A stretch of DNA of 44,926 nt from Saprospiraceae bacterium. GTDB lineage: Bacteria > Bacteroidota > Bacteroidia > Chitinophagales > Saprospiraceae. Location: positions 1 to 44,926 of the forward strand of contig JABDKX010000036.1 in the NCBI GenBank assembly GCA_013001975.1, given 5' to 3'. Below the pieces are notes generated by a model. It worked only from the letters and a program-made list of their open reading frames with translations, did not search any database and was not told where the DNA came from. The translations under genes were made by a program, and so were the position numbers. Positions 1-44,926 of this stretch are shown here, piece by piece (the first letter of the stretch is position 1; each line of letters starts with the position of its first letter).

Positions 1-1
1 C

Positions 2-3000
2 ATCCAACTGGTTTGGACATTCAATGATGGTAATGTCGTATCTCAATTAGAAGGCAATAATGTAAATTATATTTGGACAACCGATGGACCCTATAGTATT
101 GAATTGCTTTCAAAAAACATATCTACAAATTGTGAATCAGAATCTGTAACGACTCAATTAAATACCAGTTCATCTACATCAATTGAAGGCGACGCTGTCG
201 TATGTTTGGAAGAATTAAAAGAATACGAGTTAACTGGCGTCCAAAGTAACAATATCATCTGGTCGATTACGCCACCTACAGCTGGAAACTTTTTGGTTAA
301 TTCTGGGAACACTGCAGAGATAATTTTCTTCGAATCTGGCAATCACAGATTAACCGCATCGTTCTGTGGGTTTATTAGGGACTTTGATGTAGAAGTGGAA
401 GATCCGCCATCGTTTACTTATAATGCACCAATAGGCATTTGTTCAGGCGAAACAGATCGCATGACAATTAGCGGTGATTTAGATTTGAGTTTTATAGTAA
501 AAGATGAAGACATGAATGTCGTGTCAACATCCAGAGATTTTCAAATTGGTCCAGGTATTTATACGATTGAAGCCATCAGTCCAATTGGTTGTTCTGAAAT
601 TGAAGTTGTCAGCATCGACAACTATGACTTACCCGATATTAGGATTTCTACACCCGATGAAAAAGGGTTTTGCCAATTTATTTCACCAGTCACTTTTTAT
701 GGTTTAAATGCGAACGATGGTTATACCTTTGAATGGTTTAAAGATGGTGTGGCGTTAGGACGGAGTGATGAAATAATCAATGTGACCGAATTTGGTACAT
801 ATACGTTAGAGGTCACAAATATTAATGGTTGTAAAAAAACTTCAAATGCTATAAGATTATTTCAAAACTGTACTGTTGGCGGCTGGTGTGATGGAAGATG
901 TGAAAGCCTGAATCTTTGTGAATCTCCAGACAGTATTAAATTTGAAGCGACACAATTGGGTTTTTGTAACACTTATAGTTTCAGAAATACATCATCTCCA
1001 GGTGTTGATGTGAATTCTCTATTTTATGATTTTGACGATCCTCAAAGTGGCATTAATAATCGCACTTATCTGCCAGACGCTGATCACGTATTTAGCCATG
1101 CTGGATACTATACCGTTATGCTTTTAGGATTCGTTCCCTCACTTGCAGATCCATCGCTGTATTGTGATGACTATGAAGTTGTACAGATTGAAGTTCCTGT
1201 AGCTGCAAATTTTGAATTTCAAAAATCATGCGCAAATACAGAATATAATTTTCTTGACAAATCTACATTTGATAACAATAATATAATCACAAATTATGAA
1301 TGGGATTTTGGCGATCCTTCCAGCGGTGCAGACAATACATCAAACGATAGAAATCCAATGCATACTTATTCTCAAAGTGGAAAGTATTTTGTTTCTCTTA
1401 CTATAACTTCTGGTACAGGATGTATTGCACGAATAATAAAAGAAGTTGAAGTATTGCAAACACCTGTTTTTGATCTTAACCTCCCATTTGAACAATGTAT
1501 AAATGAATCTATTAAATTCGAAGCTTTAGATACTGGCAACCTTATTAAATTTTTATGGGAATTTGACGATCCGACAGGAGGCAATTCTAACTCCGTGGCT
1601 TCAAGCACAACATTACATAAATTCGGAACACCCGGCATTTATAATGTCAGTTTAACCTGCGAAAATAACTTAGGGTGTAAATCCACAGTTGTAAAATCAT
1701 TTCAAGTTGGCATTAATAGTTTGACTGGAGATATCAGCATTGATAAAACACTACCTGTTTGTGAAGGCGATAGCGTAACGATGACAGCGCCTAACGGAGG
1801 TGTAGCTTACTTGTGGTCAAATGGCCATATAGGACAAAGTATAAAAGTAACTGATCCCGCAGAATACAGTGTCACAGTTATAAATAGTGACGCCTGTGAC
1901 TATGTCCCACAATCTGTGTATTTAACGGTATTACCAAAGCCTGATATAAGCATTACCGGTTACACTTATGAGGATAACTCTTTTAATGGCGAACCACATT
2001 ATAAAACACTTGAAATCTGTCAATATGAATATTTTACATTAAGTACCCAATACATTGTTGGTGCGACTTACAGTTGGTCAACAGGTGGCAACCAGTTTTA
2101 TAATTCGGGCATTCAACCAAACAATTTGATACCCGGAGATCATACAGTAACTGTAGATGTCACCACTAATAATGGTTGTACATTTACAAGTGATCCTTTT
2201 ATAATCACTGTTCATCCACTTCCCGATAATTTTACAATCTCAAGTAACAATTCACCCCTTTGTGAAGGAGAAACTTATACATTATCAGTCGACGCGCCAA
2301 ATCCATCTTATGAATACATTTGGAGCACAGGCCAGTTAGGTGAGCAAATTGAAGTGATTGCACCAGGCAGATATTATGTACAAGCCATAAATGAATTTGG
2401 TTGCGATAGATTCAGTAATACTTTGACCTTACATGCCAAACCAGATGTCAGCTACTTTCAAACAGGTTGCTTGGAAACGTGTTTCCCCGACGAAATATGT
2501 TTTCCTTTAAATTTAGGCGGATCAATCATTACTTGGGTTAAAGATGGAGAAGTCGTTTCTGGACAAAACAGCAATACTTTAACTGTTGACGAAGCAGGAG
2601 AATACCAAGTTATAATTGCATCTTTTGCAGGTTGTATCGATACAAGTGCTATATTAACACTTGAAGCAAAACCAAATGATCAATCGGTTAGTGGAACGGT
2701 TTTCTTAGATGAAAATGATAACGATATTATTGATGGACTTGATGAAGTCTTAGATAATATTACTGTTAATCTTATGACAGGAAGTACAATACTAGAGACT
2801 TCAATGACAGATATCACTGGGCAATATGTCTTTGATCCAGTTACCAGTTTGAATACTTACATTCTAATTGATACAACTGGCACAGGATTAACTGTTCCTG
2901 ATTCAGAATTAAGGCTTGACCTCATTTTTGATCAATGTATAGAAGAAAAAATACTTGACTTTCCACTTTCTAAGAATTGCGAACCTATAATTGAAAATAT

Positions 3001-5206
3001 AACATTAGAAACATGCTCAGGGAGTCAAGTTAGCTTTAATGGCGTGTTTTATAATGAAGGAGATTCGGACATGGTCACAATTCCAAACTTTTCAGGATGT
3101 GATACCACATTTCAATTAAATGTGATTGCATCTTCTATAACTGCTCCTACCCTATCCGCTTCAAATGCTTGCCAAGGCATTGATAATGGAAGCTTGGAAA
3201 TTTCTGGTTCCGATATTGGAGACTTACAATTTTCTGTAGACAACAATACTAATTTTACTTCAGATGTATACTTCAATAATTTATCTGTTGGCACGCATAT
3301 AATTTTTGTTCAAGATTCAAATGGATGTGAACACACTTTTAATTTTGAAATTCTTGAAAGTGATGCGCCGCTTGTCGATGCCATTACAACACCAAGTTGT
3401 TTTGATGCGAATAATGGTGCATTATCCATTGAAACATCTGAAGTTGGATTGAGCTACTCTATTGATGGCATTAACTATAGTAATGATATAGTGTACTCAA
3501 ATCTTTCACCAAATAATTACGATTTAAATGTGATCGATCAGGAAGGTTGTAATTATACCATTCCTTTTGAAATTCTTGAAAACTTTGAGCCTACATTAAG
3601 TATTGATGCTCTTGAATCATGCCCTCAAGAAAACAATGGATCAATTCAAGTTAACACTATGGATTTGGGATTATCATATTCTATTAATGGTATTGATTTC
3701 GATTCATCACCATCGCTTAACAATTTATCTGCTGGGGCTTATACACTTTCAGTTATGGATGATAACGGATGTGTTTATGATTACTCTGCAGAGATTTTAG
3801 AATCTCAAGCACCGAATATAAACTTTAATATAAATCCGAGTTGTGAAAATTTAGAAAACGGAAGCCTGGAAATTATATTATCGGATCCTACTTTGAGTTA
3901 CTCAATCGATGGCAGTACTTTCAACAATAGTCTTTTATATGAAAATCTGGCAGCTGGAAATATGACACTCTACGTTACAAATACCAATAATTGTGTCTTT
4001 GAATTTCCGATAACAGTACCAACGAGTTCGCAACCTAATATCACTTATTTGACAATGCCAAGCTGTGACAATGAGGATAATGGAAGTTTGGAAATAATGG
4101 CAACTGGAAATATCTCATATTCGATAGACGGTATCAATTTTATAAATCAAAATACATTCAACAATTTAAGCAGTGGTGATCAAATGCTGACTGTGCAAGA
4201 TATCAATGGATGTGAATATGTTTTTCCGTTTACAATAGAAGTATTTGAAGCGCCTGATTTGACATTTAATTCACAAGTGGCTTGTGCTGATGATGGCAAT
4301 TTAGATATCATTATAAATGATGGTGGCAATTATATGTTTTCACTAACAAACACAAATTTTAGTTCAAATACACTCTTTACAAATTTAACTCAAGGCACAT
4401 ATCCGATTTTTGTACTTGATGATAATAATTGCGTTCACGAATTTTCATTTACTATCGATGCTGTTGTTGAACCATTATTACAATTCAACACAACACCATC
4501 TTGCGACCAAATGCAAAATGGAAGTATCGCCATAAGCAGTAATAGTAATTTATTAGAATTCTCCATTGATGGTATTTCTTACGCAACTGAGAATACATTT
4601 GAAAATTTGAATCCAGGTGATTATACAATATATGTACAAGACGAATATGGTTGCATTTCAACACATGAATTTACAATAGAAACCATCGAGGTGTTGGATG
4701 TTAATTTTGTTGATCCAGTTATGGATTGCTCATCAACTGAAATCAATTTATCTCCAGAAATATTATCAGGTACAGATTTGGTTTACAATTGGAGTAATGG
4801 AAGTACAGATTCAGAAGTGTCTATTTCGAATTCAGGAAACTACGCTGTAACCATCAGCAATGGATGTGAAACAACGGCATATCAATGGAATTTAGAATTC
4901 AATACAATGACTGAGGAAAACATGTTTACACCAAATATTTTTTCCCCGAATAATGACGGCAATAATGACGAATTCAAAATTTTCAAGTCTGTGGATATTG
5001 AAGTTACAGATTACAATTTGATGATCACAGACAGGTGGGGCAACAAAGTATTTGAAACAAAAGATTTTGATTCATTCTGGGATGGACGATTACATGAAAA
5101 ATATGTCAATTCCGGTGTTTATGTTTGGATGTATACGTTAAATGGTATTTATTGTAATCAAGATATTCAAATAAGCGATGCCGGTGACTTGACTGTTATA
5201 AAATAA
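2..5206 (+). CDS. Giant secreted adhesin-like protein with PKD, Ig-like and SprB-type repeats and a CHU_C (T9SS type B) C-terminus; 5' partial
   Basis: The reading frame is open from base 2, so the gene begins upstream of the window; the TTG at 104 is only an internal codon. About 1,734 residues are visible. Three PKD domains with W/Y-x-F-D-D/G-P and H-x-F/Y...G-x-Y motifs lie at about 1020-1720. Ig-like repeats with C-E-G and W-S-N/T-G motifs follow, then an SdrD-B-like module (SGTVFLDENDNDIIDG, near 2690-2840). Seven SprB-type repeats of about 74 residues come next. The last ~95 residues are a CHU_C domain (FTPNIFSPNNDGNNDEF, then DRWGNKVFE and SGVYVW). This domain is known as a type-B signal for the type IX secretion system, so the protein is probably surface-attached or released, as SprB-like adhesins are. 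The ligand is unknown. A strong terminator follows the stop. Confidence 0.93.
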   Translation: MQLVWTFNDGNVVSQLEGNNVNYIWTTDGPYSIELLSKNISTNCESESVTTQLNTSSSTSIEGDAVVCLEELKEYELTGVQSNNIIWSITPPTAGNFLVNSGNTAEIIFFESGNHRLTASFCGFIRDFDVEVEDPPSFTYNAPIGICSGETDRMTISGDLDLSFIVKDEDMNVVSTSRDFQIGPGIYTIEAISPIGCSEIEVVSIDNYDLPDIRISTPDEKGFCQFISPVTFYGLNANDGYTFEWFKDGVALGRSDEIINVTEFGTYTLEVTNINGCKKTSNAIRLFQNCTVGGWCDGRCESLNLCESPDSIKFEATQLGFCNTYSFRNTSSPGVDVNSLFYDFDDPQSGINNRTYLPDADHVFSHAGYYTVMLLGFVPSLADPSLYCDDYEVVQIEVPVAANFEFQKSCANTEYNFLDKSTFDNNNIITNYEWDFGDPSSGADNTSNDRNPMHTYSQSGKYFVSLTITSGTGCIARIIKEVEVLQTPVFDLNLPFEQCINESIKFEALDTGNLIKFLWEFDDPTGGNSNSVASSTTLHKFGTPGIYNVSLTCENNLGCKSTVVKSFQVGINSLTGDISIDKTLPVCEGDSVTMTAPNGGVAYLWSNGHIGQSIKVTDPAEYSVTVINSDACDYVPQSVYLTVLPKPDISITGYTYEDNSFNGEPHYKTLEICQYEYFTLSTQYIVGATYSWSTGGNQFYNSGIQPNNLIPGDHTVTVDVTTNNGCTFTSDPFIITVHPLPDNFTISSNNSPLCEGETYTLSVDAPNPSYEYIWSTGQLGEQIEVIAPGRYYVQAINEFGCDRFSNTLTLHAKPDVSYFQTGCLETCFPDEICFPLNLGGSIITWVKDGEVVSGQNSNTLTVDEAGEYQVIIASFAGCIDTSAILTLEAKPNDQSVSGTVFLDENDNDIIDGLDEVLDNITVNLMTGSTILETSMTDITGQYVFDPVTSLNTYILIDTTGTGLTVPDSELRLDLIFDQCIEEKILDFPLSKNCEPIIENITLETCSGSQVSFNGVFYNEGDSDMVTIPNFSGCDTTFQLNVIASSITAPTLSASNACQGIDNGSLEISGSDIGDLQFSVDNNTNFTSDVYFNNLSVGTHIIFVQDSNGCEHTFNFEILESDAPLVDAITTPSCFDANNGALSIETSEVGLSYSIDGINYSNDIVYSNLSPNNYDLNVIDQEGCNYTIPFEILENFEPTLSIDALESCPQENNGSIQVNTMDLGLSYSINGIDFDSSPSLNNLSAGAYTLSVMDDNGCVYDYSAEILESQAPNINFNINPSCENLENGSLEIILSDPTLSYSIDGSTFNNSLLYENLAAGNMTLYVTNTNNCVFEFPITVPTSSQPNITYLTMPSCDNEDNGSLEIMATGNISYSIDGINFINQNTFNNLSSGDQMLTVQDINGCEYVFPFTIEVFEAPDLTFNSQVACADDGNLDIIINDGGNYMFSLTNTNFSSNTLFTNLTQGTYPIFVLDDNNCVHEFSFTIDAVVEPLLQFNTTPSCDQMQNGSIAISSNSNLLEFSIDGISYATENTFENLNPGDYTIYVQDEYGCISTHEFTIETIEVLDVNFVDPVMDCSSTEINLSPEILSGTDLVYNWSNGSTDSEVSISNSGNYAVTISNGCETTAYQWNLEFNTMTEENMFTPNIFSPNNDGNNDEFKIFKSVDIEVTDYNLMITDRWGNKVFETKDFDSFWDGRLHEKYVNSGVYVWMYTLNGIYCNQDIQISDAGDLTVIK
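3137..4687 (+). repeat. Seven in-frame SprB-type protein repeats (~74 aa each)
   Basis: Seven consecutive units share S/A-C...NGSLEI, then SYSIDG, then F-x-NL...G-x-Y-x-L-x-V-x-D-x-NGC and a closing F-x-I-x-E. The whole block is 517 codons, about 74 per unit. The units are diverged at the DNA level, so this is an old protein-repeat array and not a recent tandem duplication. SprB repeats are known from the Flavobacterium gliding adhesin SprB. Confidence 0.8.
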
Positions 5207-5232
5207 AGAAAGGGGTGTAAATTCACATTATT

Positions 5233-5264
5233 AAGCCGATGATTTTATGTTATCGGCTTTTTTT
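5233..5264 (+). terminator. Rho-independent terminator after the giant adhesin gene
   Basis: An 8-bp perfect stem (AAGCCGAT, 5233-5240, with ATCGGCTT, 5252-5259), an 11-nt loop, and a run of Ts through 5264. It lies 26 bp after the stop codon at 5206. Confidence 0.85.
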
Positions 5265-5275
5265 ATTCTCCATTG

Positions 5276-5283
5276 TAAATTTG
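5276..5283 (+). promoter_or_regulatory. Candidate -7 element (TAAATTTG) for the ligD-ku operon
   Basis: This is an exact match to the Bacteroidota TAnnTTTG element, lying just after the upstream terminator and about 35 bp before the ligD ATG. No TTG is visible at the usual -33 distance, so the call rests on one element and its position. Confidence 0.35.
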
Positions 5284-5317
5284 TTAAATAATTAAGTATT
5301 AATATCTTGTTTGCTTG

Positions 5318-7612
5318 ATGGCAAAATCATATGTACATACTGAAGTTGATGGGCAAAAACTTAAATTAAGCAACTTGGATAAAATCATTTATCCTAAAGC
5401 AAAAATTACTAAAGCCCAGATCATTAGTTACTATCTGGAAATTGCTCCCATAATATTAAAGTACATCGGTGAAAGACCATTAACATTGATCAGGTTTCCT
5501 GATGGTATTGATAATACAAAGTTTTATGCTAAGTCAAAACCTAAGTGGACACCTGAATGGATCAAATCGCACAGCATACGTCATAGTGAAGAAAGTACCC
5601 ACTACATTGTTGCAGATAGCAAACCAACAGTGGTGTGGCTGGCAAATCTGGCCGCTTTAGAATTACATCCCATGCAAATGACCACAGCTGAGATGGATAA
5701 GCCTGACCACTTTATATTTGATCTTGATCCGCCTGAAGGCGGTGATTTTGAAGATGTGAAAACTGTTGCCATAAATTTGAATACATTCCTCAGACAATTC
5801 AACTACCAACCTTTTGTAAAAACATCAGGTAGTAAGGGCATCCACATTTATATTCCAATATTAAAAAAATATGCGCATGATGAAATGATTGACACGGTCA
5901 AAAAGTTGGCTTCGAATTTTGTGAAACAAAATATGGACACTTGTACATTAGCCATATCTAAAGAAAAAAGACAAGGCAAAATATTAATTGATATTTTGCG
6001 CAATCATGAATCGCATACAACAGTTGCACCTTACAGTTTAAGAGGAAAATATGGAGCGCCCATTTCTTATCCTATCCATTGGGATTTACTACCAGACATG
6101 ACATCTTCCAAACACATCACAATCAGCAATTATAAAAACTACCTTGAAAAATATGGAGATATGTGGTCTGATTTTTATGCTTCAGCTAAACCCTTGCATA
6201 CAGATAAAAAAGATCATTCTAAAGTTGATGAAAAGGTGAAGGAGAAACTTCAATCTTATTTTGATAAAAGAGATTTTGACAATACACCTGAACCTGGTTT
6301 AGAACTCGACAGCAATGAAAGCAATCGCTATTGCATACAATTACACAACGCAAGTAATCTTCATTATGACTTGAGGCTAGAGCATGAAGGAACGCTGCTT
6401 AGTTGGGCCATTCCGAAAGGTCTGCCGTTTACTGAAGGTGTAAAAAGAATGGCGATTCAAACAGAAGATCACCCAATTAAATATTTGACATTTGAAGGCA
6501 TCATTCCCAAAGGACATTATGGTGCAGGTGAAATGTGGGTTTTTAATTCTGGTCACTTCGAATGGATAGAAAAAAAAGAAAACAAATATAAGTTTACATT
6601 AAAAAGTAAACACTTACATAGGTCGTACAACTTATTCAAAACACAGAACAACCAATGGTTAATTCAGATGATTTCAAAAAAGGATTCAAAAAAATTAGAA
6701 TTACCTATTGAACCTATGCTGGCTAAACAAGCGAAGACAGTACCAACCGCTTTGAAGTACCTCTATGAAATTAAATGGGATGGTATCAGATGTATCATTC
6801 ATCTTCAAAATGAAGAAGTCAAAATATATTCACGAGCAGGAAGAGATATTACGGCTCGATTTCCTGAAATTACAAATCCAGATTATTTTGATATTGAAAC
6901 TGGAATCTTTGATGGCGAAATCGTTTGCTTGGATGCTGAAGGTAAACCACAATTCAGCAATGTGATTTCTCGCATGCATACGCAAGGAAAATTGAAAATT
7001 GAAAAACAACAAAAGGTGAACCCTGCAGTTTGCTATTTATTTGATGCTATTTTTTATGATGGTGTTTTTATAAATGAAGAACCGCTGACCAGAAGACAAG
7101 CATGGTTAAACTGTGCTCTTAAAAGAAATAAAACCGTTAGGATTAGCGAAGCCATATCTGATGGGCCAGGACTTTTTGAAGCAACGAAGCAAATGGGTCT
7201 AGAAGGCATTATGGCAAAAGATAAAAATGCACCTTACTTAATAGCGCAAAGATCAAATGCTTGGATAAAAATAAAGCACAGATCGGTCGCAGAATGCTTA
7301 ATCGCAGGTTACACGAAAGGTGAAGGAGACAGATCAAATCTCTTCGGGTCGTTGCATCTACTAAATGATACCGGGGAAGAAATAAAATATATGGGAAAAG
7401 TAGGAACAGGATTTGATACTAAAAAAATGAAATCATTGTTAAAAGAATTTCAAAACCACATCATCAACAAAAAACCATTTAAAGATAAAACGGATGATGA
7501 TTATTCATCTGTTTGGTTAAATCCTGTTTTAAAATGTAAAATTCAATATGCTTCCCTATCTTCGACTGGAACATATAGAGAGCCTGTTTTTATTAAACTA
7601 TTAAATTCATAA
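5318..7612 (+). CDS. ligD: LigD: multifunctional NHEJ DNA ligase (polymerase-phosphoesterase-ligase)
   Basis: ATP-dependent DNA ligase with end-processing activities for double-strand break repair by non-homologous end joining, acting with Ku. The ATG at 5318 is preferred over the adjoining TTG at 5315 (764 aa). Domain order is POL (1-290), PE (325-460), LIG (465-764), as in mycobacterial LigD and unlike Pseudomonas (PE-LIG-POL). POL shows the DLDP aspartates (D135, D137), the SGSKGIH loop (170-176) and a third Asp in LIDILRN. PE keeps H343, H349, D351, R353 and H385, whose spacing matches H42/H48/D50/R52/H84 of Pseudomonas LigD. LIG has KWDGIR with the nucleotidyl-accepting K486. All three active sites look intact. 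The ku start is one base after the stop. Confidence 0.96.
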   Translation: MAKSYVHTEVDGQKLKLSNLDKIIYPKAKITKAQIISYYLEIAPIILKYIGERPLTLIRFPDGIDNTKFYAKSKPKWTPEWIKSHSIRHSEESTHYIVADSKPTVVWLANLAALELHPMQMTTAEMDKPDHFIFDLDPPEGGDFEDVKTVAINLNTFLRQFNYQPFVKTSGSKGIHIYIPILKKYAHDEMIDTVKKLASNFVKQNMDTCTLAISKEKRQGKILIDILRNHESHTTVAPYSLRGKYGAPISYPIHWDLLPDMTSSKHITISNYKNYLEKYGDMWSDFYASAKPLHTDKKDHSKVDEKVKEKLQSYFDKRDFDNTPEPGLELDSNESNRYCIQLHNASNLHYDLRLEHEGTLLSWAIPKGLPFTEGVKRMAIQTEDHPIKYLTFEGIIPKGHYGAGEMWVFNSGHFEWIEKKENKYKFTLKSKHLHRSYNLFKTQNNQWLIQMISKKDSKKLELPIEPMLAKQAKTVPTALKYLYEIKWDGIRCIIHLQNEEVKIYSRAGRDITARFPEITNPDYFDIETGIFDGEIVCLDAEGKPQFSNVISRMHTQGKLKIEKQQKVNPAVCYLFDAIFYDGVFINEEPLTRRQAWLNCALKRNKTVRISEAISDGPGLFEATKQMGLEGIMAKDKNAPYLIAQRSNAWIKIKHRSVAECLIAGYTKGEGDRSNLFGSLHLLNDTGEEIKYMGKVGTGFDTKKMKSLLKEFQNHIINKKPFKDKTDDDYSSVWLNPVLKCKIQYASLSSTGTYREPVFIKLLNS

Positions 7613-7613
7613 T

Positions 7614-8399
7614 ATGAGATCAATTTGGAAAGGTCATATTCGTTTTTCCTTGGTAACAATTCCAATTCAAGTTTATAGTGCCATCAATTCAAAAAATACA
7701 ATAAGCTTTCGACAACTTCATAAAGAAGATCATGGAGCTATTGGTTATTCGAAAGTGTGTAAGTCTTGTGATAAAAAAGTGCCATATGCGGATATTGTAA
7801 AAGGATATGAATACGAACCAGATCAATATGTTATTCTTGAAAAATCCGATTTTGCTAATATCAAATTAAAGAGTAATAAAGCCATCGACATAGAAGCATT
7901 TGTTGATTTAGATGAAGTCCACCCTACGCTTTTTGAATCGGTTTATTTTGTCGGACCAAATGGAGAAGTGGCAACAAAAACTTTCAATCTATTTGCCCAA
8001 ACAATTAAAAAAACCAAAAAAGCAGGATTAGGAAGAATCATTCTCAGAGACAAGGAAGACGTCGTTCTTCTAACGGAGCATAAAGGTGGGCTTATTATGT
8101 ATAAAATGAGATATCCCTATGAAATTAGACAGATAGAGAATGTTCCAGATTTGAAAGAAGCAGAAGTGGAAGAAGCGCAACTCAAGTTGGCAGAAACTTT
8201 GGTAGGCTCACTTTCAAAAAAATTCAGTGAAATCAATTTTGAAGACAGATATCGTGAAGCATTACTCGAAATGGTTGAATCAAAAATTGATGGCAAACAA
8301 ATTATCAATATTACTGAAAGTGAAGACGAAGCACCTGTTGTTGATATTATGTCAGCTTTGAAGAAAAGTATTGATGAAGCTAAAAGAAAAGGCGCATAA
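7614..8399 (+). CDS. ku: Ku: NHEJ DNA end-binding protein
   Basis: Bacterial Ku of 261 aa, a usual length for the family. It forms a homodimeric ring on double-strand DNA ends and recruits LigD. The N-terminus (IWKGHIRFSLVTIPIQVYSA) is the family signature, followed by the KVCKSC...KGYEYE region and a C-terminal helix (DIMSALKKSIDEAKR). The ATG lies one base after the ligD stop, so the two are almost certainly cotranscribed and translationally coupled. No extended lysine-rich C-tail is present. Known NHEJ operons carry the same pair. Confidence 0.96.
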   Translation: MRSIWKGHIRFSLVTIPIQVYSAINSKNTISFRQLHKEDHGAIGYSKVCKSCDKKVPYADIVKGYEYEPDQYVILEKSDFANIKLKSNKAIDIEAFVDLDEVHPTLFESVYFVGPNGEVATKTFNLFAQTIKKTKKAGLGRIILRDKEDVVLLTEHKGGLIMYKMRYPYEIRQIENVPDLKEAEVEEAQLKLAETLVGSLSKKFSEINFEDRYREALLEMVESKIDGKQIINITESEDEAPVVDIMSALKKSIDEAKRKGA

Positions 8400-8403
8400 A
8401 AAA

Positions 8404-8428
8404 AGAGGATATTTTTCAAATATCCTCT
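8404..8428 (-). terminator. Hairpin terminator between convergent ku and a small exported-protein gene
   Basis: An 11-bp perfect inverted repeat (8404-8414 and 8418-8428) with a 3-nt loop. The A run at 8398-8404 becomes a U tract when read on the minus strand, so it suits leftward transcription best. It lies directly after the ku stop, so it may also stop ku transcripts despite lacking Ts on that side. Confidence 0.6.
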
Positions 8429-8490
8429 CCAAATCAGAAAATACGAAGTATAACTTATACTATGCATTTATTTTTATGATGGATTAAAAT

Positions 8491-8520
8491 CCGACCGACC
8501 GGTCTTTCCGGGTCGATCGG
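8491..8520 (-). terminator. GC-rich hairpin downstream of the small exported-protein gene
   Basis: CCGACCGACCGG pairs with CCGGGTCGATCGG across a short loop. The single mismatch on the plus strand becomes a G-U pair on the minus strand, where the stem is followed by ATTTTAA. The stem is much more GC-rich than its surroundings. It is a likely minus-strand terminator and may be a member of a dispersed repeat family. Confidence 0.5.
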
Positions 8521-8540
8521 CTTAACCAACTAAATACAAA

Positions 8541-8879
8541 TCATTTTTTAGAAAACGTGATTGCGATGGTATATTTTGTATTAAATTCCAAATCACCCGC
8601 TTCTACAGTCTTGTAATTCAATCTCGATTTAATCGATCTGTCTAAGTCTGCACTAGATGTTGATAAAACCATTATTTCAGCTTTATCATTGATCATAAAA
8701 TCGATGTATACTTTTTGTGAATCGCCATCAATTTGGTCGATATCAAAATTTTTCAAATGTTTTTGGAATTGCTTTTGTAAAGTTACTTTAGGACCTTCGT
8801 AGCTGCTATTTGCAAATGAAGAAAATGCGAATAAACCAACTAAAAGAAAAGATAGGATAAAAGATTTTTGATTTCTCAT
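8541..8879 (-). CDS. Small exported protein, TonB-C-like fold suspected
   Basis: 112 aa, starting with an apparent signal peptide (MRNQKSFILSFLLVGLFAFS, probable cleavage after SFA). The mature part of about 88 residues contains VYIDFMINDKAEIMVL, a charged segment ending in SIKSRLNY, and a final KYTIAITF strand. This order of strand, Asp/Lys turn, helix and strand resembles the small TonB C-terminal-like domains common in Bacteroidota, but the match is weak and the function unknown. It stands alone, convergent with ku, with two hairpins beyond its 3' end. ATG start; no clear promoter was found. Confidence 0.72.
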   Translation of the reverse strand: MRNQKSFILSFLLVGLFAFSSFANSSYEGPKVTLQKQFQKHLKNFDIDQIDGDSQKVYIDFMINDKAEIMVLSTSSADLDRSIKSRLNYKTVEAGDLEFNTKYTIAITFSKK

Positions 8880-8920
8880 GGTACTTAGATTTAATTGTTT
8901 AATAAATTTTTCAATTTCGA

Positions 8921-9091
8921 ATGTATACCAAAGTAACGATGGATTTGCTGTTGAAGTTACATCGAAAAGATCAATCGGTAAAAAAAGCCGTCGAATGTGG
9001 CAGTTTTATTGACGAAATATATTTTAGACATAAAACACTGTTTTACAGTATATTACAACTTGTAAAAGCGCATTATTTTTTTGACAAATAG
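8921..9091 (+). CDS. Candidate small ORF, 56 aa, unknown function
   Basis: An ATG-to-TAG frame of 56 codons fills most of the otherwise empty 259-bp gap between the small exported-protein gene and truA. The translation starts MYTKVTMDLLLKLHRKDQSV and ends QLVKAHYFFDK. It has a balanced composition with a helical amphipathic N-terminus and no low-complexity runs. It would be the divergent partner of the 8541-8879 gene. No ribosome binding site, promoter match or known domain is visible, so it could be chance. The palindrome TTACAACTTGTAA (9053-9065) lies inside it. Confidence 0.35.
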   Translation: MYTKVTMDLLLKLHRKDQSVKKAVECGSFIDEIYFRHKTLFYSILQLVKAHYFFDK

Positions 9092-9139
9092 ACTTTACAT
9101 GTACACAAATCACAACTTCTAACTGTTAACCTATATACG

Positions 9140-9937
9140 CTAGTCTACCTTTTTCCATCTTATAAATTGAACATCAGAAGATGGTGCATTTGGGTCTTCA
9201 CTAATAAATGGATATTGAACTTTTGAAAGAAAAAGCCCTTGTGGATATGCCGTTTTAATGTTTATTGGAAGATGTTCAATGAAGGACTTTTCAAACGCTT
9301 CAATACTTAACCTACCTTCCCCTACTGCAAACAATCGAGAAACAATAATTCTAATCATTCCTCTCAAAAAACGGTTTGCAGATATTTCAAATCTGTAGCG
9401 AGAACCATTTTCGCTTTTAAATAATTTGACAGAAGTGATATGGCAAATTGTCGTCTTGTGCTTATCAGGTTGTTTACAAAAGTTTTTAAAATCACGCTGC
9501 CCTTCAATTATTTTCAAGCACTTGAGCATTCTACTAAAATCCAATTCTCTGGATTGATAAAAACTGATATCACTGATAAAAGGGTTTGGTGAGCAATGGA
9601 AGTGATAGTTGTAGATACGTTGAATGGCATCAAATCTGGCATTATTGGTTTCTCCTACTTCAAATAATTTCAGGAAAACAATATCATCAGGCAGTGCCAA
9701 GTTCATTCTAAAACACAGGTCAAAGTCAAGTTCAGAACGGAGATCAAAATGGAAATAAAATTGACTTGCATGAACGCCAGCATCTGTTCTTCCACATCCC
9801 GAAATTATGCACTTATATTTTAAGACCTTTGTCAATTGCTCTTCAACAATTTGTTGAACTGTATTGGCAGTATTCGTTTGCCTTTGCCAACCATGGTACC
9901 GAGATCCTTTATAGGAAATTAAAACAAATACTTTCAA
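9140..9937 (-). CDS. truA: TruA: tRNA pseudouridine(38-40) synthase
   Basis: Converts uridines 38-40 in the tRNA anticodon arm to pseudouridine, in the cytoplasm. 265 aa, normal for TruA. The N-terminus MKVFVLISYKGSRYHGWQRQ matches the family start, and GCGRTDAGVHA carries the catalytic Asp (D52). FLRGMIRII near the C-terminus is also typical. The start is TTG: the frame upstream has no ATG before a stop, and the ATG at 9960 is out of frame. It follows the lipoprotein gene by 38 bp, so it is probably the last gene of the ABC-transporter operon. Confidence 0.95.
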   Translation of the reverse strand: MKVFVLISYKGSRYHGWQRQTNTANTVQQIVEEQLTKVLKYKCIISGCGRTDAGVHASQFYFHFDLRSELDFDLCFRMNLALPDDIVFLKLFEVGETNNARFDAIQRIYNYHFHCSPNPFISDISFYQSRELDFSRMLKCLKIIEGQRDFKNFCKQPDKHKTTICHITSVKLFKSENGSRYRFEISANRFLRGMIRIIVSRLFAVGEGRLSIEAFEKSFIEHLPINIKTAYPQGLFLSKVQYPFISEDPNAPSSDVQFIRWKKVD

Positions 9938-9975
9938 GATTTTACGTGGGCTAAAATCATTAATAATTAAATTTT

Positions 9976-10518
9976 TTATTGAAAGGTGGCGTCAAAATCC
10001 AATGTTTTGACATATGGTTGCACGATTTCCAGATGACCTTGAACGCGCCAATCGCCATTGGTAAGTTTTTCGCCTTGCATACAACCATCTTTGACCTGTC
10101 TGAATTCAACATCCACACAAAAGCACCCTATTCGGTGTTTCACATTTAAAATATCAAAATCATTCCCTTCAGCTATAAAACTGGTCGCATTTTTATCAAT
10201 TTCAAAAACAACGGTGTCCGTGGTTTCATCATCGGCTATTTCAATTACACCTGGCGTATATAAGTTTACTATAAAAACAACATTTTCTCCATTTACTACT
10301 TGTGCATCATTTTCATGAACTATAGTTGCATTTTCCCTTACTTCATATGTGCATTCAAAATTTTTTTTACAGTCATTAGAAAAGTGTTCCCCTGTATCTT
10401 CAAAACAATCAAAGAGACATACGTCACAAGGCTTTTGTGGTGTCAAATCATTTTGATCATCACAACCCATACTAAAAAGTATAACATTTAAAACCAATAG
10501 AAAAGATAAAGTCTTCAT
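9976..10518 (-). CDS. Cys-rich lipoprotein of unknown function
   Basis: 180 aa with a type II signal peptide; the lipobox FSMGC puts the lipidated Cys at residue 19. The mature part is Cys-rich: a cluster of Cys in the first 40 residues (PCDVCLFDC, NDCKKNFEC), then GCFC and DGC, suggesting disulphides in the periplasm or on the surface. The rest reads as a beta-sandwich-like sequence (VVFIVNLYTPGVIEIADDE). I recognise no family. It starts 22 bp after the ABC permease stop and precedes truA, so it is probably cotranscribed with the transporter and could be its accessory factor (inference). Confidence 0.75.
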   Translation of the reverse strand: MKTLSFLLVLNVILFSMGCDDQNDLTPQKPCDVCLFDCFEDTGEHFSNDCKKNFECTYEVRENATIVHENDAQVVNGENVVFIVNLYTPGVIEIADDETTDTVVFEIDKNATSFIAEGNDFDILNVKHRIGCFCVDVEFRQVKDGCMQGEKLTNGDWRVQGHLEIVQPYVKTLDFDATFQ

Positions 10519-10540
10519 AAGGCATGTCAGATTTATACTA

Positions 10541-13078
10541 CTAAGATACTTCCTTTCTTAAAACCTCCAACGGCGATTTGTTAATCACATCTCTGGTATT
10601 AAATAATCCTATGGTTACCGTTAAACCGGTAATAAATATCAAAATGAAGAAAATGGGTAGCCATTGGATATCGAATATGAGATCCAATTGATAGGTTGCG
10701 ATGAGATAGCTTCCTATGACAGCAATAATAATTCCAGTTGAAGCTGAAATGATACCTAGAATGAAATATTCTGTGGCACTAATTTTTAAAATCTGCTTTC
10801 TATTGGCACCAATTGTCCTTAAAAGCACGCTTTCTTTGATTCTTTGAAATTTGCTTAAAAGCAAAGAACTGATTAATACGATAAGTCCTGTTAAGATACT
10901 GAATCCTGCCATAAATTTAATTATGTAAGATATCTTTGAGAGAATATCGTTTAATGTGTTAAGAATCGATCCCAAATCGACTGCAGTCACGTTAGGAAAC
11001 GTTTTAACGACTTCTCTCCTATACTTTGCCATGACAGTATTGTTTGGCGTTTTAGTGACAAGGACGTGAAACTGAGGTGCATTTTCCAAAACACCGGTTG
11101 GAAATAAAATGAAGAATCGCGTTCGCATTGATTTGAATTCAATCTCTCTTAAACTTCCGATGTAGGTTGTAATTAGTGCACCTTGAACATTCCAAACCAG
11201 TTCATCTCCAATTTCGACATCTAAATTTTCTGCAAATCCTTGATCTAAGGAAACAAAAATAGAATCTGAATCTGGTGTATAAGGTATTAATTTACCTTCC
11301 AATAATTTTTCGTCGCTTTCTAACGTATCTCGATAGGTGACTCTGGCCTCACGGTTTATTGCCCAACGTCTTGCAGTTCTCGTCGTATCTGCCATCCATT
11401 CCGTCTTCGTTTTTCCTTTCCAACCAGCTAATCGCATAGTAACAATTGGCACTTGCTGAGATACAGGCATATCATAAGACTCCGTTATTTCAGCCAGTTG
11501 CTCTGTTTGGTTTGATTCAATACCATACAATATCATATTAGGTTGAGAACCCGCATCCATAGACGCGACATTATTTAATAACAAGCCTTGAATTATAAAT
11601 AAGATAGTAAGTATAGATGTACCTAAACCAATGGAAACAATCAATGTTTTAGTTTGATTATTTGGTCGGTATAAATTTGAAAGACCTTGCCTGAATACAA
11701 AACTCCATGATCTGGGAAAGACTCTTTTTATCGCCCACATTATAAATGTAGCTATTCCGTATAAAAATAAAAATGAAACGATAAGACCCAAAGTAAATAT
11801 AAATGCAGAAAGGAAGCTTCCTGTCAATAACTTTAAAAATAAAATCATGGAAATAAATATGCCCACATATACTAAATATTTCAAAGGGTCTTTAGGCTTG
11901 ACATCTTCGTCAAACGACGCTCTTAATGTACGTAATGGACTTATCTTTCTTACAGCTAATAATGGAACCAATGAAAAAAGACTTGTTATTACCGAACCAA
12001 TGACAATTCCTTCAATAATCGCTCTGGGCGAAACAGCCAAATCGACTTCATAAGGCAAAACATCTTTGAGAATAATCGGAAGCAAAACTTGAATCATTGA
12101 TCCAAGAAAAGCACCAATCAAAACACTGATAAAACCAAGAACAGAAATTTGCAAAAAATAAATCCAAAAAGATTCGTTGCTTTTCATGCCGATACATCGA
12201 AATACAGCTATTGAAGGAATTTTTGATTTTATATAAATGAGCACACTGCTGGCAACGCCAATACATCCTAGAATTAGTGATACCAGCGCTATTAAATTGA
12301 GAAAATTATTTAGCGAAGAAAATGCTCTGTCTAATCTTCTTGTTTGGTCTTCTATAGTTGTTATTCGAAAACTTTCGTTTCTAAATCGCTTTCTTCTTAC
12401 TTCATCGTTTTCCCATTCCTCCGTATCGAATGATGGCGGTAATTTATAGAAATAAGCATATTCTACCATACTTCCTGCTTTAACCAATTTGGTGTCAGCT
12501 AATTTTGAATTTGGAATGTATACTACAGGAGCAAATCCAGAACCAAGACTTATTGATCCAAAAGCACCACTTATTTTTCCGCCTATTTTAAATGACTCTT
12601 CTCCTAATTTAATTGAGTCTCCAATACTCAAATTTTGTTCCAGCATAAGGCCTTCGTCCACCAATGCTTCTCCGAGGCTTTGATAATTCGCGACAGCTGA
12701 TTGCGGTTCAGAATTTAATTGCCCATAAAAGGGAAATCGCCCTTGGATTGCTTTAATTCTAACAAATTGCGTTTCCCCACTTGAAGGAATATACGCCATT
12801 GAAAACATTTCAATTTCCATTGCCGATTCAGCAGGAAGGGAATCCACAATATTCAGAAGTTCTTCATTTAAAGATTTATTTCCTGATATTTTCAAATCAG
12901 CACCGAGAAGTGATTTTGATTGATTGCCAATATCATGAACAAGGTTATAATTAAAAGAATTAATCGCTACCAAAGCAGTAATTCCTAAAACGATAGAAGA
13001 CATAAACATAAAAAGCCTACCTCTGTTCTTTCTACTATCCCTTAAAGCTGTTTGTGCAAGAAACTTTAGTTTACTCAT
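10541..13078 (-). CDS. ABC transporter permease, FtsX/YbbP-like
   Basis: 845 aa, similar in size to E. coli YbbP (about 800). An N-terminal membrane helix (FMFMSSIVLGITALVAINSF) is followed by a large extracytoplasmic MacB-PCD-like domain, then a three-helix FtsX block (LIALVSLILGCIGVASSVLI onward). A further TM pair, a second periplasmic domain and a second FtsX block ending near RDVINKSPLEVLR complete it. This double-FtsX topology marks MacB/LolC/YbbP-type mechanotransmission permeases and not channel transporters; possible roles are lipid, lipoprotein or toxic-compound extraction. Its ATG overlaps the stop of the ATPase gene by 4 bp (ATGA), so the pair is translationally coupled. Confidence 0.93.
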   Translation of the reverse strand: MSKLKFLAQTALRDSRKNRGRLFMFMSSIVLGITALVAINSFNYNLVHDIGNQSKSLLGADLKISGNKSLNEELLNIVDSLPAESAMEIEMFSMAYIPSSGETQFVRIKAIQGRFPFYGQLNSEPQSAVANYQSLGEALVDEGLMLEQNLSIGDSIKLGEESFKIGGKISGAFGSISLGSGFAPVVYIPNSKLADTKLVKAGSMVEYAYFYKLPPSFDTEEWENDEVRRKRFRNESFRITTIEDQTRRLDRAFSSLNNFLNLIALVSLILGCIGVASSVLIYIKSKIPSIAVFRCIGMKSNESFWIYFLQISVLGFISVLIGAFLGSMIQVLLPIILKDVLPYEVDLAVSPRAIIEGIVIGSVITSLFSLVPLLAVRKISPLRTLRASFDEDVKPKDPLKYLVYVGIFISMILFLKLLTGSFLSAFIFTLGLIVSFLFLYGIATFIMWAIKRVFPRSWSFVFRQGLSNLYRPNNQTKTLIVSIGLGTSILTILFIIQGLLLNNVASMDAGSQPNMILYGIESNQTEQLAEITESYDMPVSQQVPIVTMRLAGWKGKTKTEWMADTTRTARRWAINREARVTYRDTLESDEKLLEGKLIPYTPDSDSIFVSLDQGFAENLDVEIGDELVWNVQGALITTYIGSLREIEFKSMRTRFFILFPTGVLENAPQFHVLVTKTPNNTVMAKYRREVVKTFPNVTAVDLGSILNTLNDILSKISYIIKFMAGFSILTGLIVLISSLLLSKFQRIKESVLLRTIGANRKQILKISATEYFILGIISASTGIIIAVIGSYLIATYQLDLIFDIQWLPIFFILIFITGLTVTIGLFNTRDVINKSPLEVLRKEVS

Positions 13079-13761
13079 AAGTTAACAGCGTTATCTGAAA
13101 TAACCTTTCCTCCTTTCAATTTAATAATCCGATTGGTTTTATTTGCTAATTCCAAATCATGCGTAACCAGGACGAGTGTTGTATGATGTTCTTTGTTAAG
13201 CTCAAATAAAAGAGATTCTATTTTATCACCTGTAACATCATCAAGGTTTCCTGTAGGTTCATCGGCAAATAAGATTTTAGGGGTATTACTAAAAGCTCTT
13301 GCAATTGAAACACGTTGCTGTTCTCCTCCGGATAATTGACTCGGATAATGCGTCATCCTTTCACCTAATCCTACTCTCTCCAATAAATCAGTAGCGATTT
13401 GTCTGGCATTTTTATTATTTAACAACTCCAAAGGAATCATTACATTTTCTAAAGCTGTCAAAGTCGGTATCAATTGAAAGTTTTGGAAAATAAAACCGAC
13501 ATTTTCATTTCTAAGCGTCGAACGCTCATCTTCTGTGAGATCGTTAATAACTTTTCCACATAATGTGATTTTTCCAGAACTGGGATTATCTAAGCCTGCA
13601 CACAATCCTAACAAGGTTGTTTTTCCGCTTCCTGATGGTCCGACGATAGATATGATATCTCCTAATTTAATATCAAAATTGATATCTTTAAGAACATCCA
13701 GTTCTCTATCTCCACTTTTATATTTTTTTCCTGCTGAAACGATATTCAGAATGTCCTCCAT
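13075..13761 (-). CDS. ABC transporter ATPase, LolD/YbbA-like
   Basis: 228 aa. Walker A GPSGSGKTT (41-49), Q-loop FIFQNFQLIP, signature LSGGEQQR (143-150), Walker B ILFADEPTGNLD (from 163) and the H-loop VTHD are all present. The long motif set and size match the MacB/LolD/YbbA group that powers FtsX-type permeases. It is the first gene of the operon and is divergent from the TesA-like gene. E. coli has the same tesA / ybbA-ybbP arrangement, so YbbA is the best analogy; the substrate is not known. Confidence 0.94.
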   Translation of the reverse strand: MEDILNIVSAGKKYKSGDRELDVLKDINFDIKLGDIISIVGPSGSGKTTLLGLCAGLDNPSSGKITLCGKVINDLTEDERSTLRNENVGFIFQNFQLIPTLTALENVMIPLELLNNKNARQIATDLLERVGLGERMTHYPSQLSGGEQQRVSIARAFSNTPKILFADEPTGNLDDVTGDKIESLLFELNKEHHTTLVLVTHDLELANKTNRIIKLKGGKVISDNAVNL

Positions 13762-13781
13762 TTTTTATTTGACTTTATGCT

Positions 13782-13789
13782 TATTTTTG
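13782..13789 (+). promoter_or_regulatory. Candidate -7 element (TATTTTTG) for the TesA-like gene
   Basis: An exact TAnnTTTG match in the 42-63 bp spacer between divergent genes. Transcription would begin near 13795, leaving about 30 nt before the ATG at 13825 but only about 10 nt before the ATG at 13804. This favours the downstream start. No well-spaced TTG lies upstream. Confidence 0.4.
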
Positions 13790-13824
13790 ACAAAAATTAA
13801 ACAATGCGCTTAAATCGAGATTTT

Positions 13825-14511
13825 ATGACAACTCGACTATTTATTGCACTCCTTCTAATTTTCAATTTAATCGGCTGCAAAGATAAACAGGATAACCAGA
13901 AAGAAGTTGTTCAAGAAGAGGTGAAAAAGACCAAAGATGATATAAAATCTACCGATGATACAAAAAAGACAATATTATGTTTTGGAAATAGTCTTACAGC
14001 AGGTTATGGCTTGGATGAAAAGTCTGCTTGGCCATATTTACTTGAACGCAGATTAGATTCATTATCTCTTGATTATACTGTTGTGAATGCTGGTATCAGT
14101 GGAGAAACCAGTTCAGGAGGTTTAAATCGCATTGATTGGGTACTTAATCAAAAGGTTGATGTTTTTATTTTGGAATTGGGCGCTAATGACATGTTACGTG
14201 GATTAGATGTCAACAGCACAGAAAAAAACTTAAAAGGTATTTTAGAAAAAGTACATGAAAAGTATCCAGGCATTCCGATTGTCGTAGCTGGCATGTTAGC
14301 TCCGCCAAATATGGGTAAGGATTATGAAAATAAATTTAAGTCCATTTACAGTAAACTTGCCAAGGATTTTAACGCAGTATTAATACCTTTTTTCCTTGAG
14401 GATGTGGCAGGAATTGAATCTTTGAATTTACCGGATGGAAAACATCCTAATGCTAAAGGGCAAAAGATAGTTTTAGAAAATGTCTGGTCTTACCTAAAGA
14501 AAGTATTATAA
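13825..14511 (+). CDS. TesA-like SGNH/GDSL esterase lipoprotein
   Basis: An arylesterase/lysophospholipase-type SGNH hydrolase anchored as a lipoprotein. The start at 13825 gives a clean lipoprotein signal (MTTRLFIALLLIFNLIGC, Cys18). The in-frame ATG at 13804 adds seven residues and is less likely. A charged linker leads to the hydrolase. Block I is CFGNSLTAGYG with the nucleophile Ser56, block II GISGETSSGG, block III LELGANDML, and block V DGKHPNAKG carries the Asp-His pair. The total (228 aa) matches TesA plus a linker. It is divergent from the YbbA/YbbP-like pair, as in E. coli, where TesA is a soluble periplasmic protein; lipid anchoring here is a difference. Confidence 0.9.
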   Translation: MTTRLFIALLLIFNLIGCKDKQDNQKEVVQEEVKKTKDDIKSTDDTKKTILCFGNSLTAGYGLDEKSAWPYLLERRLDSLSLDYTVVNAGISGETSSGGLNRIDWVLNQKVDVFILELGANDMLRGLDVNSTEKNLKGILEKVHEKYPGIPIVVAGMLAPPNMGKDYENKFKSIYSKLAKDFNAVLIPFFLEDVAGIESLNLPDGKHPNAKGQKIVLENVWSYLKKVL

Positions 14512-14513
14512 TT

Positions 14514-15413
14514 TTGAAGGTTTCAAAAGAACTCATATTTCTAAATCTAGGTATCATTTTTATGAGTACTTCCGGTATATTCGGAAGGCTTATTTCTATT
14601 AAACCAGAACTGGCTATATTTTACAGATGTTTACTGGCAGCCATCATGTTATTCTTATTTATAAGAATAAGGAAGTTACCATACAAAAATATTGTAAAAG
14701 ATGATAAGCGATTTATATTATTAGGTGGTGGACTGCTAGCATTCCATTGGGTTACTTACTTTTATGCACTTTCAATTCACAGCATTGCAATAGCCATTCT
14801 AACACTGCATACTTTTCCAGTAATGACAGCTATTTTTGAACCGTTGATATTAAAAACCAAGTTTCATTCCTATCATTTATTATTAGCTATTTTAGTTATG
14901 ATAGGCATATGGATTATTTTACCTTCTTTTGACATTGGCGACAAACTTGTATTAGCAACTTTATTTGGTATCGTATCTGCTCTATCTTATGCGCTCAGAA
15001 ATATTTGGACCAAGAAAGTGATGAGCAGGTATAATGGTTCCGTGATGATGTTTTACCAGGTATTTATTGCGATGGTCGTATTATCACCTTACCTATTTTT
15101 TTATGAGTCACATTTTACAACGAACGATTGGATTTTTATTCCTTGCTTGGCATTTGTGACAACGGTACTTGGGCACACATTATTGGTGAGTTCACTAAAA
15201 CATTATTCAGCAGTTACTGTTAGTTTGATCAGTTGTATCATTCCTATCTATGGTGTATTATGGGGCGTAATATTTATAAATGAAATTCCAAATTCTAAAA
15301 CCATTATTGGAGGTAGTTTGATTTTACTCAGCTTTATAGTTGAGTCTTACTTTTCGCAGCGAAACTATAATTTAAAAAAATCAATCATTATTAATACTAA
15401 AGATTTATCATGA
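14514..15413 (+). CDS. EamA/DMT-family transporter
   Basis: 299 aa with about ten predicted TM helices in two EamA halves, such as FLNLGIIFMSTSGIFGRL at the start and LISCIIPIYGVLWGVIFINE in the second repeat. A GG-LLAFHWVTYFYAL segment is typical of DMT exporters. The start is TTG, two bases after the TesA stop, suggesting an operon. Its stop overlaps the next ATG by 4 bp (ATGA). DMT proteins export amino acids, nucleosides or other metabolites; the substrate cannot be told. Confidence 0.9.
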   Translation: MKVSKELIFLNLGIIFMSTSGIFGRLISIKPELAIFYRCLLAAIMLFLFIRIRKLPYKNIVKDDKRFILLGGGLLAFHWVTYFYALSIHSIAIAILTLHTFPVMTAIFEPLILKTKFHSYHLLLAILVMIGIWIILPSFDIGDKLVLATLFGIVSALSYALRNIWTKKVMSRYNGSVMMFYQVFIAMVVLSPYLFFYESHFTTNDWIFIPCLAFVTTVLGHTLLVSSLKHYSAVTVSLISCIIPIYGVLWGVIFINEIPNSKTIIGGSLILLSFIVESYFSQRNYNLKKSIIINTKDLS

Positions 15414-16270
15414 ACGGAAAAATTAGAATAGGAGGCGTTCCAGAACACTTTAACTTGCCAATACATCTGGCCATTGAGAATGGAGATTTCGAATCTAGAA
15501 ATGTAAAAGTTGAGTGGACAACATTTTCAGGAGGGACGGGACAAATGACAAAAGCATTGAGAAATGATGAGGTTGATTTATGTGTTCTTTTAACAGAAGG
15601 AATTATTTCAGACATCATAAAAGGCAATAAAAGCAAGTTAATCAGTGTCTATGTAAAAACACCGTTATGTTGGGGCATTCATACAGGTGCTAAAAATGAA
15701 CTTTCGAACTATAAAGATATATATGATAAAAAATATGGCATCAGTCGATTTGGTTCAGGATCGCATTTAATGCCAATTGTTGATGCAAAAAGCCAAGGTC
15801 AAAATTTGGAAGAAGAACAATTTCATGTTATCAAAAACTTAGAAGGTGCTTTGATATCATTGGATAATCTTGAAACAGATGTTTTTTATTGGGAAAAATA
15901 TACGACTAAACCTTATGTCGACAGTGGCCGTCTGAAAAGAATAGGAGAATACGTTACGCCGTGGCCATGTTTTGTTATTGCTGCAACAGATAAAATTTTG
16001 GAAGAACAACCTGAAAATGTAATACGGGTTTTGAGAACAATTCATGATTCATGTGACCATTTTATGCAAAACGACAAGGCCATTGAAATGGTTTCAGAAC
16101 GATATAATCAAAAATTAGTTGATGTTGAAAGGTGGTTTCATTCAACAGAGTGGGCTATTCATGGATGGGTAAGTAACAAAATGATAGACAGCATAACTTA
16201 CCATTTGAAATTAGCGAATATTATTGATGCTGACGTAGAAATCCCTCCGCTGGTCTGGATTAAACAGTAA
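15410..16270 (+). CDS. Cytosolic type-2 periplasmic-binding-protein-like protein (Ca3427-like)
   Basis: 286 aa without a signal peptide or lipobox. GGVPEHFNLPIHLAIENGDF at the start, EVDLCVLLTEGI in the middle and a TPWPCFVIAATDK hinge segment fit the type-2 solute-binding fold, close to the thiamine-precursor/NMT1-like group and in particular the family named after Candida Ca3427. Lack of export indicates a cytoplasmic binder or enzyme, not an ABC-transporter receptor, and no ABC permease lies beside it. The start overlaps the EamA stop by 4 bp, so the two may handle the same metabolite (inference). A strong hairpin follows. Confidence 0.82.
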   Translation: MNGKIRIGGVPEHFNLPIHLAIENGDFESRNVKVEWTTFSGGTGQMTKALRNDEVDLCVLLTEGIISDIIKGNKSKLISVYVKTPLCWGIHTGAKNELSNYKDIYDKKYGISRFGSGSHLMPIVDAKSQGQNLEEEQFHVIKNLEGALISLDNLETDVFYWEKYTTKPYVDSGRLKRIGEYVTPWPCFVIAATDKILEEQPENVIRVLRTIHDSCDHFMQNDKAIEMVSERYNQKLVDVERWFHSTEWAIHGWVSNKMIDSITYHLKLANIIDADVEIPPLVWIKQ

Positions 16271-16272
16271 AT

Positions 16273-16309
16273 AAAAAAGCCTCCAATGAAATTCAAAGGA
16301 GGCTTTTTT
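16273..16309. terminator. Bidirectional terminator
   Basis: AAAAAAGCCTCC pairs with GGAGGCTTTTTT around a 13-nt loop, with an A run on the left and a T run on the right. It lies between two convergent genes ending at 16270 and 16325, so it can serve both. Confidence 0.9.
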
Positions 16310-16324
16310 ATATTTTCAAAGAAA

Positions 16325-17221
16325 TTACTTCTTCTTTCTAGCTGTTCTTTTAGGAGCAGCTTTTCTAGCAGTTGTTTTCTTTGCAGTAGTTTTCTTAGCA
16401 GTTGCTCTTTTCTTAGGAGCTGCTTTTTTTGCTGCTGCCTTTTTCTTCGGAGCTGCTTTTTTAGCTACTGTTTTTTTTGCAGTAGTCTTTTTAGCAGTTG
16501 CCTTTTTCTTAGGAGCTGCTTTTTTAGCTGCTGCCTTTTTCTTCGGTGCAGCTTTTTTAGCTGCTGCTTTTTTAGCTACTGTTTTTTTAGCAGCCTTCTT
16601 TTTAGTTCCAGATTTCATTTTATTACTATTTGCTATAAATCCAGGGACCTTCACATGTCCCCAATTCTCTCCACTTTCGATACGGTTAACTTGGGTGTGA
16701 CTAACATCATACTTAGCAGCAATTTTACTTTTCGGCATTCTACCTTTTACTAAGTGTTCTTTAATCTTCCTAACCTTCGCTTCCGTTAATTTTGGTTTTC
16801 CACCTTTCCTATGTGGTGTAAAACCATATTTTTTAGCACGGGCTCTTATATACTCTTTCCATTCGTCTTCAGTAACCCAAACTATATTATCTGCTTTATT
16901 ATTAAGTCTGTTTAAATCTTTATGAATAAAACGCGTTGCATTTTTCTTTTTTGGTTTTTTTGACCAATACTTTGCTACTTGCATATGAACATAAAGACCA
17001 TAACTTCCACCTTCTAACTTAATAGAAGACTTTAAATAATCTTTTTTATCTGGGGTTGGATTTAACGTGTGTTCAGAACCGTCATTTTTACTTTTTGATT
17101 TTATACGTCCTTTATTAGAGACGTAATATTCCATTTTCAAAGTTGGACGTGGAGTTTCAATTTTTTTCCAACGTTCACCTGAAAGGTTCTTAACTTTTTT
17201 TTGACGAGTTACGTTTGACAT
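16325..17221 (-). CDS. NUMOD4/HNH-like DNA-binding protein with HTH and histone-H1-like Lys/Ala tail
   Basis: 298 aa. Residues 14-55 match NUMOD4 (GERWKKI, then YYVSNKGRIKS), a module of homing endonucleases. Residues 73-118 look like an HNH core: H79 in VHMQVA, then HKDLNRLNN (H100, D102, N104, N107, N108) and NIVWVT, aligning position by position with HIDGNKTNN plus NLEWVT. Residues 144-188 form a helix-turn-helix (KIAAKYDVSHTQVNRIESG). Residues 203-298 are almost only K, A, T and P in an imperfect 32-residue duplication, like eukaryotic H1 tails or bacterial Hc1/AlgP. It begins 11 bp after hscB. A chromosome-binding protein domesticated from a homing endonuclease is my inference; nuclease activity cannot be excluded. 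Confidence 0.8.
   Translation of the reverse strand: MSNVTRQKKVKNLSGERWKKIETPRPTLKMEYYVSNKGRIKSKSKNDGSEHTLNPTPDKKDYLKSSIKLEGGSYGLYVHMQVAKYWSKKPKKKNATRFIHKDLNRLNNKADNIVWVTEDEWKEYIRARAKKYGFTPHRKGGKPKLTEAKVRKIKEHLVKGRMPKSKIAAKYDVSHTQVNRIESGENWGHVKVPGFIANSNKMKSGTKKKAAKKTVAKKAAAKKAAPKKKAAAKKAAPKKKATAKKTTAKKTVAKKAAPKKKAAAKKAAPKKRATAKKTTAKKTTARKAAPKRTARKKK
16328..16615 (-). repeat. Tandem duplication coding the Lys/Ala-rich tail
   Basis: Codons 203-298 of the NUMOD4/HNH-like gene. Two imperfect copies of about 32 codons share KKTVAKKAAPKKKAAAKKAA-like text with a few T/A and K/R changes. Arrays of this kind are prone to length change by slippage. Confidence 0.7.
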
Positions 17222-17232
17222 CGAATGTAGAT

Positions 17233-17754
17233 TTAATTATCAAAATTATTTTCGATTCTATTGAGATATTTTCGTTTAAGATAATAATCTTTAATTGATT
17301 CTAGGTGCTTTTTATTAGGATTATTAAAATCAAAGTTATTAATAAACTCGCTAACTTTCACAAAAATGTTCAAATGAATAGATTTTATTCTTTTTTGAAT
17401 GGCATTTTTGACTTCTTCTGACTTATCCATTTTGTAATCAAATATAAGTTCGTTCACTTCCATCATTTCCATTAAAAATTCTTGTGGAACTGATTCCTTA
17501 CCTTCTTCAAATTTAATGCCATTTAACTCCAGTAAATATTTAGTGCGAAGCATATCATCTTTTAAGGTTTTAAAACCTTCATTTATAAACGATGATTTCT
17601 CTAAAGCAGAAGTTTGATCATCCAAATTATCAAGCGTAAAATTATCAGGATGACTTTCTCTACTTAATGCATAATATCTTTTTCTCAACAGATCTTTATC
17701 GATTGAAAAACTCATTGGCAGATCGAATAAATTAAAGTAATTCAATTCTCTCAA
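17233..17754 (-). CDS. hscB: HscB: J-domain co-chaperone for Fe-S cluster assembly
   Basis: 173 aa, the normal HscB length. The N-terminal J domain has HPD at 35-37 (SRESHPDNF), preceded by LRKRYYALS. The C-terminal part (PQEFLMEMMEVNE...) matches the HscB oligomerisation domain that binds the scaffold IscU, so this is HscB and not a general DnaJ. With HscA it would drive cluster transfer from IscU. Its ATG directly abuts the rseP stop (17754/17755), so the two are probably cotranscribed. hscA and iscU are not in this window. Confidence 0.88.
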   Translation of the reverse strand: MRELNYFNLFDLPMSFSIDKDLLRKRYYALSRESHPDNFTLDNLDDQTSALEKSSFINEGFKTLKDDMLRTKYLLELNGIKFEEGKESVPQEFLMEMMEVNELIFDYKMDKSEEVKNAIQKRIKSIHLNIFVKVSEFINNFDFNNPNKKHLESIKDYYLKRKYLNRIENNFDN

Positions 17755-19137
17755 TTATATATTTCTCATGATGTCTAAACCCAAAGCATAGACCATCAAA
17801 ATTATTAAAAGACCAAAACCAATTAATGTTGCAATTTCCATCACTCTATCTGAAACTTTTATTCCAGTAATACTTTCAAACAAGAGGAACATCACATAAC
17901 CACCATCTAAGGCAGGAATTGGCAACAAATTTAGAAATCCAAGCAGGATAGATAAGCTTGCCGTCATTATCCAGAATCGTCTCCAATCCCATGTTGATCC
18001 AAACATCTTTCCGATACTTATAAAGCTTCCTAAACTTTCACTGGCTTTAATTTTGCCACTAAACATTTGACCAAACGCTTTCATTTGATCAGTTAAAAAT
18101 TCCCATGACATTGATAAGCCTTTAGGAATTGATTCCATGAATCCATACTTCTCAACTTCGTAGTCAACATAATTCGATTCATCTTCGACTTTAAATCCAA
18201 TTCTTCTTCTAGGTACTGGTTTCTTTCCAAATAATTTTTTTATCGGACTTACCTTACCTGGAAACATTGTTTTATACTCTAAATTTAGTGTATCGCTGTT
18301 TCTTTTTATTTGGAAATTTAAGTTTTCCGTTTTTTCACCTAAAGCTGTATTATAAAAATTGTGAAAATATGGTGTTGGCTTTCCATTGACACCAATTATT
18401 TCATCACCAATTTTTAAGCCTGCTTTTTTTGCCTCTGCTGGAGATTTTTCGTCAAACTCTTTAACTACTGCTGGAAATTTTAAATGAAATAAGCTTGTAT
18501 TTCTGTTTTCGTACTTTGTTAACTCGCCAACAAATTTTTCATCTATAGGGATTAAAGTTTCTGTTCCTTTACGCATTACTTTAATCTCTTTGGCGTCGTT
18601 TATAACGATCTCCTTGGTTAAAACGCGGCTATCAAATTTTTTAATCTCTTTGTCACCAATAGATACCAATATATCATCATCGCGCAATCCCATGTCGTAT
18701 CCCATTTCTGAAACAGTAATGCCTTCTTTGACCGCACTGTTTGGAATAAATTCTACGCCCCATATCCACATAACCATGGCGAAGAGAATAATACCCAAAA
18801 TAAAATTTACTGTAACACCGCCTATCATAATTATCAGACGTTGCCAAGCTGGCTTTGATCGAAATTCATATGGCTTTGGCTCTTCTGCCATTTGTTCTTT
18901 ATCAAAACTTTCATCGATCATTCCGGATATTTTGACATATCCACCTAACGGCAACCAACCGATGCCATATTCTGTTTCTCCTTTTTGCACTTTGAAAAGA
19001 GAAAAACCAGGGTTGAAGAAAAGGTAAAATTTTTCAACTCTCGTCTTAAACCATTTTGCTGCACCAAAATGTCCGAGCTCATGTAGAACTACCAAAATGG
19101 ATAAACTAAGAAGTAATTGTGCAATTGTTACGAACAT
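17755..19137 (-). CDS. rseP: RseP-type site-2 protease
   Basis: Membrane zinc metalloprotease that cleaves anti-sigma factors or remnant signal peptides within the membrane. With the ATG at 19137 it has 460 aa and begins with the TM helix holding HELGH (19-23). A longer frame from 19194 would start inside the promoter, so the shorter start is chosen. PDZ segments lie in the middle (KEFDEKSPAEAKKAGLKIGDEIIGVNG). The second conserved motif, NLLPIPALDGGYV, lies in the C-terminal TM region and is followed by the last TM helix. It leads the probable operon rseP-hscB-NUMOD4. Confidence 0.94.
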   Translation of the reverse strand: MFVTIAQLLLSLSILVVLHELGHFGAAKWFKTRVEKFYLFFNPGFSLFKVQKGETEYGIGWLPLGGYVKISGMIDESFDKEQMAEEPKPYEFRSKPAWQRLIIMIGGVTVNFILGIILFAMVMWIWGVEFIPNSAVKEGITVSEMGYDMGLRDDDILVSIGDKEIKKFDSRVLTKEIVINDAKEIKVMRKGTETLIPIDEKFVGELTKYENRNTSLFHLKFPAVVKEFDEKSPAEAKKAGLKIGDEIIGVNGKPTPYFHNFYNTALGEKTENLNFQIKRNSDTLNLEYKTMFPGKVSPIKKLFGKKPVPRRRIGFKVEDESNYVDYEVEKYGFMESIPKGLSMSWEFLTDQMKAFGQMFSGKIKASESLGSFISIGKMFGSTWDWRRFWIMTASLSILLGFLNLLPIPALDGGYVMFLLFESITGIKVSDRVMEIATLIGFGLLIILMVYALGLDIMRNI

Positions 19138-19191
19138 AAATTTTTCTTTTCGAATTTTAGTTGTTATCTTATAGCAACTTCTAAAACGGCG

Positions 19192-19199
19192 CAAAAGTA
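19192..19199 (-). promoter_or_regulatory. -7 promoter element (TACTTTTG) for rseP
   Basis: Read on the minus strand the sequence is TACTTTTGCGCCGTTTT, an exact TAnnTTTG element with a sequence typical of Bacteroidota start sites. Transcription would start near 19186, 50 nt before the ATG at 19137. No TTG was seen at the -33 position. Confidence 0.55.
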
Positions 19200-19330
19200 A
19201 TAATTAATATGTAATAATGCTTATTTAAATATTTTATCATTTTACCAATTCTTTTTTAATTCTTTTTCTACAGGTTTTCCTACCAAGTTTTTATTCCATA
19301 TTTATCTATTTAAAATGATAATTTTACAAC

Positions 19331-20020
19331 ATGATTTTATTTTTTGTAGACAATGTTGAAGAAGAAAAATGCATCCTTGCCGAGGATGAATTTATACATT
19401 GCTGTAAGGTATTAAGACATAAAGAAAATGACACCATAAACTTTACAAATGGAAAAGGAATTTTTGGAACAGCGCGCATTACTGAAATCAAAAAAAAATA
19501 TGCTCTTTTAGATGTCATTTCTACAGAACAAAATCAAGAATTAGGATCGTATACAATCCTAGCTGTTGCACCACCAAAAAATAGAAGTCGATGGGAGTGG
19601 CTTTTAGAAAAAAGTGTTGAAATAGGTGTAAACACTATTATTCCAATGACCAGCAGCCATTCGGAACGCGTAAACCTCAATATCGAACGCTCTAAAAAGA
19701 TAATGAGAAGTGCGGCTTTACAATCCAAAAGAATCATTCATCCGACAGTTTTAGAGTTGACAAAATTTGCAAATATTATTACGAGTCAGGACTACTCAAA
19801 CTTTGATAAATTTATTGCACATTTCAATTCAGATAATGCGCATCTGAACAGCTATAAATATTCTTCTAAAAACAGAATTATTCTAATAGGACCAGAAGGT
19901 GATTTTAGTCAAGAAGAAGTGGCTTTGGCTATTAAAAATGAATTTGTACCCGTTAATATTTCTAACAACAGGCTACGCACTGAAACTGCAGCCATCGTTG
20001 CTACAAATTTTTTAGTTTAA
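19331..20020 (+). CDS. rsmE: RsmE: 16S rRNA m3U1498 methyltransferase
   Basis: SPOUT-family enzyme that methylates N3 of U1498 in 16S rRNA with SAM. 229 aa, near the family norm. The N-terminal PUA-like part includes HCCKVLRHKENDTI. The SPOUT part shows LEKSVEIGVNTIIPM, SHSERVNLN and RSAALQSKR. The SAM-binding knot shows LIGPEGDFSQEE and LRTETAAI. ATG start. It is divergent from rseP and ends 21 bp from the convergent DUF7009 gene. Confidence 0.95.
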   Translation: MILFFVDNVEEEKCILAEDEFIHCCKVLRHKENDTINFTNGKGIFGTARITEIKKKYALLDVISTEQNQELGSYTILAVAPPKNRSRWEWLLEKSVEIGVNTIIPMTSSHSERVNLNIERSKKIMRSAALQSKRIIHPTVLELTKFANIITSQDYSNFDKFIAHFNSDNAHLNSYKYSSKNRIILIGPEGDFSQEEVALAIKNEFVPVNISNNRLRTETAAIVATNFLV

Positions 20021-20041
20021 AATATTGAAAAAAATATTTTT

Positions 20042-20398
20042 TTAATGTGAAGATCGCGGATTTTGATACATATCATCTTCAATTTCATGCTTTCGTTCAG
20101 TTAAGCATTTAAAATCTTTTTCAATTAAAATGTAAAGATCATTTTCTAAAGTTGTTTCAAAACCTACTTTATCATTAATATCCCAACCAGATATCTTTTC
20201 CGAAGGCATCAAAATTATCAGATGGTTCTCTTTTAACTCTGTTGAAAATTTTAATGCGTTATGTGACTTAAGCGTATACTCAAATCGATTACCGCCAATG
20301 ATAAAATAATCGCTGACAATCCCCTCTTTTACCAATTGACCAACTTCAGTTTTCGTTAACCTAAGTCGGATTGAATTTGATTTGATTCTTAACTTCAT
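20042..20398 (-). CDS. DUF7009-family small protein
   Basis: 118 aa. MKLRIKSNSIRLRLTKTEV at the start and the CLTERKHEIEDDMYQNP end match a small Bacteroidota family, which I recall as DUF7009. The function is unknown. It has no signal peptide or TM helix, so it should be cytosolic. The middle has alternating strand-like text (ENHLIILMPSEKISGWD). It stands alone, convergent with rsmE and divergent from the antiporter gene. ATG start. Confidence 0.8.
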   Translation of the reverse strand: MKLRIKSNSIRLRLTKTEVGQLVKEGIVSDYFIIGGNRFEYTLKSHNALKFSTELKENHLIILMPSEKISGWDINDKVGFETTLENDLYILIEKDFKCLTERKHEIEDDMYQNPRSSH

Positions 20399-20498
20399 TT
20401 AATACACTTTATACCAGAAATGAATTTGTAATTGAATTATAGCTGCAAGATATTAAAGTTAGAATTAATTTGATACCTTGTTATAAACTAAACAAGTT

Positions 20499-21764
20499 AT
20501 GGACTTATTTATTATAGCATCGATATTGATTGTTTTATCAGCCATTTTCGGATATATCAATGTTCGGTTTTTAAAGCTGCCCAATACCATTGGATTAATG
20601 ATCATTGCCATCGTCTTTACATTAGGTCTTTTCCTCTCCAGCTTAATAAATAATTCATTATTAGATTTCGCCGAAAACTTGATCGGTAAAATTGATTTTA
20701 AAACAGTTTTATTGGACATAATGCTCGGTTTCTTATTGTTTGCAGGTGCCATGCATACAAATTTTGATCAATTACGCGTACAAAGGTGGCCTGTCCTCTT
20801 ATTTGCTACAGTAGGTGTTTTGACTTCTACTTTTTTAGTTGGCACTTTTTGTTTCTATATGCTTAATGCCATAGGATTCGATGTTGCATTTATACATTGT
20901 CTGTTATTTGGTGCGCTTATTTCGCCAACAGATCCTATCGCCGTTTTGGGCATCATGAAAAAAGCGGGTGTTCCCAAAAAACTAGAGACTAAAATTGTTG
21001 GAGAATCATTATTTAATGATGGTGTAGGTGTTGTTATTTTTTTAACCATTTTTAGTATTGCTTCCGGATCAGTCGGAGGAAATGGCGATAGTACACTGAA
21101 CAGCGTATTAACCTTATTTGGGCAAGAAGTTATCGGAGGTATTATTTTCGGTGCCATTATTGGCTGGATTACATACCGACTTCTCAAAACTATCGATGAT
21201 TATGAAATTGAAGTGATGATTACCTTGGCATGTGTCATGGGTGGATATGTCTTAGCACATCATTTTCATTTATCAGCACCTTTGGCAATTGTTGTTGCAG
21301 GATTAATTGTTGGCAACGATACTGTCAGAGGTACCTCAATGTCATCCACAACTGAAGAATTTGTTGATAAGTTTTGGGAATTAATCGATGTATTATTGAA
21401 CGCTTTGTTATTCGTTTTAATAGGCTTAGAATTATTAGTTATTAATTTCGAAATGGGATTTGTCACAGCAGGATTGATTGGCATTGTATTGGTATTATTG
21501 GCCCGTTTTCTTTCGCTTATTATTCCAGTTAAAATTTTCGCCAAAAAATTAGACTTCCTTCCTCATACGGCTAAGATTATGACTTGGGGTGGATTACGCG
21601 GTGGCATTTCAATTGCATTAGCATTGAGTTTAACTACAGAAATGAATCGAGAATTGTTTTTAACAATGACGTATATTGTAGTTGTCTTCTCAATCATCGT
21701 TCAAGGGTTATCTATAGGTAAGATGGCAACACGTTTAATTGGAAAGGAAATGATGGGAACGTAA
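20499..21764 (+). CDS. Na+(K+)/H+ antiporter, CPA1/NhaP-like
   Basis: 421 aa with about 12 TM helices. It shows the CPA1 motifs ALISPTDPIAVLGIMKKAGVP, then VGESLFNDGVGVVIF, where the Asp is the conserved ion-binding residue, and MTWGGLRGGISIALALSL near the end. No cytosolic C-terminal regulatory domain is present. It would exchange protons for Na+ or K+ across the inner membrane in pH and salt homeostasis. ATG start. It is followed immediately by the hairpin array at 21769. Confidence 0.93.
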   Translation: MDLFIIASILIVLSAIFGYINVRFLKLPNTIGLMIIAIVFTLGLFLSSLINNSLLDFAENLIGKIDFKTVLLDIMLGFLLFAGAMHTNFDQLRVQRWPVLLFATVGVLTSTFLVGTFCFYMLNAIGFDVAFIHCLLFGALISPTDPIAVLGIMKKAGVPKKLETKIVGESLFNDGVGVVIFLTIFSIASGSVGGNGDSTLNSVLTLFGQEVIGGIIFGAIIGWITYRLLKTIDDYEIEVMITLACVMGGYVLAHHFHLSAPLAIVVAGLIVGNDTVRGTSMSSTTEEFVDKFWELIDVLLNALLFVLIGLELLVINFEMGFVTAGLIGIVLVLLARFLSLIIPVKIFAKKLDFLPHTAKIMTWGGLRGGISIALALSLTTEMNRELFLTMTYIVVVFSIIVQGLSIGKMATRLIGKEMMGT

Positions 21765-21768
21765 TGTA

Positions 21769-21819
21769 GTCCGCAAGGACCGAAGCCGAGAGGCTTTGAT
21801 GAAGAGAACCGCGAAGCGG
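21769..21819 (+). other. Array of three small hairpins, two with GNRA tetraloops
   Basis: GTCC-GCAA-GGAC (21769-21780), AAGCC-GAGA-GGCTT (21783-21796) and CCGC-GAA-GCGG (21809-21819) follow in quick succession from 5 bp after the antiporter stop. Two loops are GNRA type. The segment is GC-richer than its flanks. It may be a structured 3' UTR, a dispersed repeat, or part of a small RNA; no T run follows, so it is not a classic terminator. Confidence 0.5.
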
Positions 21820-21849
21820 GTGGGTTGGCTGCGACCAATGTGAACAATG

Positions 21850-21935
21850 CAACACCTGACAGGTTGTGCCTAGCACAGAGCATTGCTAAAACCTGTCAGG
21901 TGCTGCGTTTCGTGTGAACAACCTGTCAGGTGTTG
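21850..21935. repeat. Three copies of an ACCTGTCAGGT inverted repeat
   Basis: The core appears as ACCTGACAGGT (21854-21864), ACCTGTCAGGT (21891-21901) and ACCTGTCAGGT (21921-21931). Copies 1 and 3 form a 17-bp perfect inverted repeat (21850-21866 with 21919-21935), and copies 1 and 2 form a 13-bp one, so alternative hairpins are possible. A 9-base partial copy lies at 34981-34989, just after another gene. Confidence 0.7.
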
Positions 21936-21939
21936 GTTG

Positions 21940-21997
21940 AATTATGAATTTTGAATCTTGAATTTTAATTTTAATTTTAATTTTTAATTTTTAATTG
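21940..21997. repeat. AT-rich low-complexity repeat (GAATTTT / AATTTTA type)
   Basis: Imperfect direct repeats of GAATTTT followed by TTTTAATTT units occupy the bases up to the TfoX-like gene start. I see no promoter match in it. Confidence 0.55.
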
Positions 21998-22003
21998 TAC
22001 AAA

Positions 22004-22375
22004 ATGGCTTACGACGAATACATGGCCGAAAGAATATCCAGATTCTTTACAGAAAAAAAAGCAGACTTCTTTGCAAAGAAAATGATGGGCGGTTTGTGTT
22101 TTATGGTAGACGAAAAGATGGCTTGCGGCATCCACTATGACAAGAAAAAAGAAACTGACTTGTTAATGGCAAGAATTGGTGAAGAAGCACATAATGCCAA
22201 TATTAACAAACCCGGTTGTCATCCAATGGACTTTACTGGCAGACCGATGCGTGGTTATGTTTTTGTTACGCCGGACGCTTTTGACTCTGATGAGGATTTA
22301 CATTACTGGTTGCAATTGTGTTTGGATTTTAATCCGTTGGCTAAGAGGAGTAAGAAGAGGAAGAAGAAGGATTGA
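22004..22375 (+). CDS. TfoX N-terminal-domain family protein
   Basis: 123 aa from the ATG at 22004 (MAYDEYMAERI); the TTG at 21995 would only add MYK. It shows KKMMGGLCFMVDEKMACGIHYD, DLLMARIG, PMDFTGRPMRGYVFV and a terminal WLQLCLDFNP, the pattern of the stand-alone TfoX-N (YjhX-like) proteins, followed by a basic tail (KRSKKRKKKD). It lacks the C-terminal TfoX domain of the competence regulator, so a competence role should not be assumed. The stop codon sits inside the first unit of a heptamer repeat, and repeats flank the gene on both sides. Confidence 0.85.
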   Translation: MAYDEYMAERISRFFTEKKADFFAKKMMGGLCFMVDEKMACGIHYDKKKETDLLMARIGEEAHNANINKPGCHPMDFTGRPMRGYVFVTPDAFDSDEDLHYWLQLCLDFNPLAKRSKKRKKKD

Positions 22376-22411
22376 AGATTGAAGATTGAAGATTCAAGAT
22401 TCAAGATTCAA
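22370..22411. repeat. Heptamer tandem repeat (GATTGAA)x3 then (GATTCAA)x3
   Basis: Three perfect GATTGAA copies (22370-22390) are followed by three perfect GATTCAA copies (22391-22411). The two units differ at one base, which makes the right half nearly the inverse of the left. The stop codon of the TfoX-like gene lies in the first unit. Confidence 0.8.
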
Positions 22412-22532
22412 GAGCTTCTTCTACGAAATGTTATGAAGTAGAATTATGAATTATGAATTAAAAATTAGATTTCTAGTTCAATGTACTTGTAGTCCTACGT
22501 TGTATCATTGATTTCATTGTATTCATTCTATT

Positions 22533-22555
22533 CATTGTTCACATTGTTCACATTG
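22533..22555. repeat. CATTGTTCACATTG repeat, inverted copy of 21836-21849
   Basis: Two overlapping copies (22533-22546 and 22542-22555) match the reverse complement of the 14 bases at 21836-21849, so the TfoX-like gene and its repeats are bracketed by inverted repeats about 700 bp apart. The right copies sit just beyond the 3' end of the pseudouridine synthase gene. Confidence 0.6.
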
Positions 22556-22559
22556 AATA

Positions 22560-24239
22560 CTAAAACTCCGCCCCCACACTCACCTCTACCCTCTCTTTTG
22601 TCACGGGATGATCAAATGAAATTGATTCTGCATGCAGATGCAAACGATCTTTTTTAACACCGTACAAATCATCACCAACTATGGGTGCATTCAATCCTTT
22701 AAAATGAGCAGCATGGACTCTCAGTTGATGTGTTCTTCCTGTTATAGGATAGAAATGTACTTTTGTTTGGTCGTTCCTTCTTTCTATCACTTCCCATTTC
22801 GTTCTGCTGGCTTTTCCGTGTTCGAAACAGACCAACTGACAAGGACGATTGTCTAAGTCTACACGCAGTGGTAAATCTATAAAACCTAAATCACCTTTTA
22901 TGTTACCATCAAGTAGTGCTACATATCTTTTTGTGACGTGCCTTTTTATAAATTGCTCTTGTAGTTGCTTATGAATATCTTTCTCTTTGGCAACTACCAA
23001 CAATCCAGAAGTCGACATATCCAATCGATGTACAATTAATGGCCCTGTAGAATCTGGGTATTTCTTTTTCATCCTTTCTTGAACTGAATCTGTGATGTTT
23101 TTTCCAGGCACAGATAAAAATTCTGCTGGCTTGTTGACAATAACGATATAATCATCTTCAAAGACGATTTTCAATGTTTTTCCTACAGCAGGATTATTCA
23201 ACATGGGGTTAGTGTCAACATCCATTCCTGACAACATATGACTGAGAATTGGTTCGCATTTACCACGACAAGAAGGATAAAAATGTCCGTGATGCCTCAC
23301 TTGAGAAGGTGCTGATTTTCCCCACCAGAATTCAGCTAATGCGATTGGCACTAATTTATTTTCGAAAGCATATTGCAATAGTTTTGGTGCAGCACAATCT
23401 CCTGCTCCTGAAGGCGGCACTTCCATGATTGTCTTTTTGAAAATATCGACAACATTTTTCTTTTCACCTTTTACATTCAAAAAATTATAATGATCAAACA
23501 ACCACTGTTGGATATCCATTGACAAAGCCTTCCTTTCGTTTTTAATTTTAGTTATTTCATCATTGAATTTATCAACCTCCTGCTGAAGAGGATTTAATTT
23601 TAAATTTAAGTACGTTGCATATTCTCGAAGCATAAATTTAAAATTTAAGCTTTCTTGATTGTGCATGGCTTTAAGCCTTTCAAAATCTGATTGTGAAATT
23701 CTTGGTTCAGCATAAATGCGAAATGATTGTCTTTTCTTGCGGGCTTCTTTAAGTCGTTCTTTTTCTTTGGCTAATAACAAATTATTATGCTCAATTTGTT
23801 TGTCCAATGCCTGCTTTGCGAAGTGATAATTCTGGTCTTGTTTTAATTCCTCAATTTTATCTGAAAATGCGGTCAGTTTTTTAGACCCTTCAATAAACCG
23901 GTTGCCTTTTTCATAAACATCAAATAATGGCGGCACAAAACCATCCCACATGCTGGTGTCGATAATTTTTCCTGAGAATGCTCTTAAATACCCTATGTTA
24001 TTGTTTTGATCTTTAACCACTAAAACGCCAAACATTTTACCAATATCCATAGGTTCAGGGTTGGGTTGTAAGCCAAAACTATTTTCCCATTGTTTACACT
24101 TGAGTAGATAATCTTTCAGCTCATTTGCTGCCATTAATGCCAGCGGATGTGGGTCATAATAAAAAGGGAAGGTAAACTTCTGCGGTAAAGTAATACCCGA
24201 AATATCTTTTTTAAAATGTGTAAAACAATCCCCCTTCAT
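22560..24239 (-). CDS. Long-form RluA-family RNA pseudouridine synthase
   Basis: 559 aa. The C-terminal ~210 residues are the catalytic RluA domain with IVHRLDMSTSGLLVVAK (catalytic D407) and TGRTHQLRVHAAHF. The N-terminal ~340 residues are an extension: an alpha/beta part with FPFYYDPHPLALMAANEL, a long charged coiled coil (about 125-245), and a segment with PPSGAGDCAAPKLLQYA and YPSCRGKCEP. Such long RluA proteins occur in several proteobacteria and Bacteroidota; the RNA target is usually annotated as 23S U746/tRNA U32 but is not certain here. ATG start. The BNR-protein gene ends 31 bp upstream, so they may be cotranscribed. Confidence 0.9.
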   Translation of the reverse strand: MKGDCFTHFKKDISGITLPQKFTFPFYYDPHPLALMAANELKDYLLKCKQWENSFGLQPNPEPMDIGKMFGVLVVKDQNNNIGYLRAFSGKIIDTSMWDGFVPPLFDVYEKGNRFIEGSKKLTAFSDKIEELKQDQNYHFAKQALDKQIEHNNLLLAKEKERLKEARKKRQSFRIYAEPRISQSDFERLKAMHNQESLNFKFMLREYATYLNLKLNPLQQEVDKFNDEITKIKNERKALSMDIQQWLFDHYNFLNVKGEKKNVVDIFKKTIMEVPPSGAGDCAAPKLLQYAFENKLVPIALAEFWWGKSAPSQVRHHGHFYPSCRGKCEPILSHMLSGMDVDTNPMLNNPAVGKTLKIVFEDDYIVIVNKPAEFLSVPGKNITDSVQERMKKKYPDSTGPLIVHRLDMSTSGLLVVAKEKDIHKQLQEQFIKRHVTKRYVALLDGNIKGDLGFIDLPLRVDLDNRPCQLVCFEHGKASRTKWEVIERRNDQTKVHFYPITGRTHQLRVHAAHFKGLNAPIVGDDLYGVKKDRLHLHAESISFDHPVTKERVEVSVGAEF

Positions 24240-24270
24240 TCCTACTTTCTAGTAACACATTTATAATGTC

Positions 24271-27200
24271 CTAATCAATGTCAATAGGATCAAACGATTT
24301 AAAAATATCAACAGGCAATGCTTTGACATCTTCAACATATTCTGACCATGGGCCTTCGAAAAACGAATTAATTCCGGTCAGCACTTTTTTAGTTTCTCTT
24401 ATGGCCGTCTTTATCGCATGTTGTCCATTCTCTGTTGGCGCACCAGCGGATGTTCCTAGGAATCTTCTCGCAGAATAAACTTTATTCATTAATGTATGTG
24501 AATCATCTCTGTACTCAACTTTTTTGGCTTCTGGTAACATATACAAATTCATTAAACTATCGATTTGACTGCCAATTGTTTTATGCGTTTTGGAATGCAT
24601 TTTTTTTATGGAATCAGGCTGTACATCGATAATTTCTTTGTACAACTTCATTGATTTCTTTGCCTCCTTCAAATTATTAAAAGCTTTGGTGATTTTTTCG
24701 ACATGACCATTAAAACTACTCATCGCATCATACTTTGCTTCTGGATCAAAGTATGACTTGTCAATTCTTGGATCTAAGGCAATTTCTAAGTTAACGGAGT
24801 CTTTATAATCTTTATAGAAGAAAACCATTTTGTAGGTTCCTGGAATAATCGGCATCCCACCAGGTTCAGATTTTTCTTTAGGATCACTTTTTCTAGGAAA
24901 GTCAACACCTTTTGCATCCGGTCTCCAACCAATTCTATTTAGACCTTCTTTTATATTACGTTTAAACGTTCTGACGGTATCGCCCTGCGCATTAATCGCC
25001 AAAATCTTTACTTTCTTACCATCCTTTTTCTTTTTGGCTTCAGGCTTTTTATCCATTTCACCCTTTTCGTCTTTATCCTTTTTACTTTTGTCTTTATTCT
25101 TCTTGCCTTTCTTTTCTTTTTTATCTTTTGATGACTTCTTCATTTCAGCTTCTTCCTTATCCTTAGGCTTGTTCCAAATATTAAAAACAGCTCCTCCTCG
25201 CCTATTGTCGCCTATAAATTCTCCTTGTGCATTAAATCTGATACCATCATAAGATCGTCGGCTTGTCTGATAAGCAATACCGGTTTCAAAAACTTTAAAT
25301 GGTTCATCTAATGTTTTCATTTTTGTTTTTGATAATTCTCTCAACGGCTTAATATCATCTAGAACCCAAAATGATCTTCCAAAAGTGCCTAAAATCAAGT
25401 CATCAAAATCACTTTGAATTTTCATATCTCGAACTTGTACGGGTGGAAATCCTTTTTCCCATTTGATCCATTTATTTCCATGATCTAAAGAAAAATACAA
25501 ACCCACATCAGTCCCTAAGAAGATTAAGTCATCATGTTCTGGATCTTGAACTACTGAGCAAACGAAGCCATCGACATCACTATCATCAACTATGCGTCTC
25601 CAGGTCAATCCTTTATCAGTAGAATGGTATAAAAATGCAGACCAATCATTCATTCTATAATTATTGACGACAACAAAAATTTCATTTGGGTTGATTTTAG
25701 AAATTTCTATTTGGGGTATCCATGCATTTTTCGGTAGTCCTGGTAACTTATTAGCTATATTATTCCAAGAGTCTCCTCCGTCATTTGTAACTTGCAAGTT
25801 ACCATCGTCTGTTCCTACAAGGATAAAACTTTCATCATGAGGACTTGGTGCGATGGCTAAAATTGTCGTATGATTTTCAGCTCCTGTAATATCTAAAGTT
25901 AATCCTCCGCTTTTAGATTGGTTTTGTTTTATCGTATCATTTGTTGTTAAATCAGGAGAAATAATTTTCCAGCTTTTGCCACAATCATCGCTGTAATGAA
26001 CAAATTGAGAACCGAAGTACAAACCACAATCATTTCTTGCGTCTAATGCCAGAGCAGCATTCCAATTGTATCTTAATTTTTCACCATCTGGATGTTGCGG
26101 TTTTATAAATTCTGTTCGTCCTGTTACTTTATCCCATAATCCGATATTTCCTCCTTGGGACATAGCATAACCATATCGATTATTATCTTTTCTTGGAGCG
26201 ACATCGAATCCATCTCCAAAATATAATTCCTGCCAATCATAATTTCTAATGCCTCCTGATTTTAAAACAAAGCCGGGACCTACCCATGAGCCGTTATCCT
26301 GCATGCCTCCATAAATGTTATAAGGAAAATCATTGTCTACATCTACATGATAAAACTGGCCTACTGGTAAATTTTGAACAAATCGCCAAGTTTTCGATCC
26401 ATCTCGAGAAATATTTAAACCCCCATCATTTCCATCAATCAAATAATTGGAATCGTCTGGATCAATCCAGAAAGCATGATGATCTGGATGCACAGAATTG
26501 CCATAGTCCATAATGGTTTTGAATGTTTTTCCGCCGTCTTCAGATTTTGAAACGTAAGACCAAAGATTGTAAATTCTATTTTCGTTTTGTGGATCTACAT
26601 AAATTTCTGCATAGTAAAAAGGACGGTTTCCAATGTTCTTAGATGAAACTAAAGAAAACTTTTCTCCGCCATCAACACTTTTATAAAGGCCATTTGTTTT
26701 GGCTTCGATTAATGCATAAACAATATTAGGTTTTGATGCAGAAAACGCCAATCCTACTCTTCCCATATCTCCTTTCGGCATACCTTCTTTATCCGTCAAC
26801 TTTTTCCAAGTACTTCCGCCATCATAACTCAAATGAATTCCCGAACCTTTCCCTCCTGAATTAAAACCCCAAGGCGTTCTTCCAAATTCCCACATCGCTG
26901 CCATGATTTTATTAGGATTTGATGGATCGGCAACCATATCTGCAATACCTACATTATCACCGATATACAAAGTCTTTTCCCAAGTGGCTCCGCCATCAGT
27001 TGTTTTGTAAACACCACGATGCGATGACGTTCCCCAAGCCGAACCCATAGCACCAACAAGAACAGTATTAGGGTCATGTTCATTTATAATAATCCGATGG
27101 ATAAGCTTCGTTTCTTTGAGGCCCATGTATGTCCATGTCTTTCCACCATCGACAGTTTTAAATACACCAGCTCCACTGTTATGAGAGTTTCGCGGATTTC

Positions 27201-27522
27201 CTTCACCCGTTCCGACCCAAATTTCCGCAGGATTGTTTTGGTTTATTTTTAATGCGCCAATTGACAATGTAGGTTGATCATCAAAAATAGGTTTCCAAGA
27301 GATACCACCATTTTTAGATTCCCAAACACCACCAGAAGCAGAACCCACGAAAATATGATCCTTATCACGAAGGTTCACATCGATAGCTGTAATACGACCG
27401 CTCATTCCGGCAGGACCAATATTTCTGAATTTCATAGCTTTAAACTGATCAAAATCAATTTCTTGAGCATCCATTAAAAAGAAAGAACAAAGTAAGAGGA
27501 GTAATGTAAATCCGTATTTCAT
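24271..27522 (-). CDS. Exported BNR/Asp-box repeat (VPS10-like) protein
   Basis: 1,083 aa with a signal peptide (MKYGFTLLLLLCSFFLMDAQ, cleavage after about residue 20). Residues 30-730 have many Asp-box motifs (S-x-DGG-x-TW: SKNGGISWK, TVDGGKTWT, TTDGGATWE, STDKGLTWR), which form one or two beta-propellers as in sialidase-fold and sortilin-type proteins. No sialidase Arg triad was identified, so it is probably a binding or scaffold protein and not a hydrolase. A strongly charged lysine-rich linker spans about 785-838. It is followed by a domain with GLNRIGWRPDAKGVDFPR, typical of this Bacteroidota family, and a helical C-terminus. No T9SS sorting domain was found. Confidence 0.87.
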   Translation of the reverse strand: MKYGFTLLLLLCSFFLMDAQEIDFDQFKAMKFRNIGPAGMSGRITAIDVNLRDKDHIFVGSASGGVWESKNGGISWKPIFDDQPTLSIGALKINQNNPAEIWVGTGEGNPRNSHNSGAGVFKTVDGGKTWTYMGLKETKLIHRIIINEHDPNTVLVGAMGSAWGTSSHRGVYKTTDGGATWEKTLYIGDNVGIADMVADPSNPNKIMAAMWEFGRTPWGFNSGGKGSGIHLSYDGGSTWKKLTDKEGMPKGDMGRVGLAFSASKPNIVYALIEAKTNGLYKSVDGGEKFSLVSSKNIGNRPFYYAEIYVDPQNENRIYNLWSYVSKSEDGGKTFKTIMDYGNSVHPDHHAFWIDPDDSNYLIDGNDGGLNISRDGSKTWRFVQNLPVGQFYHVDVDNDFPYNIYGGMQDNGSWVGPGFVLKSGGIRNYDWQELYFGDGFDVAPRKDNNRYGYAMSQGGNIGLWDKVTGRTEFIKPQHPDGEKLRYNWNAALALDARNDCGLYFGSQFVHYSDDCGKSWKIISPDLTTNDTIKQNQSKSGGLTLDITGAENHTTILAIAPSPHDESFILVGTDDGNLQVTNDGGDSWNNIANKLPGLPKNAWIPQIEISKINPNEIFVVVNNYRMNDWSAFLYHSTDKGLTWRRIVDDSDVDGFVCSVVQDPEHDDLIFLGTDVGLYFSLDHGNKWIKWEKGFPPVQVRDMKIQSDFDDLILGTFGRSFWVLDDIKPLRELSKTKMKTLDEPFKVFETGIAYQTSRRSYDGIRFNAQGEFIGDNRRGGAVFNIWNKPKDKEEAEMKKSSKDKKEKKGKKNKDKSKKDKDEKGEMDKKPEAKKKKDGKKVKILAINAQGDTVRTFKRNIKEGLNRIGWRPDAKGVDFPRKSDPKEKSEPGGMPIIPGTYKMVFFYKDYKDSVNLEIALDPRIDKSYFDPEAKYDAMSSFNGHVEKITKAFNNLKEAKKSMKLYKEIIDVQPDSIKKMHSKTHKTIGSQIDSLMNLYMLPEAKKVEYRDDSHTLMNKVYSARRFLGTSAGAPTENGQHAIKTAIRETKKVLTGINSFFEGPWSEYVEDVKALPVDIFKSFDPIDID

Positions 27523-27842
27523 TTAGGTAAATTTTTAGTGGGCTGAATATAATGATAAAATCTAGAATTAAATTTATACTTTACAGTAAAACAAGTTCTA
27601 TTTAGATATGAAGATTGAATAAAGGTCTTTATTAACCTAAAGGGTAATAATTTATTAGAAATAAACTGACATATTTGTTATTGAGTTTGGTTACTTTCAA
27701 ATCAAGATTATTTTTCAAGCTTGTTGATGCTAAATTTACTTTTCCCAAATCAATCTCAAAATAACAATCCCAAACGACCTCTCATTTAACATCATCTTCG
27801 ATATAAATTTAAATTTATTAAATTTATATCGAAGTAAATGAT
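27523..27842. other. Divergent intergenic region, 320 bp
   Basis: AT-rich spacer between the BNR-protein gene (leftward) and the second CHU_C gene (rightward), so it should hold both promoters. No exact TAnnTTTG was found on either strand and no ORF longer than about 20 codons. The only clear structure is the inverted repeat at 27796-27834. Confidence 0.5.
27796..27834. promoter_or_regulatory. 17-bp perfect inverted repeat just before a TTG start
   Basis: 27796-27812 pairs fully with 27818-27834 across a 5-nt loop (ATTTA). It ends 8 bp before the TTG start at 27843, covering where a ribosome binding site would be. As RNA it would be a long hairpin in the 5' leader; as DNA it could be an operator. 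Confidence 0.6.
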
Positions 27843-30800
27843 TTGAGAAAAATCGATGGCATAGTTAATCACCTGATTTGTACAGGTATTTCAATTTTTT
27901 TGATAATACCAAATGCAACTTATGCCTATAACCCACCTTTGATCGATGACCCGTCAGACTGTTCAATTACAGTTGAAGTACCTGAAGACCTAACGGTTTG
28001 TTTTGATGAAGAATTTAATCTCGGCGGTGTTATTATTGGAGATTATGATACCTATGTTTGGTTAGAAGATGGCGAAGAAACAGGTTACGATCTAGATGAT
28101 GATGTCAGTATAAATCAAACAACAACTTTTACGCTGATTGCTTACAACGAAAACGAAGAAAACATCATTATAAATGGTGATTTTGAAGATGGCGATACTG
28201 GCTTTACCACTGACTATGTTGTAGGGACTACTTCTTGCTTCGGAGCCGGTTTTCTTGATTGTGAAGGTACTTATGGTATTTTAGATGATCCAAGCGATGG
28301 TCATACAAATTTTTCGGCTTGCTCCGATGCTGTAGGTGGCGGTAATATGATGGTTGTAAATGGTGCTGCAAGTCTTCAAGAAATTTGGTGTCAGGAAGTT
28401 TGTATTGAACCTGGTGCAACCTACATCTTCAGTGCATGGGCTGCTTCAGTTAATCCAGCTTCACCAGCTCAGCTTCAATTTTCAATTGATGGTGGATTAA
28501 TAGGAAGTCTTTTTTCATTATCTTCTTCTACTTGTGATTGGGAAGAATTCGAAGCAGAGTGGAGCGCCTCTAACGAAACTTCAGTTGAAATTTGTGTAAC
28601 CAATCAAAACACAGCTGCAGGAGGAAATGACTTTGCTTTAGATGGTATTCAATTCATCAGAGTTTGCGAAGACGAAGCTTCATTTACAGTAACACATTCA
28701 GAATTCGAAGTAGAATTTAATAATCCAGAAGAACTGACTTGCATCGTTGAAGAAGTTGAAATCGCTCTAACCATTACGCCTATCAATGATTATGAAATTG
28801 AGTGGGAAACTGATGATGGAAATATTGTAGACTCTTATGATGATGGTGCACAAATTATAGTTAATCAAGGAGGAGAGTATTTTGTCACCGTAACAGATAT
28901 GAATGGTTGTTCAGAGGAATTTGATATTGAGATTGACCAAGACATAGATTATCCAGAAATAGAAATCATCAATTCAAATTCCATTAACTGTGATATGATG
29001 ACTTCAGAGTTGGAAGTTGATGCCGTCGGAAGAGGTATTGACTTCGAATGGTATGATGAAGAGGATGAATTTATTTCAGATGATAATTCTGTTATTGTCG
29101 ATGCAGGTGGCTACTATTATGTGCTTGCTTTTGATCCTGACATTGGCTGTGAAACATGGGACTCAATTTTTGTGGACGAAGATTTTATTGAACCTATGTT
29201 TAATATTTTCAGCAGTAATAATTTAGATTGTAATAATGACACAAGTATCCTTACAGTTGATCCCGAACAAAATAATGTGACTTGGTCAATGGAAAACGTT
29301 CCTAACGTTATTGCGACAACACCAGAGGTTTCTATTTCCACTCCTGGTTTATACTTTGCATCTGTCGTTCTTGACAATGGATGTACTGCTGTTGACAGCT
29401 TGGTGATCGAAGAAACAAATCCTGATTTTATTTATAATATTTCTTTTGACAGTATTATAAATTGCAATCACCCCATATCACAACTCAACTTGACTTTAGA
29501 TACGACGGCCTATTCATTTGATTGGATTTCCGAAAACGTGGTTATACAAGATACATTCAATTTCAATATTGAAAATTCAGGAAGCTTTCTTTTTGAAATT
29601 ACTGATTCCCTAAACTGTCAGGTTGTAGACTCTATAATAATTCAGGAAGACTTCTTGCCTCCTCTTGTTGCTCTTCACACTGATTCCATAACATGTAGTG
29701 AACCCTTTGCTAATATCGGTATTGAAAATCCCTCAAGTGAATTTCTGATTTCGTGGATTAATAGTAATGGAGAAATTTTTAATGCTGATAGTATAAATGT
29801 AAGTCAAGAAAACACTTTTGATTATACAGTCACAGCTGCAAATGGCTGTACAACAATAGGCCAAGTAGAAGTTGAAAACAGTGTCTCTACTCCAAGTTTA
29901 TCTATAACTGGTGACACACTAAATTGTGATAGGTTGTCAACAGTTTTGATCCCTACTTCAAATCAATCTGATTTATTTTATCAGTGGTTATTACCAAATG
30001 ACAGTCTTATTAACGAACAGAATTTGACAGTAGAAAATCCTGGTGTGTACGAGTTGACAGCCACGACTGTTGATAATTGTTTAGTTAATGCATCCTTTGA
30101 AGTCGTCATTGATACTATTAAACCAGAATTTGATTTGCCTTCAGATTATACGCTTGATTGTAATAACCCTTCATTTGGTTCAACCGCTAATATTATTTCC
30201 GATATTTCAAATTTTGAATTTGAAGGTGATTGGTTTGATGAATCCTCAGGTGACATTAATATAGATATGCCTGGCGAATATACTTTGAAAGCCATTGCTG
30301 AAAATGGTTGTAGTAATTCAAAATCATTTTCAGTTGACATAGATACGATACATCCTGTTATTTCATTTGATGATATACCAATATTAGATTGTGCAATGCC
30401 TTCATTTATTTTAGAAGCCAATATTATAAATGACTATGATTCAATATTATGGCTGGGACCTGGAGTCAATTCGATGAATAAATCAATCGAAGTGACCTCC
30501 GAAGGTACTTATGAAATAACTGCATTTGCTTCGAATGGATGTCATTCAAGTGAAAAAGTCATCATTGAATCAGAAAATGATGGACCTCAATTTGATGTGA
30601 CGTTTACTACTATTGATTGTAACAACCCGTCTTCTATCGTGACAATTGAACCTATCACAGAAATTTATGAACTCAACCATTTATTTCTAAATTTTACTGA
30701 TCCAATAGGTGAAGTATTTATGACTGGTTACACTGGTGAATTTGCTATTGAAGCCATTGGACCAAATGGATGCAGTACGATAAAATATTTTACTTTAGAT

Positions 30801-31826
30801 ATCGACACTTCAACAATTGACTTTGAATTAGATGCACAAATATTAACCTGCAATAACGAATCAACTCAAATAGAAATTATAACTTCTGAAGCGTATACTA
30901 ATGCTGTTTTACTTGATCAAAGCAACGCCGACCTAGGTAATCCCTCTCAAGAAATTTTCGATTCTGAAATTTATACTATTGAACTTGAAAATTATAATGG
31001 ATGTATTTCAAGACGCAGTATTGAAATCATTTCAAACAAAGAATTGCCGGTAATTAATGCATTTTCAATAGAAGAACAACAATGCCTAAGTACTGTAGTT
31101 TTAAATGACTTTTCCATTTCTGGTGGGGAAGCGCCTTATACTTTATACGTTGATAATAATGAAAATGATATTAATCTTAACAACATTGTCATCGAAGGAG
31201 AAGGTGATCATGACATCCTTGTAATCGATGCTAACGGCTGTATGGTTGACACCTTCATTACAGTTGATCCACTACAAGAAGTCGAAGCCTTTATTGAACC
31301 TGAAATCACAATTCAAGAAGGTGAAAATGCCCAGCTTAATCTTGAATTGAACAAACCATTAGATGACATCACTTCAATCAAATGGACACCTCAAACAGAT
31401 CTTTCATGTTATGATTGTTTGAGCCCAACATTTACAGGAAATACAGTATCTCAATATCTGGTTACCGTTAACGATAAAGAAGGATGTTCTACTTCTGTAG
31501 AAATCAGGATTAACATCGACTTAATTGTTCGCTATTTTATTCCTAATGTTTTGCTGACAAATACAGGAGGAGATAAGGACAGATATTTTACGATTTATGA
31601 TAATGGTATCGACATAGAAACTATTGATCAATTATTGATATATGACAGGTGGGGCAACTTAGTTTTCGAAAACTTTGATTTTGCTCCTAACGATCCTGAA
31701 TTAGGTTGGAATGGTTTGTATAATGATGACAATGTTATTTCAGGTGTTTATGTTTACTATGCTGTTCTTGAATTGAGGAATGGAGAGATTGTAAAGGAAG
31801 CAGGAAATGTTACGGTTATTGAATAG
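27843..31826 (+). CDS. Giant secreted CHU_C (T9SS type B) protein with lectin-like and Ig-like repeats
   Basis: 1,327 aa. A signal peptide runs to about residue 29 (NATYAYN). Residues 130-280 look like a carbohydrate-binding jelly-roll: it opens with NGDFEDGDTGF and ends with FALDGIQF. About ten Ig-like units of 80-90 residues follow, with L-x-C-N-N/x-P-S and NGC motifs. The C-terminus is CHU_C (YFIPNVLL, YDRWGNLVFE, SGVYVYYA, NVTVIE). Export through Sec and the type IX system to the surface is expected; the role is probably adhesion or polysaccharide binding. TTG is the start because the nearest ATGs are out of frame or run into stops. Confidence 0.9.
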   Translation: MRKIDGIVNHLICTGISIFLIIPNATYAYNPPLIDDPSDCSITVEVPEDLTVCFDEEFNLGGVIIGDYDTYVWLEDGEETGYDLDDDVSINQTTTFTLIAYNENEENIIINGDFEDGDTGFTTDYVVGTTSCFGAGFLDCEGTYGILDDPSDGHTNFSACSDAVGGGNMMVVNGAASLQEIWCQEVCIEPGATYIFSAWAASVNPASPAQLQFSIDGGLIGSLFSLSSSTCDWEEFEAEWSASNETSVEICVTNQNTAAGGNDFALDGIQFIRVCEDEASFTVTHSEFEVEFNNPEELTCIVEEVEIALTITPINDYEIEWETDDGNIVDSYDDGAQIIVNQGGEYFVTVTDMNGCSEEFDIEIDQDIDYPEIEIINSNSINCDMMTSELEVDAVGRGIDFEWYDEEDEFISDDNSVIVDAGGYYYVLAFDPDIGCETWDSIFVDEDFIEPMFNIFSSNNLDCNNDTSILTVDPEQNNVTWSMENVPNVIATTPEVSISTPGLYFASVVLDNGCTAVDSLVIEETNPDFIYNISFDSIINCNHPISQLNLTLDTTAYSFDWISENVVIQDTFNFNIENSGSFLFEITDSLNCQVVDSIIIQEDFLPPLVALHTDSITCSEPFANIGIENPSSEFLISWINSNGEIFNADSINVSQENTFDYTVTAANGCTTIGQVEVENSVSTPSLSITGDTLNCDRLSTVLIPTSNQSDLFYQWLLPNDSLINEQNLTVENPGVYELTATTVDNCLVNASFEVVIDTIKPEFDLPSDYTLDCNNPSFGSTANIISDISNFEFEGDWFDESSGDINIDMPGEYTLKAIAENGCSNSKSFSVDIDTIHPVISFDDIPILDCAMPSFILEANIINDYDSILWLGPGVNSMNKSIEVTSEGTYEITAFASNGCHSSEKVIIESENDGPQFDVTFTTIDCNNPSSIVTIEPITEIYELNHLFLNFTDPIGEVFMTGYTGEFAIEAIGPNGCSTIKYFTLDIDTSTIDFELDAQILTCNNESTQIEIITSEAYTNAVLLDQSNADLGNPSQEIFDSEIYTIELENYNGCISRRSIEIISNKELPVINAFSIEEQQCLSTVVLNDFSISGGEAPYTLYVDNNENDINLNNIVIEGEGDHDILVIDANGCMVDTFITVDPLQEVEAFIEPEITIQEGENAQLNLELNKPLDDITSIKWTPQTDLSCYDCLSPTFTGNTVSQYLVTVNDKEGCSTSVEIRINIDLIVRYFIPNVLLTNTGGDKDRYFTIYDNGIDIETIDQLLIYDRWGNLVFENFDFAPNDPELGWNGLYNDDNVISGVYVYYAVLELRNGEIVKEAGNVTVIE

Positions 31827-31913
31827 TAAAGATTAATTATAGATCTAGTTTGGATAGGTAGTTCGAAAATGTCTTTAATCTGAGCAGAAACAAATTAATT
31901 ACATGAAAACAGC

Positions 31914-33296
31914 ATGAAAAATACAAACAATACAGCACCGCTATCCTTTTTGGAAAAAATAGGATATGGAGCAGGGGACATGGCTTCCCAATTCTACATG
32001 GGGTTTTTCAATATCTTTTTATTGTATTACTATGTAGATGTTTGGGGCATTTCTCCTACTGGAGTGGCTACCATGTTTTTAGTAACAAAGGTAATTGATG
32101 CAATTAGTGACCCTACCATGGGTATCATTTCCGATAGAACTGAAACTAAATGGGGGAAATATCGTCCGTTTTTACTTTGGGTGGTGATTCCCTATGCTGC
32201 TTTGGGGTATTTATTATTTTTAGGCCCTGATTTATCGCAATCTGGAAAGTTAATTTTTGCCTATATCTCTTACTCACTGATCATGCTGGGATATACGGCA
32301 ATTAATGTACCCTACTCAGCCTTATTAGCGGTTATCCATCCGCTTTCAGAAGAACGGACGAAGGCTACTCAATATCGTTTTGTTTTGGCATCTGTAGGTA
32401 CAATTTTAGTTGGGGCGACTGCTAAACCTTTAGTAGATTCACTTGGAGGTGGAGATGAGGTATTAGGTTTTCGACTGACTATTTTAATTTTTGCGGTTTT
32501 AACAATACTGCTTTTCTTTTTCACCTTTTTCACCACTAAAGAACGAATTCGTCCGAAGAAACACGAATCTAGTATTAAAGAGGATTTGAATGTTTTAAGA
32601 AAGAATATTTCTTGGATTATTCTTGCCATCTGTAGCATTTTGATTGTAGTAGGCTTGGTAGCCAGAATTTCTTCTACTGCTTTCTTTACCAAGTACAATA
32701 TGGAATTGGGTGCCGAAAAAGTGCTTTGGTGGATGGACTCAACTACCCTTATAATCACCTTTGGTTTTGTAGGACAATTATTTGGTGCATTGATAACCCC
32801 TTCTCTTCTAAAAATAGTCGACAAACGAAGACTGATGATTGCGAGCAATCTACTATTTGCAAGTTCTATACTCGCCACCTATTTTGTTCCTACTCATCAA
32901 TTTGTAGGGACACTTTTACTATACAGTTTAGGAATATTCGCTTTTGGTATTATCATTACTTTGCTATTTGCTATGTACACTGATTGTGCAGAATATGGTG
33001 AGTGGATGTCGGGACATAATAGTGCAGGACTAACGGTTTCCGCATCGATGTTTGCCCTCAAATTTGGTTCTGCTGTTGGAAGTGCGATACCTGGCTACAT
33101 CTTAGGCTGGTATGGTTTTGTGAAAAACCAAGTACAAACAGAGGAAGCATTAACAGGTATAGGAACAATGTGGAATTTTGTTCCTGCTTTATTCTTTTTG
33201 GCGGCGGCATTATTAATGGTTTTTTATAAATTGGATGGTAACACAATGCAAAAAGTGGAACGAGAGTTATTAGAACGACGGGGAGAAATTGTTTAA
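31914..33296 (+). CDS. Sugar:cation symporter, GPH (MelB-like) MFS family
   Basis: 460 aa with about 12 TM helices. The N-terminus LSFLEKIGYGAGDMASQFYMG and the following DPTMGIISDRTETKWGKYRPF carry the GPH signature, including the conserved Asp that binds the cation in MelB-type proteins. It would import a glycoside or oligosaccharide with Na+ or H+. It is six bases upstream of a GH68/GH32-like gene, so the substrate may be a fructoside such as sucrose (inference). ATG start. Confidence 0.93.
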   Translation: MKNTNNTAPLSFLEKIGYGAGDMASQFYMGFFNIFLLYYYVDVWGISPTGVATMFLVTKVIDAISDPTMGIISDRTETKWGKYRPFLLWVVIPYAALGYLLFLGPDLSQSGKLIFAYISYSLIMLGYTAINVPYSALLAVIHPLSEERTKATQYRFVLASVGTILVGATAKPLVDSLGGGDEVLGFRLTILIFAVLTILLFFFTFFTTKERIRPKKHESSIKEDLNVLRKNISWIILAICSILIVVGLVARISSTAFFTKYNMELGAEKVLWWMDSTTLIITFGFVGQLFGALITPSLLKIVDKRRLMIASNLLFASSILATYFVPTHQFVGTLLLYSLGIFAFGIIITLLFAMYTDCAEYGEWMSGHNSAGLTVSASMFALKFGSAVGSAIPGYILGWYGFVKNQVQTEEALTGIGTMWNFVPALFFLAAALLMVFYKLDGNTMQKVERELLERRGEIV

Positions 33297-33302
33297 TAAA
33301 AA

Positions 33303-34418
33303 ATGAATATTACATTGAATAACAAAGAAGATATAAGGGGGCAAATTCCTCCTCCCTATAATGGACAATTTGAGAACGGCATTTGCCACCCATTACTTTA
33401 CCTTTGGGATGCTTGGTCTTATGTAGAAGCAGATATTATGCATTTATATTGTTTGGCTGTATCGCGCCTAAAACATGATGGTACAACACTTCATCCATCA
33501 GAACGCAATGATTTTCCGTTTCACATTAGGCATTTTACTTCCGATAATAATGGAAGAAGTTGGAAAGATGAAGGATGTTTTTTAGAAACAAACCCATGGT
33601 CAGAAAAATTCAACTTTTATACAATTTGGAGTGGTTCGGTTGAAGCTCTATCCAATGGTAATAAGTTAGTAGCTTTTACTGCACTTGAGCAAGTTGATAT
33701 CAATCATAAATTTGTTCAAAATATTGCAATAGCAACTTCCAAAGATGGTTATAGCGTTGATAAAATTTTAGATATTGCCTTATCTTCCCCTCGCAAAGAT
33801 TGGAAATCAATCATTATCAAAGGATATTATTTAGATGTACCCGAAAAACTAGGCAATACTGCGGGAGAAAATGGGGGGCCAATATTAGCATGGCGAGATC
33901 CCTTTATATTTCTTGATAAAGAAGAAAAGATTAACCTCTTTTGGGGCGGTAAAGTCAGTCCTAATAAGGGGGCTTTAGTAAGAGCAGAATTAGAAAAAAA
34001 TGGAACGTTATACAAAATTGCAAAATTACATCCTCCTGTAACTGTTCCTGATGGAGATGAATTCACGCAGTTAGAGCTTCCAAAAGTATTATATGATAAA
34101 GATAAAAAGCTATATTATCTTATTATTTCAAGTTGTAATCGTTTGTATGAAGGGCAATCAGATGAAGAAGTGGACAAAGGAGTTAGGGTCTATAAATCAA
34201 AAATGATTAACGGTCCGTGGGAGGCTTTAGGAGGCAAAATTCTTGGTTCAGAAAATTTATTTGGTCCTACAGTACTAAAAACAGACTTTAGGAATAATCG
34301 TCTATTGTGTATAGCCCCTTATACAGATGCTGCTGAAAAACATCTGAGTCTTACTTTCTCTTCAGTATTTTATCTATATCTTGATAATCTTAGTATAGCA
34401 TTTTTACCTACAATCTGA
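33303..34418 (+). CDS. Cytosolic GH68/GH32-like (clan GH-J) five-bladed propeller protein
   Basis: 371 aa, no signal peptide. Motifs in order match GH68 enzymes: LYLWDAW with D36 as the expected nucleophile, WSGSVEA (109-115), AWRDPF with D199 as the transition-state stabiliser, and TQLELPKVLY with E258 as the likely acid/base. In known GH68 proteins (levansucrase, inulosucrase) the same order is W-D, WSGS, RDP and E. It is cytosolic and beside a symporter, suggesting intracellular fructoside cleavage and not extracellular levan synthesis. Length is shorter than typical secreted levansucrases (about 430-470). GH32 or GH43 are the alternatives. Confidence 0.78.
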   Translation: MNITLNNKEDIRGQIPPPYNGQFENGICHPLLYLWDAWSYVEADIMHLYCLAVSRLKHDGTTLHPSERNDFPFHIRHFTSDNNGRSWKDEGCFLETNPWSEKFNFYTIWSGSVEALSNGNKLVAFTALEQVDINHKFVQNIAIATSKDGYSVDKILDIALSSPRKDWKSIIIKGYYLDVPEKLGNTAGENGGPILAWRDPFIFLDKEEKINLFWGGKVSPNKGALVRAELEKNGTLYKIAKLHPPVTVPDGDEFTQLELPKVLYDKDKKLYYLIISSCNRLYEGQSDEEVDKGVRVYKSKMINGPWEALGGKILGSENLFGPTVLKTDFRNNRLLCIAPYTDAAEKHLSLTFSSVFYLYLDNLSIAFLPTI

Positions 34419-34436
34419 AAATTAAAAAAACAAAAC

Positions 34437-34976
34437 ATGAAAACAATTACACAACTACTGTTCTTAGCAATACTGACTATCAGTTGCTCTGACTCAAAGG
34501 AAAACAATGAAGTAATAAGCCAACTGCAAACTGATATCGATAGCTTGAAGAATTTAATACTTGAAAATTCAAGTGATATTAAAGGCGAAATCGCAACATT
34601 TTTGATGTTTCAAAAAGAAGATGCAGAACAGGCTATGAATTTTTACATTGGGCTCTTTGACAATTCCGAAATTGTGAATATCAAACGTTGGGGAAAGGAA
34701 GGCTCAGGAAAGGAAGGCACAATTATGCATGCCATATTTAGATTAAATGGAAAACTGTTTATGTGCAGCGACAGCCCACCCATTCATGCATGGGGCTTTA
34801 CCCCAGCAGTTTCTAATTTTGTAGAATGCGTGGACGAAAATCAACTTGAACAGTTGTTTACAAAACTATCCGAAAACGGAAAAGTTATGATGCCAATTGA
34901 CAATTATGGATTCAGTCAAAAATTTGGATTTGTTGAAGACCAGTTTGGCGTTTCCTGGCAACTTAATTTAGAATAA
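34437..34976 (+). CDS. Lipoprotein with a VOC/PhnB-like (3-dmu-9_3-mt) domain
   Basis: 179 aa. The N-terminus MKTITQLLFLAILTISC has a lipobox (Cys17). A short coiled coil follows (about 24-44: NEVISQLQTDIDSLKNLIL). From residue ~50 there is a VOC domain of the PhnB-like group: TFLMFQKEDAEQAMNFYIGLF, then FRLNGKLFMCSDS, and FGFVEDQFGVSWQLN. These domains are usually cytoplasmic and free, so lipid anchoring is unusual. It starts 18 bp after the GH68-like gene, so it is probably cotranscribed, though its role there is unclear. Confidence 0.8.
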   Translation: MKTITQLLFLAILTISCSDSKENNEVISQLQTDIDSLKNLILENSSDIKGEIATFLMFQKEDAEQAMNFYIGLFDNSEIVNIKRWGKEGSGKEGTIMHAIFRLNGKLFMCSDSPPIHAWGFTPAVSNFVECVDENQLEQLFTKLSENGKVMMPIDNYGFSQKFGFVEDQFGVSWQLNLE

Positions 34977-34997
34977 AAAAACCTGTCAGAAATTTCA

Positions 34998-36449
34998 TCA
35001 AAACACCGCATCTATCTCAGCTCTCAACTTTGCAATTTGAGAAGGTCTTGACGCGTGATTTTTAACAACATCACCATTGCCATTTAACAGAAGGTAATAT
35101 GGTATTCTCAATCCACTGCCGTAATGGTTTTGGATATCGACTTTCAATCTTTGATTGGCATTGATGTGATAACCAATCAATTCATATTGCTTGATGTTAC
35201 GATGCCACTTTGCTACATCTGTTGCTTTGTCTGTACTGATATAAACAACTTGAACATCTTGTTCTTTAAGTAGTTTTTTCAAATTTGTATTAAACTGAAA
35301 TTCTCTTTTACATGGACCACACCAACTTGCCCACACATCCAAGTAAAGTTTTTTGCCTTTAAATAATTGAGACAACTCTTTTAATGAGTTTACACTGTTA
35401 GGATTAGAAATAAAATTAATGCCATCTGCAAAATCAGCTTCAATGACTGCAAAGTATTTCTGAATTTTGTCAATATTGGGTTGAAGGTATTTCGAAAAGT
35501 TACTTTTTGAATATTTGGAATTAAACTGTTTGGAAATATCAACCAATGATTTTTCGTATTGGCTTTTATTACTTTCTTGATGAATGTAAGTAGCCAATGC
35601 AGATTCCTTAAGCCCATCAGGTAAATACTTGTTTATGCCGTCATAATAATGCGCATGTCTGTCAGGACCGACATCATAAATTGATTCATTTTTCGAATCA
35701 TAATTTTCAGCCAAATACAACTTAGATCTGAACAGTGCTTTTAGATAATGACCGTACCAAGGAGATCTGTCTGCACCAGCAATTATCTGATCTTGATCAA
35801 CAGCGTCCATCCATAAGTCTTTTGTATCTTGATCAATGACAGGTCTGCGTCGGGATCTTCTCCAAGACACTTCTGCTTTTCTAGCTGCATAAAAGCAATT
35901 TCTATCTATAGTCAATAATTCTTTAGCATCATCAGAGATCTTTAAATTTGGAGAGTCTAACATCTTCAGTTCGCTGGCTTTCGCATTGTCAAAGAGATCG
36001 GAAATATCTTGTCTTTTCATTGCAGAATTCAACGGTGGCATGCCCATTGAAACGTACCTAGGATTATTAAATCTGCCTAGAATATCTTGGAGTGGTTTTG
36101 AGTCGTCCAATACTTTTAAAACAACCGATGTTGGAGACAGCGCAATTTCAATCTGATAGCTCCTTCCTGGTTCGATTATCATTCTTTCATTTAATCTTGT
36201 AGGTATAACAACATTAATAAATGAAGCCTTGCTCAATTCTAAATTAACGGCAAATGAACCATCTTGATTTACTTGAACTGAATCATAAAAAGTGAGATGT
36301 CCTACCCCATTTACAGGATTTGAAACAAAAAGTTGTGACCCATCATATCCTTTTATTTGCCCATTAATAATTACATTTTCAGTTTTCACTTTTTCACTTG
36401 AACAACTGATTAAAAAGATGACAAATAATACTAATCCGAATGATCTCAT
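34998..36449 (-). CDS. TlpA-like thioredoxin lipoprotein
   Basis: 483 aa. MRSFGLVLFVIFLISCS is a lipoprotein signal (Cys16). An N-terminal DUF4369-like beta domain (NGQIKGYDGSQLFVSNP) is followed by a long helical region and a C-terminal thioredoxin fold with WASWCGPCKREF (WCGPC 376-380) and a cis-Pro at 450 (GLRIPYYLLL). It is periplasmic or at the outer membrane inner leaflet and likely reduces disulphides. The start overlaps the SSS symporter stop by 4 bp (ATGA), so it is in the amino-sugar operon. TlpA lipoproteins in sugar-use loci are common in Bacteroidota; the partner is not known. Confidence 0.9.
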   Translation of the reverse strand: MRSFGLVLFVIFLISCSSEKVKTENVIINGQIKGYDGSQLFVSNPVNGVGHLTFYDSVQVNQDGSFAVNLELSKASFINVVIPTRLNERMIIEPGRSYQIEIALSPTSVVLKVLDDSKPLQDILGRFNNPRYVSMGMPPLNSAMKRQDISDLFDNAKASELKMLDSPNLKISDDAKELLTIDRNCFYAARKAEVSWRRSRRRPVIDQDTKDLWMDAVDQDQIIAGADRSPWYGHYLKALFRSKLYLAENYDSKNESIYDVGPDRHAHYYDGINKYLPDGLKESALATYIHQESNKSQYEKSLVDISKQFNSKYSKSNFSKYLQPNIDKIQKYFAVIEADFADGINFISNPNSVNSLKELSQLFKGKKLYLDVWASWCGPCKREFQFNTNLKKLLKEQDVQVVYISTDKATDVAKWHRNIKQYELIGYHINANQRLKVDIQNHYGSGLRIPYYLLLNGNGDVVKNHASRPSQIAKLRAEIDAVF

Positions 36450-38221
36450 TTATAATTTCTTTTTAATAATGAAAATAATATAATGCTCACAAAAATTGAA
36501 ACGGCAGATAATGCATAAGCAACAAGCGTATCACCATACACAAAGGATCCAATACCAAACAAGGCAGTATAAACCATGATTACGCCTAAAAACATCATCG
36601 CTACTTCTATTGAAAGCCCTGTTGTTTTTTGGTTTGCAATTTCCAAATTTTCTGCTTCTGACAAATTAGAAACTACTTTACCCCACCCAATATTATGTGG
36701 TCTTGTTAATTTAAAAAATGAAGTTAATGTTTTCATATCTGTTGGCCTTGTCAAATAAGCAGTTACTAACCAAGACAATGTTGTAATCAAAACACCAATC
36801 AACATTTTTTGATAATCCTCTAGTGGAATATCAGGAAACACAAAGAATATTAAGGCAACTAAAAAAGAGACAATCATCGCTACAATTTCTGACTGCGCAT
36901 TTATCCGCCACCAAAACCATCTGAGAATAAATATTAAACCTGTCCCTGCACCAATTTGTAATATCAAATTAAAAATTTCAAATGCACTTCTGAGATATAA
37001 AGCAAAAACAGCTGCTAATATCATCAAAAGTAATGTCGACATTCTACCGACAAAAACTTGTTGTTTTTCTGTAGCGTCCTGATTGACAAATCGCTTATAA
37101 TAATCATTTACAATATAAGAGGAACCCCAATTAAGATGTGTGCTTATTGTAGACATTAATGCTGCTATTAAAGAAGCAATAATTAGTCCTAATAATCCAT
37201 GCGGTAAATACGTCAACATCGCAGGAAATGCCAAATCATGGGCTAAAATATCATTATCAACATTAGGGAAACTTTCTTTAATATTTTCCAGCTCAGGAAA
37301 CATAACCAGAGATGCTAGGGCAATAACTATCCAAGGCCAAGGACGCAAAGCATAATGCGCAACATTAAAAAACAAAGTAGCCTTTATCGCAGATTTTTCA
37401 TCTTTTGCAGATAACATTCTTTGAGCAACATAACCGCCACCACCTGGTTCTGCACCCGGATACCAAACACTCCACCACTGCACAGCAATTGGAATAATAA
37501 ACAATGGAATCGCAACATTGGGATCTGAAAAATCTGGAAAAAATGATAACTTATCGACCACGTTTTCGTGAGCGACTAAATTGGATAATCCATCTATTTC
37601 TGGCAATGAAACAATATAGATTGCAGCCGCTATCATTCCAATCATGCTCAAAACAAATTGGAAAAAGTCTGTGAGTATGACGCCACGCAATCCACCCATT
37701 GAAGAATAAACTACAGTGACCAATGAAACCAAAACGACGGTTTGTACTGGCGTGAGGCCCAGCATGATACCACCTATTTTGATACCTGCCAACATCACAG
37801 TAGCCATAATAACAACATTAAAAAATACACCCAGATAGATGGCTCTAAATCCTCTTAAAAAAGTTGCTGATGGTCCAGAGTATCTTAGTTCATAAAACTC
37901 AAGATCAGTCATAATGCCAGAACGCCTCCATAGTTTCGCATATACAAATACCGTTAGCATTCCAGTCAACAAAAATGCCCACCAGGCCCAATTACCAGCG
38001 ACACCGTTTTGTCTAACAATATCAGTTACAAGGTTTGGCGTGTCAGCTGAAAAAGTTGTAGCAACCATTGAAACACCCAGCAACCACCATGGCATGTTAT
38101 TTCCTGAAAGGAAAAATTCTTTAGCACTCTTTCCCGATTGCTTCGAAACATACAATCCGATTCCTAAAGTAACCAGAAAAAAAGCTATAATTATTGTCCA
38201 GTCAAAATTGGATAAATTCAT
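36446..38221 (-). CDS. Sodium:solute symporter (SSS family), probable amino-sugar importer
   Basis: 591 aa with about 14-15 TM helices. YVSKQSGKSAKEFFLSGNNMPWWLLG and SADTPN in the first helices, plus GGLRGVILTDFFQFVLSMIG, are SSS signatures. It imports a substrate with Na+. Its place between a GH20/kinase pair and a TlpA gene suggests GlcNAc or a related amino sugar (inference); sialic-acid or other sugar SSS proteins look alike. ATG start. It begins 91 bp from the GH20 stop, a gap without a clear terminator. Confidence 0.92.
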   Translation of the reverse strand: MNLSNFDWTIIIAFFLVTLGIGLYVSKQSGKSAKEFFLSGNNMPWWLLGVSMVATTFSADTPNLVTDIVRQNGVAGNWAWWAFLLTGMLTVFVYAKLWRRSGIMTDLEFYELRYSGPSATFLRGFRAIYLGVFFNVVIMATVMLAGIKIGGIMLGLTPVQTVVLVSLVTVVYSSMGGLRGVILTDFFQFVLSMIGMIAAAIYIVSLPEIDGLSNLVAHENVVDKLSFFPDFSDPNVAIPLFIIPIAVQWWSVWYPGAEPGGGGYVAQRMLSAKDEKSAIKATLFFNVAHYALRPWPWIVIALASLVMFPELENIKESFPNVDNDILAHDLAFPAMLTYLPHGLLGLIIASLIAALMSTISTHLNWGSSYIVNDYYKRFVNQDATEKQQVFVGRMSTLLLMILAAVFALYLRSAFEIFNLILQIGAGTGLIFILRWFWWRINAQSEIVAMIVSFLVALIFFVFPDIPLEDYQKMLIGVLITTLSWLVTAYLTRPTDMKTLTSFFKLTRPHNIGWGKVVSNLSEAENLEIANQKTTGLSIEVAMMFLGVIMVYTALFGIGSFVYGDTLVAYALSAVSIFVSIILFSLLKRNYK

Positions 38222-38312
38222 TTTTGTTATTTGCCTTTAAATTAATCGATTTTATAGAATATCAAGTTTAGGTTTATAAAACATCACCTTCAAAATATCA
38301 CTGAAGTCGTTT

Positions 38313-40556
38313 TTATTCAATAATGACTTCATCCACAAACAACCAGGCTTGATTACCTTCACCTTGTTTTCCTTGAGGAATTTTACCAAAATTTTTAGCT
38401 ACCACTTTTAAGAATTTTGTTTTTAAATCCTTAGTTGAAATTGAAACATTTGCAATTTTCCCAAGTGTTCCAATATTGTTTATTTCATTAATCGACTTAA
38501 AAGATTTGCCATCATCAGACCTGAATACTTCTACTTTCTTTGGAAGATAAATCCATTGTCCATTGCCATTAAAAAACTTCAAATTAATTTTACTGATATC
38601 CGTTTTTTCTGGAAAAACATATTCTGCAACAAAATCGTAACCCTGAAAACCCAACCATTCATCACCACCATATTTTTCATCTGACCCTAATATGCCGTTG
38701 TTGATTGATCCTGCTCCCAATCCACTATATTGATCTGCTGGGGGGTTAACCAATAGGACTGCAGCTCGCGTTCCTAGATGGTTTTGAAAAATCTTCTCTA
38801 TAGGTCTTCCTTTTACTGTATTATTTGCTGCTCTAAAAACATATCGCCCATTTTCCTTGAGATAGAAAGGAAAGTTTATATCTGAATTCCATATGGAGAA
38901 TCCCGGCACTTTATATTCTATATAAGCATCTTTTGGCAATTCTTTAATATCGACATAAGCTCCCTTATTAAACTCTGTATATACTTTTGGAAACACATCA
39001 AATCTATAGTCTGAGATATTGACACCTTTTGACTTCCAAAAATCTTGATGTGCTGTCAAGGCATTAAAAAAATGAGTAAAGTCTTTGTCTTCTTTTTCTT
39101 TCCATAAAACCTCAGACAAAGCTGCCATTCTAGATAGTGCCATATATTCTACATTCTTAAAACTTGGCATATATTCTGTCCACACATTTCCTTGCGCACC
39201 CAAGATGTGATGGTGTTTGTCTTTTTCTAAAACTGAAGGAATCGGATTATAATTATAAACTTTCTCCAATGGTAAATATCCACCAATTGCTAAAGGTTCA
39301 TTGGGGTTATTTGATTGGTAATAATCAAAATAACAATGAGATGTTGGCGTCATGATAACATCATGCCCAGCATTCGCTGCATCAATACCGCCTGCTATTC
39401 CGCGCCAAGACATTACTGTTGCATTTGGTGCTAAACCACCTTCAAGAATTTCATCCCATCCAATAATAGAGCGGCCTTTACTATTGATGTACTTTTCCAT
39501 TCTTTTTATAAAATAAGACTGCAATTCATGTTCATCTTTAAGCCCTTCAGACTTAATGAGGTCTTGGCAAAATTGGCTATTTCTCCAAGCCGTTTTTGGT
39601 GCTTCATCTCCACCAATATGAATGTATTTAGACGGAAATAAATCAACTACTTCATCTATTACATTTTCTAAAAATTCAAATGTAGCTTCACTGGGACAAT
39701 AAATGTCATGAAAGACACCCCATTTTGTTCCTACATCATATGGTTTGTTTTCACACGCCAATTCTGGATATGCCGCAATCGCTGCTAAGCTGTGTCCTGG
39801 CATTTCAATTTCTGGTATTACTTCAATCCCTTTTTCAGAGGCATATCTGACAATGTCTTTTACTTCGTCTTGTGTATAAAAGCCACCATACCGTTTGCCA
39901 TCAAACTTTTGAGGTACATCATTATAATGGCCTATTAATGTTTCTTTTCTAAATGCAGCGACTTCTTGTAACTTAGGATATTGCTTTATTTCAATTCGCC
40001 AACCTTGATCTTCAGTTAGGTGCCAATGAAATTTATTATACCCATAAAAGAATAAGTAGTCAATATATTTTTTAACATCAGCAATAGGAAAAAAATGCCT
40101 GCATACATCCAAGTGCATGCCTCGATATTGGAACTTAGGAGAGGCTGATATATTTGCAATCGGCAAATTGTCATTGAATAATGTAATTTGAATCAAAGTC
40201 GATAAGGCATTGAATTTACCTTCTTCATCATTTGCTTTTATCGTAATTTCTCTTTTGTTAATTTGTAGGTAATAAGCACCTTCCAATCCTTCTTCAGCAA
40301 GAGATTCAAATTTAATATTGTAGTCTGCAGATTGTTTGATCGCCATTCGATTAAACGAAAGGTCATTTATACTATTATAATATTTCGTGCCAGCATTGTC
40401 ATTGGAAAAAATAAGTTCCGTTATTTCAGAATAACCACTACTCATTTCTATTGAATCTGGATTTGGGATGAGAGGTCCTAAAAATCCAGGTTCTTGTTCA
40501 TTACTGCAGGCAATTAAAACTAGTGTAAAAGACAATAATATTATATACTTCATCAT
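38313..40556 (-). CDS. Beta-N-acetylhexosaminidase lipoprotein (GH20)
   Basis: 747 aa. A lipoprotein signal ends at LVLIAC (Cys17). A GH20b-like alpha/beta domain (about 30-140) is followed by the catalytic barrel from YRGMHLDVCRHFF. HIGGDEAP holds the catalytic pair D317-E318, which orients the substrate acetamido group and acts as acid in the substrate-assisted mechanism. The last 100 residues are an F5/8-type C-like galactose-binding domain (KVEVFRSDDGKSF...FLKVVAKNFG). It removes terminal GlcNAc/GalNAc from chitooligosaccharides, glycans or muropeptides outside the inner membrane. The kinase gene ends 29 bp upstream. Confidence 0.95.
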   Translation of the reverse strand: MMKYIILLSFTLVLIACSNEQEPGFLGPLIPNPDSIEMSSGYSEITELIFSNDNAGTKYYNSINDLSFNRMAIKQSADYNIKFESLAEEGLEGAYYLQINKREITIKANDEEGKFNALSTLIQITLFNDNLPIANISASPKFQYRGMHLDVCRHFFPIADVKKYIDYLFFYGYNKFHWHLTEDQGWRIEIKQYPKLQEVAAFRKETLIGHYNDVPQKFDGKRYGGFYTQDEVKDIVRYASEKGIEVIPEIEMPGHSLAAIAAYPELACENKPYDVGTKWGVFHDIYCPSEATFEFLENVIDEVVDLFPSKYIHIGGDEAPKTAWRNSQFCQDLIKSEGLKDEHELQSYFIKRMEKYINSKGRSIIGWDEILEGGLAPNATVMSWRGIAGGIDAANAGHDVIMTPTSHCYFDYYQSNNPNEPLAIGGYLPLEKVYNYNPIPSVLEKDKHHHILGAQGNVWTEYMPSFKNVEYMALSRMAALSEVLWKEKEDKDFTHFFNALTAHQDFWKSKGVNISDYRFDVFPKVYTEFNKGAYVDIKELPKDAYIEYKVPGFSIWNSDINFPFYLKENGRYVFRAANNTVKGRPIEKIFQNHLGTRAAVLLVNPPADQYSGLGAGSINNGILGSDEKYGGDEWLGFQGYDFVAEYVFPEKTDISKINLKFFNGNGQWIYLPKKVEVFRSDDGKSFKSINEINNIGTLGKIANVSISTKDLKTKFLKVVAKNFGKIPQGKQGEGNQAWLFVDEVIIE

Positions 40557-40585
40557 ATCATTTAATCTGAATCGTCATAGATATT

Positions 40586-41440
40586 TTAAATATAATAATT
40601 TACATTTTGGGCTAATGTGTCTATAGGAGTACGAATTACATGGCCTAACGTAATTTTATGTTTATCACAAATAGCTTGAAGGTATTTATGAGATTTAAAT
40701 GCAACCGTTCCAACAAAGTGAATAGGAACATTTTGTAATTCATCTTTATATTGAAGAACGTGAGTCTGAAAATAATTTTCCAGATTTTTATTCAATAGGC
40801 TTTCTATAAAAGGGTCATTTAAATTTTCAAACACGAACTTTGCATACGAGGCTAAAAAGCGACCAGGAAAAGGCTTTTGATAGATATTAGATTTTAAATA
40901 ATCTGGATCTAAATTATAATCTTGTGACAATTTTAATCCCAACTCAGTAGGAAGTTCATTATAAAAGTATGATCTGATTAACATTCTACCAAGGGCAGAT
41001 CCTCCACCATCATCCATAATCGAATATCCTAAAGATTCTAATTTAGAATGTATTGTGGTGCCATCATAGAAACAGATATTGCTTCCTGTTCCTAATATGC
41101 CAACAACAGATGGCTGATTTGTGCAAGCATAAACAGCGCCTTCAATATCTCCTTTTATATTGCATTTAGATAAATTCGGGAAAAAAGATCTGAGCACATC
41201 TTCTAGTTTTTTAGCAAATACCTCAGATTTACATCCTGCACCAAAAAAATAGATACCAGAAATTTGATTTTTATACTTAGAGAGTAATTTAGAATTTTCT
41301 AATTCAGATTTTATCTTATCAGTATCTGAGTACGTAGGATTTATACCATTTGTTGTTATCTTTTCGACAACATCATGACTTTCTGTATTCAAACATACCC
41401 AATCACATGAGGTTGAACCTCCATCAGCAATAAGAATCAC
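40586..41440 (-). CDS. N-acetylglucosamine-kinase-like BadF/BadG ATPase
   Basis: 284 aa of the ASKHA fold. ILIADGGSTSCDW is the phosphate-1 motif, GILGTGSN phosphate-2 and MDDGGGSALG the adjacent glycine-rich loop. The family includes human NAGK and the Bacteroidota GlcNAc kinases. The product would be GlcNAc-6-phosphate, made from sugar released by the GH20 enzyme. GTG is the start; no ATG lies in frame upstream. It leads the operon nagK-like, GH20, SSS, TlpA. Confidence 0.88.
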   Translation of the reverse strand: MILIADGGSTSCDWVCLNTESHDVVEKITTNGINPTYSDTDKIKSELENSKLLSKYKNQISGIYFFGAGCKSEVFAKKLEDVLRSFFPNLSKCNIKGDIEGAVYACTNQPSVVGILGTGSNICFYDGTTIHSKLESLGYSIMDDGGGSALGRMLIRSYFYNELPTELGLKLSQDYNLDPDYLKSNIYQKPFPGRFLASYAKFVFENLNDPFIESLLNKNLENYFQTHVLQYKDELQNVPIHFVGTVAFKSHKYLQAICDKHKITLGHVIRTPIDTLAQNVNYYI

Positions 41441-41601
41441 TTAAAATTAATTTTTGTAAAGATAATTAATTGTAGCGATCCTATATCTTTTCCTATAAAT
41501 GTTATCAATGCCATACTTCCTTATAAAACCTAGAGGAAAACTGCCATTAACGATCATTTCAGGTCAATTAAGATATTATGAATGAGTCTGGCTCAGTAAT
41601 A

Positions 41602-41623
41602 CAAACGTAATCAAGAACGTTCT
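41602..41623 (-). promoter_or_regulatory. Leftward -7 match (TACGTTTG) with nearby palindrome AGAACGTTCT
   Basis: TACGTTTG on the minus strand (41602-41609) fits TAnnTTTG. A perfect 10-bp palindrome AGAACGTTCT (41614-41623) lies just upstream of it, where an operator would block initiation. It would give a leader of about 160 nt for the amino-sugar operon. Confidence 0.3.
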
Positions 41624-41708
41624 AACCATATTGCGACAATCTTAGAGAAACAGATGAGGCTTAACTAGTAAGAATAACGATTATTAGACTTTATCAATTA
41701 ACGATTTT

Positions 41709-41743
41709 TTGACATATTAGAGTCTTAATAATCTATAATTTTG
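41709..41743 (+). promoter_or_regulatory. Candidate distal promoter for the BatA-like gene
   Basis: TAATTTTG (41736-41743) fits TAnnTTTG, and TTGACA (41709-41714) lies upstream. The gap is 21-24 bases, on the long side for Bacteroidota promoters. Confidence 0.4.
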
Positions 41744-41799
41744 GGGGTATTGAATTATTCAAAGACTATTTAAGTAATTTATCATTCAAAAAGAGAGAT

Positions 41800-41833
41800 T
41801 TGCATGATAATCAGTAATGAAATGATATTTTTG
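41800..41833 (+). promoter_or_regulatory. Candidate proximal promoter for the BatA-like gene
   Basis: TATTTTTG (41826-41833) fits TAnnTTTG, with TTG at 41800-41802, a 23-base spacing. Transcription would start near 41839, leaving a leader of only about 12 nt before the ATG. Confidence 0.45.
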
Positions 41834-41850
41834 TAGCCGTAGATTTTATT

Positions 41851-43869
41851 ATGCAGTTTGTACATCCACAGATTTTATGGGCACTTTTAGCCCTTTCTAT
41901 ACCAATCATTATCCATCTTTTTCACTTTAGACGGTTTAAAAAGGTATACTTCACCAACGTTAAGTTTTTAAAAGAGATAAAAGAAGAGAAAAGCACTAGA
42001 CGTCAACTTCGTAATTTATTGGTCCTCTTATCTAGGCTTTTGGCTTTCAGCTTTCTTGTTTTTGCATTTGCACAACCATTTCTGTCAAAAAATGATACGG
42101 CAAAAACCGGTAAAAACTTTGTCAGCATATTTATTGACAATTCAAACAGTATGATGGCATTAAGCGAAGATGTGCCATTAGTCGATAAAGCAAAGAAAAA
42201 GGCTGAGGAAATAGTTAGTGCATATGGTGTCGCAGATCAGTTTCAAATACTGTCTCATGAATTAAAAGGCAGTCAACAAAGATGGATTAATCAAGAGAAT
42301 ACGATCCAAGCTATCGATGATATCTCCCTTAATCCTGAGGTTAATCTGTTATCTAACGTTTATAATAAGCAAAAGCAATCTAAGCCCAAAGAAGGCAATC
42401 ATGTTATTTATTACATTTCAGATTTTCAAAAGAGCATCACCAATTTTAATTTAGATAATGACACACTATCAGAAATAAATCTGTTGCCGCTACAATCAAT
42501 TAAAGAGAGTAATGTCTCGATTGATTCAGCTTGGTTTGAATCAGTAGTCCCTTCGATAAATCAGAATAACAAACTGATTGTTAGAATAAAAAATCACAGC
42601 GAAGAACCCAAAGATGATATCCGTCTAAGCATAAATCATAATAACCAAAACAGACCTGAAGGCACAATTTCTATTCCCGCAATGGGCACAAAAATAGATA
42701 CCATCAATCTTTTGATTTCTCAACCAGGTTGGCAAAACATTCGAATTAAAATTGACGACTACCCTATCCAATTTGATGACACATACTTTATCAGTTTTAA
42801 CATAAAAGAAAAAACATCTGTTTTAGCTATCAATAAAAATGGAACCAACAAATACTTGTCTGCTGTATTTAATGGGTTAAAATCTTTTGATCTCAAAAAT
42901 GTTCAGGTTTCTTCGATTAAATATGATCAACTCAAAGATAACGACTTGATAATTTTGACGGAACTGAATGAAATTACTTCCGGCTTGGCTTCAGCGATAA
43001 AATCATATGTTGAAAATGGCGGCAACGTACTTGTTTTTCCAACCGCTAACGCAAACATCGCATCGTACAATAACTTTTTTACTTCATTGAATTCGAATAC
43101 AATAAACAAATGGACAAAAACGAAGAGCAATGTATTTAGAATCAATACAAGTGAATTCGTTTTTGATAATGTCTATTCTACAATCGGAAATAATTTGAAA
43201 TTGCCTACAACAGAAGGTCACTTTGAATTTAATAAGCAAAATGCAAGAGGTGGTGAATACTTACTCAGGTATCGTGATGGACAAAATTATATTACGAAAT
43301 ATAAAAGAGGTAAAGGAAACTTGTTTGTCTGTGCTTCCCCAATCGATAAAAAATATAATGACCTAGTGGTTAATGCTGAAGTCTTTGTACCGCTTGTATA
43401 TAAAGTAGCATTTGCTGCCAATCAAAATGATCAATTGGCTTACAGCATTGGTAAGGATAATTTTACAGAAGTAAAAAACACCTCTACATCGAATGAGATT
43501 ATTTATAAAATTAAAGGCGCACAAGAATTTATTCCTGGCCAAACAAACTTAGGTAACTCAACTTTGATTAACTTTAATAATATGATCACTGAAGCGGGTT
43601 ATTATGATTTGGTTTTAAATGATGAGTTGATAAAAGGCTTAGCATTTAATTATGATCGCATTGAATCAAACCTTGACTACTTAAACATTGAATCGCTAAA
43701 GCAACAATTTGGACAAAGTGCAAATATCCTAGAAAATACTTTGAACGCTGATTTAAGTAATGTCATTAAAGAAAAAGATCAAGGCATCACTTATTGGAGA
43801 TTATGTTTATTATTAGCTTTATTATTTTTAGCGATTGAAACGCTTTTGTTAAGATTCTGGAAAATTTAA
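41851..43869 (+). CDS. BatA-type membrane protein with VWA-like domain
   Basis: 672 aa. The first 80 residues are the aerotolerance BatA N-terminal domain (VHPQILWALLALSIPIIIHLFHFRRFKK is the hallmark; TM helices at about 8-26 and 57-77). A VWA-like domain follows with the MIDAS motif DNSNS (96-100). The rest is a beta-rich and GATase-like part (KSYVENGGNVLVFPTAN). One TM helix lies at the C-terminus (LCLLLALLFLAIETLLL). Bat proteins are linked to stress tolerance and membrane complexes in Bacteroidota. The dihydroorotase-like gene begins 14 bp downstream. Confidence 0.9.
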   Translation: MQFVHPQILWALLALSIPIIIHLFHFRRFKKVYFTNVKFLKEIKEEKSTRRQLRNLLVLLSRLLAFSFLVFAFAQPFLSKNDTAKTGKNFVSIFIDNSNSMMALSEDVPLVDKAKKKAEEIVSAYGVADQFQILSHELKGSQQRWINQENTIQAIDDISLNPEVNLLSNVYNKQKQSKPKEGNHVIYYISDFQKSITNFNLDNDTLSEINLLPLQSIKESNVSIDSAWFESVVPSINQNNKLIVRIKNHSEEPKDDIRLSINHNNQNRPEGTISIPAMGTKIDTINLLISQPGWQNIRIKIDDYPIQFDDTYFISFNIKEKTSVLAINKNGTNKYLSAVFNGLKSFDLKNVQVSSIKYDQLKDNDLIILTELNEITSGLASAIKSYVENGGNVLVFPTANANIASYNNFFTSLNSNTINKWTKTKSNVFRINTSEFVFDNVYSTIGNNLKLPTTEGHFEFNKQNARGGEYLLRYRDGQNYITKYKRGKGNLFVCASPIDKKYNDLVVNAEVFVPLVYKVAFAANQNDQLAYSIGKDNFTEVKNTSTSNEIIYKIKGAQEFIPGQTNLGNSTLINFNNMITEAGYYDLVLNDELIKGLAFNYDRIESNLDYLNIESLKQQFGQSANILENTLNADLSNVIKEKDQGITYWRLCLLLALLFLAIETLLLRFWKI

Positions 43870-43883
43870 AATCAATTGTTATT

Positions 43884-44926
43884 ATGACGATATTGATTAA
43901 AAACGCAAAAATTATATTCCCAAAATCAAGTTTGCATAATAAGCAAAAAGATGTGCTTATTAAAAATGGTCTTATCGAAAAAATTGGAAGGAATATTAAA
44001 GATGACAAAGCCAAAGTCATCAAATCCAAAAATTTGCATTGCTCTATTGGATGGTTAGACGTCGGAACGATCTGTGGCGAACCTGGATATGAGCATAGAG
44101 AAACATTTGAGAGTCTCAGTAAGGCTGCATCATCTGGAGGATATACTGGCCTTTGCATTTTTCCGAATACACATCCGCCAATAGATAACAAATCTTCAAT
44201 TCAATACATTCTCAATTCTACAAAGCATTTATTAACTGATTATTATCCAATCGGAGCCGTAAGTAAGGCATGTAAAGGAAAAGAAATCACGGAAATGATC
44301 GATCTTTCAAAAAATGGCGCTATTGCGTTTTCTGACGGTCACAATACCATAGATTCTAATGGTTTGTTTTTGAGAGCTCTTGAATATTTAAAATCTATAA
44401 ATGGATTGCTCATTCATCAACCAAATGATCCTAACTTATCAAATGACAATAACATTCATGAAGGCATTGTCAGTACAAGTTTGGGTTTGAAAGCAAGTCC
44501 CAGTCTGAGCGAGTTTCTTACGATGGAAAGAGATGTGCAATTAGCTAAATATGCTGACTCAAAATTATTGGTTCATCAAATTTCAACTAAAGAAAGCATT
44601 GAGAAACTAAAAGCAACGAAAATTAAAAATATCTTTTCTTCAGTGGCTTACCATAACTTATGTAAGACGGAAAAAGAAATAGAATTGTTTGATGTAAATT
44701 CGAAAGTCAGTCCACCACTAAGATCTGAAGAAGACAAAGAAGCTTTAATAAATGCTGTTTCAAAAGGTGTCATTGATATTATTACAAGTAACCACGTTCC
44801 ATTGGAAGAAGAGTTGAAGAAAAAGGAATTCGTCTATGCTGACGGAGGAGCTATAGGGTTACAAACATGTTTCGGTGCACTAATGACATTTGCACCAAAA
44901 ATAAGTTTATCTAAAATTGTAAATGC
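43884..44926 (+). CDS. Dihydroorotase-like amidohydrolase lacking catalytic residues; 3' partial
   Basis: 347 codons are visible before the window ends. The fold is clearly dihydroorotase-like: GEPGYEHRETFESLSKAASSGGYTGLCIFPNTHPP aligns with the REPG-x-KE...AA-GG-T...MPNT-P block. However, the metal motif D-x-H-x-H reads D59-V-G61-T-I63, and the following R is G65. The later His motif reads LVHQIST where AHVST is usual, and the DHAP Asp is Asn303 in TSNHVPL. All usual metal ligands and the catalytic Asp seem lost. Known inactive homologues include the Pseudomonas PyrC' that supports aspartate transcarbamoylase. It may be a non-catalytic partner or a paralogue with a new role. The ATG is 14 bp after BatA. 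Confidence 0.85.
   Translation, partial: MTILIKNAKIIFPKSSLHNKQKDVLIKNGLIEKIGRNIKDDKAKVIKSKNLHCSIGWLDVGTICGEPGYEHRETFESLSKAASSGGYTGLCIFPNTHPPIDNKSSIQYILNSTKHLLTDYYPIGAVSKACKGKEITEMIDLSKNGAIAFSDGHNTIDSNGLFLRALEYLKSINGLLIHQPNDPNLSNDNNIHEGIVSTSLGLKASPSLSEFLTMERDVQLAKYADSKLLVHQISTKESIEKLKATKIKNIFSSVAYHNLCKTEKEIELFDVNSKVSPPLRSEEDKEALINAVSKGVIDIITSNHVPLEEELKKKEFVYADGGAIGLQTCFGALMTFAPKISLSKIVN

Follow-up and report, generated by a model that had tools for sequence, protein, structure and literature searches.

A probable nuclease-dead relative of I-HmuI with a histone H1-like tail encoded behind rseP-hscB in Saprospiraceae

Known systems and the gene behind hscB

NUMOD4-HNH_3 endonucleases such as I-HmuI combine a NUMOD4 motif, a beta-beta-alpha HNH fold and a helical DNA-binding C-terminal part. 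The DNA-binding domain of AP2/ERF plant factors is said to derive from HNH homing endonucleases; these factors are eukaryotic and keep the AP2 domain, not the HNH core. WhiA (DUF199) is a chromosomal protein reported to possess a LAGLIDADG domain without metal binding and catalysis and a C-terminal helix-turn-helix (HTH) that binds DNA, and to act in regulation and chromosome segregation (PMC10714963, PMC3781837). Among basic repeat proteins, Hc2 of Chlamydia is described as containing 36-residue repeat elements in variable number (PMC2848022), and AlgP of Pseudomonas as consisting of a folded N-terminal part and a 154-residue KPAA region (PMC9239181). A search of titles and the beginnings of abstracts returned no publication on an HNH homing endonuclease domesticated as an inactive transcription factor and nothing relevant on histones of Saprospiraceae, and papers on NUMOD4 were, judged by title, mostly phage papers.

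The gene described here is located on contig JABDKX010000036.1 of Saprospiraceae bacterium (assembly GCA_013001975.1), in a stretch of 44,926 nucleotides that was analysed as a whole and is referred to as the window. It occupies positions 16325..17221 of the minus strand and encodes 298 amino acids in a clean open reading frame with an ATG start. The product consists of a NUMOD4 motif (residues 16-63, 17033..17176, placed by Pfam PF07463 and genome search coordinates), a degenerate HNH core of beta-beta-alpha type (residues 75-132, 16826..16999), an HTH followed by a GENWGHVK motif (residues 143-191, 16649..16795) and a K/A/T/P-rich, H1-like tail (residues 203-298, 16328..16615), all on the minus strand. 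Upstream at a distance of 11 bp lies co-directional hscB (17233..17754, minus strand; Pfam HSCB_C and DnaJ), itself preceded by co-directional rseP, coding for a site-2 protease with PDZ domain (17755..19137, minus strand; Pfam Peptidase_M50, E 3.2e-55). This combination of domains and operon context, already proposed in a preliminary description made from the sequence, is borne out by Pfam, PHROGs, the predicted model and the neighbouring genes.

All three parts of I-HmuI recur in the window protein. Unlike I-HmuI, it has I99 and W121 in place of D74 and N96, and its family is chromosomal, with a conserved HTH and with a tail in few species. WhiA is the closest working analogue of this family, with a LAGLIDADG instead of an HNH fold and in Gram-positive bacteria instead of Bacteroidota; the parts of the WhiA sources consulted describe no H1-like tail. 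The tail shares K/A/P-rich repeats with Hc2, AlgP and PhaF, its unit being 32 residues versus 36 in Hc2. In contrast to these proteins, it is joined to a NUMOD4/HNH/HTH core, and its score with the HC2 model is below cut-off.

Downstream of the gene, an inverted repeat with A/T runs (AAAAAAGCCTCC..GGAGGCTTTTTT; 16273..16309, no strand assigned) was read by eye between convergent genes and is a possible two-way terminator; a terminator scan restricted to loops of 3-8 reported none at this place. The convergent neighbour (15410-16270, plus strand) encodes a Ca3427-like protein of periplasmic-binding fold (PF22384, E 4.1e-19), which adjoins the family gene in two other species of the genus (G013 and G008) too. 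Antisense to the tail, a 155-residue Ser/Phe/Cys-rich open frame (16286-16753, plus strand) looks like a shadow of Lys/Ala codons, not a gene.

Fold, metal site and selection

The NUMOD4 motif is recognised by PF07463 (E 7.8e-7, 29.7 bits against a cut-off of 23.4). The genome yielded no second NUMOD4 match, and at E<=0.01 the motif occurs in 69 of the 70 members of our alignment A1. HNH_3 (PF13392) matches residues 99-119 weakly and below cut-off (E 0.0023), Pfam HTH models give weak matches as well, and PHROG_59, labelled 'HNH endonuclease', is matched with E 2.2e-20. NCBIfam contains no model that matches the window core at E<=0.01 or that matches more than two of the 70 members.

Residues 1-195 were modelled by AlphaFold2 on alignment A1 with mean pLDDT of 92. 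The HNH core is formed by helix 78-86, strands 97-100 and 113-116 and helix 118-132, and in the predicted model the HTH comprises helices 147-159, 164-170 and 175-183. When this model was compared with the PDB by Foldseek, I-HmuI (1U3E) alone reached E<=0.001 (E 2.8e-7); I-HmuI was also the best of PDB chains searched with a sequence profile (E 1.1e-15). Over the whole chain the TM scores are low (0.44 and 0.48, rmsd 9.7), which we attribute to the way the domains are arranged. Modelled by themselves on a 37-sequence alignment (pLDDT 90.5), residues 1-135 superpose on 1U3E with Foldseek E 9e-7, query TM 0.61 and rmsd 3.7 over 115 columns at 27% identity, and so display the beta-beta-alpha HNH fold that the preliminary description had predicted. 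No degenerate LAGLIDADG domain is present; the protein is not a WhiA, though by analogy its working mode may be WhiA-like.

Catalytic residues of I-HmuI are reported to be D74, H75 and N96 (PMC12724721). In a profile alignment, with numbering counted on the 1U3E chain, D74-H75 correspond to I99-H100 of the window protein and N96 to W121; one of the three, H100, is kept. The residues highlighted in the preliminary description (H79, H100, D102, N104, N107 and N108) were all found, but its list omitted the decisive metal-ligand positions 99 and 121, both of which are substituted. Among 101 distinct family members, position 99 is occupied by I (75), V (12), L (8), C (4), T (1) or A (1), and position 121 mostly by M, L or W, with N in one. 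A larger sample, gathered by similarity to the window protein and its relatives, comprised 179 distinct full-length cores, defined as profile matches spanning at least 150 model positions. None of these 179 has D, N or H at both metal-ligand places; position 99 is D in a single member, a tandem-duplicated copy at locus L243, and eight members have N or H at position 121. In contrast, ten comparators set apart from the 179 (eight phage proteins, one plasmid and one IMG/VR protein) have Asn at position 99 in seven cases, at 121 in nine and at both in seven.

The general-base position H100 is kept in 177 of the 179 members and N112 in all of them. Since both are nearly invariant, the site appears to have lost its metal ligands rather than to have decayed altogether, and judged by sequence some chemistry may still be possible. 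Nevertheless, the nuclease of this family is probably dead. For comparison, HNH_3 proteins of Bacteroidota were surveyed at 30 loci, seven of them without readable motif. Outside the family (family score below 100), D or N precedes the His in 8 of 17 proteins readable by pattern, the other residues being H (4), R (3), E (1) and A (1). The six matches with family score above 100 have I (3), A (2) or L (1) there, and the two with A retain N at the second place.

Mean pairwise identity, estimated from 3000 random pairs, amounts in the family to 34% for NUMOD4, 41% for HNH and 52% for HTH with GENWGHVK. In the comparators, of which there are only ten, the order of the latter two is reversed: 34% for NUMOD4, 47% for HNH and 31% for HTH. 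Conservation in the family, as judged from these alignments, appears to have moved to the HTH, where it is higher than in either of the other two regions. For the core of the window gene and its G013 orthologue, Nei-Gojobori-type estimates gave dN of 0.085 and dS of about 1.5, the latter near saturation, with dN of 0.046 in the HTH part; corresponding values are dN 0.179 and dS 0.85 for hscB, and dN 0.187 with saturated dS for rseP. Core dN was lower than that of both hscB and rseP in all three pairs formed by the window, G013 and G008. The core is under purifying selection.

In-frame stops flagged in some matches led us to suspect pseudogenes. Seven such loci were inspected, and in six of them the stop directly follows the conserved C-terminal motif, so that those six genes are whole. 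The flagged matches in G354, G295, G252, G743, G733 and G710 lie outside this check.

Distribution and genomic position

Family matches were obtained in 24 of 60 relatives. Across Bacteroidota, with the window genome included, matches occur in 30 of 395 genomes at E<=1e-30, rising to 39 when the limit is relaxed to E<=1e-10. In the window's taxonomic family (here f1) 116 of 398 genomes match, in 42 of 112 genera; 88 of the 116 have one match and 28 have two to eight, some in tandem. Within the window's genus 11 of 14 genomes match, with one copy each. A contig scan yielded 241 related stretches, and the titles of 80 of these are Bacteroidota bar one Chlorobiota MAG, with Saprospiraceae MAGs as closest relatives among the 80. 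The same scan met strains of Flectobacillus, Siphonobacter and Chryseolinea, culturable relatives whose member of the family has no tail. One tandem array of family genes, L243 (G645:C33:3000-9000), has open frames of about 330-344 residues, at least one of them with two domains, and includes the copy that has D at position 99.

All genus members with at least 60% identity, seven in number, are located behind rseP-hscB, including tail-less orthologues (60-65% identity) in four species. The hscB gene was found in 12 of 14 genus genomes (11 of 13 plus the window), and the family gene follows it in seven. It is missing from this place in five (G001, G003, G005, G009 and G011), four of which carry a distant member, of 40-49% identity, elsewhere in the genome. 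Neither rseP nor hscB was seen beside other family loci among those tested, with flanks of 1.5-5 kb or more as contig ends permitted; among these loci, the position is limited to the window's clade. Members across Bacteroidota are mostly tail-less and situated elsewhere in the genome, and ORF clustering of 90 loci outside the rseP-hscB set detected no neighbour shared by more than 15 of them.

Because the family is widespread, mostly tail-less and found at other loci, the metal site seems to have been lost before either the operon site or the tail was gained. Tail-less orthologues behind rseP-hscB suggest by parsimony that the gene reached the operon before it acquired the tail. The likely order is thus loss of the metal site throughout the family, then operon position in the window's clade, then the tail in three species of that clade. 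This bears on the preliminary proposal that a selfish endonuclease has been domesticated in this operon as a nucleoid-associated protein: domestication as such is favoured by substituted metal ligands and purifying selection, but it does not seem to have taken place in this operon or with this tail.

Descent of the present family from plasmids or phages was considered and rejected: two plasmid and 53 phage records were retrieved, with identity below 60% among the matches listed (40 of the 53 for phage). In IMG/VR, five weak matches were obtained with the family profile and none with residues 1-135.

Basic extensions and possible function

The tail of 96 residues with a 32-residue duplication, as initially described, was recovered: shifted against themselves by 32 positions, residues 203-298 are 75% identical, a value for which 500 shuffles gave at most 53%, and the underlying DNA has a 96-bp period with 2.5 copies and 86% matches. 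Counted as an extension, i.e. at least 60 residues with more than 30% K+R (on the N-terminal side from the first in-frame Met), it spans 104 residues with a net charge of about +45 and no acidic residue. By composition and periodicity it is a K/A/P-rich, acid-poor, repeat-built tail. The HC2 model PF07382 scored 22.6 and 30.8 bits against a cut-off of 40, and NF038053 scored 35.1 against 80; the G013 orthologue passes PF07382 with 64.6 bits. Since HC2 remains below cut-off, the earlier term 'H1-like' rests for the window tail on composition.

Extensions were detected in 8 of 179 members, all within f1, a ratio that is not a frequency since some regions were chosen for long open frames. Three are C-terminal (window, 104 residues; G013, 146; G008, 74) and five N-terminal, namely in G005, a member of the window's genus at another locus (92 residues), in genus g241 (G573, 172; G636, 152; G679, 81) and in G700 of genus g18 (158). 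All eight contain 39-50% K+R and 0-5 acidic residues, with net charges of +29 to +79. Shorter basic tails, of 22 and 33 residues, are found at the C-terminus of two family members from genus g267. The three proteins found with a long C-terminal tail all keep synteny with rseP-hscB. Neither a core failing to superpose on NUMOD4-HNH nor a lack of such synteny, the two outcomes named in the preliminary description as speaking against it, was found. It has to be corrected in that the same kind of extension is N-terminal in other members.

A tree was constructed from 81 f1 cores (190 columns, extensions left out), in which the window, G013 and G008 form a clade with support of 100/98. The fewest state changes on this tree are five for long extensions and six with short ones included, a count that does not separate gain from loss. 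Since extensions are absent from 71 of the 81 rows and the C- and N-terminal types are attached to opposite ends, we read at least three separate gains: C-terminal in the window clade, N-terminal in G700, and N-terminal on the G005/g241 branch, either once with subsequent losses or repeatedly.

In all four genus genomes having the fusion (G000, G013, G008 and G005) no other HC2-like match was obtained at E<=0.1, and of the ten without it six have HC2-like matches and four none. This pattern is suggestive only. Several other open frames of similar composition were encountered. Two small free-standing H1-like frames, L118 1314-1661 (plus strand, 116 residues) and L195 1027-1221 (plus strand, 65 residues), lie on G009:C240, no more than about 2 kb away from a family gene that has no tail. 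L189 1318-2025 (minus strand, G007) encodes 236 residues, in which a non-repetitive N-terminal part is followed by more than 20 VAKKA repeats, and L190 1261-2919 (plus strand, G002) encodes 553 residues with a long K/A/T-rich H1-like region.

We consider it likely, with a probability of about two in three, that the window gene codes for a domesticated, nuclease-dead relative of I-HmuI, i.e. a DNA-binding body to which the tail adds non-specific affinity in its clade. The NUMOD4/HNH scaffold devoid of its metal site would serve as this body. The HTH with the GENWGHVK segment would most likely recognise a defined DNA sequence, the protein acting either as a regulator or as an architectural protein at particular sites, and in the window clade the repeat-built basic tail, presumably disordered, would contribute electrostatic DNA affinity and residence time. 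A nucleoid-associated role is plausible, and the observations fit equally well a regulator that is sequence-specific and held on DNA by its tail. Counting against the reading as a domesticated, nuclease-dead protein are the retention of H100 and N112, the N or H at position 121 in eight of 179 members, the D at position 99 in one tandem copy, the 28 multi-copy genomes of 116, and the absence of the gene behind hscB in five of 12 genus genomes.

The protein could instead be a general architectural protein of the nucleoid, in which the tail does the work and the core merely anchors it. Such a role would suit the H1-like composition and strong charge of all eight extensions, the lack of a second HC2-like match in the four fusion-bearing genomes, and the comparable nucleoid-tied tails reported for AlgP and PhaF (PMC9239181). 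However, the HC2 model stays below cut-off in the window, and 171 of 179 members have no extension while their HTH is strongly conserved, which means that the ancestral function is independent of the tail. We regard this alternative as rather doubtful.

The extension might also be a nearly neutral expansion of low-complexity repeats without selected function. Tails rich in K and A can grow by replication slippage; the 96-bp repeat, the different lengths in three closely related species (74, 104 and 146 residues) and the scattered occurrence of few extensions on the tree agree with such growth. Given the different lengths in close species, partly neutral repeat growth is possible. On the other hand, extensions of like composition recur at both termini in several lineages of one protein family, and each of the three species in the window clade has kept the tail in frame. 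We regard a nearly neutral origin without selected function as improbable.

We find it very unlikely that the gene is still selfish and its product an active homing endonuclease that nicks DNA using a non-canonical metal site. The near-invariant general-base His and N112, the labels of homing or HNH endonuclease in PHROGs and PADLOC, and the multiple, partly tandem copies in some f1 genomes would fit an active enzyme, but both metal ligands are replaced, mostly by hydrophobic residues, where seven of ten comparators have Asn at both. Moreover, the gene is single-copy in the 11 matching genomes of the genus and sits at the same place in the seven closest, and its viral and plasmid records are few or distant, as given above. 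Basic tails in general are able to bind polyanions, which would allow for a binder of RNA or polyphosphate rather than DNA. AlgP is reported to act on polyphosphate granules (PMC9239181), but the core has the fold of a DNA enzyme with the HTH as its most conserved part, and we hold this reading to be the least probable.

The family as a whole could be a Bacteroidota 'WhiA': an old, phylum-wide HNH family of nuclease-dead proteins that bind DNA sequence-specifically and which in f1 repeatedly became chromatin-like through an H1-type tail at either end. We would put even odds on this broader proposal. If true, the same change from regulator to chromatin protein was rerun several times in evolution, and this HNH counterpart would be a second case of domestication beside the LAGLIDADG protein WhiA, with another fold and without a curated family. 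Repeated H1-like tails at both termini of one DNA-binding body would constitute a natural replicate experiment on tail function, for which tail-less orthologues at the same operon position are controls.

Upstream regions of the gene were aligned in six genome groups in search of a shared operator, and a clear block was seen by eye only in genus g63, which belongs to the window's class. There (L144-L153), all 10 genomes carry a conserved 20-bp block, AGCGTTATARNAATCATAAA, which precedes the gene by about 95-115 bp. It is the only site with at most one mismatch in each of these genomes, and possibly represents an autoregulatory site or a promoter element.
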